DNA from: a bacterium
GTDB lineage: Bacteria > Omnitrophota > Gorgyraeia > Duberdicusellales > 4484-171
DNA length: 42,645 nt
Assembly (NCBI GenBank): GCA_021796115.1
Contig: JAJYOP010000014.1
Span: 1 to 42,645 of the forward strand
Direction of reading: 5' to 3'
Shown here: positions 1 through 42,645 of the stretch, in pieces
How positions within the stretch are numbered: the stretch's first letter is position 1
Layout of the letters: the number at the start of each line of letters is the position of its first letter
Notes under the pieces: generated by a model
The model's database searches: none
What the model was told of the DNA's origin: nothing
Seen by the model: only the letters and a program-made list of their open reading frames with translations
Program-made: the position numbers and the translations under genes

Positions 1-1
1 C

Positions 2-49
2 TATCAAAATAAAAGCTATACCGAGGAATTAGTATTATCAGAGGTCTAA
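2..49 (+). CDS. C-terminal tail of an upstream gene (partial)
   Basis: An open frame enters from the left edge and stops at taa 47-49, giving 15 residues ending in ELVLSEV. It is too short to identify. Because it is followed at once by a tandem repeat that looks like the end of an insertion sequence, a transposase C-terminus is possible, but that is inference only. Confidence 0.3.
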   Translation, partial: YQNKSYTEELVLSEV

Positions 50-57
50 AAAGAGGC

Positions 58-96
58 CATTTTAACTTTGGTAAAAAAGGGACATTTTAACTTTGG
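58..96. repeat. Pair of 14-bp direct repeats, possible IS end
   Basis: The sequence cattttaactttgg occurs twice without mismatch, at 58-71 and 83-96, in a similar context (aagaggc and aagggac). IS21-family elements are known to carry short tandem repeats at their ends as transposase-binding sites, and this resembles one such end. The other end and a transposase lie outside the window, so the element type is not proven. Confidence 0.45.
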
Positions 97-119
97 CTTG
101 ACAAATAACATAATAATTA

Positions 120-147
120 TTGACATTTCAGCCGAATATGGTATAAA
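120..147 (+). promoter_or_regulatory. Promoter of rplM-rpsI
   Basis: TTGACA at 120-125 and TATAAA at 142-147 are separated by 16 bp, with a TG one base before the -10 (extended -10). It sits 30 bp upstream of the rplM start and its GGAGGT ribosome site (164-169). A second TTGACA at 98-103 directly abuts the repeat pair and may be a second or IS-borne -35. Confidence 0.75.
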
Positions 148-176
148 AATAAAATTCTCAACTGGAGGTATAAACA

Positions 177-602
177 GTGAAAAAAACCAGGTTTTTTAAC
201 GAAACAGACCGCAAATGGGTTTTAATTGATGCCAAAGATAAGGTTTTAGGCAGGCTTTCTACCCGCATAGCTAAAATACTACAGGGTAAAACCAAAGCAA
301 CCTATAGCCCGAATTTTTTATGTGGTGATAAAGTAGTAGTTATTAATGCAAGCCAGATAAAAATTACCGGAAATAAACTGGAAAATAAAATCTATGATAG
401 GTATTCAGGCTATCCCGGAGGGATCAAGACAATCAGCTTAAAAGACATGCAGGCCAAAAATCCTTCCCGCGCACTCTATTGTGCCGTAAGAGGCATGCTC
501 CCAAAAACCATGTTGGCCAAAAGAATGATTCGCGGACTTAAAATTTATCCCAATGAAAAATATGAACAAGTGGCTCAACAGCCAATAAAATTAGAGGTAT
601 AA
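177..602 (+). CDS. rplM: 50S ribosomal protein L13 (uL13)
   Basis: This 141-residue protein has the usual length of bacterial uL13, a large-subunit protein that binds 23S rRNA early in assembly. The N-terminal segment RKWVLIDAKDKVLGRLST and the central GDKVVVINA and ITGNKLENK segments are typical of the family, as is the RGMLPKTMLAKRM segment. Translation starts at GTG 177, supported by GGAGGT eight bases upstream; no ATG is available nearby. It is the first gene of the classical rplM-rpsI pair, one base before rpsI, under the strong promoter at 120-147. Identification is secure. Confidence 0.97.
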   Translation: MKKTRFFNETDRKWVLIDAKDKVLGRLSTRIAKILQGKTKATYSPNFLCGDKVVVINASQIKITGNKLENKIYDRYSGYPGGIKTISLKDMQAKNPSRALYCAVRGMLPKTMLAKRMIRGLKIYPNEKYEQVAQQPIKLEV

Positions 603-603
603 G

Positions 604-1005
604 ATGAGTGATACTGCAAAAACTATTTTTACTACAGGAAGGCGCAAAGATTCAGTAGCCAGAATTCGCCTGGTTCCTGAAGGCCAGGGAAAAATTACCA
701 TAAACGGAAGAGAACTTTCGAGCTATTTTAAATCTATAGATCAACTGTTGCAGGTAAAAAAACCCTTATCGGTCGTTGGCCTTTCCGAAAAATTCGATGT
801 GTTTGCCAATGTCAATGGCGGAGGCATAAATGGACAGGCAGGAGCGATAAGTCTGGGCATTTCCCGTGCGTTACTTATATTAAACCCCGAGTTAAGAGCT
901 GCGTTGCGTAAAGAAAATCTTCTTACCAGAGACCCACGAGCCAAAGAACGCAAAAAATACGGCCGTAAAGGCGCCCGCAGAAGATTCCAGTGGACCAAAC
1001 GTTAA
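604..1005 (+). CDS. rpsI: 30S ribosomal protein S9 (uS9)
   Basis: A 133-residue uS9 whose C-terminal tail reaches the ribosomal P site. The TTGRRKDSVARIRL start, the GGGINGQAGAISLGISRALL core and the basic tail RKKYGRKGARRRFQWTKR are hallmark segments; the terminal KR contacts P-site tRNA in known ribosomes. The ATG lies one base after the rplM stop, so the two are translationally coupled. No intrinsic terminator with a U-run follows, only a hairpin-forming repeat at 1041-1062 that could slow polymerase. Confidence 0.97.
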   Translation: MSDTAKTIFTTGRRKDSVARIRLVPEGQGKITINGRELSSYFKSIDQLLQVKKPLSVVGLSEKFDVFANVNGGGINGQAGAISLGISRALLILNPELRAALRKENLLTRDPRAKERKKYGRKGARRRFQWTKR

Positions 1006-1009
1006 TACA

Positions 1010-1160
1010 CAGATTATCACAGATGAAAATTGTGAGATGTTCACAGATAAAATTATCTGTGATAATTGCTGCCTGCCAACAGGCAGGAAAGATGAATGTG
1101 TACGAATAGTAAATGAATTTATTTGTGGTAATTCGTTCCAAATTCGTCGTAATTTGTTTC
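1010..1160. repeat. Composite intergenic hairpin repeat (CACAGAT, CTGCCTG and ACGAAT words)
   Basis: The gap after rpsI holds three repeat flavours in a row. TCACAGATA/TATCTGTGA (1041-1049 and 1054-1062) form a perfect 9-bp stem with a 4-base loop. CTGCCTG-ccaa-CAGGCAG (1069-1086) is a second stem and a copy of the element found inside addB. From about 1098 to 1160 come words of the type acgaat and taattcgt. No gene is supported here; the minus-strand ORF at 923-1162 is a shadow. Confidence 0.8.
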
Positions 1161-1194
1161 AAAAAACCTACCTGATTTCAATTTTTCAATAATC

Positions 1195-1223
1195 TTGACA
1201 ATTAAAGCAATTCGCGTTAATGT
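1195..1223 (+). promoter_or_regulatory. Possible promoter of ribBA
   Basis: TTGACA at 1195-1200 is followed after 17 bp by TAATGT at 1218-1223. The -35 is perfect and the -10 weak. It would give a leader of roughly 55 bases that contains the two-way hairpin at 1231-1269. Confidence 0.45.
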
Positions 1224-1230
1224 ATTTTAC

Positions 1231-1269
1231 CCCGCACCAGTCCCGCCTACGACGGTACAGTGCGGGACT
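1231..1269 (+). promoter_or_regulatory. Two mutually exclusive stems in the ribBA leader
   Basis: cccgcac (1231-1237) pairs with gtgcggg (1260-1266), and agtcccgc (1239-1246) pairs with gcgggact (1262-1269). Both use the same gcggg, so only one can form at a time. The second ends nine bases before the GGAGG ribosome site. It lacks the conserved boxes of the FMN riboswitch. It could instead be another mobile intergenic hairpin. Confidence 0.45.
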
Positions 1270-1286
1270 TCGCTTTCGGAGGCATA

Positions 1287-2474
1287 ATGTTTAGCCATAT
1301 CGAAGATGTAATTGAGGATATAAAACAAGGCAAATTCGTTATTGTCGTCGATGATGAAAAACGCGAGAATGAAGGAGACCTTGTTATAGCCGCCCAGTTT
1401 GTCACTCCGAGCGCAATAAACTTCATGATTAAAGAGGCCAGGGGCCTTGTTTGCGTACCGCTTACAAAGATAAGGGCAAAAGAGCTTGGCCTTTCTTCAA
1501 TGAATCATGCCATAAGTGAAGATCCTTTTAAAACCGCCTGGAAAATTTCTGTCGATGCCGCTTCAGGTATTACTACCGGCATCTCTGCATTTGATCGCGC
1601 AAGAACCATTGAAGTTTTAATTGATCAAAAAAGCACAGGCAATGATTTAATTAAGCCAGGCCACAGTTTTCCTCTTGAGGCAAAAGATGGCGGAGTTTTA
1701 GTCAGGTCCGGCCATACGGAAGCGGCAGTTGATTTAGCGAAACTTTCCGGTCTTATCCCCGCTGGCGTAATTTGCGAAATAATCAACGAAGATGGAACGA
1801 TGAGCCGTCTCCCGGAACTTGTAGAATTTGCGAAAAAACATAATTTAAAAATTTGCACCATTGCTTCGCTTATCGAATACCGCAGGAAAAAAGAAAAATT
1901 AATAAATCTTATTGAAAAAATAAATTTGCCAACCGATTATGGAAATTTTACGATGCATCTTTATGAATCGCTGATAGATAAAAGCGAACACATTGCAATT
2001 GTTTCCGGAACAATAACCGATGAGCCGCTTATTGTGCGCGTTCATTCGGAGTGCCTTACCGGTGATGTATTTTTGTCACGGCGCTGCGATTGCGGAAAAC
2101 AACTGCACAGATGCCTTGAATTAATTGCCAAATCAGGCGGTGTTGTTCTCTATATGCGCCAGGAAGGCAGAGGTATCGGTTTAAAAAATAAAATAAAGGC
2201 TTATGGCCTGCAGGAAAAAGGGACGGATACGGTTGATGCCAATAAACTTTTAGGCTTTGCTTCCGATTTAAGGGATTATGGCATCGGCGCACAAATATTG
2301 GTTGAGCTTGGCGTTAAAAAAATAAGATTATTAACCAACAACCCAAAAAAAATCATCGGGCTTGAAGGCTACGGTCTTGAAATCGTCGAAAGAATTCCGA
2401 TAAAAACAGATACTTGCGCCGAGAATGAAAAATATCTTAATACAAAAAAAGAGAGGATGGATCACATTTTATGA
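1287..2474 (+). CDS. ribBA: Bifunctional DHBP synthase / GTP cyclohydrolase II
   Basis: This 395-residue enzyme carries out the two entry reactions of riboflavin synthesis: ribulose 5-phosphate to 3,4-dihydroxy-2-butanone 4-phosphate, and GTP ring opening. The N-terminal RibB half (about 1-200) has DDEKRENEGDL, TTGISAFDRARTI and GHTEAAVDLAKLSG. The RibA half (about 205-390) has the zinc-binding SECLTGDVFLSRRCDCG, RQEGRGIGL and the LLTNNPKKI segment. I chose ATG 1287 because GGAGG lies at 1278-1282; the ORF track extends nine codons to a GTG inside the leader hairpin, which is unlikely. The next gene is ribH, separated by a long hairpin repeat. Confidence 0.95.
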   Translation: MFSHIEDVIEDIKQGKFVIVVDDEKRENEGDLVIAAQFVTPSAINFMIKEARGLVCVPLTKIRAKELGLSSMNHAISEDPFKTAWKISVDAASGITTGISAFDRARTIEVLIDQKSTGNDLIKPGHSFPLEAKDGGVLVRSGHTEAAVDLAKLSGLIPAGVICEIINEDGTMSRLPELVEFAKKHNLKICTIASLIEYRRKKEKLINLIEKINLPTDYGNFTMHLYESLIDKSEHIAIVSGTITDEPLIVRVHSECLTGDVFLSRRCDCGKQLHRCLELIAKSGGVVLYMRQEGRGIGLKNKIKAYGLQEKGTDTVDANKLLGFASDLRDYGIGAQILVELGVKKIRLLTNNPKKIIGLEGYGLEIVERIPIKTDTCAENEKYLNTKKERMDHIL

Positions 2475-2475
2475 A

Positions 2476-2575
2476 AACACAGATGAGCACAGATAAAAAA
2501 TCGCAAGATGATCACAGATAAAATCATCTGTGGTAACCTTGTGATTTGCCATCTGTGGCTGTCTGTGGAAAAAAG
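2476..2575. repeat. About 100-bp long-hairpin repeat, CACAGAT flavour
   Basis: Two arms of about 43 bases are imperfect inverted copies of each other, built from the word cacagat in near-regular spacing. The core is CACAGAT (2513-2519), a 6-base loop and ATCTGTG (2526-2532). A flanking pair, aaatcgcaag and cttgtgattt, extends it. It fills the whole ribBA-ribH gap up to the ribosome site of ribH. Confidence 0.8.
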
Positions 2576-2587
2576 GGAGGAAAAAAC

Positions 2588-3046
2588 ATGAAAGAGATTA
2601 CAGGCAATTATTCAGGAAAAGGAAAAAAAATCGCAATCATCATTTCACGTTTTAATGAATTCATCAGCAACGAACTCTTTAGCGGCTGTGTTGATACACT
2701 GAAAAAATCCGGAGTTGACGAAAAAGATTTAACTGCCGTCTGGACTCCCGGCGCATTCGAAATACCGCAAGTTCTTTCTAAAATGGATACAAAAAAATTC
2801 GATGCAGTAATCACTCTGGGAGTTATTATTAGAGGAGATACTCCCCATTTTGATTACATTGCTTCAGAGGTTGCAAAAGGTATTGCGAAAATTTCTTTAG
2901 ATAAAAATGTCCCAATTGCCTTTGGTATTATTACTGCTGAAACAATAGAGCAAGCCATAGAAAGAGCCGGAACAAAGCAAGGCAATAAAGGAAGAGACGT
3001 TGCTCTTATCGCTCTCGAAATGTCCAATATTTATACGCAAATATAG
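2588..3046 (+). CDS. ribH: 6,7-dimethyl-8-ribityllumazine synthase
   Basis: A 152-residue lumazine synthase, which condenses the RibB product with the pyrimidine made by RibA and RibD. The family segments are in order: SRFNEFISNELFSG, VWTPGAFEIP, GVIIRGDTPHFDYI, VPIAFGIIT and the final basic AGTKQGNKGRDVALIALEM. Start ATG 2588 is fixed by GGGAGG seven bases upstream; the track start at 2546 is a TTG inside the preceding repeat. It is a typical neighbour of nusB, which follows. Confidence 0.96.
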   Translation: MKEITGNYSGKGKKIAIIISRFNEFISNELFSGCVDTLKKSGVDEKDLTAVWTPGAFEIPQVLSKMDTKKFDAVITLGVIIRGDTPHFDYIASEVAKGIAKISLDKNVPIAFGIITAETIEQAIERAGTKQGNKGRDVALIALEMSNIYTQI

Positions 3047-3052
3047 ATAGAT

Positions 3053-3125
3053 AATAGATAGGAGATGGCAGATGAGAGATAGGATTATCTGTATAACCGA
3101 TATCTGCAATCTGCTATCCCTTGCT
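3053..3125. repeat. Intergenic hairpin repeat, degenerate AGATA/TATCT words
   Basis: The ribH-nusB gap contains ggcagatgagagataggattatctgtataaccgatatctgcaatctg-type sequence, where agata and cagat words on the left are answered by tatct and atctg on the right. This is an imperfect member of the hairpin class seen at 1041 and 2513. No gene is present. Confidence 0.55.
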
Positions 3126-3142
3126 GTTTTATTCTAAAAACT

Positions 3143-3595
3143 ATGCGCTTAAGGTCAAAAGCACGAGAAGTTGTCGTTCATATTCTCTACCAGGTAGAGA
3201 TAGCTAAGACCGACTACAAAGAAGCTTTCCGCAATTACCTCGAAAATTACCCCCAGAAACAGGAAGTTGTTGATTTTTCTCTAATGCTTATCGAAGGTGT
3301 CATGAAAAATCTTACCCTCCTCGATTCTCTGATAAAGAAATACGTTAAAAACTGGGAAATAGAGAGAATGGCGGTTATAGACAGGAATGTTTTAAGAATG
3401 GCAGCTTTCGAAATAATATTTCTCGAAGAAATCCCGCCCAAGGTTTCGATAAATGAAGCAATAGAATTGGCTAAACGTTTTGGTGACGTTGATTCTCCGC
3501 GATTTGTAAATGGCGTGCTGGATAAGATTTACAAGATGGAGAGTAAAAAAGCAGATTCTAGCGTAAAAGTCGAAGAACTGAAGAAAACTGAATAG
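3143..3595 (+). CDS. nusB: Transcription antitermination factor NusB
   Basis: A 150-residue all-helical NusB, which with NusE binds boxA RNA in rRNA leaders. Family segments seen are RSKAREVVVHILYQVEI at the start, WEIERMAVIDRNVLRMAAFEI in the middle and the C-terminal KVSINEAIELAKRFG followed by SPRFVNGVLDKI. The ATG has no recognisable Shine-Dalgarno sequence. The ribH-nusB order is conserved in many bacteria. The final 20 residues or so are a Lys/Glu-rich tail beyond the core fold. Confidence 0.95.
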   Translation: MRLRSKAREVVVHILYQVEIAKTDYKEAFRNYLENYPQKQEVVDFSLMLIEGVMKNLTLLDSLIKKYVKNWEIERMAVIDRNVLRMAAFEIIFLEEIPPKVSINEAIELAKRFGDVDSPRFVNGVLDKIYKMESKKADSSVKVEELKKTE

Positions 3596-3656
3596 TTTTT
3601 GAATCAGCTGCCCCCTTCCTTTTATTAAAAATGGCCTACGGGCTCCAAAAATATTT

Positions 3657-4511
3657 ATGAACTGGGAAAATACAAAAGACAATTTAGAGGCCAAGGTAGA
3701 CCTTCACATCCATTCCAATTTCTCCGACAGCGATTTAACCATCGAAGATATTTTTAAAACCGCAAGATTAAAAGAGCTTTTTGCAATCGCCATAACTGAT
3801 CACGATACGGTTGATGGATTAGAAGAAGCAAAACGCTACAGCGCAATTTATGATATAGAACTCATCGAGGGCATTGAATTAAGCACGCAGAAAGACGACG
3901 CGGAAATCCATATCCTGGGGTATTTCCTGGATTCCAGTAATCACAAATTGAAAGAAGAACTTAGTAATATAAAAAAATTAAGAAAAGAACGCCTTTGTGG
4001 TATGATTCGAAAATTAAACGAGCTCAAGTTCAATTTAGACGAAAAAGCAATTTTGTCGCGGGTGAAAAATGCTATGCCAACCAGGCTGCATCTTGCTTTA
4101 GAACTTGTAAAAAAAGGGAAGGTAAAAACCTTAAGAGAAGGGTTTGAAAAATATCTTTCGCCAGGTAAACCAGGCTATCTTTCGCGTTTTAAATATTCAG
4201 TAAAAGAAGGCATCAATTTGATTAAAAGTTACGGCGGGCTAGCTTTCTTAGCCCATCCGCAGCTGATTCCAGATAAATCATGGATTGAAGAATTTATCGA
4301 ACTTGGCATTGACGGCCTGGAAATTGCCTATCCGCGCCTTTCCGCTGCAAAAAGTTTATTATATAAAGAGACGGCTGATAAATTCGGGATATTAAAAAGC
4401 GGTGGCTCTGATGCCCATGGCAGTTATAAAGAATTTATTCAAATAGGAGAAGTGTTTGTTCCCTACGCCTGGGTTATCGAGATGAAGAAAAGAATAAATA
4501 TTTTAAAATGA
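3657..4511 (+). CDS. PHP-domain phosphoesterase (TrpH/YciV type)
   Basis: A 284-residue protein with the PHP metal-binding motifs in order: DLHIHSNFSDSD near residue 16, ITDHDTVDGLEEA near 42, EGIELS near 68, EIHILGYF, LAHPQLI near 200 and GGSDAHG near 250. Relatives such as E. coli YciV (RNase AM) are nucleases or nucleotide phosphatases; which one applies here cannot be told. No ribosome site is seen. Its stop overlaps the ribD start by four bases (ATGA), so the two are translationally coupled. In this riboflavin setting it might supply a missing phosphatase, but that is speculation. Confidence 0.85.
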   Translation: MNWENTKDNLEAKVDLHIHSNFSDSDLTIEDIFKTARLKELFAIAITDHDTVDGLEEAKRYSAIYDIELIEGIELSTQKDDAEIHILGYFLDSSNHKLKEELSNIKKLRKERLCGMIRKLNELKFNLDEKAILSRVKNAMPTRLHLALELVKKGKVKTLREGFEKYLSPGKPGYLSRFKYSVKEGINLIKSYGGLAFLAHPQLIPDKSWIEEFIELGIDGLEIAYPRLSAAKSLLYKETADKFGILKSGGSDAHGSYKEFIQIGEVFVPYAWVIEMKKRINILK

Positions 4512-5596
4512 AGCGGAATAAAAACGATATTTTTTTTCTTAAGCAGGCTTTCCAAATAGCCAAAAAAGCCGAAGGCTTTACTTCCCCAAATCCATTAGTC
4601 GGCGCGCTTATCGTTAAAAATGATAAGATTATTTCGCAAGGATACCATAAAAAAGCCGGATTGGCCCACGCGGAAATCGAAGCGATTAGAAAAGCAAAGC
4701 AAAATTTAAAAGGATCAACGCTTTATATAAATTTAGAACCATGCTGTCATTTCGGTAAAACTCCGCCATGCGTCGATGAAGTTATAAAATCAGGCATAAG
4801 GCGCGCAGTTATTTCTACCGTAGACCCAAACCCAAAGGTATGTAACAATTCTATAAGAAAAATGAAACAGGCAGGTATTAAAGTTAGGCTGGGCTTACTC
4901 CGAAAAGAAGCAGAGAAGCTTAACGAGGTATTCTTTAAGAATATGAAGGAGAATCGGCCTTTTGTGGTTGCTAAATTAGCGCAAACGCTTGATGGAAAAA
5001 TTGCCGCTTCTTCCGGAATTTCAAAATGGATTACCTCTGGATGCAGCCGTAAATTCGCAAAAGGTTTACGCGATAAATACGATTCCGTCGTAGTTGGAAT
5101 CAATACGGTATTAAAAGATAACCCGAAGCTTAACGGCTTAAGAAAAATACCCTACAAAGTGGTAATTGACCCCGATTTACGTATAAACAAAAATATTTTT
5201 ATCGTCAAGCATAATCCGGGGAAGCTGATAGTTTTTATTTCAAAAAAAAATAAATCGAACAAAGTTATAAAAGGAGCCAGAATAATTCCCATAAAGGAGA
5301 GAAAAGGAAGATTAGATTTAAACTCTATGCTGCTTGAGCTGTTTAGATTAGGTATAACCTCCTGTTTTGTCGAAGGCGGGTCGCAGACTTTAGGGAATTT
5401 CTTAGACGCAAAACTTATCGATAAGATGCACTTTTTTATCTCGCCAAAAATATTAGGCGGAAAATATGCGCTTACTTCGATAGGCGCAGAAGGTTATGAA
5501 TCACTCGATAAATGTCCTTATTTGAAAGAACCGGAAATAAAAAAAATAGGCCCGGATATTTTAGTAACCGGTTACCCTTCTTATGACGGAAAATAA
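4508..5596 (+). CDS. ribD: Riboflavin deaminase-reductase RibD
   Basis: A 362-residue bifunctional enzyme that deaminates and then reduces the GTP cyclohydrolase II product. The N-terminal zinc deaminase has the LAHAEIEAI motif (about 57) and PCCHFGKTPPC (about 78). The reductase half starts at VAKLAQTLDGKIA (about 155) and has SKWITS, VVVGINTVLKDNPKL and VEGGSQTLGNFLD. Start ATG 4508 overlaps the PHP gene by four bases, and the end overlaps the nitroreductase start by 14 bases. With ribBA and ribH it leaves only the dephosphorylation and riboflavin synthase steps without a gene in the window. Confidence 0.95.
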   Translation: MKRNKNDIFFLKQAFQIAKKAEGFTSPNPLVGALIVKNDKIISQGYHKKAGLAHAEIEAIRKAKQNLKGSTLYINLEPCCHFGKTPPCVDEVIKSGIRRAVISTVDPNPKVCNNSIRKMKQAGIKVRLGLLRKEAEKLNEVFFKNMKENRPFVVAKLAQTLDGKIAASSGISKWITSGCSRKFAKGLRDKYDSVVVGINTVLKDNPKLNGLRKIPYKVVIDPDLRINKNIFIVKHNPGKLIVFISKKNKSNKVIKGARIIPIKERKGRLDLNSMLLELFRLGITSCFVEGGSQTLGNFLDAKLIDKMHFFISPKILGGKYALTSIGAEGYESLDKCPYLKEPEIKKIGPDILVTGYPSYDGK

Positions 5597-6167
5597 TTTA
5601 TATAAATTAATCATTCGAAGGCGTTCCATAAGGCTTTTTAAGCAGAAAAAAGTTTCCTTTGATATAATCGAAAAGATTATAGATTGCGCTAGGCTCGCGC
5701 CTTCGGCAGCAAATTTGCAATTCATTGATTATTTGGTTGTCGATAAAGATGCTTTAAATAAAAAAGTCTTTGCGGCTTTAACTTTTGCTGCCTATATTTA
5801 TCCAAAACGCACGCCCCCAAATGGTAGAGAACCCACTTTCTACATAATCTTGCTGGTTAATAGGCATCGCACCAAAGAGCCGAATTTACGCGATATCGGA
5901 CTAGCAGCAGAAAACATATTAATTTCTTTGCTCACGTTTAATCTTGGAGGGTGCTGCCTGCAGAATATCGATAAAGACAAAATAAGAAAAGAATTAAAAA
6001 TCAGCGACAATTATGAAATAGATTCTTTAATTGCCGCAGGATATCCGGACGAAGCGCCCAGGCTCGAAACCGATTCTGTGAATGTGAAATATTGGCTCGA
6101 TGATAATGATTGTTTACATGTTCCCAAACGGCCGCTAAAAGATGTTTTACATTACAATAATATATAG
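5583..6167 (+). CDS. Nitroreductase-family FMN oxidoreductase
   Basis: A 194-residue protein of the nitroreductase fold, which binds FMN and uses NAD(P)H. Visible are the RRRSIRLFKQKKV FMN-binding start, ARLAPSAANLQ, the DIGLAAENILISLLTFNLGGC helix and the closing LIAAGYPDEAP segment. The start lies 14 bases inside ribD, so expression with the riboflavin genes is likely, which suits a flavin enzyme. The substrate cannot be inferred. Confidence 0.85.
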   Translation: MTENNLYKLIIRRRSIRLFKQKKVSFDIIEKIIDCARLAPSAANLQFIDYLVVDKDALNKKVFAALTFAAYIYPKRTPPNGREPTFYIILLVNRHRTKEPNLRDIGLAAENILISLLTFNLGGCCLQNIDKDKIRKELKISDNYEIDSLIAAGYPDEAPRLETDSVNVKYWLDDNDCLHVPKRPLKDVLHYNNI

Positions 6168-6342
6168 GAGATTTTCCAGCAGATGGCCACAGATTGGAAA
6201 TTACACCTGCCTGCCGGCAGGCACTCGGGAAGGATAGCCCGGGGGATGAATCCAGCCCTTCGAGAAGGGTTGGATGAATGCCTTTTTGGGATTTCTGCTT
6301 TAGGAGGAAGCCACGGTTTAGTCCGTGGCGCTTCACTAAAAT
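6168..6342. repeat. Stack of four short intergenic hairpins
   Basis: This gap before mazG holds cacagat remnants (6188), the perfect palindrome TGCCTGCCGGCAGGCA (6208-6223), atccagccctt/aagggttggat (6250-6260 and 6265-6275), and gccacgg/ccgtggc around a tttagt loop (6310-6329). The minus-strand ORFs drawn across it are only read-through of these palindromes. No gene is seen. Confidence 0.75.
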
Positions 6343-6999
6343 ATGAAAGAATTTGATAAATTTGTCGAGATAATAAGATTACTGCGTTCGCCAAAGGGAT
6401 GCCCCTGGGACAGGGCGCAAAAAATCGATAATTATAAGAAATTTTTGTTAGAAGAAGCTTATGAACTGATTGATGAAATAAACCAGAATAAACCGGAAGC
6501 GGTAAAAGAGGAGTTGGGAGACCTTCTTATCATCCTTGTGGTTCTTGCCGAGATGTTTGACGAAAAAGGCAAATTTAACCTTGCTCAAGTATTAGATGGC
6601 GTAAGCCAGAAACTTATCGTGCGCCACCCCCATGTTTTTGCTAAAGAGAAGTTAAAGACTGACAAAGAGGTTTTAGCTTACTGGATAAAACATAAAGCTA
6701 AACATAAACAAAGAAAAACTATAAAAGAAAGACTTCCGCGTATGGCGCCGGCACTTTTGCTTGCTGATATCTTTTTTAAGGAGTTTTTTTCAGTAAATAA
6801 AGATAAGAAAGAAAAGCCGTCATTAATTTTACAAAGGATAAAGAAATCCACCGCAAGGCTGCATAGATTTCATAATAAGAGAAACCTTCTTGCGCAAGTT
6901 CTGTTTGATATGGCTAGTTTTGCTTCGGCTAATCATATCGACCTTGAAAACGCCTTAAGAGAAAAAATTATGCATGAAGCCAGCAAAGCATCTTATTAA
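6343..6999 (+). CDS. mazG: MazG-type nucleoside triphosphate pyrophosphohydrolase
   Basis: A 218-residue all-helical NTP pyrophosphohydrolase, expected to turn non-canonical or excess NTPs into NMP and pyrophosphate. The first MazG domain (about 5-115) is intact, with GCPWDRAQ, the EEAYELIDEI helix and EELGDLLIILVV, which supply the Mg-binding acidic residues. The second half is shorter and less typical than in the 263-residue E. coli protein. CPWDRAQK replaces the usual CPWDxxQT. No Shine-Dalgarno site is near the ATG. Confidence 0.9.
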   Translation: MKEFDKFVEIIRLLRSPKGCPWDRAQKIDNYKKFLLEEAYELIDEINQNKPEAVKEELGDLLIILVVLAEMFDEKGKFNLAQVLDGVSQKLIVRHPHVFAKEKLKTDKEVLAYWIKHKAKHKQRKTIKERLPRMAPALLLADIFFKEFFSVNKDKKEKPSLILQRIKKSTARLHRFHNKRNLLAQVLFDMASFASANHIDLENALREKIMHEASKASY

Positions 7000-7015
7000 A
7001 ATAAATCTTGTTTTA

Positions 7016-7044
7016 TTGGTTATTTAACGATTTTGTATTATAAT
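7016..7044 (+). promoter_or_regulatory. Promoter giving a probable leaderless mRNA
   Basis: TTGGTT (7016-7021), 17 bp, then a perfect TATAAT (7039-7044). Transcription would start near 7051, one or two bases before the ATG of the PilZ-like gene at 7053, and there is no ribosome site. Confidence 0.7.
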
Positions 7045-7052
7045 TATACCCT

Positions 7053-7400
7053 ATGGCAAATAACAGAAGACTTCTCAGGCTAAAAGTTTGTGATTTCCTT
7101 GAGATACGCAATGTAAACGAAGTGGCTAAATCCGTAAAAGCAACGGCCAGAGATTTGACGCCCATGGGCATATGTTTTTCTTCCGAAGTTGAATGGAAGC
7201 GGGGGCATGTGCTTCTAATTAACTATTTCATCCCTGAGGAATTCGAATCGATTAAATTAAAAGTAGCCATAGTCTGGTCTGAATTTATCGATACGGAGAA
7301 AGGTTATTTTTGCGGCGGAGAAATCACGGAAGTAGAAAAAGGAAAACAGGAAAAATTCGCCAATTATTACGCCAGAAGACTGAAAGACCTTTCTATTTAA
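7053..7400 (+). CDS. PilZ-like domain protein (putative c-di-GMP binder)
   Basis: A 115-residue single-domain protein. The N-terminal RRLLRLKV and the DLTPMGICFSSE segment resemble the RxxxR and (D/N)xSxxG motifs by which PilZ domains bind cyclic di-GMP; here the second motif reads DLTPMG, with Thr for Ser. The rest is a predicted beta-barrel (HVLLINYFIP, LKVAIVWSEF, YFCGGEI). No transmembrane segment is present. It has its own promoter. PilZ proteins often regulate pili or secretion, and a secretion/pilus system lies 26 kb away, but a link is not shown. Confidence 0.7.
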   Translation: MANNRRLLRLKVCDFLEIRNVNEVAKSVKATARDLTPMGICFSSEVEWKRGHVLLINYFIPEEFESIKLKVAIVWSEFIDTEKGYFCGGEITEVEKGKQEKFANYYARRLKDLSI

Positions 7401-7411
7401 GGGTTAGACCT

Positions 7412-7469
7412 CAAAGGCGCAAAATTTTACGTTTTAGCGGTTACGTTTTTGCAGAATTTTGCGGCTTTG
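7412..7469. repeat. Intergenic hairpin repeat, GCGCAAA flavour
   Basis: CAAAGGCGCAAAATT (7412-7426) is answered by AATTTTGCGGCTTTG (7455-7469), a 15-bp stem with one mismatch; the 28-base loop repeats acgtttt words. The ORF at 7310-7504 that runs through it is not a gene. Confidence 0.7.
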
Positions 7470-7484
7470 CGGTGTCAATAAACT

Positions 7485-8537
7485 ATGCCGAACGTTTTCT
7501 TTAAAAAAATCGATTACGAAACGCTCCTGAAAAATCCCGAAGAAGTTTTAAAAGGCCTTGAAGCATCGGGTATCGCCGATGACTTTAAGAAAGATCAATT
7601 TACCGGCCTAAAGATTCATTTTGGCGAGAAAGGAAACAAATCCTATATCAACCCCAATTTTCTTCTGCCGCTTGCAAAATTTTTAAAGAAACGCCAGACC
7701 CGGCCTTTTCTTTTTGAAACCAATACTCTTTACCATGGCCAGAGAATGAATACGATAAGCCATATAAATTTAGCTTATAACCATGGTTTTGGAAAACTCG
7801 ATTTACCGATTATTATCGGCGATGGCATAAAAGGCGATGATTATTTAGAGGTAAAGATCGGCAAAAAACATTTTTCAAGTTGTTACCTCGCGTATTCGCT
7901 TAAAGATATTAACTATCTTTTGGTGCTTTCGCATTTAACCGGCCATATGTTAACTGGCTTTGGCGCAGCGGTAAAGAATCTTGGCATGGGTTGTGCGGCA
8001 AGAAGAGGGAAGCTTGCCCAGCATTGTCAGGTTACGCCTTTTATTAATGATAAAAGGTGTGTTGCTTGCGGATTATGTAAAGCTATTTGCCCGGCCATGG
8101 CCATAGAAAAAGGGGAAGCGGCTTGTTTTATCGTTAAAGATAAATGCATCGGTTGTGCCCAGTGTATAAGCGTTTGCCCCACCGGGGCACTGGATGTAGT
8201 TTGGTCGCAAGATTGTAATCTTTTAGGAGAAAAAATGGCCGAATACGCCTATGCCCTAACAAAGAAAGTTAAATGCAGTTATGTAAATTTTTGTCTCTAC
8301 ATTACCAGAGAATGCGATTGTTTGAATAAAGAAGAAAAGGGTTTTATAAAAGATATCGGTATGCTTTTCAGCCGTGATCCAGTGGCAATTGATAAGGCAA
8401 GTCTGGATCTTGTCCTTCGCCAGGAAAATAAAGATATGTTTCTTGAAGCCCATCCAAAAATAGAGTATCTGCACCATCTTCAATATGCCAGTGATATAGG
8501 CTTAGGCAGTTTAGACTACAAGCTTATTGAAATTTAA
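7485..8537 (+). CDS. DUF362 protein with two [4Fe-4S] ferredoxin motifs
   Basis: A 350-residue protein. The first 185 or so residues match the DUF362 family, including FLFETNTLYHGQR, LVLSHLTGHMLTGFGAAVKNLGMGCAARRGK and the C-terminal ARDP-like FSRDPVAIDKASLDLV. Between them lie two ferredoxin clusters, CVACGLCKAICP (about 192) and CIGCAQCISVCP (about 220). The family is associated with iron-sulfur electron transfer but has no settled reaction. No signal peptide and no ribosome site are visible. The start is the first ATG after the hairpin repeat. Confidence 0.85.
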   Translation: MPNVFFKKIDYETLLKNPEEVLKGLEASGIADDFKKDQFTGLKIHFGEKGNKSYINPNFLLPLAKFLKKRQTRPFLFETNTLYHGQRMNTISHINLAYNHGFGKLDLPIIIGDGIKGDDYLEVKIGKKHFSSCYLAYSLKDINYLLVLSHLTGHMLTGFGAAVKNLGMGCAARRGKLAQHCQVTPFINDKRCVACGLCKAICPAMAIEKGEAACFIVKDKCIGCAQCISVCPTGALDVVWSQDCNLLGEKMAEYAYALTKKVKCSYVNFCLYITRECDCLNKEEKGFIKDIGMLFSRDPVAIDKASLDLVLRQENKDMFLEAHPKIEYLHHLQYASDIGLGSLDYKLIEI

Positions 8538-8560
8538 ATTGAAAATATTAAAATATTTTC

Positions 8561-8646
8561 AACGCAGATTTTCGCAAATCCAACGCAGATTCTCGCAGAT
8601 AAATTAATCTGCGACTATCTGCGTTACATCTGCGACTATCTGCGTT
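8561..8646. repeat. Long near-perfect hairpin repeat, CGCAGAT flavour
   Basis: Two 40-base arms (8561-8600 and 8607-8646) flank a 6-base loop. Each arm contains alternating aacgcagat and tcgcagat words; the arms differ at roughly eight positions once one is reversed and complemented. It fills the gap before addA. No gene is present. Confidence 0.85.
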
Positions 8647-8683
8647 AGAATATCTTCCAATATATATAACTTTAGTACTTGTA

Positions 8684-11600
8684 ATGAATAATAAAATACA
8701 ACTACCCGAAGTTATTGTAGTTGAGGCTTCTGCCGGAAGCGGAAAAACTTTTGCTTTGGCGAAAAGGTATCTCGAACTTGTCTTAAACCCTAACTTTAAA
8801 ACCACCATATTTCCTTTACGTAATATTCTCGCCATTACTTTTACCAACAAAGCAACTATCGAGATGAAAGAAAGGATTTTAGAATTTTTAAAAAGGATTG
8901 CCCTTGATGAATTCAAAAATAAAGAACAGGAAAGCGAAATCTTGGGATCGCTCGGCGTCGATAGAAAAAAGATAAGCGAGTTTGCCGCAAGAACAATGGA
9001 GGCGATTATCGGTAATTATACATTTTTTCAGGTAAAGACCATCGATAGCTTCATTAACGCTATTCTCATGGGCTCGGCATTAAATATCGACAGATCAGCA
9101 CATTTTACGATTAAACATGATTTTGGCAATTATCTTGCCTATTGCCTTGATAACGTTATTGATCTTGCCGCAGAAGACAGCAATTTACTCTTACTTTTCG
9201 AAGATTTTCTTACACACTATTTATTTGTCGAAAACAAAAGCTCGTGGTTTCCCAAAAAAGATATCCTGGAATCCATCCAGGCCTTATTTAAACTGAATAA
9301 TACCTACGGCATACCGTTTTATGTTTATCCGGTATCAGACGAAAGCGTCTTTAAGAAAAAAAGAAAAATATTTAATGACCTCTGCCGCCTTTCGCTAAAT
9401 CTGCCGGAAGAGCTAAATGGCACAGTAAAAAAATCCATACTTAGATTTGCCGCCGGAGAGGAAATTTTCGAACTAAAAAATATCCCGGATAAATTTAAAT
9501 CTCTTGATATTCCAATGAATAAAAACAGAACTGCCACGCCGGCCTTCGAAAAGCTTTGGAAAAATATCCATAAAGAAATATGCGAGTTGGTCGAGCTTGA
9601 CGCAAATGTGATTTATAAGCCGTATATCGAACTTTTCGAAAAAATCTTCGAATGTTTTAATAAAATATGTAAGCACGATGATGTTTTATTTTTGGGCGAA
9701 TTAAATTCCAAAGCAAGATTATTGTTCAGCAAAGAGGGTATAACCATCGCCGAGATTTATTACCGTATGGCGACGCGTTTTAACCATTATTTGATCGATG
9801 AGTTCCAGGATACAAGCCGCCTGCAATGGAAGAACCTTGAGGAGATGGTCAGTGAGGCGTTGTCAACCGGCGGCTCACTTTTTTATGTCGGAGATAAGAA
9901 ACAGGCGATATACCGTTTTCGAGGAGGAGACGCCAGGCTTTTTGATGAGGTCAAAGATGAATTTTCCGGGTATGCCATGACAAAAAATTTAACCAAAAAC
10001 TGGCGCAGCCAAAAAGCCATTGTTGAATTTAACAATAAAATATTCTCTAAAGAAAATATCACAAAGGCAATCGCTTCGATGGATATCGAGGATAATATCA
10101 GCAGCAAGGAGAATTTATTAAAGCATATTCTCGGCGCCTTCAACGATTCCCATGAGGAATCAAGCCCGGATAAACCGTACGGCTATGTGTGCGTTGAGCG
10201 GGTTGAGGAAAGTAAAAAAGAAGAAAGAAATCTGATTATGAAAAAAAAGTTGATTCCGCTTATTGACACATTAAAGACAAGAGGTTTTTCTTATAAAGAC
10301 ATGGCGATTCTTTGCCGCGATAACGAGGAAGTTGAGCTGGTAACTGCCTGGTGCTTGGAAAAAGGCATTTCGGTTGAGTCGGAAAAGACTTTAAGCATAG
10401 AGGAGAACTCTTTAATACAAGAGCTAATTTGTTTTTTAAGATTCCTCTATTCGCCTATCGATGATTTAAGTTTTGCCGTTTTTATTTTAGGTGATATTTT
10501 TACAAAAGCTTCCGGAATTTCACACCAGGAGATAACCGATTTTATCTTTCGCCTGCGCCGGGAAAAAACAAGTGCAAATGAGCTAAGCCTGTATCGGAAT
10601 TTACGCAAATACTATCCGCAAATCTGGAATACATATATCGATGAATTTTTTAAGAGCGTAGGCTTTGTTTCTCCTTATGAACTTGTTGTCAGCATCTACG
10701 AACGTTTTAGCTTGATGGATAATTTTACCGACAATCAGGCATTTTTTATGAAATTTCTCGAACTCATTAAGCAAGAGGAGCAAGAGTATGCTGGATTAGG
10801 GGATTTTCTTTCCTATTTAGATACCGCACAAAAGGAAGAACTCTATGTCAGCGTCGATGAGACTGATTCGATAAATGTTTTGACGATTCATAAAGCAAAA
10901 GGCCTTGAATTCGGAGTGGTAGTTTTACCGTTCTTGCGCATCGATGTTAACGCCGAAACCGGAGAGATGCCCGGTTCCTACATTACTTCCGAAGAAAGTG
11001 CCTGCGGGCTAGTGCGAATTACCAAAGAACATCGAAAATATTCCAAACGGCTTAAAGAAATCTATGAAAAAGCTTACATAGAAGCCTGCCTTAACGAATT
11101 TAATAATTTATATGTTGCGCTGACCCGGGCGAAATTTGAGATGTATATCTATTTGCCGAAAAAAAGCGCTAATTCTGCCAATAAAGCGCGTAATCTAATT
11201 CCGGATGAGATAAGAGAATTCGGCTCCCGGCATGATTATGAGATAAAAAATAAGGCTCTAAGCCCGTCAGTTGTGCTTACGCCTTCACGCTATACCAATT
11301 ACCTTTCGCTTATCGAAGATGAATTCGAAGACCCTGTTTCCCTAAAGAACCGCGAAAAAATTTTGCAGGGAAACATTACACACTATATTCTTTCCTTTAT
11401 TGACGGCAGTTTTGATAAAAATAAAAAAGATATTTTGAGAAATGCTGTCGCTTGCGCAAAAATTAAATACCCTTTTTTTGATAATTTCGATGAAGTAGAA
11501 GGAAGAATAGTCAAACTCCTTAACGACAAAGAGTTTGAGCCTTTCTTTTCTTTAGGCCGGGATAAACTTTACCTTGAAAAAGAAGTGGTAAACCAAAAGG

Positions 11601-11806
11601 GGGATATGAAACGTATCGACCGTTTAATCGTCAAAGAAAAAGAGGCATGGATTATCGATTATAAGAGTTCACATGAAGGCAACGAAAAATATAAAATGCA
11701 GATAAAAGAATATATGGAACTTATCGGCAATATATATGCGCAGAAAAAAATAAGAGCATTTTTATTATATCTTAATGAGATGAAATTCGAAGAAGTGCAT
11801 GGATAA
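8684..11806 (+). CDS. addA: AddA/RecB-like UvrD-family helicase-nuclease
   Basis: A 1040-residue superfamily 1 helicase with a C-terminal RecB-type nuclease, expected to process double-strand breaks together with the next gene product. Motifs in order: Walker A EASAGSGKTF (about 14), AITFTNKATIEMKER (about 50), DEFQDTSRLQW (about 371), VGDKKQAIYRFRGGD (about 402), LTKNWRS, VLTIHKAKGLEFGVVV (about 732), NLYVALTRAK (about 807), then KRIDRLIV, AWIIDYKSS and QIKEY of the PD-(D/E)XK nuclease. It lies between a hairpin repeat and addB, which it overlaps by eight bases. Lengths and layout match AddA better than RecB; the Bacteroidota-like subtype is possible. Confidence 0.92.
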   Translation: MNNKIQLPEVIVVEASAGSGKTFALAKRYLELVLNPNFKTTIFPLRNILAITFTNKATIEMKERILEFLKRIALDEFKNKEQESEILGSLGVDRKKISEFAARTMEAIIGNYTFFQVKTIDSFINAILMGSALNIDRSAHFTIKHDFGNYLAYCLDNVIDLAAEDSNLLLLFEDFLTHYLFVENKSSWFPKKDILESIQALFKLNNTYGIPFYVYPVSDESVFKKKRKIFNDLCRLSLNLPEELNGTVKKSILRFAAGEEIFELKNIPDKFKSLDIPMNKNRTATPAFEKLWKNIHKEICELVELDANVIYKPYIELFEKIFECFNKICKHDDVLFLGELNSKARLLFSKEGITIAEIYYRMATRFNHYLIDEFQDTSRLQWKNLEEMVSEALSTGGSLFYVGDKKQAIYRFRGGDARLFDEVKDEFSGYAMTKNLTKNWRSQKAIVEFNNKIFSKENITKAIASMDIEDNISSKENLLKHILGAFNDSHEESSPDKPYGYVCVERVEESKKEERNLIMKKKLIPLIDTLKTRGFSYKDMAILCRDNEEVELVTAWCLEKGISVESEKTLSIEENSLIQELICFLRFLYSPIDDLSFAVFILGDIFTKASGISHQEITDFIFRLRREKTSANELSLYRNLRKYYPQIWNTYIDEFFKSVGFVSPYELVVSIYERFSLMDNFTDNQAFFMKFLELIKQEEQEYAGLGDFLSYLDTAQKEELYVSVDETDSINVLTIHKAKGLEFGVVVLPFLRIDVNAETGEMPGSYITSEESACGLVRITKEHRKYSKRLKEIYEKAYIEACLNEFNNLYVALTRAKFEMYIYLPKKSANSANKARNLIPDEIREFGSRHDYEIKNKALSPSVVLTPSRYTNYLSLIEDEFEDPVSLKNREKILQGNITHYILSFIDGSFDKNKKDILRNAVACAKIKYPFFDNFDEVEGRIVKLLNDKEFEPFFSLGRDKLYLEKEVVNQKGDMKRIDRLIVKEKEAWIIDYKSSHEGNEKYKMQIKEYMELIGNIYAQKKIRAFLLYLNEMKFEEVHG

Positions 11807-14639
11807 GGTAATTACTTATAATTTGGGCGAAGATTTTGTCGCGAACGTCAGCGATTTTATCCTGGCTAATTTCAAAAATAAGGATAATGATTTAAGCCAT
11901 ATCGCTTGTGTTTTTGGCGGAAAGCGCCCCAGTTTATTCTTGCGCCGTAATCTTGCCGCAAAAATAAAAGCCCCGTTTTACCCGCCTCAAGTATTCTCTA
12001 TCGACGAATTTACGGAGTATATCGTAAAAGGCAATGCTCAAATCTCGAAAATGAGCGAGCTCGATGCTTGCCATCTTATTTACAATCTTGCGAAACTTAA
12101 GTTCCCGCGCATTCTCAAAGGAAGGGATTCTTTTGTCCAGTTTTTGCCTTGGGCAGAAGAATTTATTTCGTTCATCGAGCAGCTTGATTTAGAAAAAATA
12201 GATAATAAATCTTTAGAATTGATTCAAAAAAGCGCTAGTATCGGTTTCGATGTTCCGCAAAGTATCAATATTTTATTAAAGAATATCATAAATTTGCGAA
12301 ATGGTTATCACAAAGCTTTAAAGGAGAAAAAGAAGTTTTCTCGAGGTCTTTTATATCTTACCGCTTCGGAACTAATTGGCAAAAAAGCTTTTCCAGAATT
12401 TGAGGCGATAATATTCTGTAATTTCTTTTATCTCCATGCCAGCGAACTCGCCGTTATCAAATCAATTCTTGCCAGCGGAAAAGGCATGTGCATTTTTCAA
12501 GGAGACGAAAATGACTGGTCGGTATTGAAAAGTAATGCCAAGAATCTAGGTGTTTCCTTAAAAGCAGCAAAGAAGGAATATAAAGAACCGGAAATCAATT
12601 TTCGGACCGGTTTTGATTTGCATTCTCAGGTTTGTTTCGTCCGGGAAACATTGAAAGAAATCGAAGACAAAGAAAATACTGTTATTGTCATGCCGCAGCC
12701 GGAAACAGTTGTACCTTTACTTTCAGAGGTTTCTTACTTTGCCAAAAATATCAATGTTTCAATGGGCTATCCCTTAAAAAGAAGTTCAGTTTTTGCGCTC
12801 TTTGAAGCAATTTTTAAGTCCGAAGAAACAAAGAAACCTGCTCGCCGGCAGGCAGGGAAAGACACTTATTATGCCAGGGATTATCTGGATGTATTGCGCC
12901 ACCCGTTGGTGAAAAATATCAAATTTTTCGAAGATTCTTCCGTGACACGCGTTCTTGTGCATAAAGTTGAGGAGGTATTGACCGGAAAAATCGAAACCGA
13001 TATCAGCGGAAGCTTATTTATTGCTTTAGATGCAATCGAAAATCTCGACGATATCTATCGTTCGGCTCACGAAACTTTAGAAAACATGGATATTACCGTA
13101 AGCATCGATGAATTAAGAGGCATCATAAAAAATCTGCATCGATTATTTTTCAATTCCTGGGACAACGTCAATAATTTCAGCGATTTTTCTTTAGCGCTTT
13201 CGAATATCACCGATACGCTTTTAGCTAAAAGCATGATCAGCGCTTTTTCCTTCAATCTTAAAATTATCGAAAGAATTTTTTCTATCAAAGAAGAATTAAA
13301 AGCCCTTGCCTTTAGCCAGGAGCCTTTCAGGCTCGATGAGATGTGCGAGATATTTTTATACAAGCTTAAAAACGAACTGATTTCTTTTTCCGGTTCGCCC
13401 TTGAAAGGATTGCAGATTTTAGGTTTATTTGAAACCCGCTCGCTTCATTTTAAAAATGTCATCGTGATGGACGCTAATGAAGGGGTGCTGCCTAAATTAA
13501 AAATCTATGAACCGCTTATTCCGCGTGAAGTCATGCTTAACCTTGGCCTGAACCGTCTTGAAAAAGAAGAAGAAATCCAGCGTTATCAATTTATGAGCCT
13601 GATAAAAGCAGCGGAAAAAGTTTATATTATCTACGAAGAGAGCCAGGAGAAAGAAAAAAGCCGTTTTGTCGAAGAGCTTGTCTGGGATAAGCAAAAAAAG
13701 TTAAATAAACTCGAGGTAGCCGAGCCATGTAAGGGAGTTTTTAATCTAAAACTTAACCGCAAAGAGCGGATAATTACAAAAACTTCCGAGATGGTTGATT
13801 TTTTAAAAAAACAGAGGTATTCTGCAAGCCGCCTTAATACCTATCTTGAATGCCCGTTACAGTTTTACTATAGATACGTACTGGGAATTTCTCCGGCGGA
13901 GGATTTGCTTGATGAACCACAGGCGCAGGATATCGGTAATTTTATCCATGAATTGCTTGAAGAAACATTCAAAAAATTCATCAATAGAAAACCAGTTATC
14001 GACAAGGAATTCAAAGATTATTTCTGGCAGGTATTTAACCAAAGGTTTACTTCCGATATCGAAAAGCGCATGAAATCGGATTCTTTGCTTTTACGGGGTA
14101 TCATCAAGAATCGCCTGGGAAAATTTTTGGAAGAAGAAGCAAACAGCCCGGTGTGTAAAATTTTGTATCTTGAAGAAGAATTTAAAGGAAAACTTGAGCT
14201 TGCCGGAATATCTTTTGATTTTATTACCAAGGTTGACCGAATCGAAGAAGAGGAAAGCCACTGCTTAAACATTATCGATTATAAAACAGGGAAGATCGAC
14301 AAAACCCCCAAACCACTTAAGTATCTCAAAGAGATGGATTATAGTCGCGAAACGATTAGAGAGAATATAAAATCTTTTCAATTGCCTTTATACTATTACT
14401 TTGTTAAAGAACAATTTAGCGATAAGGAAATAAACGCCGAACTTTACAGCATTCGCACCCTGGAACGCAAAGCTTTTATCCAGGAAGAAGATTTTTCGCA
14501 TAAAGAACGGGTAATGGAAATCTGCCTTGAAGCAATACAGGCAATATTCAAGGAAATTCTCGATGTGAATGCGCCTTTCCTGGCGGATGATGATGAAAAT
14601 CGGTGCCAAAATTGTGAATTTATGCGGATGTGCCGCTAA
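11799..14639 (+). CDS. addB: AddB-like nuclease subunit with Fe-S motif
   Basis: A 946-residue partner of AddA. No Walker A is seen; the N-terminus (CVFGGKRPSLFLRRNLAA) resembles AddB-like proteins whose helicase has lost ATPase function. A helicase-like segment, NVIVMDANEGVLPK, is near 553. The nuclease domain has YLECPLQFYYRY (about 684), KVDRIEEE, IIDYKTGK (about 828) and the final CQNCEFMRMC; together with the Cys of LECPLQ these four cysteines fit the AddB [4Fe-4S] nuclease. Residues 347-353 (PARRQAG) are coded by a palindromic repeat. Start overlaps addA by eight bases. Confidence 0.88.
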   Translation: MDKVITYNLGEDFVANVSDFILANFKNKDNDLSHIACVFGGKRPSLFLRRNLAAKIKAPFYPPQVFSIDEFTEYIVKGNAQISKMSELDACHLIYNLAKLKFPRILKGRDSFVQFLPWAEEFISFIEQLDLEKIDNKSLELIQKSASIGFDVPQSINILLKNIINLRNGYHKALKEKKKFSRGLLYLTASELIGKKAFPEFEAIIFCNFFYLHASELAVIKSILASGKGMCIFQGDENDWSVLKSNAKNLGVSLKAAKKEYKEPEINFRTGFDLHSQVCFVRETLKEIEDKENTVIVMPQPETVVPLLSEVSYFAKNINVSMGYPLKRSSVFALFEAIFKSEETKKPARRQAGKDTYYARDYLDVLRHPLVKNIKFFEDSSVTRVLVHKVEEVLTGKIETDISGSLFIALDAIENLDDIYRSAHETLENMDITVSIDELRGIIKNLHRLFFNSWDNVNNFSDFSLALSNITDTLLAKSMISAFSFNLKIIERIFSIKEELKALAFSQEPFRLDEMCEIFLYKLKNELISFSGSPLKGLQILGLFETRSLHFKNVIVMDANEGVLPKLKIYEPLIPREVMLNLGLNRLEKEEEIQRYQFMSLIKAAEKVYIIYEESQEKEKSRFVEELVWDKQKKLNKLEVAEPCKGVFNLKLNRKERIITKTSEMVDFLKKQRYSASRLNTYLECPLQFYYRYVLGISPAEDLLDEPQAQDIGNFIHELLEETFKKFINRKPVIDKEFKDYFWQVFNQRFTSDIEKRMKSDSLLLRGIIKNRLGKFLEEEANSPVCKILYLEEEFKGKLELAGISFDFITKVDRIEEEESHCLNIIDYKTGKIDKTPKPLKYLKEMDYSRETIRENIKSFQLPLYYYFVKEQFSDKEINAELYSIRTLERKAFIQEEDFSHKERVMEICLEAIQAIFKEILDVNAPFLADDDENRCQNCEFMRMCR
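12837..12856. repeat. Palindromic element inserted in frame in addB
   Basis: cctgctcgccggcaggcagg is a near-perfect palindrome of the same type as 6208-6223 and 1069-1086. It reads through in frame as PARRQAG inside a hydrophilic loop, between ETKK and KDTYYARDYLDVLRHP. Seven codons (with the following g) account for the insertion, so it keeps the addB frame. Confidence 0.75.
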
Positions 14640-14766
14640 AAAACTATTCTTTCCAATTTACCATTTATAGTGTAAAATATACGTTATTTTAATCTACCCT
14701 TTCTTACTTAAATAACACTATCATAGATAAGAAAAAGCGGGGTAGCCATTAAAAACATTGAAAAAT
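14640..14766 (+). promoter_or_regulatory. Leader region of the DEAD-box helicase gene
   Basis: The AT-rich gap contains ctaccctttctta (about 14695) and an imperfect inverted match ending in cggggtag (about 14737-14745) that could form a stem-loop just before the start. No clear promoter pair was recognised. Cold-shock helicase genes often have structured leaders, but nothing here proves that. Confidence 0.3.
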
Positions 14767-16353
14767 ATGGAAAAATTAGCCGGATTCAAAAAACTTGGAC
14801 TTTCCGATAACTGTCTAGAAGCCCTCTTGAAGAAGGGTTTTGAAGAACCAACGCAGATACAGAAGATGATTATCCCGATTTTTCTTGCGAAGGATGTCGA
14901 TATCATCGGCCAGGCCCAGACCGGTACCGGAAAAACTGCGGCTTTTGGCCTTCCGCTGATAGAGAAACTAAAAGGCGGCTCGCGCACCCCGCAAGTTTTA
15001 ATCCTTACGCCGACAAGAGAACTGGCTCTTCAGGTTGCGCAGGAGATAAATTCCTTAAAAGGGAATAAAGATATTCAAATTGCGGCAGTCTATGGCGGCC
15101 AGTCTATTGAAGAGCAATTAAGGAGACTGCATCGCGGTGTTGACATTGTTGTCGGAACTCCGGGAAGGATTCTTGACCATCTCTCCCGTAGGAGTCTTCA
15201 TCTTCAGGATATCTCCCATATGATACTTGACGAAGCTGATGAAATGCTCGATATGGGCTTTATTGATGATGTTGAAGAGATATTAAAACACACAAACAAG
15301 AACAAAAGGATATTACTTTTTTCAGCAACCATACCTCAAAGGATAGTCAGCCTGGCTCAAAAATATATGCGCCAGTATGAAATTGTCAGGGTAACGCCCG
15401 AGCAGTTGACAACTTCTCTTACCGACCAGATATATTTTGAAGTTGCCTATTCGGATAAATTTGAAGCGCTTTGCCGCATTATCGATGTGGAGCATGAATT
15501 CTATGGTCTTGTTTTCTGCCGCACAAAAATCGACGTTGATGAAATCGCAAAAAAACTTATCGATAACGGTTATGCCGCCGAGGCTTTGCACGGCGATGTA
15601 TCGCAATATCAAAGGGAGCGCATTCTTGATAAATTTAAGAAAAAAAGAATCAATGTCCTGGTTGCAACCGACGTTGCCGCAAGAGGAATCGACATCGCCA
15701 ATCTTACGCATGTCATTAATTATTCGTTGCCGCAGGATCCGGAATCGTATGTGCATAGAATCGGTCGTACCGGTAGAGCCGGAAAAGAAGGAACCGCTAT
15801 AACTTTTATTACACCTGATGAATACCGGAAACTTGTCTTTATAAAAAAAATCGCCAAAACCAATATCAGAAGAGAAAAATTACCTGGCATTGCGGAGATT
15901 ATTCAGACAAAAAGAAAAAAGATAAAAGAAAGATTGAGCGCAATACTTGAATCCGACGCTTATACCGATTATTTAAGCCTTGCCGATGATATGCTCAAAG
16001 AGCGTGATGCGCAAAAGGTGCTTGCGGCCATACTTAAATATACCTTTGGCGATGAGCTTGATGAAAAAAGCTACAACGAAATAAAAGATGTTTCCGTAAA
16101 CACCAAAGGCAAAGCCCGCCTTTTTGTCGCGCTTGGCAGCATAGACCGTATTAATCCGCATAAGCTGGCTGAATTTATAAAAGAAAAAACCCATATTGAC
16201 AGCCGCAAGATCCAAGATATACGAATATTCGAAAATTTTTCTTTTATCACCGTTCCTTTTGAAGAAGCTGAAATAATCATTCAGACTTTTAAAAAGTTAA
16301 AGACCGGCAAAAGGCCGATCGTTGAAAGAGCAAGAGAGAGAACGCACAAATAA
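14767..16353 (+). CDS. deaD: DEAD-box RNA helicase, CsdA/DeaD type
   Basis: A 528-residue ATP-dependent RNA helicase. Motifs in order: Q motif GFEEPTQIQ, I AQTGTGKTAAF, Ia PTRELALQV, GTPGRILDH, II DEADEMLDMGF, III SAT, IV LVFCRTK, V DVAARGIDI and VI HRIGRTGRAG. After a linker, the C-terminus (about 445-515) has the RRM-like DbpA/CsdA RNA-binding domain (ARLFVALGSIDRI, IQDIRIFENFSFITVP), so it belongs to the ribosome-assembly or cold-adaptation type. I prefer ATG 14767 to the TTG at 14758; neither has a ribosome site. Confidence 0.93.
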   Translation: MEKLAGFKKLGLSDNCLEALLKKGFEEPTQIQKMIIPIFLAKDVDIIGQAQTGTGKTAAFGLPLIEKLKGGSRTPQVLILTPTRELALQVAQEINSLKGNKDIQIAAVYGGQSIEEQLRRLHRGVDIVVGTPGRILDHLSRRSLHLQDISHMILDEADEMLDMGFIDDVEEILKHTNKNKRILLFSATIPQRIVSLAQKYMRQYEIVRVTPEQLTTSLTDQIYFEVAYSDKFEALCRIIDVEHEFYGLVFCRTKIDVDEIAKKLIDNGYAAEALHGDVSQYQRERILDKFKKKRINVLVATDVAARGIDIANLTHVINYSLPQDPESYVHRIGRTGRAGKEGTAITFITPDEYRKLVFIKKIAKTNIRREKLPGIAEIIQTKRKKIKERLSAILESDAYTDYLSLADDMLKERDAQKVLAAILKYTFGDELDEKSYNEIKDVSVNTKGKARLFVALGSIDRINPHKLAEFIKEKTHIDSRKIQDIRIFENFSFITVPFEEAEIIIQTFKKLKTGKRPIVERARERTHK

Positions 16354-16354
16354 C

Positions 16355-16436
16355 TACGGATTAAAAACGGATTTCCACGAATGAAGATGATTTATTCGTG
16401 GTAATTCATTTCAAATTCGTAGCAATTCGTGTATAA
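16355..16436. repeat. Intergenic hairpin repeat, CACGAAT flavour
   Basis: ccacgaat (16375-16382) and attcgtgg (16394-16401) form a perfect 8-bp stem, extended by acggatt/aattcgta words on either side. The repeat runs up to the start of pyk, and the GTG used by the ORF track at 16429 lies inside its last word. Confidence 0.75.
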
Positions 16437-16440
16437 AAAC

Positions 16441-17475
16441 ATGCCGCAGACAAAAATAATTGCCACACTCGGCCCTTCAACCGACAACGAAAATATCTTA
16501 AAAAAGATGGCTTCTTTTGGCCTTGACATTGCCAGGCTTAATTTTTCTCACGGCAATCCAAAGGAGCATTTAAACCGCCTGAAGTTAATCAGGTCAATAA
16601 ACAAAAAATATCACCACAAAATTACTATTATGCAGGATCTGGAAGGTTATAGAATTAGAATTGGTAAAATTACCGAACCAATACCGCTTAAGAAAAAAGA
16701 AATAATTTATTTAACCAGCGAAGATATTATTGGTTCAGGCCGCGAAATCAGTTTTGATTATAAAGGCAGTTTTAAAGGTATAAAAAATGGTAATTTTATT
16801 TTTATCGATGATGGGAAAATATGCCTGAAAGTAAAAGAAGTTGCCAGGAAAAGATTAAAAACGGAAGTAGTTTGCGCCGGGCTCCTAAAAGAGAGGAAGG
16901 GAGTAAATATTCCGGATGCTAAACTGGAATTTGAAGCACTTACGGAAAAAGACAGGAATGATATAAAATTTACCATTGAACATAAAACAGAATATGTTGC
17001 GCAGTCTTTCGTAAATCGCGCAAAAGACATAACGCTGCTCAAGGGTATCCTTAAACAGAATAAAAGCCAAGCGGAAATTTTTGCCAAAATCGAAAGCAGA
17101 GATGCGCTGATAAATATCGATGAGATTATTAAAGAGGCAGACGGAATCATTGTTGCCAGAGGGGACCTTGGGATTTGTCTGCCGATATATAAGGTGCCGG
17201 TAATCCAGAAGGAAGTAGTAAAGAAATGTAAAGTCGCAGGCAAGCCGGTAGTTGTAGCAACGCAAATGCTTGAAAGTATGATTGAAGAGGAAATCCCTAC
17301 AAGGGCAGAGGTAAGCGATGTGGCCAATGCTATTCTAGACGGCGCAGACGGACTTTTAGTTTCATCAGAAACAACCATCGGCAAATATCCGGATAAAGTT
17401 ATAGAGATGATGCGTAAGGTTATTGATTACACCGAAAAATATAAAGAAGAACAAAAGGAATTTTTAGGCCAATGA
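16441..17475 (+). CDS. pyk: Pyruvate kinase lacking the C-terminal domain
   Basis: A 344-residue pyruvate kinase (PEP + ADP to pyruvate + ATP); family members are usually about 470 residues. The barrel and lid are present: TKIIATLGPST, IARLNFSHG, the active-site AKIESRDALINIDEI, VARGDLG and ATQMLESM-EEEIPTRAEVSDVANAILDG, ending soon after SSETTIGKYP. The whole regulatory C-terminal domain is absent. The motif DLEGYRIRIG has Tyr where almost all pyruvate kinases have Pro. Metal and Lys/Arg sites appear kept, so it is probably active. Start ATG 16441 is preferred to GTG 16429. The stop overlaps the next start by four bases. Confidence 0.85.
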   Translation: MPQTKIIATLGPSTDNENILKKMASFGLDIARLNFSHGNPKEHLNRLKLIRSINKKYHHKITIMQDLEGYRIRIGKITEPIPLKKKEIIYLTSEDIIGSGREISFDYKGSFKGIKNGNFIFIDDGKICLKVKEVARKRLKTEVVCAGLLKERKGVNIPDAKLEFEALTEKDRNDIKFTIEHKTEYVAQSFVNRAKDITLLKGILKQNKSQAEIFAKIESRDALINIDEIIKEADGIIVARGDLGICLPIYKVPVIQKEVVKKCKVAGKPVVVATQMLESMIEEEIPTRAEVSDVANAILDGADGLLVSSETTIGKYPDKVIEMMRKVIDYTEKYKEEQKEFLGQ

Positions 17476-18245
17476 AGCCGACAAGGGAAAGAATTGAGTT
17501 AAAGGGTATAGTCAGGCATGCTTATAAAACCATAGGCCGGGCTTGCGCTGATTTTAGTATGATTAAAGATGGCGATAGGATTTTAATCGGGGTTTCTGGC
17601 GGGCTGGATAGTCTTATGCTTTTAAAACTTTTTAAAGAACGCCAGGCGCGTATCCCTATAGATTTTGAGATTGCCGCTTGTTTCGTCGATACAAATTTCA
17701 TTAAGATTAACAAAAAAGCCTTAAAAAAATATGTTGAATCTCTGGGCATAGAATATATTGAAAAAGAATTAAAGATAAAGAAAAATGAGATAAATTGTTT
17801 CTGGTGTTCCTGGAGCAGAAGAAGGCTTCTCTTTGAAACCGCTCGAGACCGAAATTTTAATAAGGTTGCTTTCGGCCATAATTTGGATGATATTATCGAA
17901 ACCACTCTTCTGAACCTTTTCTTTAACGGAGAAATAAGCACGATGAAGCCGAAAATCGAACTTTTTGGCGGAAGGCTTACGGTAATTCGTCCGCTAGCAT
18001 ATTTAGAGAAGAAAAAAATTGCTGAAGCCTCGGGATTATTTTCTTTTCCCAATACACAATATGATTGTCCCTACGGAAAGAAATCAGAACGTAAAACAGT
18101 TAGAGAAATTATAGGAAGTCTTGCGGCGGAGCATCCGGATGTAAAGAAGAATATTTTCGGTGCGCTTGGCCGGATAAGAAAAGATTATTTGCTTGATGCT
18201 AAACCCAGGGAAAAACATTATAAGCGTGAATTGGCATTAAGGTAA
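17472..18245 (+). CDS. TtcA-like PP-loop tRNA thiolase
   Basis: A 257-residue PP-loop ATPase of the TtcA/TilS superfamily. GVSGGLDSLMLL (about 39) is the ATP-pyrophosphatase loop. NCFWCSW (about 114) gives the CxxC pair and YDCPYG (about 197) a third cysteine, the pattern by which TtcA holds an Fe-S cluster for 2-thiocytidine at tRNA position 32. GHNLDDIIETTLLNLFFNG is also typical. It overlaps pyk by four bases (ATGA). The exact thiolation target (C32 or another base) cannot be decided from this sequence. Confidence 0.82.
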   Translation: MKPTRERIELKGIVRHAYKTIGRACADFSMIKDGDRILIGVSGGLDSLMLLKLFKERQARIPIDFEIAACFVDTNFIKINKKALKKYVESLGIEYIEKELKIKKNEINCFWCSWSRRRLLFETARDRNFNKVAFGHNLDDIIETTLLNLFFNGEISTMKPKIELFGGRLTVIRPLAYLEKKKIAEASGLFSFPNTQYDCPYGKKSERKTVREIIGSLAAEHPDVKKNIFGALGRIRKDYLLDAKPREKHYKRELALR

Positions 18246-18249
18246 ATTT

Positions 18250-18879
18250 ATGAAAATATTAATCACTGCAGGGCCAACTTGGATTAAGGTGGACGATGTG
18301 CGGGTGATTACCACAATATTCAGTGGTAAGACCGGCATATATCTTGCCAGAAATTTTAAACAGAAAGGCAATTCGGTAGCGCTGATTATAAATTCACCAA
18401 GCCTCGATAGGGCGCAATTGAGAGGGGTAAAAGTAATTCCTTTCAAATATTTCGAGGAGTTTAAAGAAAAAGTTACTAAGGAAGTAAAAACTAATCGTTA
18501 TGATGTAATAATTCATAGTGCAGCCGTTGCTGACTATAAATTAAGCAAGGTTTTTAAAGGTAAATTTCCTTCCGGCAAGAAAACGGTAACTTTAAAGTTC
18601 GCCCCGGCAGAGAAAATCATTAAGATAATAAGACGCTTCCAAAAACAGGCAGTTTTGATACAATTCAAACTAGAGATAAAGCGAAAAGGCTTACTTAAAA
18701 AAGCATATCAAAGCCTTAAGGGAAATAAAAGTGATTTCGTCGTGGCTAATGCTTTAGAGGACTTAAGATTGGGGTATAAATCGTTCCTGATCGACAAAAA
18801 CAATAATATAATAACACTTAATTCTAAAGAGTCACTTTTCAGTAACCTTGAAAAGATTACGAAAGCCGGAGGAAGATAA
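18250..18879 (+). CDS. coaB: Phosphopantothenate-cysteine ligase (stand-alone CoaB)
   Basis: A 209-residue protein matching the C-terminal half of CoaBC. The N-terminal ITAGPTWIKVDDVRVITTIFSGKTG matches the family AGPTxExIDxVRxI...SSGKxG motif in a drifted form, and AAVADYK and FVVANALED (normally VaN) are the other conserved blocks. It would join 4'-phosphopantothenate to cysteine in CoA synthesis. The gene starts four bases after the TtcA-like gene and shares one base with coaC (TAATG). Stand-alone CoaB occurs in some Firmicutes; here the order is coaB-coaC. Confidence 0.82.
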   Translation: MKILITAGPTWIKVDDVRVITTIFSGKTGIYLARNFKQKGNSVALIINSPSLDRAQLRGVKVIPFKYFEEFKEKVTKEVKTNRYDVIIHSAAVADYKLSKVFKGKFPSGKKTVTLKFAPAEKIIKIIRRFQKQAVLIQFKLEIKRKGLLKKAYQSLKGNKSDFVVANALEDLRLGYKSFLIDKNNNIITLNSKESLFSNLEKITKAGGR

Positions 18880-19421
18880 TGAAAAAGAATGTTTTAGTCG
18901 GCGTTTGCGCCGGAATTGCTTCGTATAAAACCTGCGAGCTCATCAGGCTTTTAGTAAAAGATAATTTTAACGTAAAAGTGATCATGACAGAGAGTTCGAC
19001 AAAATTTGTCACGCCACTGGTTTTTCAAACGCTTTCGAATAACCTCGTATGCCTTGACATGTTTTCACTGGCAAAAGAGGATGGTATAAAACATATAGAG
19101 ATAACTGACTGGACGGATATTTGCGTGGTCGCGCCGCTTACCGCAAACACACTCTCAAAAATTGCTAACGGTATTTGTGATAACCTTTTAACGACGGTAA
19201 TCTGTGCCTTGCCTCAAAATAAGAAAATTATTTTTGCCCCGGCAATGAATACTAATATGTGGAAGAATCCGATAATCCAGGAAAATGTAGAGAAATTAAA
19301 ACAATTAAAAAGATATACATTTTTGAATCCGGCAGAGGGCGTGCTTGCTTGCGGAGCCTATGGCGAAGGAAGAATGCTGGAACCCGAAGAGATTTACAAA
19401 AAGATACAAATATCCATATAG
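18879..19421 (+). CDS. coaC: Phosphopantothenoylcysteine decarboxylase (stand-alone CoaC)
   Basis: A 180-residue HFCD-family flavoprotein that decarboxylates the CoaB product to 4'-phosphopantetheine. Seen are GVCAGIASYKTCELIR (FMN binding), the active-site His in KHIEITDWTDI, VVAPLTANTLSKIANGICDNLL, the substrate motif FAPAMNTNMW, and ACGAYGEGRML with the catalytic cysteine. It is translationally coupled to coaB. In most bacteria the two are one polypeptide with CoaC first. Confidence 0.9.
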   Translation: MKKNVLVGVCAGIASYKTCELIRLLVKDNFNVKVIMTESSTKFVTPLVFQTLSNNLVCLDMFSLAKEDGIKHIEITDWTDICVVAPLTANTLSKIANGICDNLLTTVICALPQNKKIIFAPAMNTNMWKNPIIQENVEKLKQLKRYTFLNPAEGVLACGAYGEGRMLEPEEIYKKIQISI

Positions 19422-19479
19422 GTAAATAGTTAATAGCATCAAATTCGCTATAATAGGTTAGTTATTAATAAAATATAAT

Positions 19480-20859
19480 ATGATTTTAATTGGTTTTATA
19501 CTAGGTGCTGTGTCTGGGGTGATTATAGGTTGGCTAATAGCGTCTTTAACGAAAGCAAAGTATTTAGCTAAAAAAATAAGAGAGATTGAAACTAAAACAT
19601 TAGGTTCTGATAAAACTATAGAAGAACTAAGAAGGCAATTACAGGAAAAAGAAGAAAAGAACAACAAGCTTTCAGAAATGTTTTTAAGCGAACAAAGCAT
19701 CAAGGTTAGAGCAGAAACACAGCTCGTTGAAGCTAAGGCTAATATTGAGGAACAGAAGAAATTAATAGATGACTCTACTAAGAAATTAAAAGATACGTTT
19801 GAAGCACTTTCGTCAGCAGCATTGAAAAGCAATAATCAAGCTTTTTTAGAATTAGCAAAAAGCTCATTAGAGAAATATATAAGCGATTCCAAGGGTGATT
19901 TAGAAAAAAGACAAGATGCTATAGAAAAAATGCTTGTTCCATTAAAAGAAGAACTTGAGAAATATGATAATAATATAAAAATTCTTGAAGCTTCTAGAAA
20001 AGAAGCCTATGGAGAATTGAAAGCCCAATTGGTTAACATGAAAGATATGGAAGGAAAATTGCAAAAAGAAACAAATGCCTTAGTTACCGCTCTTAAAACT
20101 TCTCAGGTTAGAGGTAAATATGGCGAGATTGGACTCAAGAGAGTTGTTGAATTTGCTGGGATGTCAAAATTTTGTGACTTTGAAGAACAGGTTAGCAAAA
20201 CAACTGAAGAAGGTTCTATCCGGCCAGATTTAATTGTAAAATTGCCTGGTAATAGAACGGTAATTATTGATGCTAAAGTGCCATTGTTGGCCTATATGCA
20301 GGCTTTTGAAACTACAGAAGATGCGTCCAAGGAAGCATTCTTAAAACAACACGCAAAGGCTGTTAGAGAACACTTAAAAATATTAAGCTCCAAATCTTAC
20401 TGGAGTCAATTTAAAGAAACTCCAGATTTTGTTGTGCTTTATATGCAAATAGAATCATCTTTTGGCGCAGCTTTGGAAATTGACAGGAATCTTATAGAAG
20501 ATGGGCTTACTAACCAAATTATTTTTGCAACCCCTACAACTTTAATAACTCTCTTGCGAACAGTTGCTTATAGCTGGTATCAAGAAAAGGTTACAGAGAA
20601 TTCAAAGAAAATCTGGGAAACTGGCGTAGAGCTTTTTAATAGAATCGCAATACTCGTTGAATACTTAACAAGCATTGGTGAAAATTTGAAATCCGCTGTT
20701 GATAGTTATAATAAAGCAACCAGTTCTTTAGAGACAAGGTTTATTCCACAAGTTAGAAAATTAAAAGATCTCGGAGCAGCTAATTCAGGTAAAGAATTGC
20801 CAGAGATTCAAGCTATAGATACGCCAATCAAGAACCCCCCAGAAATCAACGCAAAATAG
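19480..20859 (+). CDS. rmuC: DNA recombination protein RmuC
   Basis: A 459-residue RmuC-family protein, known to limit DNA inversions and thought to carry a PD-(D/E)XK-like nuclease. Residues 2-24 form a single membrane anchor (LIGFILGAVSGVIIGWLIA), 30-190 a long Lys/Glu-rich coiled coil, then VRGKYGEIGLKRVVEFAGM, RPDLIVKLPGNRTVIIDAKVPLLAY and FVVLYMQIESSFGAAL of the core. No ribosome site. Codon choice looks more AT-biased than in its neighbours, which may point to a different history. Confidence 0.92.
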   Translation: MILIGFILGAVSGVIIGWLIASLTKAKYLAKKIREIETKTLGSDKTIEELRRQLQEKEEKNNKLSEMFLSEQSIKVRAETQLVEAKANIEEQKKLIDDSTKKLKDTFEALSSAALKSNNQAFLELAKSSLEKYISDSKGDLEKRQDAIEKMLVPLKEELEKYDNNIKILEASRKEAYGELKAQLVNMKDMEGKLQKETNALVTALKTSQVRGKYGEIGLKRVVEFAGMSKFCDFEEQVSKTTEEGSIRPDLIVKLPGNRTVIIDAKVPLLAYMQAFETTEDASKEAFLKQHAKAVREHLKILSSKSYWSQFKETPDFVVLYMQIESSFGAALEIDRNLIEDGLTNQIIFATPTTLITLLRTVAYSWYQEKVTENSKKIWETGVELFNRIAILVEYLTSIGENLKSAVDSYNKATSSLETRFIPQVRKLKDLGAANSGKELPEIQAIDTPIKNPPEINAK

Positions 20860-20898
20860 TAGGTTTATCTTTAGCTTATTAAAGAGAATATTAGAATA

Positions 20899-21114
20899 AT
20901 GACGATAAATGTCAAAGTTTTCCCGAAGGCAAAGAAAGAGAAAGTCGAAGAGGCAAGCGGTATCTTAAAAGTTTACATGAATGAGCCGGCAATAGAAAAC
21001 CGGGCAAATAAGAAACTTATCAAGATGCTTGCCGAGCATTTTAAAGTAAAAAAGTATAATATAAATATTATAAAAGGGCTTAAATCCCGAGAAAAGGTAA
21101 TTGAGATAGCCTAG
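20899..21114 (+). CDS. DUF167 (YggU) family protein
   Basis: A 71-residue protein matching the small YggU/DUF167 fold: INVKVFPKAKKEKV, LKVYMNEPAIENRANKKLIKML and INIIKGLKSREKVIEI follow the family pattern. The molecular function of the family is unknown. It lies between rmuC and pgeF, 20 bases from the latter. Confidence 0.85.
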   Translation: MTINVKVFPKAKKEKVEEASGILKVYMNEPAIENRANKKLIKMLAEHFKVKKYNINIIKGLKSREKVIEIA

Positions 21115-21133
21115 TCCTCATTGTAAATATACC

Positions 21134-21802
21134 GTGAAATTACTTGAACGCGATAATTGTTTTCTTATTAAAGATTTTTTCGACGATAAGATAATCGCCG
21201 GTTTTAGCAAACCTGTTTTTTCCGGCAATGTCGAAGAAGATTTACCGTTAATTTTGAAAGAATTAACCAAAGACTTTCAAATTGCCTTTCTACACCAAAT
21301 TCATTCTCCTATAGTCCATAAAATAAATAAACCAGGCCGTTATGAGGGCGATGGGTTGATGACAAAAAAGTCCGGCCTTGTCTGTGTGGTAAGAACTGCA
21401 GATTGTTTGCCGGTTTTTTTAGCAAGTAAAGAGCAAGGAACCATTGGCATTGTCCATATGGGTTGGCGCGGCGCTAAAGAAGGCATACTCGATAATATAA
21501 ATGAAGACTTATCTGCCTTTAAAGCACTTGCTGGTGTAGGCTTACGGCAGTGCTGTTATGAAGTGGGAAAAGATTTTTTAACCTATAATGGTTTTACAGA
21601 ATTTCTTAAAGAGCGCTCAGGCAAATTTTATTTCGCGCCGGCAGGTTTTGCCAAGAAAAAACTTATAGCTTACGGGCTTAAGGATGACAATTTTTGTGAT
21701 TTAGATATTTGTAGCCTCTGTTCGGATAAAGATTTATTTTCCTATCGCAGAAATGCAACTGAAAAGCGTACTTTATCGTTCATTCTACGACAAGAAGATT
21801 GA
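21134..21802 (+). CDS. pgeF: Purine nucleoside phosphorylase of the PgeF/YfiH (LACC1) family
   Basis: A 222-residue protein. The family zinc site is visible: FLHQIHSPIVH, EGDGLM, VRTADCLPVFL and GIVHMGWRGAKEGI, followed by CCYEVGKDF and DICSLCSDKDLFSYRR. Members cleave or deaminate purine nucleosides and in E. coli (PgeF, formerly YfiH) proofread peptidoglycan composition. Start is GTG 21134, the first in-frame start with the conserved N-terminus. The gene ends 117 bases before gcvT. Confidence 0.88.
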   Translation: MKLLERDNCFLIKDFFDDKIIAGFSKPVFSGNVEEDLPLILKELTKDFQIAFLHQIHSPIVHKINKPGRYEGDGLMTKKSGLVCVVRTADCLPVFLASKEQGTIGIVHMGWRGAKEGILDNINEDLSAFKALAGVGLRQCCYEVGKDFLTYNGFTEFLKERSGKFYFAPAGFAKKKLIAYGLKDDNFCDLDICSLCSDKDLFSYRRNATEKRTLSFILRQED

Positions 21803-21810
21803 CAAAATAA

Positions 21811-21877
21811 CCCTTAAAAAAACATTAGCTTTATAGAATTTACGTGATAAAATTAAAAACTCTTGCATTTTTAAGGG
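21811..21877 (+). promoter_or_regulatory. Inverted repeat in the gcv leader
   Basis: cccttaaaaa (21811-21820) and tttttaaggg (21868-21877) are perfect 10-bp inverted repeats separated by 47 bases. TTGACA at 21799-21804 lies just before the left arm, with no convincing -10. It may be a weak terminator for pgeF or part of gcv control. No glycine-riboswitch core was recognised. Confidence 0.35.
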
Positions 21878-21919
21878 GCAATTTTCAGTTAAAAACTACT
21901 TAAAATAAAAGGATTATAT

Positions 21920-23008
21920 ATGGAACTGCTAAAAACTCCTCTTTACGAAAAGCACGTTGATAACAACGCACATATAGTTGATTTTTCGGGCTGGGCCTTG
22001 CCTGTTGAATACTCAAGTATTCTTAAAGAGGCTAAAGCGGTACGCAGTACTTGCGGCCTTTTTGATGCTTCACATATGGGTGAAATATATGTGAAAGGCA
22101 AAGACGCGCTTACCTTTCTTCAAAGCCTTACACCAAACGACATTTCGATTACTAAAAAAGGCCAATTGCAATACAACCTTTTTCTCAATGACAAAGGCGG
22201 AATAGTTGATGATCTGATGATTTATAATCTCGGCGAAAATAACTTTTTGTGCGTGGTTAATGCTTCCAATACCGATAAAGTATACAACTGGCTGAAAACT
22301 AAAAAACAAGAGTCTAAATATGCCAATTTAGAAATCATTAATGAAAGCGGCAGCACCTCTTTACTTTCTTTGCAGGGGCCGAGAGCAGTTTTTGTTATGG
22401 AAAAAATCTTTGGCGCTGGAATTAAAAATTTAAAATATATGCGTTTTACGGAACTATCGTTCAAAAACAAGCAAATTATAATTTCAAGAAGCGGTTATAC
22501 CGGCGAAGATGGTTTTGAAATTTATTGCAATAATGCGTTTGCGCCTTTAGTTTGGGACCTTATATTAAAATACGGAAAAGAAGAGGGTCTGGTTTTAAGC
22601 GGTTTAGGCGCCCGGGACGTTTTGCGTATTGAGGCCGGCTATCCTTTATATGGCCATGAGATAAATGATGAGACTAATCCGCTTGAGGCTTCTTTAGGCT
22701 GGGTTACAAAGATAAAAAAAGATTTCATTGGCAAAGAAAAAATTAACAATAAACGGATTATGCGCAAGAGAGTCGGCTTTGTTATGGAAGAGCGGGCTAT
22801 CGCGCGCCAGGGTTATCCTATTCTGGCTTCCGGCAAAATCATTGGCGAGGTAACCAGCGGAACCTATTCGCCAAACCTTAACCAGTTTATCGGTATGGCT
22901 TATATCGAAAGTGCTTTTTCTGCGGTCGGACATTTTGTCGATATAAAAATAAGAGATAAATTTTATAAAGCAAAAATAACAAATTTCAATTTTATCGGTA
23001 AGAAATAA
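21920..23008 (+). CDS. gcvT: Glycine cleavage system T protein (aminomethyltransferase)
   Basis: A 362-residue T protein, which moves the methylene group from lipoyl-GcvH to tetrahydrofolate and frees ammonia. Characteristic blocks are FSGWALPVEYSSILKEAKAVRSTCGLFDASHMGE, GGIVDDLMIYN, LSLQGPRA, SRSGYTGEDGFEIY, GLGARDVLRIEAGYPLYGHEI and EVTSGTYSPNL. A weak AAGGA precedes the ATG. First gene of the gcv operon. Confidence 0.96.
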   Translation: MELLKTPLYEKHVDNNAHIVDFSGWALPVEYSSILKEAKAVRSTCGLFDASHMGEIYVKGKDALTFLQSLTPNDISITKKGQLQYNLFLNDKGGIVDDLMIYNLGENNFLCVVNASNTDKVYNWLKTKKQESKYANLEIINESGSTSLLSLQGPRAVFVMEKIFGAGIKNLKYMRFTELSFKNKQIIISRSGYTGEDGFEIYCNNAFAPLVWDLILKYGKEEGLVLSGLGARDVLRIEAGYPLYGHEINDETNPLEASLGWVTKIKKDFIGKEKINNKRIMRKRVGFVMEERAIARQGYPILASGKIIGEVTSGTYSPNLNQFIGMAYIESAFSAVGHFVDIKIRDKFYKAKITNFNFIGKK

Positions 23009-23019
23009 CTCTACTTGTT

Positions 23020-23083
23020 TTCTCCCAGGCTAAAGCTTGGGAGAATTCGACTAAGTCTTTTTGCAAAGCAAGAAAACTTAGTC
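23020..23083 (+). repeat. Two adjacent hairpins between gcvT and gcvH
   Basis: ttctccca/tgggagaa (23020-23027 and 23038-23045) and gactaagt/acttagtc (23049-23056 and 23076-23083) form two separate stems. The second ends seven bases before the strong AGGAGG site of gcvH. The first has the same style as the gccacgg/ccgtggc hairpin at 6310. They could set the high GcvH to GcvT ratio by protecting or pausing RNA, or be mobile repeats. Confidence 0.6.
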
Positions 23084-23102
23084 TCATTAAAGGAGGATAG
23101 CC

Positions 23103-23483
23103 ATGGCTACTCTTAAATTTTCTAAAACGCATGAATGGGCAAAAATAGATGCAAATATAGCGGTAATCGGAATAAGCGACCATGCGCAAAAAGCATTGGG
23201 AGACATTGTTTTTATAGAGCTGCCGAAAATTGGCGCAAAGCTTAAAGCCAATGCGCAATTCGGCACAATCGAATCAACTAAGGCTGCCAGTGAGCTTTAT
23301 TCGCCTTTGAGCGGAGAGGTTACCGAAATTAATAAAGAACTGCTCAATAACCCACAGTGGGTTAATGAATCGCCTTTTGAGCGCGGTTGGATGATTAAAA
23401 TTAAAGTAGAAAATAGCAACGAACCATCCAGCCTGATGGATGAAGCAGTCTATAAAGAATTTGCCGCCAAAGAAGCCCATTAA
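23103..23483 (+). CDS. gcvH: Glycine cleavage system H protein
   Basis: A 126-residue lipoyl carrier. FSKTHEWAKIDANIAVIGISDHAQKALGDIVFIELP is the conserved start; the lipoylated lysine is in FGTIESTKAASELYSPLSGEV (about residue 60); NKELLNNPQWVNESPFERGWMIKI closes the domain. The AGGAGG ribosome site is the best in the operon, in keeping with the need for excess H protein. Lipoylation can be supplied by the LipM-like gene at 26510 and lipA at 31900. Confidence 0.97.
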   Translation: MATLKFSKTHEWAKIDANIAVIGISDHAQKALGDIVFIELPKIGAKLKANAQFGTIESTKAASELYSPLSGEVTEINKELLNNPQWVNESPFERGWMIKIKVENSNEPSSLMDEAVYKEFAAKEAH

Positions 23484-23740
23484 TAAATGAAATTCCAAAT
23501 CACAAATTCTCCACCAGAGGCGAGGCCGCCCACATATAAAAATATATCAGTGGCGGACAAGCACCAAATAAATTCCCATGACCAAAATTCCAATGTTCTA
23601 AACATAAATCGTTTTGGTCATTTGAACATTGGAGCTTGGAAGTTATTTGGCATTTGTCCTTCGACTACGCTTGAGGACAACCCTGAGCGAGTGAAAACGA
23701 GTTGAAGGGTTGGTGCTTGGAAATTAGAATTTTTTAAATT
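23484..23740. repeat. Nested and interlocked inverted repeats before gcvPA
   Basis: In this 257-base gap, caagcaccaa (23558-23567) pairs with ttggtgcttg (23710-23719), ccaaataa (23564-23571) with ttatttgg (23643-23650), atgaccaaaa (23578-23587) with ttttggtcat (23612-23621) and ccaatgttc (23590-23598) with gaacattgg (23624-23632). The last two interlock (A B A' B'), so they form a pseudoknot or alternative stems. ccttcgact/agttgaagg (23658-23666 and 23700-23708) is a further hairpin. The 72-aa ORF 23487-23705 is a product of these repeats. Confidence 0.75.
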
Positions 23741-25078
23741 ATGCCATACATTCTAAATACAGAAAAAGATATCAAAGAGATGTTGACTACGATAGGCATA
23801 TCGAGCCTTGATGATTTATACCGGCATCTTCCAAACCAAATCAAAATTAATAAAAAGTTAAACCTTCCATCAGGATTATCCGAACAGGAATTAAGAAGTT
23901 TTATTATTGCTTTAGCGGCAAAAAATAAAACCATAAACGAGTTCAACTCATTTTTAGGCGCCGGCTCTTACAAGCATTATGTACCTTCAGCGTTGAACTC
24001 AATAATTTCCCGTGCTGAATTTCTAACTGCCTATACGCCTTATCAGGCGGAATGTTCGCAGGGGATTTTGCAGGCAATTTATGAATACCAGAGTTATATC
24101 TGTCTTTTGACCGGCATGGATGTTTCAAATGCGTCTTTATTCGACGGAGGAAGCAGCTTGGCAGAAAGCATATTGATGTCGTTAAGAGTAACTCAGCGTA
24201 AAAAAGTTATTATATCTTCGGCAATCCATCCCGAATACAAGAGAACGATTTATACATATTTAAGCGGTTTTAATTTTAAGATCCAGGAAATAAATTTTGA
24301 CCAACAAGGTTTAACCGACATAAATCAGTTAACTGCAGATGGTGATACAGCTTGTATTGCGATACAGAGCCCGAATTTTTTTGGTATCATCGAAAAGCTA
24401 GGCAAAATTTCTTCTCTGGCAAAAGAAAAAGGCGCTTTAGTGATACAAGTCGCAAATCCGGTGAGCCTGGCAATTTTGAAAGAACCGGCTGCTCAGGGAG
24501 TTGATATTGTTTGCGGTGACGGACAGGCCTTGGGCGGATTTTTAAGTTTTGGCGGACCGAGTTTTGGTTTTATTGCAACAAAGAATGAATTCTTGCGCCA
24601 GCTGCCCGGCCGCATCGTCGGTAAAAGTACGGATAAAGAAGGCAAAACCGCATACTGCCTTACCATCCAGGCCAGAGAGCAGCATATCAAAAGAGAAAGA
24701 GCGACAAGCAATATCTGTTCTAACCAGTCTCTGAATGCGATTTCTGCGGCAATATACTTATCTTTGATGGGTAAGGAGGGCTTATACGATTGCGCTTTGT
24801 ATTCATTGAACTTAGCGCATTATTTGCACGGCCGGATTAGTGAAGTCAAAGGTGTAAAAATTAATTTTTCTAATAATTTTTTCAATGAGTTTGTCTGGAA
24901 TGTAGAAAATCAGAAAACTGTAATAAAAAAATTGTATAAAAAAGGAATAATTTCCGGATTAGCGCTGAGTAAATTTTATCCGGGACTTAAAGGCGGCATA
25001 TTAAGCTGTTGTACGGAAACAAAAAGTAGAGCCCAAATCGATGAGTTTATCGAAACACTAAAAACTATTCTAAATTAA
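23741..25078 (+). CDS. gcvPA: Glycine dehydrogenase (decarboxylating) subunit 1
   Basis: A 445-residue N-terminal-half subunit of the two-subunit glycine decarboxylase (P protein). Family blocks: MPYILNTEKDIKEMLTTIG, FLGAGSYKHYVPSALNSI, TAYTPYQAECSQGILQAIYEYQSYICLLTGMDVSNASLFDG, DGQALGGFLSFGGPSFGF, and the C-terminal KGGILSCCTETKS. The PLP lysine is in the partner gene one base downstream. No ribosome site is visible. Confidence 0.96.
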   Translation: MPYILNTEKDIKEMLTTIGISSLDDLYRHLPNQIKINKKLNLPSGLSEQELRSFIIALAAKNKTINEFNSFLGAGSYKHYVPSALNSIISRAEFLTAYTPYQAECSQGILQAIYEYQSYICLLTGMDVSNASLFDGGSSLAESILMSLRVTQRKKVIISSAIHPEYKRTIYTYLSGFNFKIQEINFDQQGLTDINQLTADGDTACIAIQSPNFFGIIEKLGKISSLAKEKGALVIQVANPVSLAILKEPAAQGVDIVCGDGQALGGFLSFGGPSFGFIATKNEFLRQLPGRIVGKSTDKEGKTAYCLTIQAREQHIKRERATSNICSNQSLNAISAAIYLSLMGKEGLYDCALYSLNLAHYLHGRISEVKGVKINFSNNFFNEFVWNVENQKTVIKKLYKKGIISGLALSKFYPGLKGGILSCCTETKSRAQIDEFIETLKTILN

Positions 25079-25079
25079 C

Positions 25080-26537
25080 ATGGATAATCGAGTAATTTTT
25101 GACAAAACAACGCCCGGCAGGAAAACAAATTACATTAAGAAACCAGATATTGGCATAAAGAAACCCGATGAATTATTGCCACAAGAAACGTTACGGAACG
25201 ATTTAATTCTTCCTTCTTTGGGAGAGCTCGATGTAGTCAGGCATTATACCAATTTATCGCGGCTTAACTTTTCCGTCGATACTAATTTTTATCCGCTTGG
25301 TTCCTGCACGATGAAGTATAATCCAAAAATAAACGAAGAATTAGCTGCTCTTTGCGGGTTCCTGAACATTCATCCTTATCAACCGGAAGAATCTATCCAG
25401 GGAGCACTTGAGCTTATTTATAATCTTGAGAAAATTCTTCGCGAAATTACCGGCATGAGCCGTTTTAGTTTCCAGGCTTCAAGCGGCGCGCAGGGGGAGC
25501 TTACCGGAATGCTGATGGTCAGAAAGTATCATAAGATTAATAAAAGTAAAAAGCGAAAAGTTATTGTTCCTGATTCTTCGCACGGCACAAACCCGGCAAC
25601 AAGTTCGATGTGCGGTTATGAAACTGTAGTTGTGGAAAGCAACAAAGATGGCTTGATAGATTTGGATAAACTGAGCCAGGCGATAGATAACGAAGTTGCG
25701 GCAGTTATGCTTACTAATCCAAATACTCTCGGCCTGTTTGAAGAAAATATATTGGCGATAAGTGAAATGGTTCATAAAGCCGGTGGATTTCTTTATTATG
25801 ACGGAGCAAATTTTAATCCGCTTTTAGGAATAACCAATCCGGCACTTATGGGGTTTGACGTAATCCATCTTAACCTGCACAAAACTTTCTCTACACCACA
25901 TGGCTGCGGCGGTCCTGGCGCGGGAGCAGTGGGGGTAAATGATAAGCTTTTGGATTTTCTTCCCTGCCCGTTAGTTAACAAAGAAGACGAGAAATTCTAT
26001 TTTAACTATAAGGTAAAACATTCCATCGGCAAACTGCGCGCTTTCTACGGAAATTTTTCCGTTTTGGTGCGGGCATATGCATATTTATTGCGTCTTGGCA
26101 AAGAAGGCCTGCCGCGGGTTGCTCAAAACGCAACGTTAAATGCAAATTACATCAAAGCAAAATTAAAAAATTATTACAACACCGCCTCAAGCAAGTCTTC
26201 GATGCACGAAGTAGTTTTTTCCTGTGTCAAACAGAAAGAAAGAGGAATCTCTGCGTTGGATATCGCGAAAAGGCTCATTGATTACGGCATGCATCCGCCG
26301 ACAATGTATTTTCCATTAATCGCTAAGGAAGCATTAATGGTTGAGCCTACGGAAACAGAAAATAAAGAAACCTTGGATTATTTTATCGAGGCAATGCTGA
26401 AAATAAACAAAGAAATCGATGACAACCCACAAAACATAAAAGATGCTCCGCACCATACACCAGTCAAAAGAGTCGATGAAGTAAAAGCCGCGAGAAATCC
26501 TGATTTGCGATGGCAGTGCAAAAAAATTGGCGCTTAA
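25080..26537 (+). CDS. gcvPB: Glycine dehydrogenase (decarboxylating) subunit 2
   Basis: A 485-residue PLP-dependent subunit. The lysine that binds PLP is in NLHKTFSTPHGCGGPGAG (about residue 268), after SSHGTNPATSSMCGYETVVV. FYPLGSCTMKYNPKINE near the start and GMHPPTMYFPLIAKEALMVEPTETE near the end are family hallmarks. Starts one base after the gcvPA stop; its last 28 bases overlap the lipM-like gene. Confidence 0.96.
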   Translation: MDNRVIFDKTTPGRKTNYIKKPDIGIKKPDELLPQETLRNDLILPSLGELDVVRHYTNLSRLNFSVDTNFYPLGSCTMKYNPKINEELAALCGFLNIHPYQPEESIQGALELIYNLEKILREITGMSRFSFQASSGAQGELTGMLMVRKYHKINKSKKRKVIVPDSSHGTNPATSSMCGYETVVVESNKDGLIDLDKLSQAIDNEVAAVMLTNPNTLGLFEENILAISEMVHKAGGFLYYDGANFNPLLGITNPALMGFDVIHLNLHKTFSTPHGCGGPGAGAVGVNDKLLDFLPCPLVNKEDEKFYFNYKVKHSIGKLRAFYGNFSVLVRAYAYLLRLGKEGLPRVAQNATLNANYIKAKLKNYYNTASSKSSMHEVVFSCVKQKERGISALDIAKRLIDYGMHPPTMYFPLIAKEALMVEPTETENKETLDYFIEAMLKINKEIDDNPQNIKDAPHHTPVKRVDEVKAARNPDLRWQCKKIGA

Positions 26538-27304
26538 TTCTGGATAAAAAAAATGACGGCTATTTAAATATGGCCATCGACGAAGCACTGCTTTATTCAT
26601 ACCTAGCCACAAAGTTACCTACTTTAAGGATATATGGCTGGAACAGGCCGTTTATTTCCATAGGTTATAACCAGGATGCCAGAAAAATATTAAAACCAGA
26701 GAGCAAAATTCCTTTCGTACGCCGTTTTACCGGCGGTGCCGCAATCCTTCATGATAAAGAAGTTACTTACAGCATAACCTGCTCTTTGGAAGATTTGGAT
26801 TTGCCGCGGGAGGTGAAAAAGTCTTACGAAAAGATTTGCTCATTTATTAAAGAATTTTATAAACATCTGGGGCTAGAGGCGGAATTTGCGAAATATTTAT
26901 TTTCAGAAAATATCGGCAGATACGAAAATTTTTGTTTTTCAAGTTACGAACACTTTGATTTTGTGATAAATGGAAAAAAAATCGGCGGCAATGCCCAACG
27001 CCGAAAACATAATGTCATTTTTCAACACGGCAGCATTCCGCAGGAGATAAATTTTAATATGGTGTATAAAACAATAAATAATTCAATTGGCGCAGCGGCT
27101 AAAACAAGTTCGTTAAATGATTTATTGAGCCATAAAACAGATTTTGATAAATTACTCTCTCTGCTTTCTTCCAGTTTTGAGTCGTGTTTCAACATTAAAT
27201 TATTTCAAAGTAATCTGTCCCGGGAAGAAGAAGCGTCATCGCGCATGTTTTTAGAAAAAAAATATCGGCAAACTCATTGGAATTTTGAGAAAAAACAAGT
27301 GTAA
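26510..27304 (+). CDS. lipM: Octanoyltransferase / lipoate ligase (LipM-like)
   Basis: A 264-residue biotin/lipoate protein-ligase-fold enzyme. FVRRFTGGAAILHDKEVTYSI is the acyl-binding site, and GKKIGGNAQRRKHNVIFQHGSI follows. A cysteine in ENFCFSSYEHFD just before that matches the position of the catalytic cysteine in LipM, which moves octanoate from ACP to GcvH, so I favour LipM over LplA. It overlaps gcvPB by 28 bases, tying it to the glycine-cleavage operon. The 30 or so residues at the end are Arg/Lys-rich and atypical. Confidence 0.82.
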   Translation: MAVQKNWRLILDKKNDGYLNMAIDEALLYSYLATKLPTLRIYGWNRPFISIGYNQDARKILKPESKIPFVRRFTGGAAILHDKEVTYSITCSLEDLDLPREVKKSYEKICSFIKEFYKHLGLEAEFAKYLFSENIGRYENFCFSSYEHFDFVINGKKIGGNAQRRKHNVIFQHGSIPQEINFNMVYKTINNSIGAAAKTSSLNDLLSHKTDFDKLLSLLSSSFESCFNIKLFQSNLSREEEASSRMFLEKKYRQTHWNFEKKQV

Positions 27305-27327
27305 TGCTATTGATGAACGTTATGCAT

Positions 27328-27355
27328 TTGCTGAACACGAAAACTGTATTATAAT
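27328..27355 (+). promoter_or_regulatory. Possible promoter of the first pseudopilin cluster
   Basis: TTGCTG (27328-27333), 16 bp, then TATAAT (27350-27355). It lies 71 bases before the proposed start of the pseudopilin gene. The -10 is perfect and the -35 moderate. Confidence 0.5.
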
Positions 27356-27425
27356 ATAGCTTATGCGGTGAATGCTTGATATAAGATAGCAAAAATGTTA
27401 TATTTTAACGGTAGGGGGGGGCGAT

Positions 27426-27821
27426 ATCAAAAAGAAAGCTTTAACTTTGCTCGAAATCATTGTAGTTATTATTCTCGTAGGGATTCTTTGCGCTATTTCT
27501 TTGCCGAGTTTTAACAAAATGGCGGAAAAGAACAAAGGCGAAAATGCAAAGTTCAGCCTTATTGCCATATCCAACGCTGAAAAAAGGTATAAGCTCGACA
27601 AGGGGCAATATTATGACTGTGCCAGTCCCTGTAATATCACAAAACTTAACGATGACCTGGGGCTTCTTCTCGGTGACCGTTATTTTGATTATTCTATAAC
27701 CGGTAATACTACTTTTTTTGAGGCTACAGCTACCAGAAAAAACGAAGGCATGTGTGCTGGCGGTACCATAAAGGTTACAAGCGACGATAATACAATTGTA
27801 GCGGGTTGTAACGTATGGTAA
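27426..27821 (+). CDS. Type IV pilin-like protein (GspG-like) with a non-standard start
   Basis: The frame codes for KKKALTLLEIIVVIILVGILCAISLPSF, a prepilin leader, Glu5 and hydrophobic helix, then a 100-residue globular part with four cysteines. The ORF track starts at TTG 27447, which would remove the leader. No ATG, GTG or TTG lies in frame upstream before the stop at 27387. ATC at 27426, four bases after a G8 run resembling a ribosome site, would give MKKKALTLLE. Alternatively, seven G's instead of eight would join ATG 27395 to this frame. The start is therefore uncertain; the product class is not. Confidence 0.75.
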   Translation: MKKKALTLLEIIVVIILVGILCAISLPSFNKMAEKNKGENAKFSLIAISNAEKRYKLDKGQYYDCASPCNITKLNDDLGLLLGDRYFDYSITGNTTFFEATATRKNEGMCAGGTIKVTSDDNTIVAGCNVW

Positions 27822-29188
27822 AGAGAATACGAAAACAACTTTTACTTATCGCATTAAGTCTTAGCGCAGGTTTTATCATTTTTTCTATAAACAATTTTGT
27901 CGCGGCTGACAATACGACCAGGTCTTTACAATACCTTCCTCATGACGAAGTTGTGGATAGCGTAAACAAAAAATACGAACCTGCTTTAATAAAACAAGGT
28001 ATCAGTTGCGAAGCAGCTTTTGAAGACGCGACTCGCTGCTTTTACTGTGTCCAAACCCTCAAATCAGCTTGCCCGGATTGTTGTTTGAGTTTTAAGTCTC
28101 CAAAAAACGCCATTCGTTGTACGAAAGAGGATGATGCCAGATTTGATTGCCCGGCATTGGCCTATGCAACCGATTCGTGCCCCCTGGTGGCCGACTGTAA
28201 ATGCCCGGCTACCGTAACGCAATGTTCTGACAAGTTAAATGATTGCCGTGATTGCCCTGATTCAAAAAGCGGATCATGGGTTTGCAGTAATTTACCACAT
28301 TGCCAAGAGCTTGGTTGTCCGAGCGCAAAACCAAAAGCTTCCATCGGTAAGAATTGTGTATTAAAAGATAATCAATGGATTTGTGAAGAGAACAATCTTT
28401 CGCCGGAATTTACCGGCTGTAAATCAAATGTATCTATCGGCAACTGCCAAGTTTCACAATATTACGTTACTACGCTTATTTCTGACTGTCAGGGGTTGAC
28501 TTCACCTCCGCCTTCGCAATGTTACCAATATCTCCTTACTCCTGAATATCAAAATTGTATTAATACTTGCCAGGCATATACGAATAATTGGGAAAAATGC
28601 ACCAAAAGTGTTAATTGTTGTAACCAAAAAGTATGCGGAACCGGTTTTACCGATAATTGCGCTGTTAACCTCTGCCAGGAGCGAATAGATTGGCCGGAAT
28701 GCGATAATCTAACCCTGCCAACTTGTATTAATTTACAGCAAGAGGCATTAGCTTGCCTTTCAAATCCAAACCCCGGAGGCGGTTGCGGCAGTTGTTTTGA
28801 AGAAATTGACCCTAACTTATATTATAAATTTGTTGCAAGAAGCCGGGAAACTTCAGTAATATTTTGGCAGGTTCTTGCTGAAACTGAATTTAGCGGCACC
28901 GTAAGCGCTAAGGACATTCCTACCTACTTTTTCACTATGGTGAAAATAACCGATACGAATGGTAGAGAGGTCCATAGAAGCGTTATTCATCAAAAAAGTT
29001 TTCAAGGCTCATTTTCGATTTTTTCCGCAACCGCGGTTGACGCAGGGACGCTGCAACAAGGAGAAACTTATACGGTAAGGCTTTATTATTTTCTCCCGGA
29101 AAAACTTCTTATCCCGGGATTAGAGAACGTGAAATTATCTGCACAAATAAAAAGCGCCGGACTTATTGTTACCCGGACGAGAAATTAA
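27815..29188 (+). CDS. Cysteine-rich secreted or membrane-anchored protein
   Basis: A 457-residue protein I cannot assign to a family. Residues 8-30 (LLLIALSLSAGFIIFSINNFVAA) are a signal peptide or anchor. About residues 65-335 hold 36 cysteines by my count, including CFYC, CPDCC, CKC, CRDC and CGSC clusters. The last 120 residues have no cysteine and look beta-rich (FFTMVKITDTNGREV, YTVRLYYFLPEK). The start overlaps the pseudopilin gene by seven bases, so they are coupled. Disulfide-bonded adhesin, cargo or metal-binding protein are possibilities. Confidence 0.8.
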   Translation: MVKRIRKQLLLIALSLSAGFIIFSINNFVAADNTTRSLQYLPHDEVVDSVNKKYEPALIKQGISCEAAFEDATRCFYCVQTLKSACPDCCLSFKSPKNAIRCTKEDDARFDCPALAYATDSCPLVADCKCPATVTQCSDKLNDCRDCPDSKSGSWVCSNLPHCQELGCPSAKPKASIGKNCVLKDNQWICEENNLSPEFTGCKSNVSIGNCQVSQYYVTTLISDCQGLTSPPPSQCYQYLLTPEYQNCINTCQAYTNNWEKCTKSVNCCNQKVCGTGFTDNCAVNLCQERIDWPECDNLTLPTCINLQQEALACLSNPNPGGGCGSCFEEIDPNLYYKFVARSRETSVIFWQVLAETEFSGTVSAKDIPTYFFTMVKITDTNGREVHRSVIHQKSFQGSFSIFSATAVDAGTLQQGETYTVRLYYFLPEKLLIPGLENVKLSAQIKSAGLIVTRTRN

Positions 29189-29234
29189 TTAACAAGAGTA
29201 AAAATAATAGGGGGAGTGCAAGAGGGGGGTGTCT

Positions 29235-30023
29235 ATGAGAGCGTTGCTAATAGTTTCTTTGATTCTGTTTTCTGTTGCTGGCATTACGTTTGCACAGGAA
29301 AAAGCGCAAATGGCTCCTGATAAAGGGCCGCAAATATTACAGGCGGTAGGCGAAAAATCCGCCGAATTAGGGCCTTCGCGTTATCCTGAATTTTCAGGTT
29401 ATCAGAGCGATAATCCTACCTGCGGAGAGTATTTAAAGAAAAAATTTAATGAAAGTGCAATAATCGGCGATGTGTCGCAAGAAGGAATGAGTCTTGCTCC
29501 TTTGTGGGTTAAAAGTAAATATCGCCGCGACGCAAATGCTCCTGCAGCCGGGAAAAAAGCAGAATATGTATTAGTTCCCGGTTTGACCTATACTTACGAT
29601 GTTCCTGCAGCATATCGTAAAACCGCCAATCTTCTTATTACCTGGACAGTGCGCGTAGAAGGTTATAAAACCGACCCATACATGATCTGGCCGAATCTTT
29701 GCAATGTTTGGCATGGAACATCGCTGCAGCATTTTTCTGGCGGAGAAGCAAAAACCGCTTTGTTCGTAAACGGCGAGCAAAAAGGCGAAGAAATAATAAT
29801 GACTATTCCTGATGGTGGCGTAACGAGCTCTTATCAGCCAAGCGATCCGACGCACACCGGAAGTTTCCTGCTCACTGCAGAAAGCTTTGCCAACGGAGAA
29901 CTACCTGAAACAGTTAAGATTGAGATAAAATGGTATAACGATACCTGCATGAAACTAGTAAGCCCAGCTGGAATGCGCAATTTGATAATCACTGTTGTGC
30001 CCATAGAAAGAACAACGGAATAA
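29235..30023 (+). CDS. Secreted beta-rich protein of unknown function
   Basis: A 262-residue protein with a clear Sec signal peptide, MRALLIVSLILFSVAGITFA, cleaved probably before QEK. The mature part has segments rich in beta-forming residues (LLITWTVRVEGYKT, AKTALFVNGEQKGEEIIMTI, ETVKIEIKWYND) and three cysteines. No family was recognised. Start ATG 29235 follows GAGGGGGG at 29222-29229, a G-run ribosome site like that of the pseudopilin upstream. It is the last gene before the terminator at 30033. Confidence 0.75.
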   Translation: MRALLIVSLILFSVAGITFAQEKAQMAPDKGPQILQAVGEKSAELGPSRYPEFSGYQSDNPTCGEYLKKKFNESAIIGDVSQEGMSLAPLWVKSKYRRDANAPAAGKKAEYVLVPGLTYTYDVPAAYRKTANLLITWTVRVEGYKTDPYMIWPNLCNVWHGTSLQHFSGGEAKTALFVNGEQKGEEIIMTIPDGGVTSSYQPSDPTHTGSFLLTAESFANGELPETVKIEIKWYNDTCMKLVSPAGMRNLIITVVPIERTTE

Positions 30024-30032
30024 AATTGTGGC

Positions 30033-30080
30033 ATACCCTTGCCAGTTTCTATCCTGGCAAGGGTATAGTTTTAAGATTTT
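30033..30080 (+). terminator. Intrinsic terminator-like hairpin
   Basis: atacccttgccag (30033-30045) and ctggcaagggtat (30054-30066) form a perfect 13-bp stem with an 8-base loop, followed by agttttaagatttt. The T-run is interrupted, so termination may be partial. It divides the pseudopilin/Cys-rich set from the following pseudopilin genes. Confidence 0.75.
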
Positions 30081-30112
30081 GTAACTCTTCTCTGAATAAA
30101 CGATAAAATATT

Positions 30113-30952
30113 ATGCCCAAAAGAAAAACTTTTACTTTACTTGAAATTGTAGTTTCCCTTATAATTATAGCCATAGGCCTGACTGCGGTAGGCGTGACAT
30201 TTATTGGTGGAAAATTTATTTTGAAAGAAGCAGAAAATAAATCAAGAGCCATAAGCATTGCGACCGTTAAGATGGAAGAATATTTGTCTAAAACATTTTC
30301 CGGTTTAGGCGGGATAGAAACACCTACTTTAACCTATATTGGCACTGATTCAGGTAAAGAGGGCGATATACCTGTTGACTGGAAGGTAGATATTTCTACT
30401 CAGTGGGAGGTCAATAAGAAACTTTCAATATCTGTGCCATATAAAGTTATTGAGGTTAATACGTTCTATAACGAAGAGTCTCCTAATAATCAAAAAATAA
30501 GAAAAAATGTAAAATTAATCAATATTATCCCGTACCCTTATATGCATATTCAATCATTGCATATTGAATCGGGGTCCGGCGGGCAAGCCGTTCCTCCCAC
30601 GTATTTCGATGATATCAGCGGTTTGAAAATTGAGTTTAATTACCCGGTCTTTAAAGACATTATGGTTGTTTATGATGTGGCTATTTATATTGAAAATAGT
30701 ACGAATATAACCCCTACCGATACGATCTATACCGGATGCTATTTAGATAACGAAAAAAATAATAGGGGAACGCAGACGAGGACACCCATTTCCATGCAGC
30801 CGTTCATAAGCAATGCTATCTCTATAGATAATGTTTCTCCCGGCCCCCACAGTCTTAGCATAAAATGGATGAAAGACACGCAGGTACGTAATGCCGGGAC
30901 AATAAAGCTCAAAGAAGCAAATTTAATAATTATTAGTACCGAAAAACAATAA
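30113..30952 (+). CDS. Pseudopilin, GspI/PilV-like
   Basis: A 279-residue prepilin: leader MPKRKT, then FTLLEIVVSLIIIAIGLTAVGVTFIGG with Glu at position 5. The globular part is long for GspI. The NKSRAISIATVKMEEYL stretch following the helix is typical of minor pseudopilins of the I/V type. No ribosome site; the terminator lies 50 bases upstream, and TTGTAA with a weak GATAAA could be a promoter. It is followed by a J-like gene seven bases on. Confidence 0.75.
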   Translation: MPKRKTFTLLEIVVSLIIIAIGLTAVGVTFIGGKFILKEAENKSRAISIATVKMEEYLSKTFSGLGGIETPTLTYIGTDSGKEGDIPVDWKVDISTQWEVNKKLSISVPYKVIEVNTFYNEESPNNQKIRKNVKLINIIPYPYMHIQSLHIESGSGGQAVPPTYFDDISGLKIEFNYPVFKDIMVVYDVAIYIENSTNITPTDTIYTGCYLDNEKNNRGTQTRTPISMQPFISNAISIDNVSPGPHSLSIKWMKDTQVRNAGTIKLKEANLIIISTEKQ

Positions 30953-30959
30953 ATTAGTT

Positions 30960-31538
30960 ATGATAAAAAAATCTAATATTTTAAGGCGAGCTGGCTTTAC
31001 TTTAATGGAGATTATACTCGCCATCGTCTTGATAAGTTCGGTAGTTATGATGGTAAACTCTATCTATATTTTTTTTGCCAGACAAATACCCTCTAACAAG
31101 GAACGTTATGATATGCTTAGCCAGATAGACTATACTTTGGACGACATGAGGCTCAGGCTTGTAAGCGCCAGCCAGGTTGACAAAGGCTCTCTTTTTTATC
31201 TTTCTCCTTCTTCTTTCTCGGATATAAAGCAGAATTTTAAATTTTTCGGAGAAAAAGATATTTATAAAATAACACCCAATGATACTACTGATAATGTCTG
31301 GTATGAATATCGTATCGAACGAAATAACCTTATTTTAGAAACCACTAGCGCAGATGGCTCAACAAAGGAAATTTTAGTCAATGGTAAATATAAGCCGCAG
31401 GTGACATTTGAATGGTATGCTGGTTATGAGCCAAATTTTTTTACTGTAACCATAACAGCACAAAGTACCACCAATCCACCTGTTAAATTATCAAAGACAG
31501 AAGGAATACATTTTTGGTTTGTTGATGTAAAGCAATGA
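30960..31538 (+). CDS. Pseudopilin, GspJ/PilW-like
   Basis: A 192-residue prepilin with leader MIKKSNILRRAG, then FTLMEIILAIVLISSVVMMVNSIYIFF. The order after an I-like gene, and a globular domain with an IDYTLDDMRLRLVSASQ helix, suggests GspJ/PilW. Its stop overlaps the next start by four bases (ATGA). Confidence 0.75.
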   Translation: MIKKSNILRRAGFTLMEIILAIVLISSVVMMVNSIYIFFARQIPSNKERYDMLSQIDYTLDDMRLRLVSASQVDKGSLFYLSPSSFSDIKQNFKFFGEKDIYKITPNDTTDNVWYEYRIERNNLILETTSADGSTKEILVNGKYKPQVTFEWYAGYEPNFFTVTITAQSTTNPPVKLSKTEGIHFWFVDVKQ

Positions 31539-31879
31539 TTACCATAGCAGTTTCAATATTAGTGATGCTTTCGCTTCTGCTTTCGGCATTTTTGGGCTTT
31601 GGCCCGCAATTGCACAAACTTGTCGAGAACGATCTCATGCGCCGCTCCTATAATAATACCCTTATGTATGGTCTGGAATTAGGCCAAATAGGTATAAGAG
31701 CGAAAACTTTAACCACTGACCCAAAAACTAAAAAGAATATCGATATACCTTTCAGGACGGTATATTCCAATGCGGATGCGAAAGGAAAAATCCAAGATAG
31801 ATTCGTCGGCGATGTCTCTTTAAAAAATAATGCCGGGAATCTTGAAATAGAAGTTAATCTAGAACATCAAACTGACTAA
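31535..31879 (+). CDS. Small membrane protein after GspJ-like gene (GspK/PilX-like?)
   Basis: A 114-residue protein with one N-terminal membrane segment, ITIAVSILVMLSLLLSAFLGFG, and a soluble rest. It lacks a GFTLxE cleavage motif. The position after I- and J-like genes and the helix followed by NDLMRRSYNNTLMYGLELGQIG resemble the start of GspK/PilX, which often have divergent leaders, but it is much shorter than GspK. Coupled to the J-like gene by four bases. Confidence 0.6.
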   Translation: MITIAVSILVMLSLLLSAFLGFGPQLHKLVENDLMRRSYNNTLMYGLELGQIGIRAKTLTTDPKTKKNIDIPFRTVYSNADAKGKIQDRFVGDVSLKNNAGNLEIEVNLEHQTD

Positions 31880-31899
31880 ACCTCTTTTTAGCTGCTTCA

Positions 31900-32769
31900 A
31901 TGAAAAAACCCTACTGGCTGAATAAAAAAATACATTTAGGTTCCTGTAATCTTATGAAAAATAATTTGCGGGGGCTTAATTTACGTACTGTTTGCGAAGA
32001 GTCATTATGCCCGAATATTTCTGAATGTTTTTCAAATAACGTTGCTACTTTCATGATTTTGGGTGATGTTTGCACCCGCCAGTGCGCTTTCTGTGCGGTT
32101 AAGAAAGGTAAGCCTTTTATGAATGACAAAGATGAACCACATCGGGTGGCAAAAGCGGTAGAATTCCTTGGCCTTAAATACGTGGTGGTTACTTCTCCTT
32201 CAAGGGATGATTTGCCTGATGGCGGAGCAGCCATGTTTAGAGAAACTGTGGTTGCCATAAAAAAATCGAACCCTGCAGCCAAGATAGAAATTCTCATACC
32301 GGATTTTTCCGGTAATAGCGCTGCGATAAAGAAGGTTTGCGATTGCCCGGCAGATATTATAAGCCATAATATTGAAACCGTCCCGTCCTTATACAAAAAG
32401 ATACGAACCGGCGCAGAATATCTTCAGTCGCTGGAAGTCTTAAAATTGATAAAAAAATATGGAAAAAAAATTCTTACTAAATCAGGTATAATGCTTGGGT
32501 TAGGCGAAACAGAGGTCGAAGTTTTAAAGGTTTTTGATGATTTAAGAGGCGTTAATTGTGATTTTTTAACTTTAGGGCAATATTTAGCGCCTTCCAAACG
32601 GCATTGCCCAGTTAAAGAATATATTACCCTTGAAAAATTCGCTTTTTTCGAGGGAAAAGCCTACGCTTTAGGTTTTGCAAAGGTAAAAAGTTCACCCTAT
32701 GTCCGATCTTCGTATCTGGCCCACGATTTTTTAAGTAGTCCATCCGGTGATTCGACTATCCGCAATTAA
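31900..32769 (+). CDS. lipA: Lipoyl synthase
   Basis: A 289-residue radical SAM enzyme that inserts two sulfurs into octanoyl chains. CEESLCPNISEC is the auxiliary cluster motif and CTRQCAFCAV the radical-SAM motif; TSPSRDDLPDGGA, LGLGET and the C-terminal PYVRSSYLA with the Ser ligand are all present. It would complete the LipM/GcvH lipoylation route. It follows a pseudopilin-like gene by only 20 bases and has no visible promoter. The last ten residues (PSGDSTIRN) are coded by a tandem repeat. Confidence 0.95.
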   Translation: MKKPYWLNKKIHLGSCNLMKNNLRGLNLRTVCEESLCPNISECFSNNVATFMILGDVCTRQCAFCAVKKGKPFMNDKDEPHRVAKAVEFLGLKYVVVTSPSRDDLPDGGAAMFRETVVAIKKSNPAAKIEILIPDFSGNSAAIKKVCDCPADIISHNIETVPSLYKKIRTGAEYLQSLEVLKLIKKYGKKILTKSGIMLGLGETEVEVLKVFDDLRGVNCDFLTLGQYLAPSKRHCPVKEYITLEKFAFFEGKAYALGFAKVKSSPYVRSSYLAHDFLSSPSGDSTIRN

Positions 32770-32930
32770 ACTATCCGGTAATCAGTGGCTGTGGGGGGAC
32801 TTGGATATCAGAAAATCCGGGACAGATATTCCGGATAACCTGATGCCCAATGTCTAGCTGGATACCCTGATGCCCTGATCTCTGGTTGCCCTAGGCCCTT
32901 GTATCCGGATTACCGGGTATCCATTAATGG
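32741..32930. repeat. ATCCGG-word repeats at and after the end of lipA
   Basis: Three degenerate 15-base units run head to tail: catccggtgattcga (32741), ctatccgcaattaaa (32756) and ctatccggtaatcag (32771). The lipA stop lies inside unit two. Related words (tccggata, ggataccctgatgccctgat, tatccggattaccgggtatcc) continue to about 32930; ccggtaatc on the left is matched by gattaccgg on the right, about 130 bases away. Confidence 0.65.
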
Positions 32931-33282
32931 TTTATCCCCTCCGCAAAAATCCCCATGACTTCAGGGTTTTCCTTGAAAGATATAAGAAGCCTGCCCCATC
33001 TTGGGCCAAGCCTTCCTTATAAAGGTATTAGGAAGGGCCATCTTGAGGATAGTCTGCGGTTCTTCACTAGTCTTAAATTCTATATAGGTATATATTATAT
33101 ATTAATGCACAATTTTGCGCCCTAAAAAAAGCTAATAAAATCAAGGGTATTTTTTAAGCACTATATATAGTAGTAGTGTAAAATATATACAAGATATAGA
33201 AAATTATAGAAAATTATAACAAAATATGCTTGACACCAAAACATATAAATATTTAAATAGTATTACCATCAATTTATAACAT
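32931..33282 (+). promoter_or_regulatory. Non-coding region with AT-rich promoter zone before the HTH gene
   Basis: After the ATCCGG repeats there is an inverted aagccttcctt...aaggaaggg-like pair near 33013-33036, then a very AT-rich tract with a direct repeat (agaaaattat twice, near 33198-33217). TTGACA at 33230-33235 is followed by ataaatatttaaatag, so a promoter for the HTH-pil operon is likely though the -10 is ambiguous. No ORF is supported. Confidence 0.5.
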
Positions 33283-33474
33283 ATGATTAAAACGAGAAAA
33301 AAAAGAATTCCAAGGCTAATGACAATCAACGAACTCTCGGAATATCTGGGGTTGCAGAAGCAGACTATCTATAATTGGCTTCACCAGAAAAAGATTTCGG
33401 GCTTAAAAATCGGCAAGGTATGGCGTTTCGACAGGCAATATATAGACGAATGGCTTAAAAACTCAATGAAATAA
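33283..33474 (+). CDS. Small excisionase/MerR-like helix-turn-helix protein
   Basis: A 63-residue DNA-binding protein. LMTINELSEYLGLQKQTIYNWLHQKKISGLKIGKVWRFDRQYIDEWL matches the excisionase-type winged HTH (TVxELAxYLxVSxxTVYRWxxxGxLPAxKxGRxWRF). It lies three bases before the pilM-like gene, so it is most likely a regulator of that operon rather than a phage excisionase; no integrase is nearby. Confidence 0.85.
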   Translation: MIKTRKKRIPRLMTINELSEYLGLQKQTIYNWLHQKKISGLKIGKVWRFDRQYIDEWLKNSMK

Positions 33475-33477
33475 AAT

Positions 33478-34950
33478 ATGGTTAAAAAAAGAATTGGCAT
33501 TTATTTAGGTTTAAGTTCGGTTGGAGCAGTGGCACTCGAAGGCAAAAAGATAGTTGCCGCATCAAGATATGATTTGGCTTCCGTAGAAGAAGAAGCCAGA
33601 GTAGAGAATCTTAGCGAAGAAATCCGATGGCAGGCATTGATAAACAAAATTTTACGCGAAATCGGTTCGGAAGAAAAAGATATTTTTGTCTCGTTAGCAG
33701 ACAAAGATTTTATTTTCAGGTCATTGGAGATGCCAATGATGGCCAAAAAAAACATAGGCCCTTCGCTCGTATATGAAATAGAAAAATATATCCCTTTTAA
33801 AATAAGCGAATTAATGTGGGATTACGGTTATATAACTTATCCAAAAGAGAAAAAACTGAATGTTTCTTTTGTCGGAATAAAAGAAGATAATATATATAAA
33901 GTTCAAGAAATGTTTGCTCACCTTAACTTGAATCCGCTCATAATCGAGCCGTCTTCTTTATCGCTTATCAAAACCTTACAGTCTGCCAAGAAATTTTCCC
34001 AGACCAAGAATTTCGCGATATTGGACATATCGCCAAATGAAGTTTACCTTACTTTCTTCTATCAGAACCTTCCGGTTTTTAACCAATATCTTGCAATACC
34101 GAAGAAAGGCGATTCTTTCGATGTCGATAAATTTGTAGAATCCGTTCGTTTTTCTTTCCAATACTTTAAAAGAGAATTCAGGTTCTATGAACTGGAAAAA
34201 TTTATTGCTATAACAAGCAGCAGTGGAGACAATATAGCCACGCTTTTGCAGGAAGAATTACAAATGAATATAGAGACGGTTTCCCCGTACGATATAGTTA
34301 ATGTACCCAATATAGAATCAGAAACGCTTAAAGCATTCGGCGCCGCAAATTTAGAATCGCCATATAAATTCAAGCCGCAACTTAAGAAAACAGAAGAGTA
34401 TGTAGAGGAGCAGGTAGTTTCCGGAGAGGAGCCTTTAAGATGGGGTTTATTCGCCATACTTATCGGTGCCGGCCTTATTGGATTGGTAGGGCTCGCTATA
34501 TTTTTTGGCAATGAAATATCTGTGATGGAATATAAATTTGAAAATGCAGATAAAGCCGTCGAAAGGCCCGAGCCATTAAAGGATCTTAGTTGGGGCAAAA
34601 TAGATACAATGTTGCAGGAAAAGGAAGGAAAATTGGCTAAATTAAAAGATTTAAGCAGCGTGCCTCATATTTCCGCAACATTGGATGAATTAGCTTCTTT
34701 GCGTTCGAAAGGTTTATGGTTTGAGAGTTTGGAAATTGACTATCGTGACAAAAAATATTCAATATCTTTAACGGGTTATGTTTTTCTGGGTGACGCCTAC
34801 AATGAGCGCTCGGCGGTAGATAAATTTGTCGCAAACATCAAAAACGACGAGCTTATAAAAACAAATTTTTCTGATATAGGGGTGGTTTCTTTAGAGAGAA
34901 GAGCTATTGGCGATTATACTGTAACATATTTCCTTATCAGGTTAGAATGA
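33478..34950 (+). CDS. PilM-PilN fusion (GspL-like inner-membrane platform)
   Basis: A 490-residue protein. Residues 1-310 are a PilM-like actin fold (RIGIYLGLSSVGAVAL, SLEMPMMAKKNIGPSLVYEIEKYIPF, FAILDISPNEVYLTFF). Residues 322-344 are a single membrane span (WGLFAILIGAGLIGLVGLAIFF). The rest is a periplasmic coiled coil followed by a PilN-like alpha/beta domain. In type IV pili PilM and PilN are usually separate; joined, they have the layout of GspL of type II secretion. First gene after the HTH gene and probably co-transcribed with it. Confidence 0.85.
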   Translation: MVKKRIGIYLGLSSVGAVALEGKKIVAASRYDLASVEEEARVENLSEEIRWQALINKILREIGSEEKDIFVSLADKDFIFRSLEMPMMAKKNIGPSLVYEIEKYIPFKISELMWDYGYITYPKEKKLNVSFVGIKEDNIYKVQEMFAHLNLNPLIIEPSSLSLIKTLQSAKKFSQTKNFAILDISPNEVYLTFFYQNLPVFNQYLAIPKKGDSFDVDKFVESVRFSFQYFKREFRFYELEKFIAITSSSGDNIATLLQEELQMNIETVSPYDIVNVPNIESETLKAFGAANLESPYKFKPQLKKTEEYVEEQVVSGEEPLRWGLFAILIGAGLIGLVGLAIFFGNEISVMEYKFENADKAVERPEPLKDLSWGKIDTMLQEKEGKLAKLKDLSSVPHISATLDELASLRSKGLWFESLEIDYRDKKYSISLTGYVFLGDAYNERSAVDKFVANIKNDELIKTNFSDIGVVSLERRAIGDYTVTYFLIRLE

Positions 34951-34987
34951 TGCCTGTAATGAATTTTATAAAGGGAGGCTTATAAGA

Positions 34988-35473
34988 GTGAAAGCTATTT
35001 CGCGTCTAAAAAATGTAATTATTACTCTTGCGATAATTGTAACCTTTGTAATCGTAATTAACAAAATGGTTTCCGGTTACATGTCGCAGATTAATGCTTT
35101 GAAAATAAAAATGGATGATTTGGAAAAAGGGAGGCTATTAATAGAAAGGTGGAACAAAGCGACCCTTTCTTATGATAAATTAGCGGAAGGTTTTTTTACT
35201 AAAGACCCCACGGAGTTTAAAACATTTGTTGACCAGCAGTCAAAGAAATATAATATCAATGTGTCTTCCTTGAGCCCTACAAAAAGAAACGAAAGTTTCT
35301 ATATAAATGCATCTTTAAGCTTAAGAGCCTCTACGGATAACTACGCGAATCTGGTTAATTTTATAAAGTCTCTTGAAGAAAAGAGAGTGATGGTAGAAAG
35401 GTTACGGATATGGAACGAACAAAATAATAACCGGTCGGCCGAAATACTGTTAAGCACTATCGTCCTTGAATAA
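34988..35473 (+). CDS. pilO: PilO/GspM-like inner-membrane protein
   Basis: A 161-residue bitopic protein: a short cytoplasmic start, one membrane span (NVIITLAIIVTFVIVINKMV), a coiled-coil segment (INALKIKMDDLEKGR) and a ferredoxin-like domain with the typical LVNFIKSLEEKRVMVERLRIW. It should pair with the PilN part of the preceding protein. GTG 34988 is the start, with GGGAGG nine bases upstream. Confidence 0.8.
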   Translation: MKAISRLKNVIITLAIIVTFVIVINKMVSGYMSQINALKIKMDDLEKGRLLIERWNKATLSYDKLAEGFFTKDPTEFKTFVDQQSKKYNINVSSLSPTKRNESFYINASLSLRASTDNYANLVNFIKSLEEKRVMVERLRIWNEQNNNRSAEILLSTIVLE

Positions 35474-35475
35474 TT

Positions 35476-35823
35476 ATGTTAATAAGAAGCACAATAATTT
35501 TTATTGTATTTTTTAGTATTCTTTGCGGTTATTCTATCGCGGCAGAAGATAAAAATGACCCTTTTGACTCTTTGCTTCCTGCGAAATCAGCGTCTACAGG
35601 AGAAAAACCTAAAGCAGTAGAGCCACCGGCAATAAGCATTGAGGGGGTATTATGGGGTACAGATATGCCAGAGACTATAATTGACGGAGAGGTATATAAA
35701 GTAGGAGATACGCTTAAAAATGTTGATGCAAAAATTTATAAGATAGAAAAAAATAAAGTGTCTATTTTTTATGAGGGAAGATTGTTTGAAATGAAAGTCA
35801 CGGGCAAAAAGGAGGCCAAATGA
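35476..35823 (+). CDS. PilP/GspC-like periplasmic protein
   Basis: A 115-residue protein with a signal peptide or anchor (IRSTIIFIVFFSILCGYSIAA), a linker rich in Pro, Ser and Lys, then a small beta domain (ISIEGVLWGTDMPETIIDGEVYKVGDTL) like the homology region that GspC and PilP use to bind the secretin. Its end overlaps the secretin start by four bases. Confidence 0.75.
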   Translation: MLIRSTIIFIVFFSILCGYSIAAEDKNDPFDSLLPAKSASTGEKPKAVEPPAISIEGVLWGTDMPETIIDGEVYKVGDTLKNVDAKIYKIEKNKVSIFYEGRLFEMKVTGKKEAK

Positions 35824-37388
35824 AGAAAATTATTTTGATGATTTTATCCCTTTTAATCATACCTCTGAATGCAGGTTTCCCCCAGGATAATACTTACGGA
35901 GATTATCTCCTGGGCAGTACGCAAAAACTTATTTCTCTCGATCTTGAGGGCGCCAAATTGATAGACACCCTTAAGATGCTTAGCCAGCAAACCGGCCTTA
36001 ACTTTATTTCGACGGAAGCGGTAAAAGAAAGGACTCTCACTTTATATCTTGACAAAGTTCCTTTGAAAGAGGCAATGGATATAATTTTTAAGGCCAACAA
36101 TCTTACTTATGAATATTATCCTGACGCAAACATGTTTGTTGTAAAAGAGATGGGCAAACCTGCGGTAGAGCTCAAAACAAAGATTTATCATCTAAAATAT
36201 GTCAGGGTAGCGTCTACACGCATGACTAAGGAAATTTCAGATTTAATGCAACCAGGAACCGCGAGCAGCTTGAATGTTTCGGCTGCTGCAACTAGCGGCG
36301 GCAGCGGCTCAACCACTGGTTCTACTACCGGTTCTACTACAACATCTTCTTCAACTCAACAACCCACGGATGTCGGTATAAAAAATGCGATTCAGAAAGT
36401 ATTGACCGAGTTTGGAAAAATAAGCGAAGATCCAATAACTAATTCCATCATTGTTGTTGATGTACCTGCAAATTTCGAGATGATTGATAAAATAGTAAAA
36501 AATCTGGATATACCTTTGACAAAAGTATTAATTGAAGTTGAAATGCTTGACGTGACAAAAGGATTACTTGAGCAAATAGGATTTAGGTATGGCCAAGATA
36601 CAGCCACTTATGCTAATGATTTTGGGTCGGCTTATAGAGGCCCGGCTAAATCTACATCTTTCCCTTTGGGTGGACTTATTCCTGATGGGACATCCAAGAG
36701 TTCTCCTTTTCTAAACCCAGTCAGCGCCTTTAGCTATGGTGCAATAGCTACCGGTGATTTCAATATGCTGGTGCAAGCTTTAGCGCAAGACCAGACAACA
36801 AAGATTTTAGCCCGGCCAAAAATCCTTACTCTTGCCAATCAAACAGCAGAAGTGAATTTAACAACTGATGAGGCTATAGGTATATCTAGTACTACAGCAG
36901 AAATCGGCGGAGCGATAAGCGCAAACATAGAGAGGACAGAAACCGGAACTAAATTAAGGGTAACCCCTCAGGTGGATACGGACACAGGGCAAATCACATT
37001 ATTTTTGGAAGTTTTTACTAGAGATACTTCCGACAGTGATTTACACGTTACCGGCCTAACCGGCGCTGTTAAAAACCCTGAAGAGAGAGGAGCAAAAACA
37101 GTCCTGCGTTTAAATAGCGGCGAAACATTACTCATGGGCGGGATGATAAGGAATAAACTTATAAAAAGCGTAACAAAAGTGCCTTTGCTTGGCGATATAC
37201 CTTTTGTGGGCAAGTTATTTACTTATAGAGATGAGAACAAGAGCGAACGGGAATTACTCGTTTTTCTTACGCCAAAGATAGTCGAAGACACACCAAGACT
37301 TACTCTAAGCGCCAGTGTTCCTTATCGGGAGCAGGATCAATCACGAATGGAACTTATGAATATGGCAATGGATAGGCTGTCTCGTTAA
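35820..37388 (+). CDS. gspD: Outer-membrane secretin (PilQ/GspD family)
   Basis: A 522-residue secretin that forms the outer-membrane channel. It has a signal peptide (IILMILSLLIIPLNAGF), an N0/STN-like domain (ISLDLEGAKLIDTLKMLSQQTGLNFI), one N1-like domain, a Gly/Ser/Thr linker (about 160-180) and the secretin core with VLIEVEMLDVTKG, LARPKILTLANQTAEV, TGTKLRVTPQV, GETLLMGGMIRN, KVPLLGDIPFVGKLF and ERELLVFLTPKIV. The short N-terminal part lacks the repeated N2-N3 domains of long GspD. Confidence 0.92.
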   Translation: MKKIILMILSLLIIPLNAGFPQDNTYGDYLLGSTQKLISLDLEGAKLIDTLKMLSQQTGLNFISTEAVKERTLTLYLDKVPLKEAMDIIFKANNLTYEYYPDANMFVVKEMGKPAVELKTKIYHLKYVRVASTRMTKEISDLMQPGTASSLNVSAAATSGGSGSTTGSTTGSTTTSSSTQQPTDVGIKNAIQKVLTEFGKISEDPITNSIIVVDVPANFEMIDKIVKNLDIPLTKVLIEVEMLDVTKGLLEQIGFRYGQDTATYANDFGSAYRGPAKSTSFPLGGLIPDGTSKSSPFLNPVSAFSYGAIATGDFNMLVQALAQDQTTKILARPKILTLANQTAEVNLTTDEAIGISSTTAEIGGAISANIERTETGTKLRVTPQVDTDTGQITLFLEVFTRDTSDSDLHVTGLTGAVKNPEERGAKTVLRLNSGETLLMGGMIRNKLIKSVTKVPLLGDIPFVGKLFTYRDENKSERELLVFLTPKIVEDTPRLTLSASVPYREQDQSRMELMNMAMDRLSR

Positions 37389-37497
37389 ACATATTACCTA
37401 ATTTATTGCTGTTGTCTTTTGTCAAAATTCAGCTAAAGATAAAATCTTATCACAAGGTTAAACACATTTAAAGAAGCCAGAAACACGTAATTTTAAA

Positions 37498-39210
37498 ATG
37501 GCAAGATACAAAAGATTAGGTGACATACTAGTTTCCGAAGGGGTAATTACCAAAGAGCAGCTCAATGAAGCTATTTTACTCCAGCAGAAAGAGAGCGGAA
37601 AACTTGGCGAGGTTCTTTTAAGGTTAGGATATGTAAGCGAAGAGCAGATTGTTATTGCCCTGAGCAAACAGTTATCCATACCCTACATTTCTTTAGCCTC
37701 CGGAAAACTTAAACCAGCCCCTGATCAAAATTTAGAAGAGTTAGTCCCTTATGATTTCGGAACACGCAACCTTGTATTGCCGCTTTCGCGCAGCCTTAAT
37801 TCTCTTACCGTTGTAATGTTTGACCCTCTTGACTTAATCCTTATCGACAACCTTAAAAAATTTACCGGTTGTGAAATAAATATTGTAATATCTACCCGTT
37901 CCGACATCCTTAAAGCCATTGAAAATTTTTACGGCAAAGAGCGCGTTTTCCGCCAGGCTATGGATATCGGGGAAGATGAAGCAACCTCCGGCGGCATAAA
38001 GGAGTTATTTTCCGAAGAAACTGATTTAAGCCTTGACAAAATTATTGCCCAGGCAGAAGAAGCTCCTGTAGTAAAGCTGGTAGATTTAATCGTGCGCCAG
38101 GCGATTGAAGATGGGGCCTCGGATATTCATATTGAGCCAAGATATGATAAACTGAGTTTAAGATATAGGATTGACGGAGTGCTGTATGAGATGCCTTCGC
38201 CTTCCGCGTCTTTGTATTTACCTATTATTTCACGCGTCAAAATACTTTCGAAAATGGATATCGCCGAAAAAAGGCTCCCCCAAGATGGCGGGTTTATGGT
38301 AAAAATTGCGGAAAGGCTTATTGATTTACGCGTCTCTACGCTTCCAACTATCTATGGAGAGAAAATAGTTTTGAGAATTTTAGATAAAAGCCGCGTGCCT
38401 CTTGATTTAGCAAAGCTGGGCTTCCTGCCCCAAGAATTAGAAAAAATAAGAAAAGGCATAGCATGCTCTTACGGGCTTATTATGTTGACCGGACCTACAG
38501 GAAGCGGCAAGTCTACCACACTTTATGCTGCTTTAAGCGAATTGAATTCGCCAACTCTGAACATTCTTACGGTCGAAGACCCTGTTGAGTACCGTCTTGA
38601 GGGCATAAACCAGGTTCAAGTAAAGCCGGAAATAGGCCTTACCTTTGCTAATGCTTTAAGGTGTTTTTTACGGCAGGACCCGGACATAATTCTTGTCGGA
38701 GAAGTCCGCGATTTAGAAACAGGAGAAATATGCATCCGTTCAGCGCTTACCGGCCATCTCGTGCTTTCAACGCTTCACACTAATGACGCGCCTTCTACCA
38801 TAACACGCCTCATAGATATAGGTATACCCGCATATTTAGTTGCAAGTTCTCTGCGTTTAATTGTCGCGCAGAGGTTGATAAGAAAATTATGCAATCATTG
38901 CAAAGAATCATACGAAGTAAAGGAAGAAAAGTTTCCCGGAGGCATAACCATAAATTCTCCTATAATATATAAGTCCAAAGGCTGTGAAAAGTGCAATTTT
39001 ATCGGTTATAAAGGCCGCAGCCTGATTAGCGAGGTAATTCTTGTCGATGAAGAGATACGGGATGCCATTTATAAAGGCGTTGCAGCAGCAAAGATTATGG
39101 AAATATCTTCGAAAAAAGGAGCCCTTAGCCTGTTAGAAAGCGGCATTAAAAGAGTGGAAGAGGGCATCACTTCTTTAGAAGAAATATTGTCAGTAGCGAC
39201 AGTTTACTGA
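37498..39210 (+). CDS. gspE: GspE/PilB-type secretion assembly ATPase
   Basis: A 570-residue hexameric ATPase powering pseudopilus or pilus growth. N-terminal MshEN-type domain (YKRLGDILVSEGVITKEQL), then Walker A GPTGSGKSTTLYAAL (about 332), the Asp box, Walker B PDIILVGEVRDLETGEI, the His box GHLVLSTLHTNDAPSTITRL and a four-cysteine zinc motif, CNHC and CEKC. No ribosome site. The gene starts 109 bases after the secretin stop, in sequence with no evident gene. Confidence 0.94.
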   Translation: MARYKRLGDILVSEGVITKEQLNEAILLQQKESGKLGEVLLRLGYVSEEQIVIALSKQLSIPYISLASGKLKPAPDQNLEELVPYDFGTRNLVLPLSRSLNSLTVVMFDPLDLILIDNLKKFTGCEINIVISTRSDILKAIENFYGKERVFRQAMDIGEDEATSGGIKELFSEETDLSLDKIIAQAEEAPVVKLVDLIVRQAIEDGASDIHIEPRYDKLSLRYRIDGVLYEMPSPSASLYLPIISRVKILSKMDIAEKRLPQDGGFMVKIAERLIDLRVSTLPTIYGEKIVLRILDKSRVPLDLAKLGFLPQELEKIRKGIACSYGLIMLTGPTGSGKSTTLYAALSELNSPTLNILTVEDPVEYRLEGINQVQVKPEIGLTFANALRCFLRQDPDIILVGEVRDLETGEICIRSALTGHLVLSTLHTNDAPSTITRLIDIGIPAYLVASSLRLIVAQRLIRKLCNHCKESYEVKEEKFPGGITINSPIIYKSKGCEKCNFIGYKGRSLISEVILVDEEIRDAIYKGVAAAKIMEISSKKGALSLLESGIKRVEEGITSLEEILSVATVY

Positions 39211-39216
39211 TATAAT
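39187..39216 (+). promoter_or_regulatory. Possible internal promoter for gspF
   Basis: TTGTCA (39187-39192), 18 bp, TATAAT (39211-39216), overlapping the end of gspE. A start about seven bases on would give an mRNA beginning one or two bases before the gspF ATG at 39225, which has no ribosome site, as at 7053. Confidence 0.45.
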
Positions 39217-39224
39217 ATAAATAT

Positions 39225-40460
39225 ATGCCTAAATATAGTTACGTAGCCAAAACAAAAGAGGCCAAGACAATTAAAGAAATCGAAGATGCTGCTTCGCGCG
39301 ATGAACTTATAGCTAAGCTGAAAAGCAGGAATTTGTTCATAATTTCCGTAAACGAAGTACGCGGCGAGCAGGAAAAATCTTTCCTTGCTTTTTTTAGTTC
39401 CCACAAACAAAGTTATCGCTCTTCGGTCAAGCTCTATGACATGGTTTTCTTATCGCGCAACCTCTCAACTATGCTTTCAAGCGGAGTAACTCTTTTAAGG
39501 AGCCTTGAAATAATATCTTCCCAAACCGAGAGCGCTAAACTCGGCAAGGTATTAAAAGAGTGCAGCCAGCATATAAAAGAAGGGCTGTCATTTAAAGAGG
39601 CAATTGCCAAATATCCCGGTGTTTTTTCGCCGCTCTGGAAGGCAATCGTTGAAGTCGGCGAAGCCTCGGGAAATTTACCGACAGTTTTGGACAAATTAGC
39701 CGATTATCTTGATATGAGGATGGAATTTGAGAGAAAAATAATCAGTGCCTTAATATATCCTATCATATTGATAGGAGCCATGATCGCCGCTGTTTTTATA
39801 TTCTTTAAATTTATATTGCCAAAGTTTGTTATGATATTCCGCGATTTCGGAGTAAAACTCCCCCTGCCTACCCAAATTATTTTCGCGATAGCATCCTTCG
39901 TCGATAAGAATTTTATTTTTGTATTGATAGGGCTAGCTGCCGTTATTGCAGGTTTTATCATGTTTATGCGCCGGCCGGAGACAAAGGAAACCAGAGATAG
40001 AATAAGCATGAAATTACCTTTGATAGGAGAATTAGTTTTCCTGTTTTGTTTAGATCGGTTTACCTCAACCATGTATATTCTTTTAGACAGCGGATTACCG
40101 CTAGTGTATGCTTTGGAAATTGCCGCAAGGGGCATAGGCAATACTATCTTAGAGAAGAATATTCTTTTCGTGAAAAATAGGGTTAAGGATGGCGCTTCCC
40201 TATCAAGGGAATTCAGCAAATTGAATATTTTTCCTGCGCTTATTTCGGAAATGGCAAAGATAGGTGAAGAAACCGGAACGATGCCCGAAATCTTTAGAAA
40301 AATATCCCTTCATTACAATAAAGAACTTACTACAAGAGTTGAGCGTATAATTGTTGCTTTTGAGCCGATAATGATTTTACTTTTGGGTATTGTTATCGGC
40401 GCAATTGTCATATCGCTATTCTTGCCGCTCTTTAAGATTGCCACCGGTGGAGGAATGTAA
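39225..40460 (+). CDS. gspF: GspF/PilC inner-membrane platform protein
   Basis: A 411-residue polytopic protein with two T2SSF domains. Conserved: YSYVAKTKEAK start, FLSRNLSTMLSSGVTLLRSLEI, VGEASGNLPTVLDKLADYL, EMAKIGEETGTMPEIFRKIS and the final span EPIMILLLGIVIGAIVISLFLPLF. Three membrane segments are seen (about 174-200, 220-245 and 380-403). It should contact GspE and the PilM-N/PilO subunits. Confidence 0.93.
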   Translation: MPKYSYVAKTKEAKTIKEIEDAASRDELIAKLKSRNLFIISVNEVRGEQEKSFLAFFSSHKQSYRSSVKLYDMVFLSRNLSTMLSSGVTLLRSLEIISSQTESAKLGKVLKECSQHIKEGLSFKEAIAKYPGVFSPLWKAIVEVGEASGNLPTVLDKLADYLDMRMEFERKIISALIYPIILIGAMIAAVFIFFKFILPKFVMIFRDFGVKLPLPTQIIFAIASFVDKNFIFVLIGLAAVIAGFIMFMRRPETKETRDRISMKLPLIGELVFLFCLDRFTSTMYILLDSGLPLVYALEIAARGIGNTILEKNILFVKNRVKDGASLSREFSKLNIFPALISEMAKIGEETGTMPEIFRKISLHYNKELTTRVERIIVAFEPIMILLLGIVIGAIVISLFLPLFKIATGGGM

Positions 40461-40543
40461 TTATTTGTAAATAAGTCTAGCGCGAGAATAAAAAAAGAAA
40501 ATCATCCTTTCTAAAAATGCTGGACTAGCTTAACTTATTTGGC

Positions 40544-40572
40544 TTGACGCACAAATAAGATAATGGTATAAA
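40544..40572 (+). promoter_or_regulatory. Strong promoter of the main pilin gene
   Basis: TTGACG (40544-40549), exactly 17 bp, TATAAA (40567-40572) with TG one base before the -10. It closely resembles the rplM promoter (both read tggtataaa). The gene behind it also has the strong GGGAGGTG site at 40606-40613, suiting a highly expressed major pilin. Confidence 0.75.
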
Positions 40573-40617
40573 TTAAGTGTGGGCTTATAAGTATTAATAG
40601 AAAAAGGGAGGTGTTTT

Positions 40618-41019
40618 ATGAGAAAAGGTTTCACGCTCATGGAGCTGATTGTGGTAGTTATAATCATCGGTATTCTTGCGATGATAGGCCTACCTCAATT
40701 TTTTAAAGTCGCAGAAAGGGGAAGAGCCGCTGAAGGAGTAGGAGCCCTCGGCACATTAAGAAATGCTCAGTTAAGATATGCGTTGACAAATTCCAGTAAC
40801 CAAACCACTAGTGCTATGAGCGATCTTGATGTGGATGTGTCAAACTTGAAATATTTTACTACCATCACTCTTCACCCAGTAACGGACCCCCAAAGTTCTG
40901 CCAGTTCCGTTGCTGATATTCTAAGAAGTGGAGGGTATACTTTAAGTATCGCAGGAAACGGCAATATAACCTGTACCGCAGGTGGCACTATAGCTTGTCC
41001 GCCAGTAGGGCAGCAATAA
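40618..41019 (+). CDS. Major pseudopilin/pilin (GspG/PilA-like)
   Basis: A 133-residue prepilin with the short leader MRKG and FTLMELIVVVIIIGILAMIGLPQFFKVAERGRAAEG, with Glu at position 5. The LRNAQLRYALT segment after the helix is typical of GspG-like major pilins. Two cysteines near the end (CTAGGTIAC) could form a terminal disulfide loop. Strong own promoter and ribosome site suggest it is the major subunit. Followed by three further pilin-like genes. Confidence 0.85.
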   Translation: MRKGFTLMELIVVVIIIGILAMIGLPQFFKVAERGRAAEGVGALGTLRNAQLRYALTNSSNQTTSAMSDLDVDVSNLKYFTTITLHPVTDPQSSASSVADILRSGGYTLSIAGNGNITCTAGGTIACPPVGQQ

Positions 41020-41054
41020 GCGATAGGAAATTAATTTAGAAAGTAATAAAAAGT

Positions 41055-41474
41055 ATGTTTAAACTGCGTAAAAAAGCAATGACTCTTATGGAATTGACAG
41101 TGGTGGTCGTGCTTATTGGTATTCTTGCAGGCATCGGTATTGCTAGCTTCCGAAAGACGATAGCAAACGCAAGAATAAGAGAAGCGCAAAGCCTTTTGCT
41201 GTTGATTAAGCACGCAGAAGAGGTTTATCGCGCCGAAAGCAACACTTTTGTTACCTGTGCTAATAACGGAAATTGTAATGACATATTACGTTTGAATTTA
41301 CCTACGCCAGCTAGTCCGACATGGGTTTACACTGTTCCCAATGCAGGTGTAAATACAGCCTGTGCTTTGGCCACGCCACAAATTGCAGATATACCCAATA
41401 GTTATCGAATAAGATTGGATACGGATAATCCTGCGAATGATGAGAGCGAGGCGGTCATAGGCGGATGCCCTTAA
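41055..41474 (+). CDS. Pseudopilin, GspG/GspH-like
   Basis: A 139-residue prepilin with leader MFKLRKKA and MTLMELTVVVVLIGILAGIGIASFRKTIANARIREAQ. Methionine at the first mature position replaces the usual Phe. Four cysteines occur in the globular domain (CANNGNC, then ACA and GGCP). The place between G-like and I-like genes is that of GspH in type II operons, though the sequence is more like a second G-type pilin. Confidence 0.78.
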   Translation: MFKLRKKAMTLMELTVVVVLIGILAGIGIASFRKTIANARIREAQSLLLLIKHAEEVYRAESNTFVTCANNGNCNDILRLNLPTPASPTWVYTVPNAGVNTACALATPQIADIPNSYRIRLDTDNPANDESEAVIGGCP

Positions 41475-41484
41475 TTTAACCAGC

Positions 41485-41895
41485 ATGGCAAAATTTGCAA
41501 AAAAAACAACCCCGTTATCAAAATATAAAACTTTGATAGCGGGGTTTACTTTAATGGAAGTTGTCGTGGGCCTGATTATCCTTGCCCTTATCTTTGGCGG
41601 TATCATCGCAACTTTTGTCGGCGTTAAACGCTATATTTCCCGTGCGACAAGGCGCGTGGTTTCAACAAACCTTGATAGGCAAGTTTTAAATTCTTTGTAT
41701 CAAGACGTAAGGGCAGATACCTGGGATACGGGTGGATTATCGACAGGCGTTCACAATGTCGCTAACGCAACGATTGATAATTTTGGTTATGGCACTGTAA
41801 TCCCCAACACTTACACCGTACAAAATGTGACCATAGGCGCTATCAATAAAGAATATCGTCAGGTTACCGTAAACATAACCTATCCTACAAATTAA
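41485..41895 (+). CDS. Pseudopilin, GspI/PilV-like
   Basis: A 136-residue prepilin with an unusually long leader (MAKFAKKTTPLSKYKTLIAG), then FTLMEVVVGLIILALIFGGIIATFVGVKRYI. The leader-coding DNA contains a 15-bp hairpin. An alternative start at TTG 41533 would give a short MIAG leader. No ribosome site is seen at either. The class (I/V) follows from gene order and the long helix. Confidence 0.75.
   Translation: MAKFAKKTTPLSKYKTLIAGFTLMEVVVGLIILALIFGGIIATFVGVKRYISRATRRVVSTNLDRQVLNSLYQDVRADTWDTGGLSTGVHNVANATIDNFGYGTVIPNTYTVQNVTIGAINKEYRQVTVNITYPTN
41508..41546 (+). terminator. Terminator-like hairpin inside the prepilin leader sequence
   Basis: aaccccgttatcaaa (41508-41522) and tttgatagcggggtt (41532-41546) form a 15-bp stem with a single G-U pair and a 9-base loop. 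Seven or more A's precede it and a ttt follows. It lies entirely in codons 8-21 of the GspI-like gene. It may act as a (bidirectional) attenuator between the G/H-like and I/J-like genes. Confidence 0.6.
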
Positions 41896-41932
41896 ATAGC
41901 AAGGAAAAGAATATTATTTTTACAGAAGTCGC

Positions 41933-42460
41933 ATGAAAAATAAAGCGCTTACCCTCATGGAATTAATTCTTGCCATTTCACTGATAGGGGTGATAATAGC
42001 CGGCGTTGCCTCTTTCGATCTAGCCAGCAGGCAAATGTTTAGATCCTCCGAAACAAAGACCCAAGTAACAAATGAAGCAACTTTGATTATCGATCGCATC
42101 GCAAAAGATGCGCTTAATGCCATAGGAAACGCGAATACTCCGGCGGTTACCATAGGCGCCGGTGGTACCAGTATGACAATGTTATTAGATTCAAACCATG
42201 ACGGTGTATACACTCCAGGCACAGACCAGACAGTTACCTATGCTTTTATCGGTAATCAGATAACTCGAACACCAAGTGTTGGCTTACCAGAAGTTTTAAC
42301 CAATCGGGCTACAAATTTTGTTGTATCTGCGCCAGTGGGCAACTCTGTGCCAGTTCATATTGAATTAATGTTTAACCCTGCGCAAGCTGAAGACCCCTTT
42401 ACTAATCCTAGAGTAACAGTAGAAACTACCATTGAAGTTCCTGCCTGGTCGCTTAATTAA
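41933..42460 (+). CDS. Pseudopilin, GspJ/PilW-like
   Basis: A 175-residue prepilin with leader MKNKA, then LTLMELILAISLIGVIIAGVASFDLASRQMF. Leucine occupies the first mature position, as in the pseudopilin at 27426. LIIDRIAKDALNAIG after the helix fits GspJ/PilW. The segment DSNHDGVYTPGTDQ resembles the Ca-binding loops (DxNxDG) seen in some pseudopilins. No ribosome site is evident. Confidence 0.78.
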   Translation: MKNKALTLMELILAISLIGVIIAGVASFDLASRQMFRSSETKTQVTNEATLIIDRIAKDALNAIGNANTPAVTIGAGGTSMTMLLDSNHDGVYTPGTDQTVTYAFIGNQITRTPSVGLPEVLTNRATNFVVSAPVGNSVPVHIELMFNPAQAEDPFTNPRVTVETTIEVPAWSLN

Positions 42461-42552
42461 AAAAGAAACCAGAATACAGAGAACAGAAAAGAAATGATTC
42501 TGAATTTTATCTATGTCATCCATGGTTTCTATCTATGCAATCGGCGGTTACA

Positions 42553-42645
42553 ATGATTATAAAAACTAAAAAAGACGAATTTAAAAGTTACCTCGAAGAT
42601 ACCTCTAATCTTTGTGGAAACGCCTCGGCATTGAGCCATAGCCAA
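42553..42645 (+). CDS. N-terminus of a further gene (partial)
   Basis: An ATG opens a frame that stays open to the window end (31 codons): MIIKTKKDEFKSYLEDTSNL then CGNASALSHSQ. The pattern is faintly like the start of FAD-binding oxidoreductases (a D-(T/A)-S-x-x-x-G segment), but this is too short to assign. It is 92 bases after the last pseudopilin gene; no GspK-like start is seen. Confidence 0.45.
   Translation, partial: MIIKTKKDEFKSYLEDTSNLCGNASALSHSQ

Follow-up and report, generated by a model that had tools for sequence, protein, structure and literature searches.

The window, by which we mean the whole 42,645-nucleotide stretch of DNA analysed here, comes from an Omnitrophota MAG of 1.7 Mb that is 88% complete. 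It contains a cassette of six genes at positions 27426–31879, which encode, in order, a GspG-like pilin, a Cys-rich exported protein, an exported beta-rich protein, a PilV-like pilin, a third pilin and a leaderless pilin-like membrane protein (Table 1). A sequence-only reading of this DNA had reported the first three genes, which form the front half of the cassette, and its description of them is accurate. The pseudopilin frame overlaps that of the 457-residue exported protein by 7 nucleotides, all 36 cysteines of the latter lie within residues 65–327 (263 residues, where about 270 had been stated) with none in the last 130, and the second exported protein is followed by a hairpin with a perfect 13-bp stem (30033–30045 pairing with 30054–30066).

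Table 1 Features of the cassette, with positions in the window
Feature	Position	Strand	Remark
Promoter-like site upstream of cassette	27376–27404	+	TTGATA-17-TATATT, extended -10; consensus scan 10/12
Gene 1, GspG-like (pseudo)pilin	27426–27821	+	Non-canonical start ATC 27426; first TTG 27447
Gene 2, exported Cys-rich protein, 457 aa, 36 Cys	27815–29188	+	Homologues in 19 Omnitrophota genomes
Gene 2 Cys-rich head, residues 65–327	28007–28795	+	Variable length and Cys number among homologues
Gene 2 Cys-free C-terminal beta domain, residues 331–457	28805–29185	+	Best conserved part
Gene 3, exported beta-rich protein, 264 aa, 3 Cys	29229–30023	+	Signal peptide end ...GITFA|Q
Hairpin between genes 3 and 4	30033–30066	+	13-bp stem, 8-nt loop
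Gene 4, PilV-like minor pilin with large C-terminal domain	30113–30952	+	N_methyl (PF07963) above Pfam cut-off
Gene 4 C-terminal domain	30617–30940	+	Tentatively related to gene 2 C-terminal domain (hhalign)
Gene 5, third minor pilin, GspJ/PilW-like by position and size	30960–31538	+	IV_pilin_GFxxxE (TIGR02532) above cut-off
Gene 6, 114 aa, pilin-like N-terminal hydrophobic helix, no prepilin leader	31535–31879	+	Last gene of the cassette

Promoter-like sites are not more numerous in this region than in shuffled sequence, and the site upstream of the cassette is therefore weak evidence for a promoter. The gene 1 frame begins IKKKALTLLEIIVVIILVGIL and offers no ATG, GTG or TTG ahead of the prepilin motif; an ATC opens it soon after a poly-G run. 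The start would be either this ATC or one masked by an indel hidden in the poly-G run just upstream. Genes 1, 4 and 5 each encode a prepilin-type N-terminal motif and a hydrophobic helix (PF07963 for gene 4, TIGR02532 for genes 1 and 5). For gene 1, TIGR02532 scored just above its cut-off (16.8 versus 16.3 bits) and the NCBIfam GspG (E 6e-11) and N_methyl models scored below theirs, and a homologue of this gene is the first cassette gene in the loci that are not cut by a contig end. For gene 4, cassette loci yielded 19 homologues, of which one is truncated by a contig end. The gene 6 product has no prepilin leader or cleavage motif, its hydrophobic helix opening the protein directly, as also in the listed homologues. 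It had no match in the libraries searched, and a single-sequence search found 12 homologues, in the last cassette position. Gene 6 may correspond to the GspK/PilX-like position.

The gene 2 product carries a Sec-type signal peptide at its N-terminus, and cysteine makes up 7.9% of its residues compared with about 1.5% in the window ORFs longer than 110 aa. Chance does not explain this richness, since 17 homologues share 14 invariant Cys columns. The head varies among homologues from 245 to 442 aa and from 26 to 50 Cys and the C-terminal domain from 119 to 150 aa, with a mean pairwise identity of 35% in the C-terminal domain versus 21% at the non-Cys positions of the head. After the signal peptide the number of cysteines is even in 15 of 18 homologues (36 in the window protein; binomial p 0.004, or 0.018 without close copies), so pairing is expected and the head is probably disulfide-rich. 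The even counts make plausible the earlier suggestion that the exported proteins would need strong oxidative folding in the periplasm, but a matching oxidase was not found. VKOR was absent from all 39 genomes searched, the one DsbA-like protein found in the window's own genome (PF13462) has CPFS instead of CxxC, and the association of DsbA-like genes with the cassette was not significant (7/19 versus 2/20, p 0.065). The gene for this CPFS-bearing DsbA/thioredoxin-fold protein (L124:1261-2016) adjoins a sensor kinase-like gene.

Profile comparison with hhalign aligned the C-terminal domain of gene 2 with that of the PilV-like pilin over 104–105 collinear columns (P 1.7e-4 to 2.4e-4, probability 44–49%), whereas no control (unrelated, reversed and other pilin profiles) did better than P 0.03. 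The alignment of the beta protein with the pilin domain was weaker (P about 0.002), and its direct comparison with the gene 2 C-terminal domain showed no similarity. The gene 2 and PilV-like C-terminal domains are tentatively related, the match being below the usual significance and best treated as a lead.

The sequence-only reading had recognised neither exported protein as a member of a family, and the same holds for the libraries that we searched. The single proteins were compared with Pfam, NCBIfam, PHROGs and PDB sequences, all family members also with Pfam and both family profiles also with PDB, and no match beyond chance was obtained. No relatives were found in viral contigs (both proteins) or in plasmids (Cys-rich protein). 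Among named relatives of the beta protein, the closest lies on a MAG contig of Candidatus Omnitrophota bacterium STF1_137, and a scan of GTDB contigs with this protein gave a single match, to another Omnitrophota contig. Both families are provisionally limited to Omnitrophota, the search outside the phylum having been limited. The beta-propeller domain of PilY1 (PF05567) had no Pfam match in gene 2, gene 3 or any of their homologues; nor was PilY1 detected elsewhere in the carrier and related genomes (0/39), the control set likewise being without matches. AlphaFold models built on two-row alignments of the two exported proteins reached pLDDT values of 37 and 45 and were too poor for use; a fold search with the beta model returned a mixture of beta-rich proteins with query TM-scores no higher than about 0.3, which we do not count as evidence. 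There were also weak matches to the beta protein in genomes of other families, namely G035, G036, G037, G044, G049 and G056 (E 0.001–0.01), of which those in G036, G044, G049 and G056 were inspected and rejected as having no cassette nearby. A weak match to the Cys-rich protein in G040 (E 0.01, internal stops) was rejected on the same ground.

Relatives of the Cys-rich protein were found in 7 more genomes of the window's family, and a profile search added 11 genomes from three other families. Profiles of the Cys-rich protein, the beta protein and the C-terminal part of the third pilin selected the identical 16 of 384 Omnitrophota genomes with no discordant genome; these carriers are related to one another and do not represent 16 independent events. 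Families f1, f4, f30 and f38 together provide 12 complete loci that keep the six-gene order, several other loci being cut by contig ends. Thus the check for co-occurrence with pseudopilins in relatives, which had been suggested from the sequence, was strongly positive. The beta gene is present in two tandem copies at three loci (L037, L071 and L072). One carrier, G197, has a cassette (L073) without a beta gene in place and two beta-family genes elsewhere, away from any pilin (L149:6837-7694 and L150:7203-7985). In another, G351, most of the cassette is tandemly duplicated (L068:3491-12814), and the two Cys-rich proteins have diverged, with 50 and 34 Cys.

The cassette behaves as one block, which a genome either has or lacks. 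It lies between lipM and lipA in the window and in the nearest carriers. Among non-carriers of the same family, 11 genomes have lipM and lipA overlapping or separated by no more than about 50 bp. They are adjacent also in G025, where the cassette is found elsewhere, away from the pilus core. In other carriers the neighbours of the cassette are ppx-like, rlmN-like or recG-like genes (names read from sequence). When five cassette genes were concatenated for a tree, monophyly of family f4 was rejected (AU p 0.0003), so inheritance has not been simply vertical within families, and the split of the f4 members fits either transfer or an old duplication with loss. The G+C content of the cassette (39.6%) is close to that of the core (39.0%), and composition gives no mark of foreign origin. 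Beside the G025 cassette are four short ORFs of 63–81 aa (L038:13381-16795) that share the motif LNPEQA(V/I)LSCCD and resemble the precursor peptides of a ribosomally synthesised natural product.

The conserved gene set also bears on the extent of the expression unit. Genes 1–3 had been read as one compact unit closed by the hairpin; they do belong together, but the genes at 30113, 30960 and 31535 are part of the same conserved set, and for this reason we reject the idea of a three-gene unit terminated by the hairpin. Its T tail is weak, and a terminator scan scored other pairings at this position. A strong hairpin before gene 4 is common to the three members of the genus (the window, L032 and L033). 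At most other folded loci the genes overlap or are separated by 13–51 bp, with no similar hairpin, and the closely related loci L066 and L067 have longer structured spacers. Perhaps the element is a genus-specific attenuator or processing site.

A type IV pilus core (PilM/N/O-like proteins, a secretin, a PilB-like ATPase and a GspF-like platform) is encoded from pilM onward after lipA, in carriers and non-carriers alike. The PilT model (TIGR01420) scored above cut-off in 33 of 33 genomes tested, with 471 bits in the window's own genome. No GspG-K, GspD or GspE model reached its curated cut-off; the secretin and the ATPase score higher to PilQ and PilB, and the platform protein is matched best by the GspF model. 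The exported proteins had been proposed as partners of the pseudopilus machine at 33–42 kb. A partnership with pilins is strongly supported, but the first partners are the cassette's own four pilin-like genes, and since the core is found in relatives without the cassette and the G025 cassette lies away from the core, the partnership is not specifically with the 33–42 kb machine. Just before pilM, at 33283–33474, carriers and non-carriers keep a gene for a 63-aa helix-turn-helix protein (excisionase/MerR-like by eye) that may regulate the pilus core. At the contig end (40618–42460), downstream of the core, lie four further pilin genes, giving at least two pilin sets in the genome. In the single-contig non-carrier G006 (L152:1-18001) the genes from PilM to the PilB-like ATPase are present and no GspF-like or pilin genes follow directly, which means that the core operon is split there.

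We consider it the best reading, at a probability of roughly 60%, that the six genes are an accessory cassette of minor-pilin type whose products provide the tip complex for a type IV pilus or pseudopilus. In this mechanism, the GspG-like, PilV-like and third pilins and the leaderless pilin-like protein would form a priming complex in the inner membrane, onto which the resident type IV pilus core would add the major pilin. Both Sec-exported proteins would join the complex in the periplasm and then ride out on the end of the filament. The Cys-rich protein would dock through its conserved C-terminal beta domain, which is perhaps related to that of the PilV-like pilin, and its fast-changing, probably disulfide-braced head would bind a surface, a partner cell or a substrate. 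The beta protein could be a second, exchangeable tip or binding subunit, as suggested by its duplication in some genomes and by the orphan copies. It need not be an obligate tip subunit, given that G197 has its beta-family genes away from pilins.

The nearest model is the minor pilin/PilY1 cluster of type IVa pili (fimU-pilV-pilW-pilX-pilY1), which likewise combines about four minor-pilin genes with a large exported, often Cys-rich protein that is conserved at its C-terminus and variable at its N-terminus. In Myxococcus xanthus, PilY1 and four minor pilins make up the priming and tip complex, and the three alternative clusters may equip the pilus with different tips (PMC7541494). Among PilY1 proteins the C-terminal domain is conserved and the N-terminal one variable, with a median of 17–41 Cys depending on the clade (PMC13190605), and alternative clusters serve one core machine (PMC7541494, PMC13190605). 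As in these clusters, both exported proteins here are encoded with a minor pilin set. The differences are that gene 2 is only 457 aa long, with a C-terminal domain of about 130 aa in place of the beta propeller, that neither gene 2 nor gene 3 matches PF05567, that two exported proteins follow the first pilin, and that the fourth pilin-like protein is leaderless. The Myxococcus Kil (Tad) pilus also uses alternative minor-pilin sets to give one filament different tips (PMC12075869), but it does so with Tad-type pilins carrying fused domains, whereas the cassette has separate Sec-exported proteins and T4aP/T2SS-type pilins. The cassette pilins resemble the G/H, I, J and K set of the T2SS pseudopilus (GspG-K), and the platform protein fits GspF best; against a T2SS stand the lack of any GspG, I, J or K match at cut-off, the nearness of the secretin and ATPase to PilQ and PilB, and the presence of PilT. 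The Verru_Chthon cassettes of Verrucomicrobia are similar in being repeated small sets of pilin-like genes with a large exported protein, but the sole match to them is a weak one of the gene 1 pilin N-terminus (TIGR02596, E 0.003).

For the two exported proteins we infer a role as tip subunits, adhesins or cargo, and the last of these is the main rival to a tip complex. The minor pilins would then be a loading platform from which both proteins are released outside the cell, like TcpF or T2SS substrates. TcpF is similarly encoded inside a pilin operon, that of the toxin-coregulated pilus, and is a soluble exported protein handled by the minor pilin TcpB (PMC9565799); the cassette differs in having several minor pilins and two exported proteins, and no library match links the families. 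The export signals come without a membrane or lipid anchor, in agreement with release. Cargo is slightly favoured for the beta protein, because of its tandem copies and the orphan copies far from pilins. On the other hand, the platform and both proteins occur strictly together and no domain match suggests an enzyme. Cargo genes usually vary while the platform stays, and overall we regard this explanation as unlikely, if a serious one.

A poorer prospect is that the two proteins are periplasmic assembly factors, pilin-specific chaperones or accessory proteins with a TfpY-like role that stay inside the cell. They are exported and always lie beside the same pilins, and accessory proteins encoded with pilins have a precedent (PMC11841053), but a fast-diverging head with 26–50 Cys better suits surface exposure than a chaperone. 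It is very improbable that the cysteines instead hold metal or Fe-S centres for electron transfer or metal capture by the pilus. The CxxC...CxxCC motifs at gene 2 residues 75–90, the failure to detect VKOR or a CxxC-bearing DsbA in the window's genome and the conductive pilins predicted in Omnitrophota (PMC10066038) agree with such centres; the even Cys counts indicate pairing, the window protein has no CxxCH haem motif, and the number and spacing of Cys vary freely among homologues. That the first three genes are unrelated and side by side by chance can be set aside, as their identical distribution in 16 of 384 genomes and the order kept in different chromosomal contexts argue against it and no point in its favour was found.

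A tip complex built from this cassette would have broader implications. Tentatively, and with more doubt than confidence, we suggest that it represents a PilY1-independent class of filament tip, so far found only in Omnitrophota and carried as a portable cassette, in which two families absent from the databases searched replace PilY1. A disulfide-braced, rapidly changing head would sit on a beta domain sharing ancestry with the C-terminal domain of the minor pilin itself, and the structure would serve attachment between cells in bacteria that are suspected to live on other cells. Type 4a pili are common across Omnitrophota classes, several lineages of which are suspected predators or parasites (PMC10066038). 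The analysis defines two protein families that are absent from the libraries searched. If the cassette is indeed a tip module, then the role of PilY1 can be filled by unrelated proteins, candidate contact proteins are now named for a poorly cultured phylum, and the all-or-none gene set could be used for correlation with partner organisms in metagenomes.
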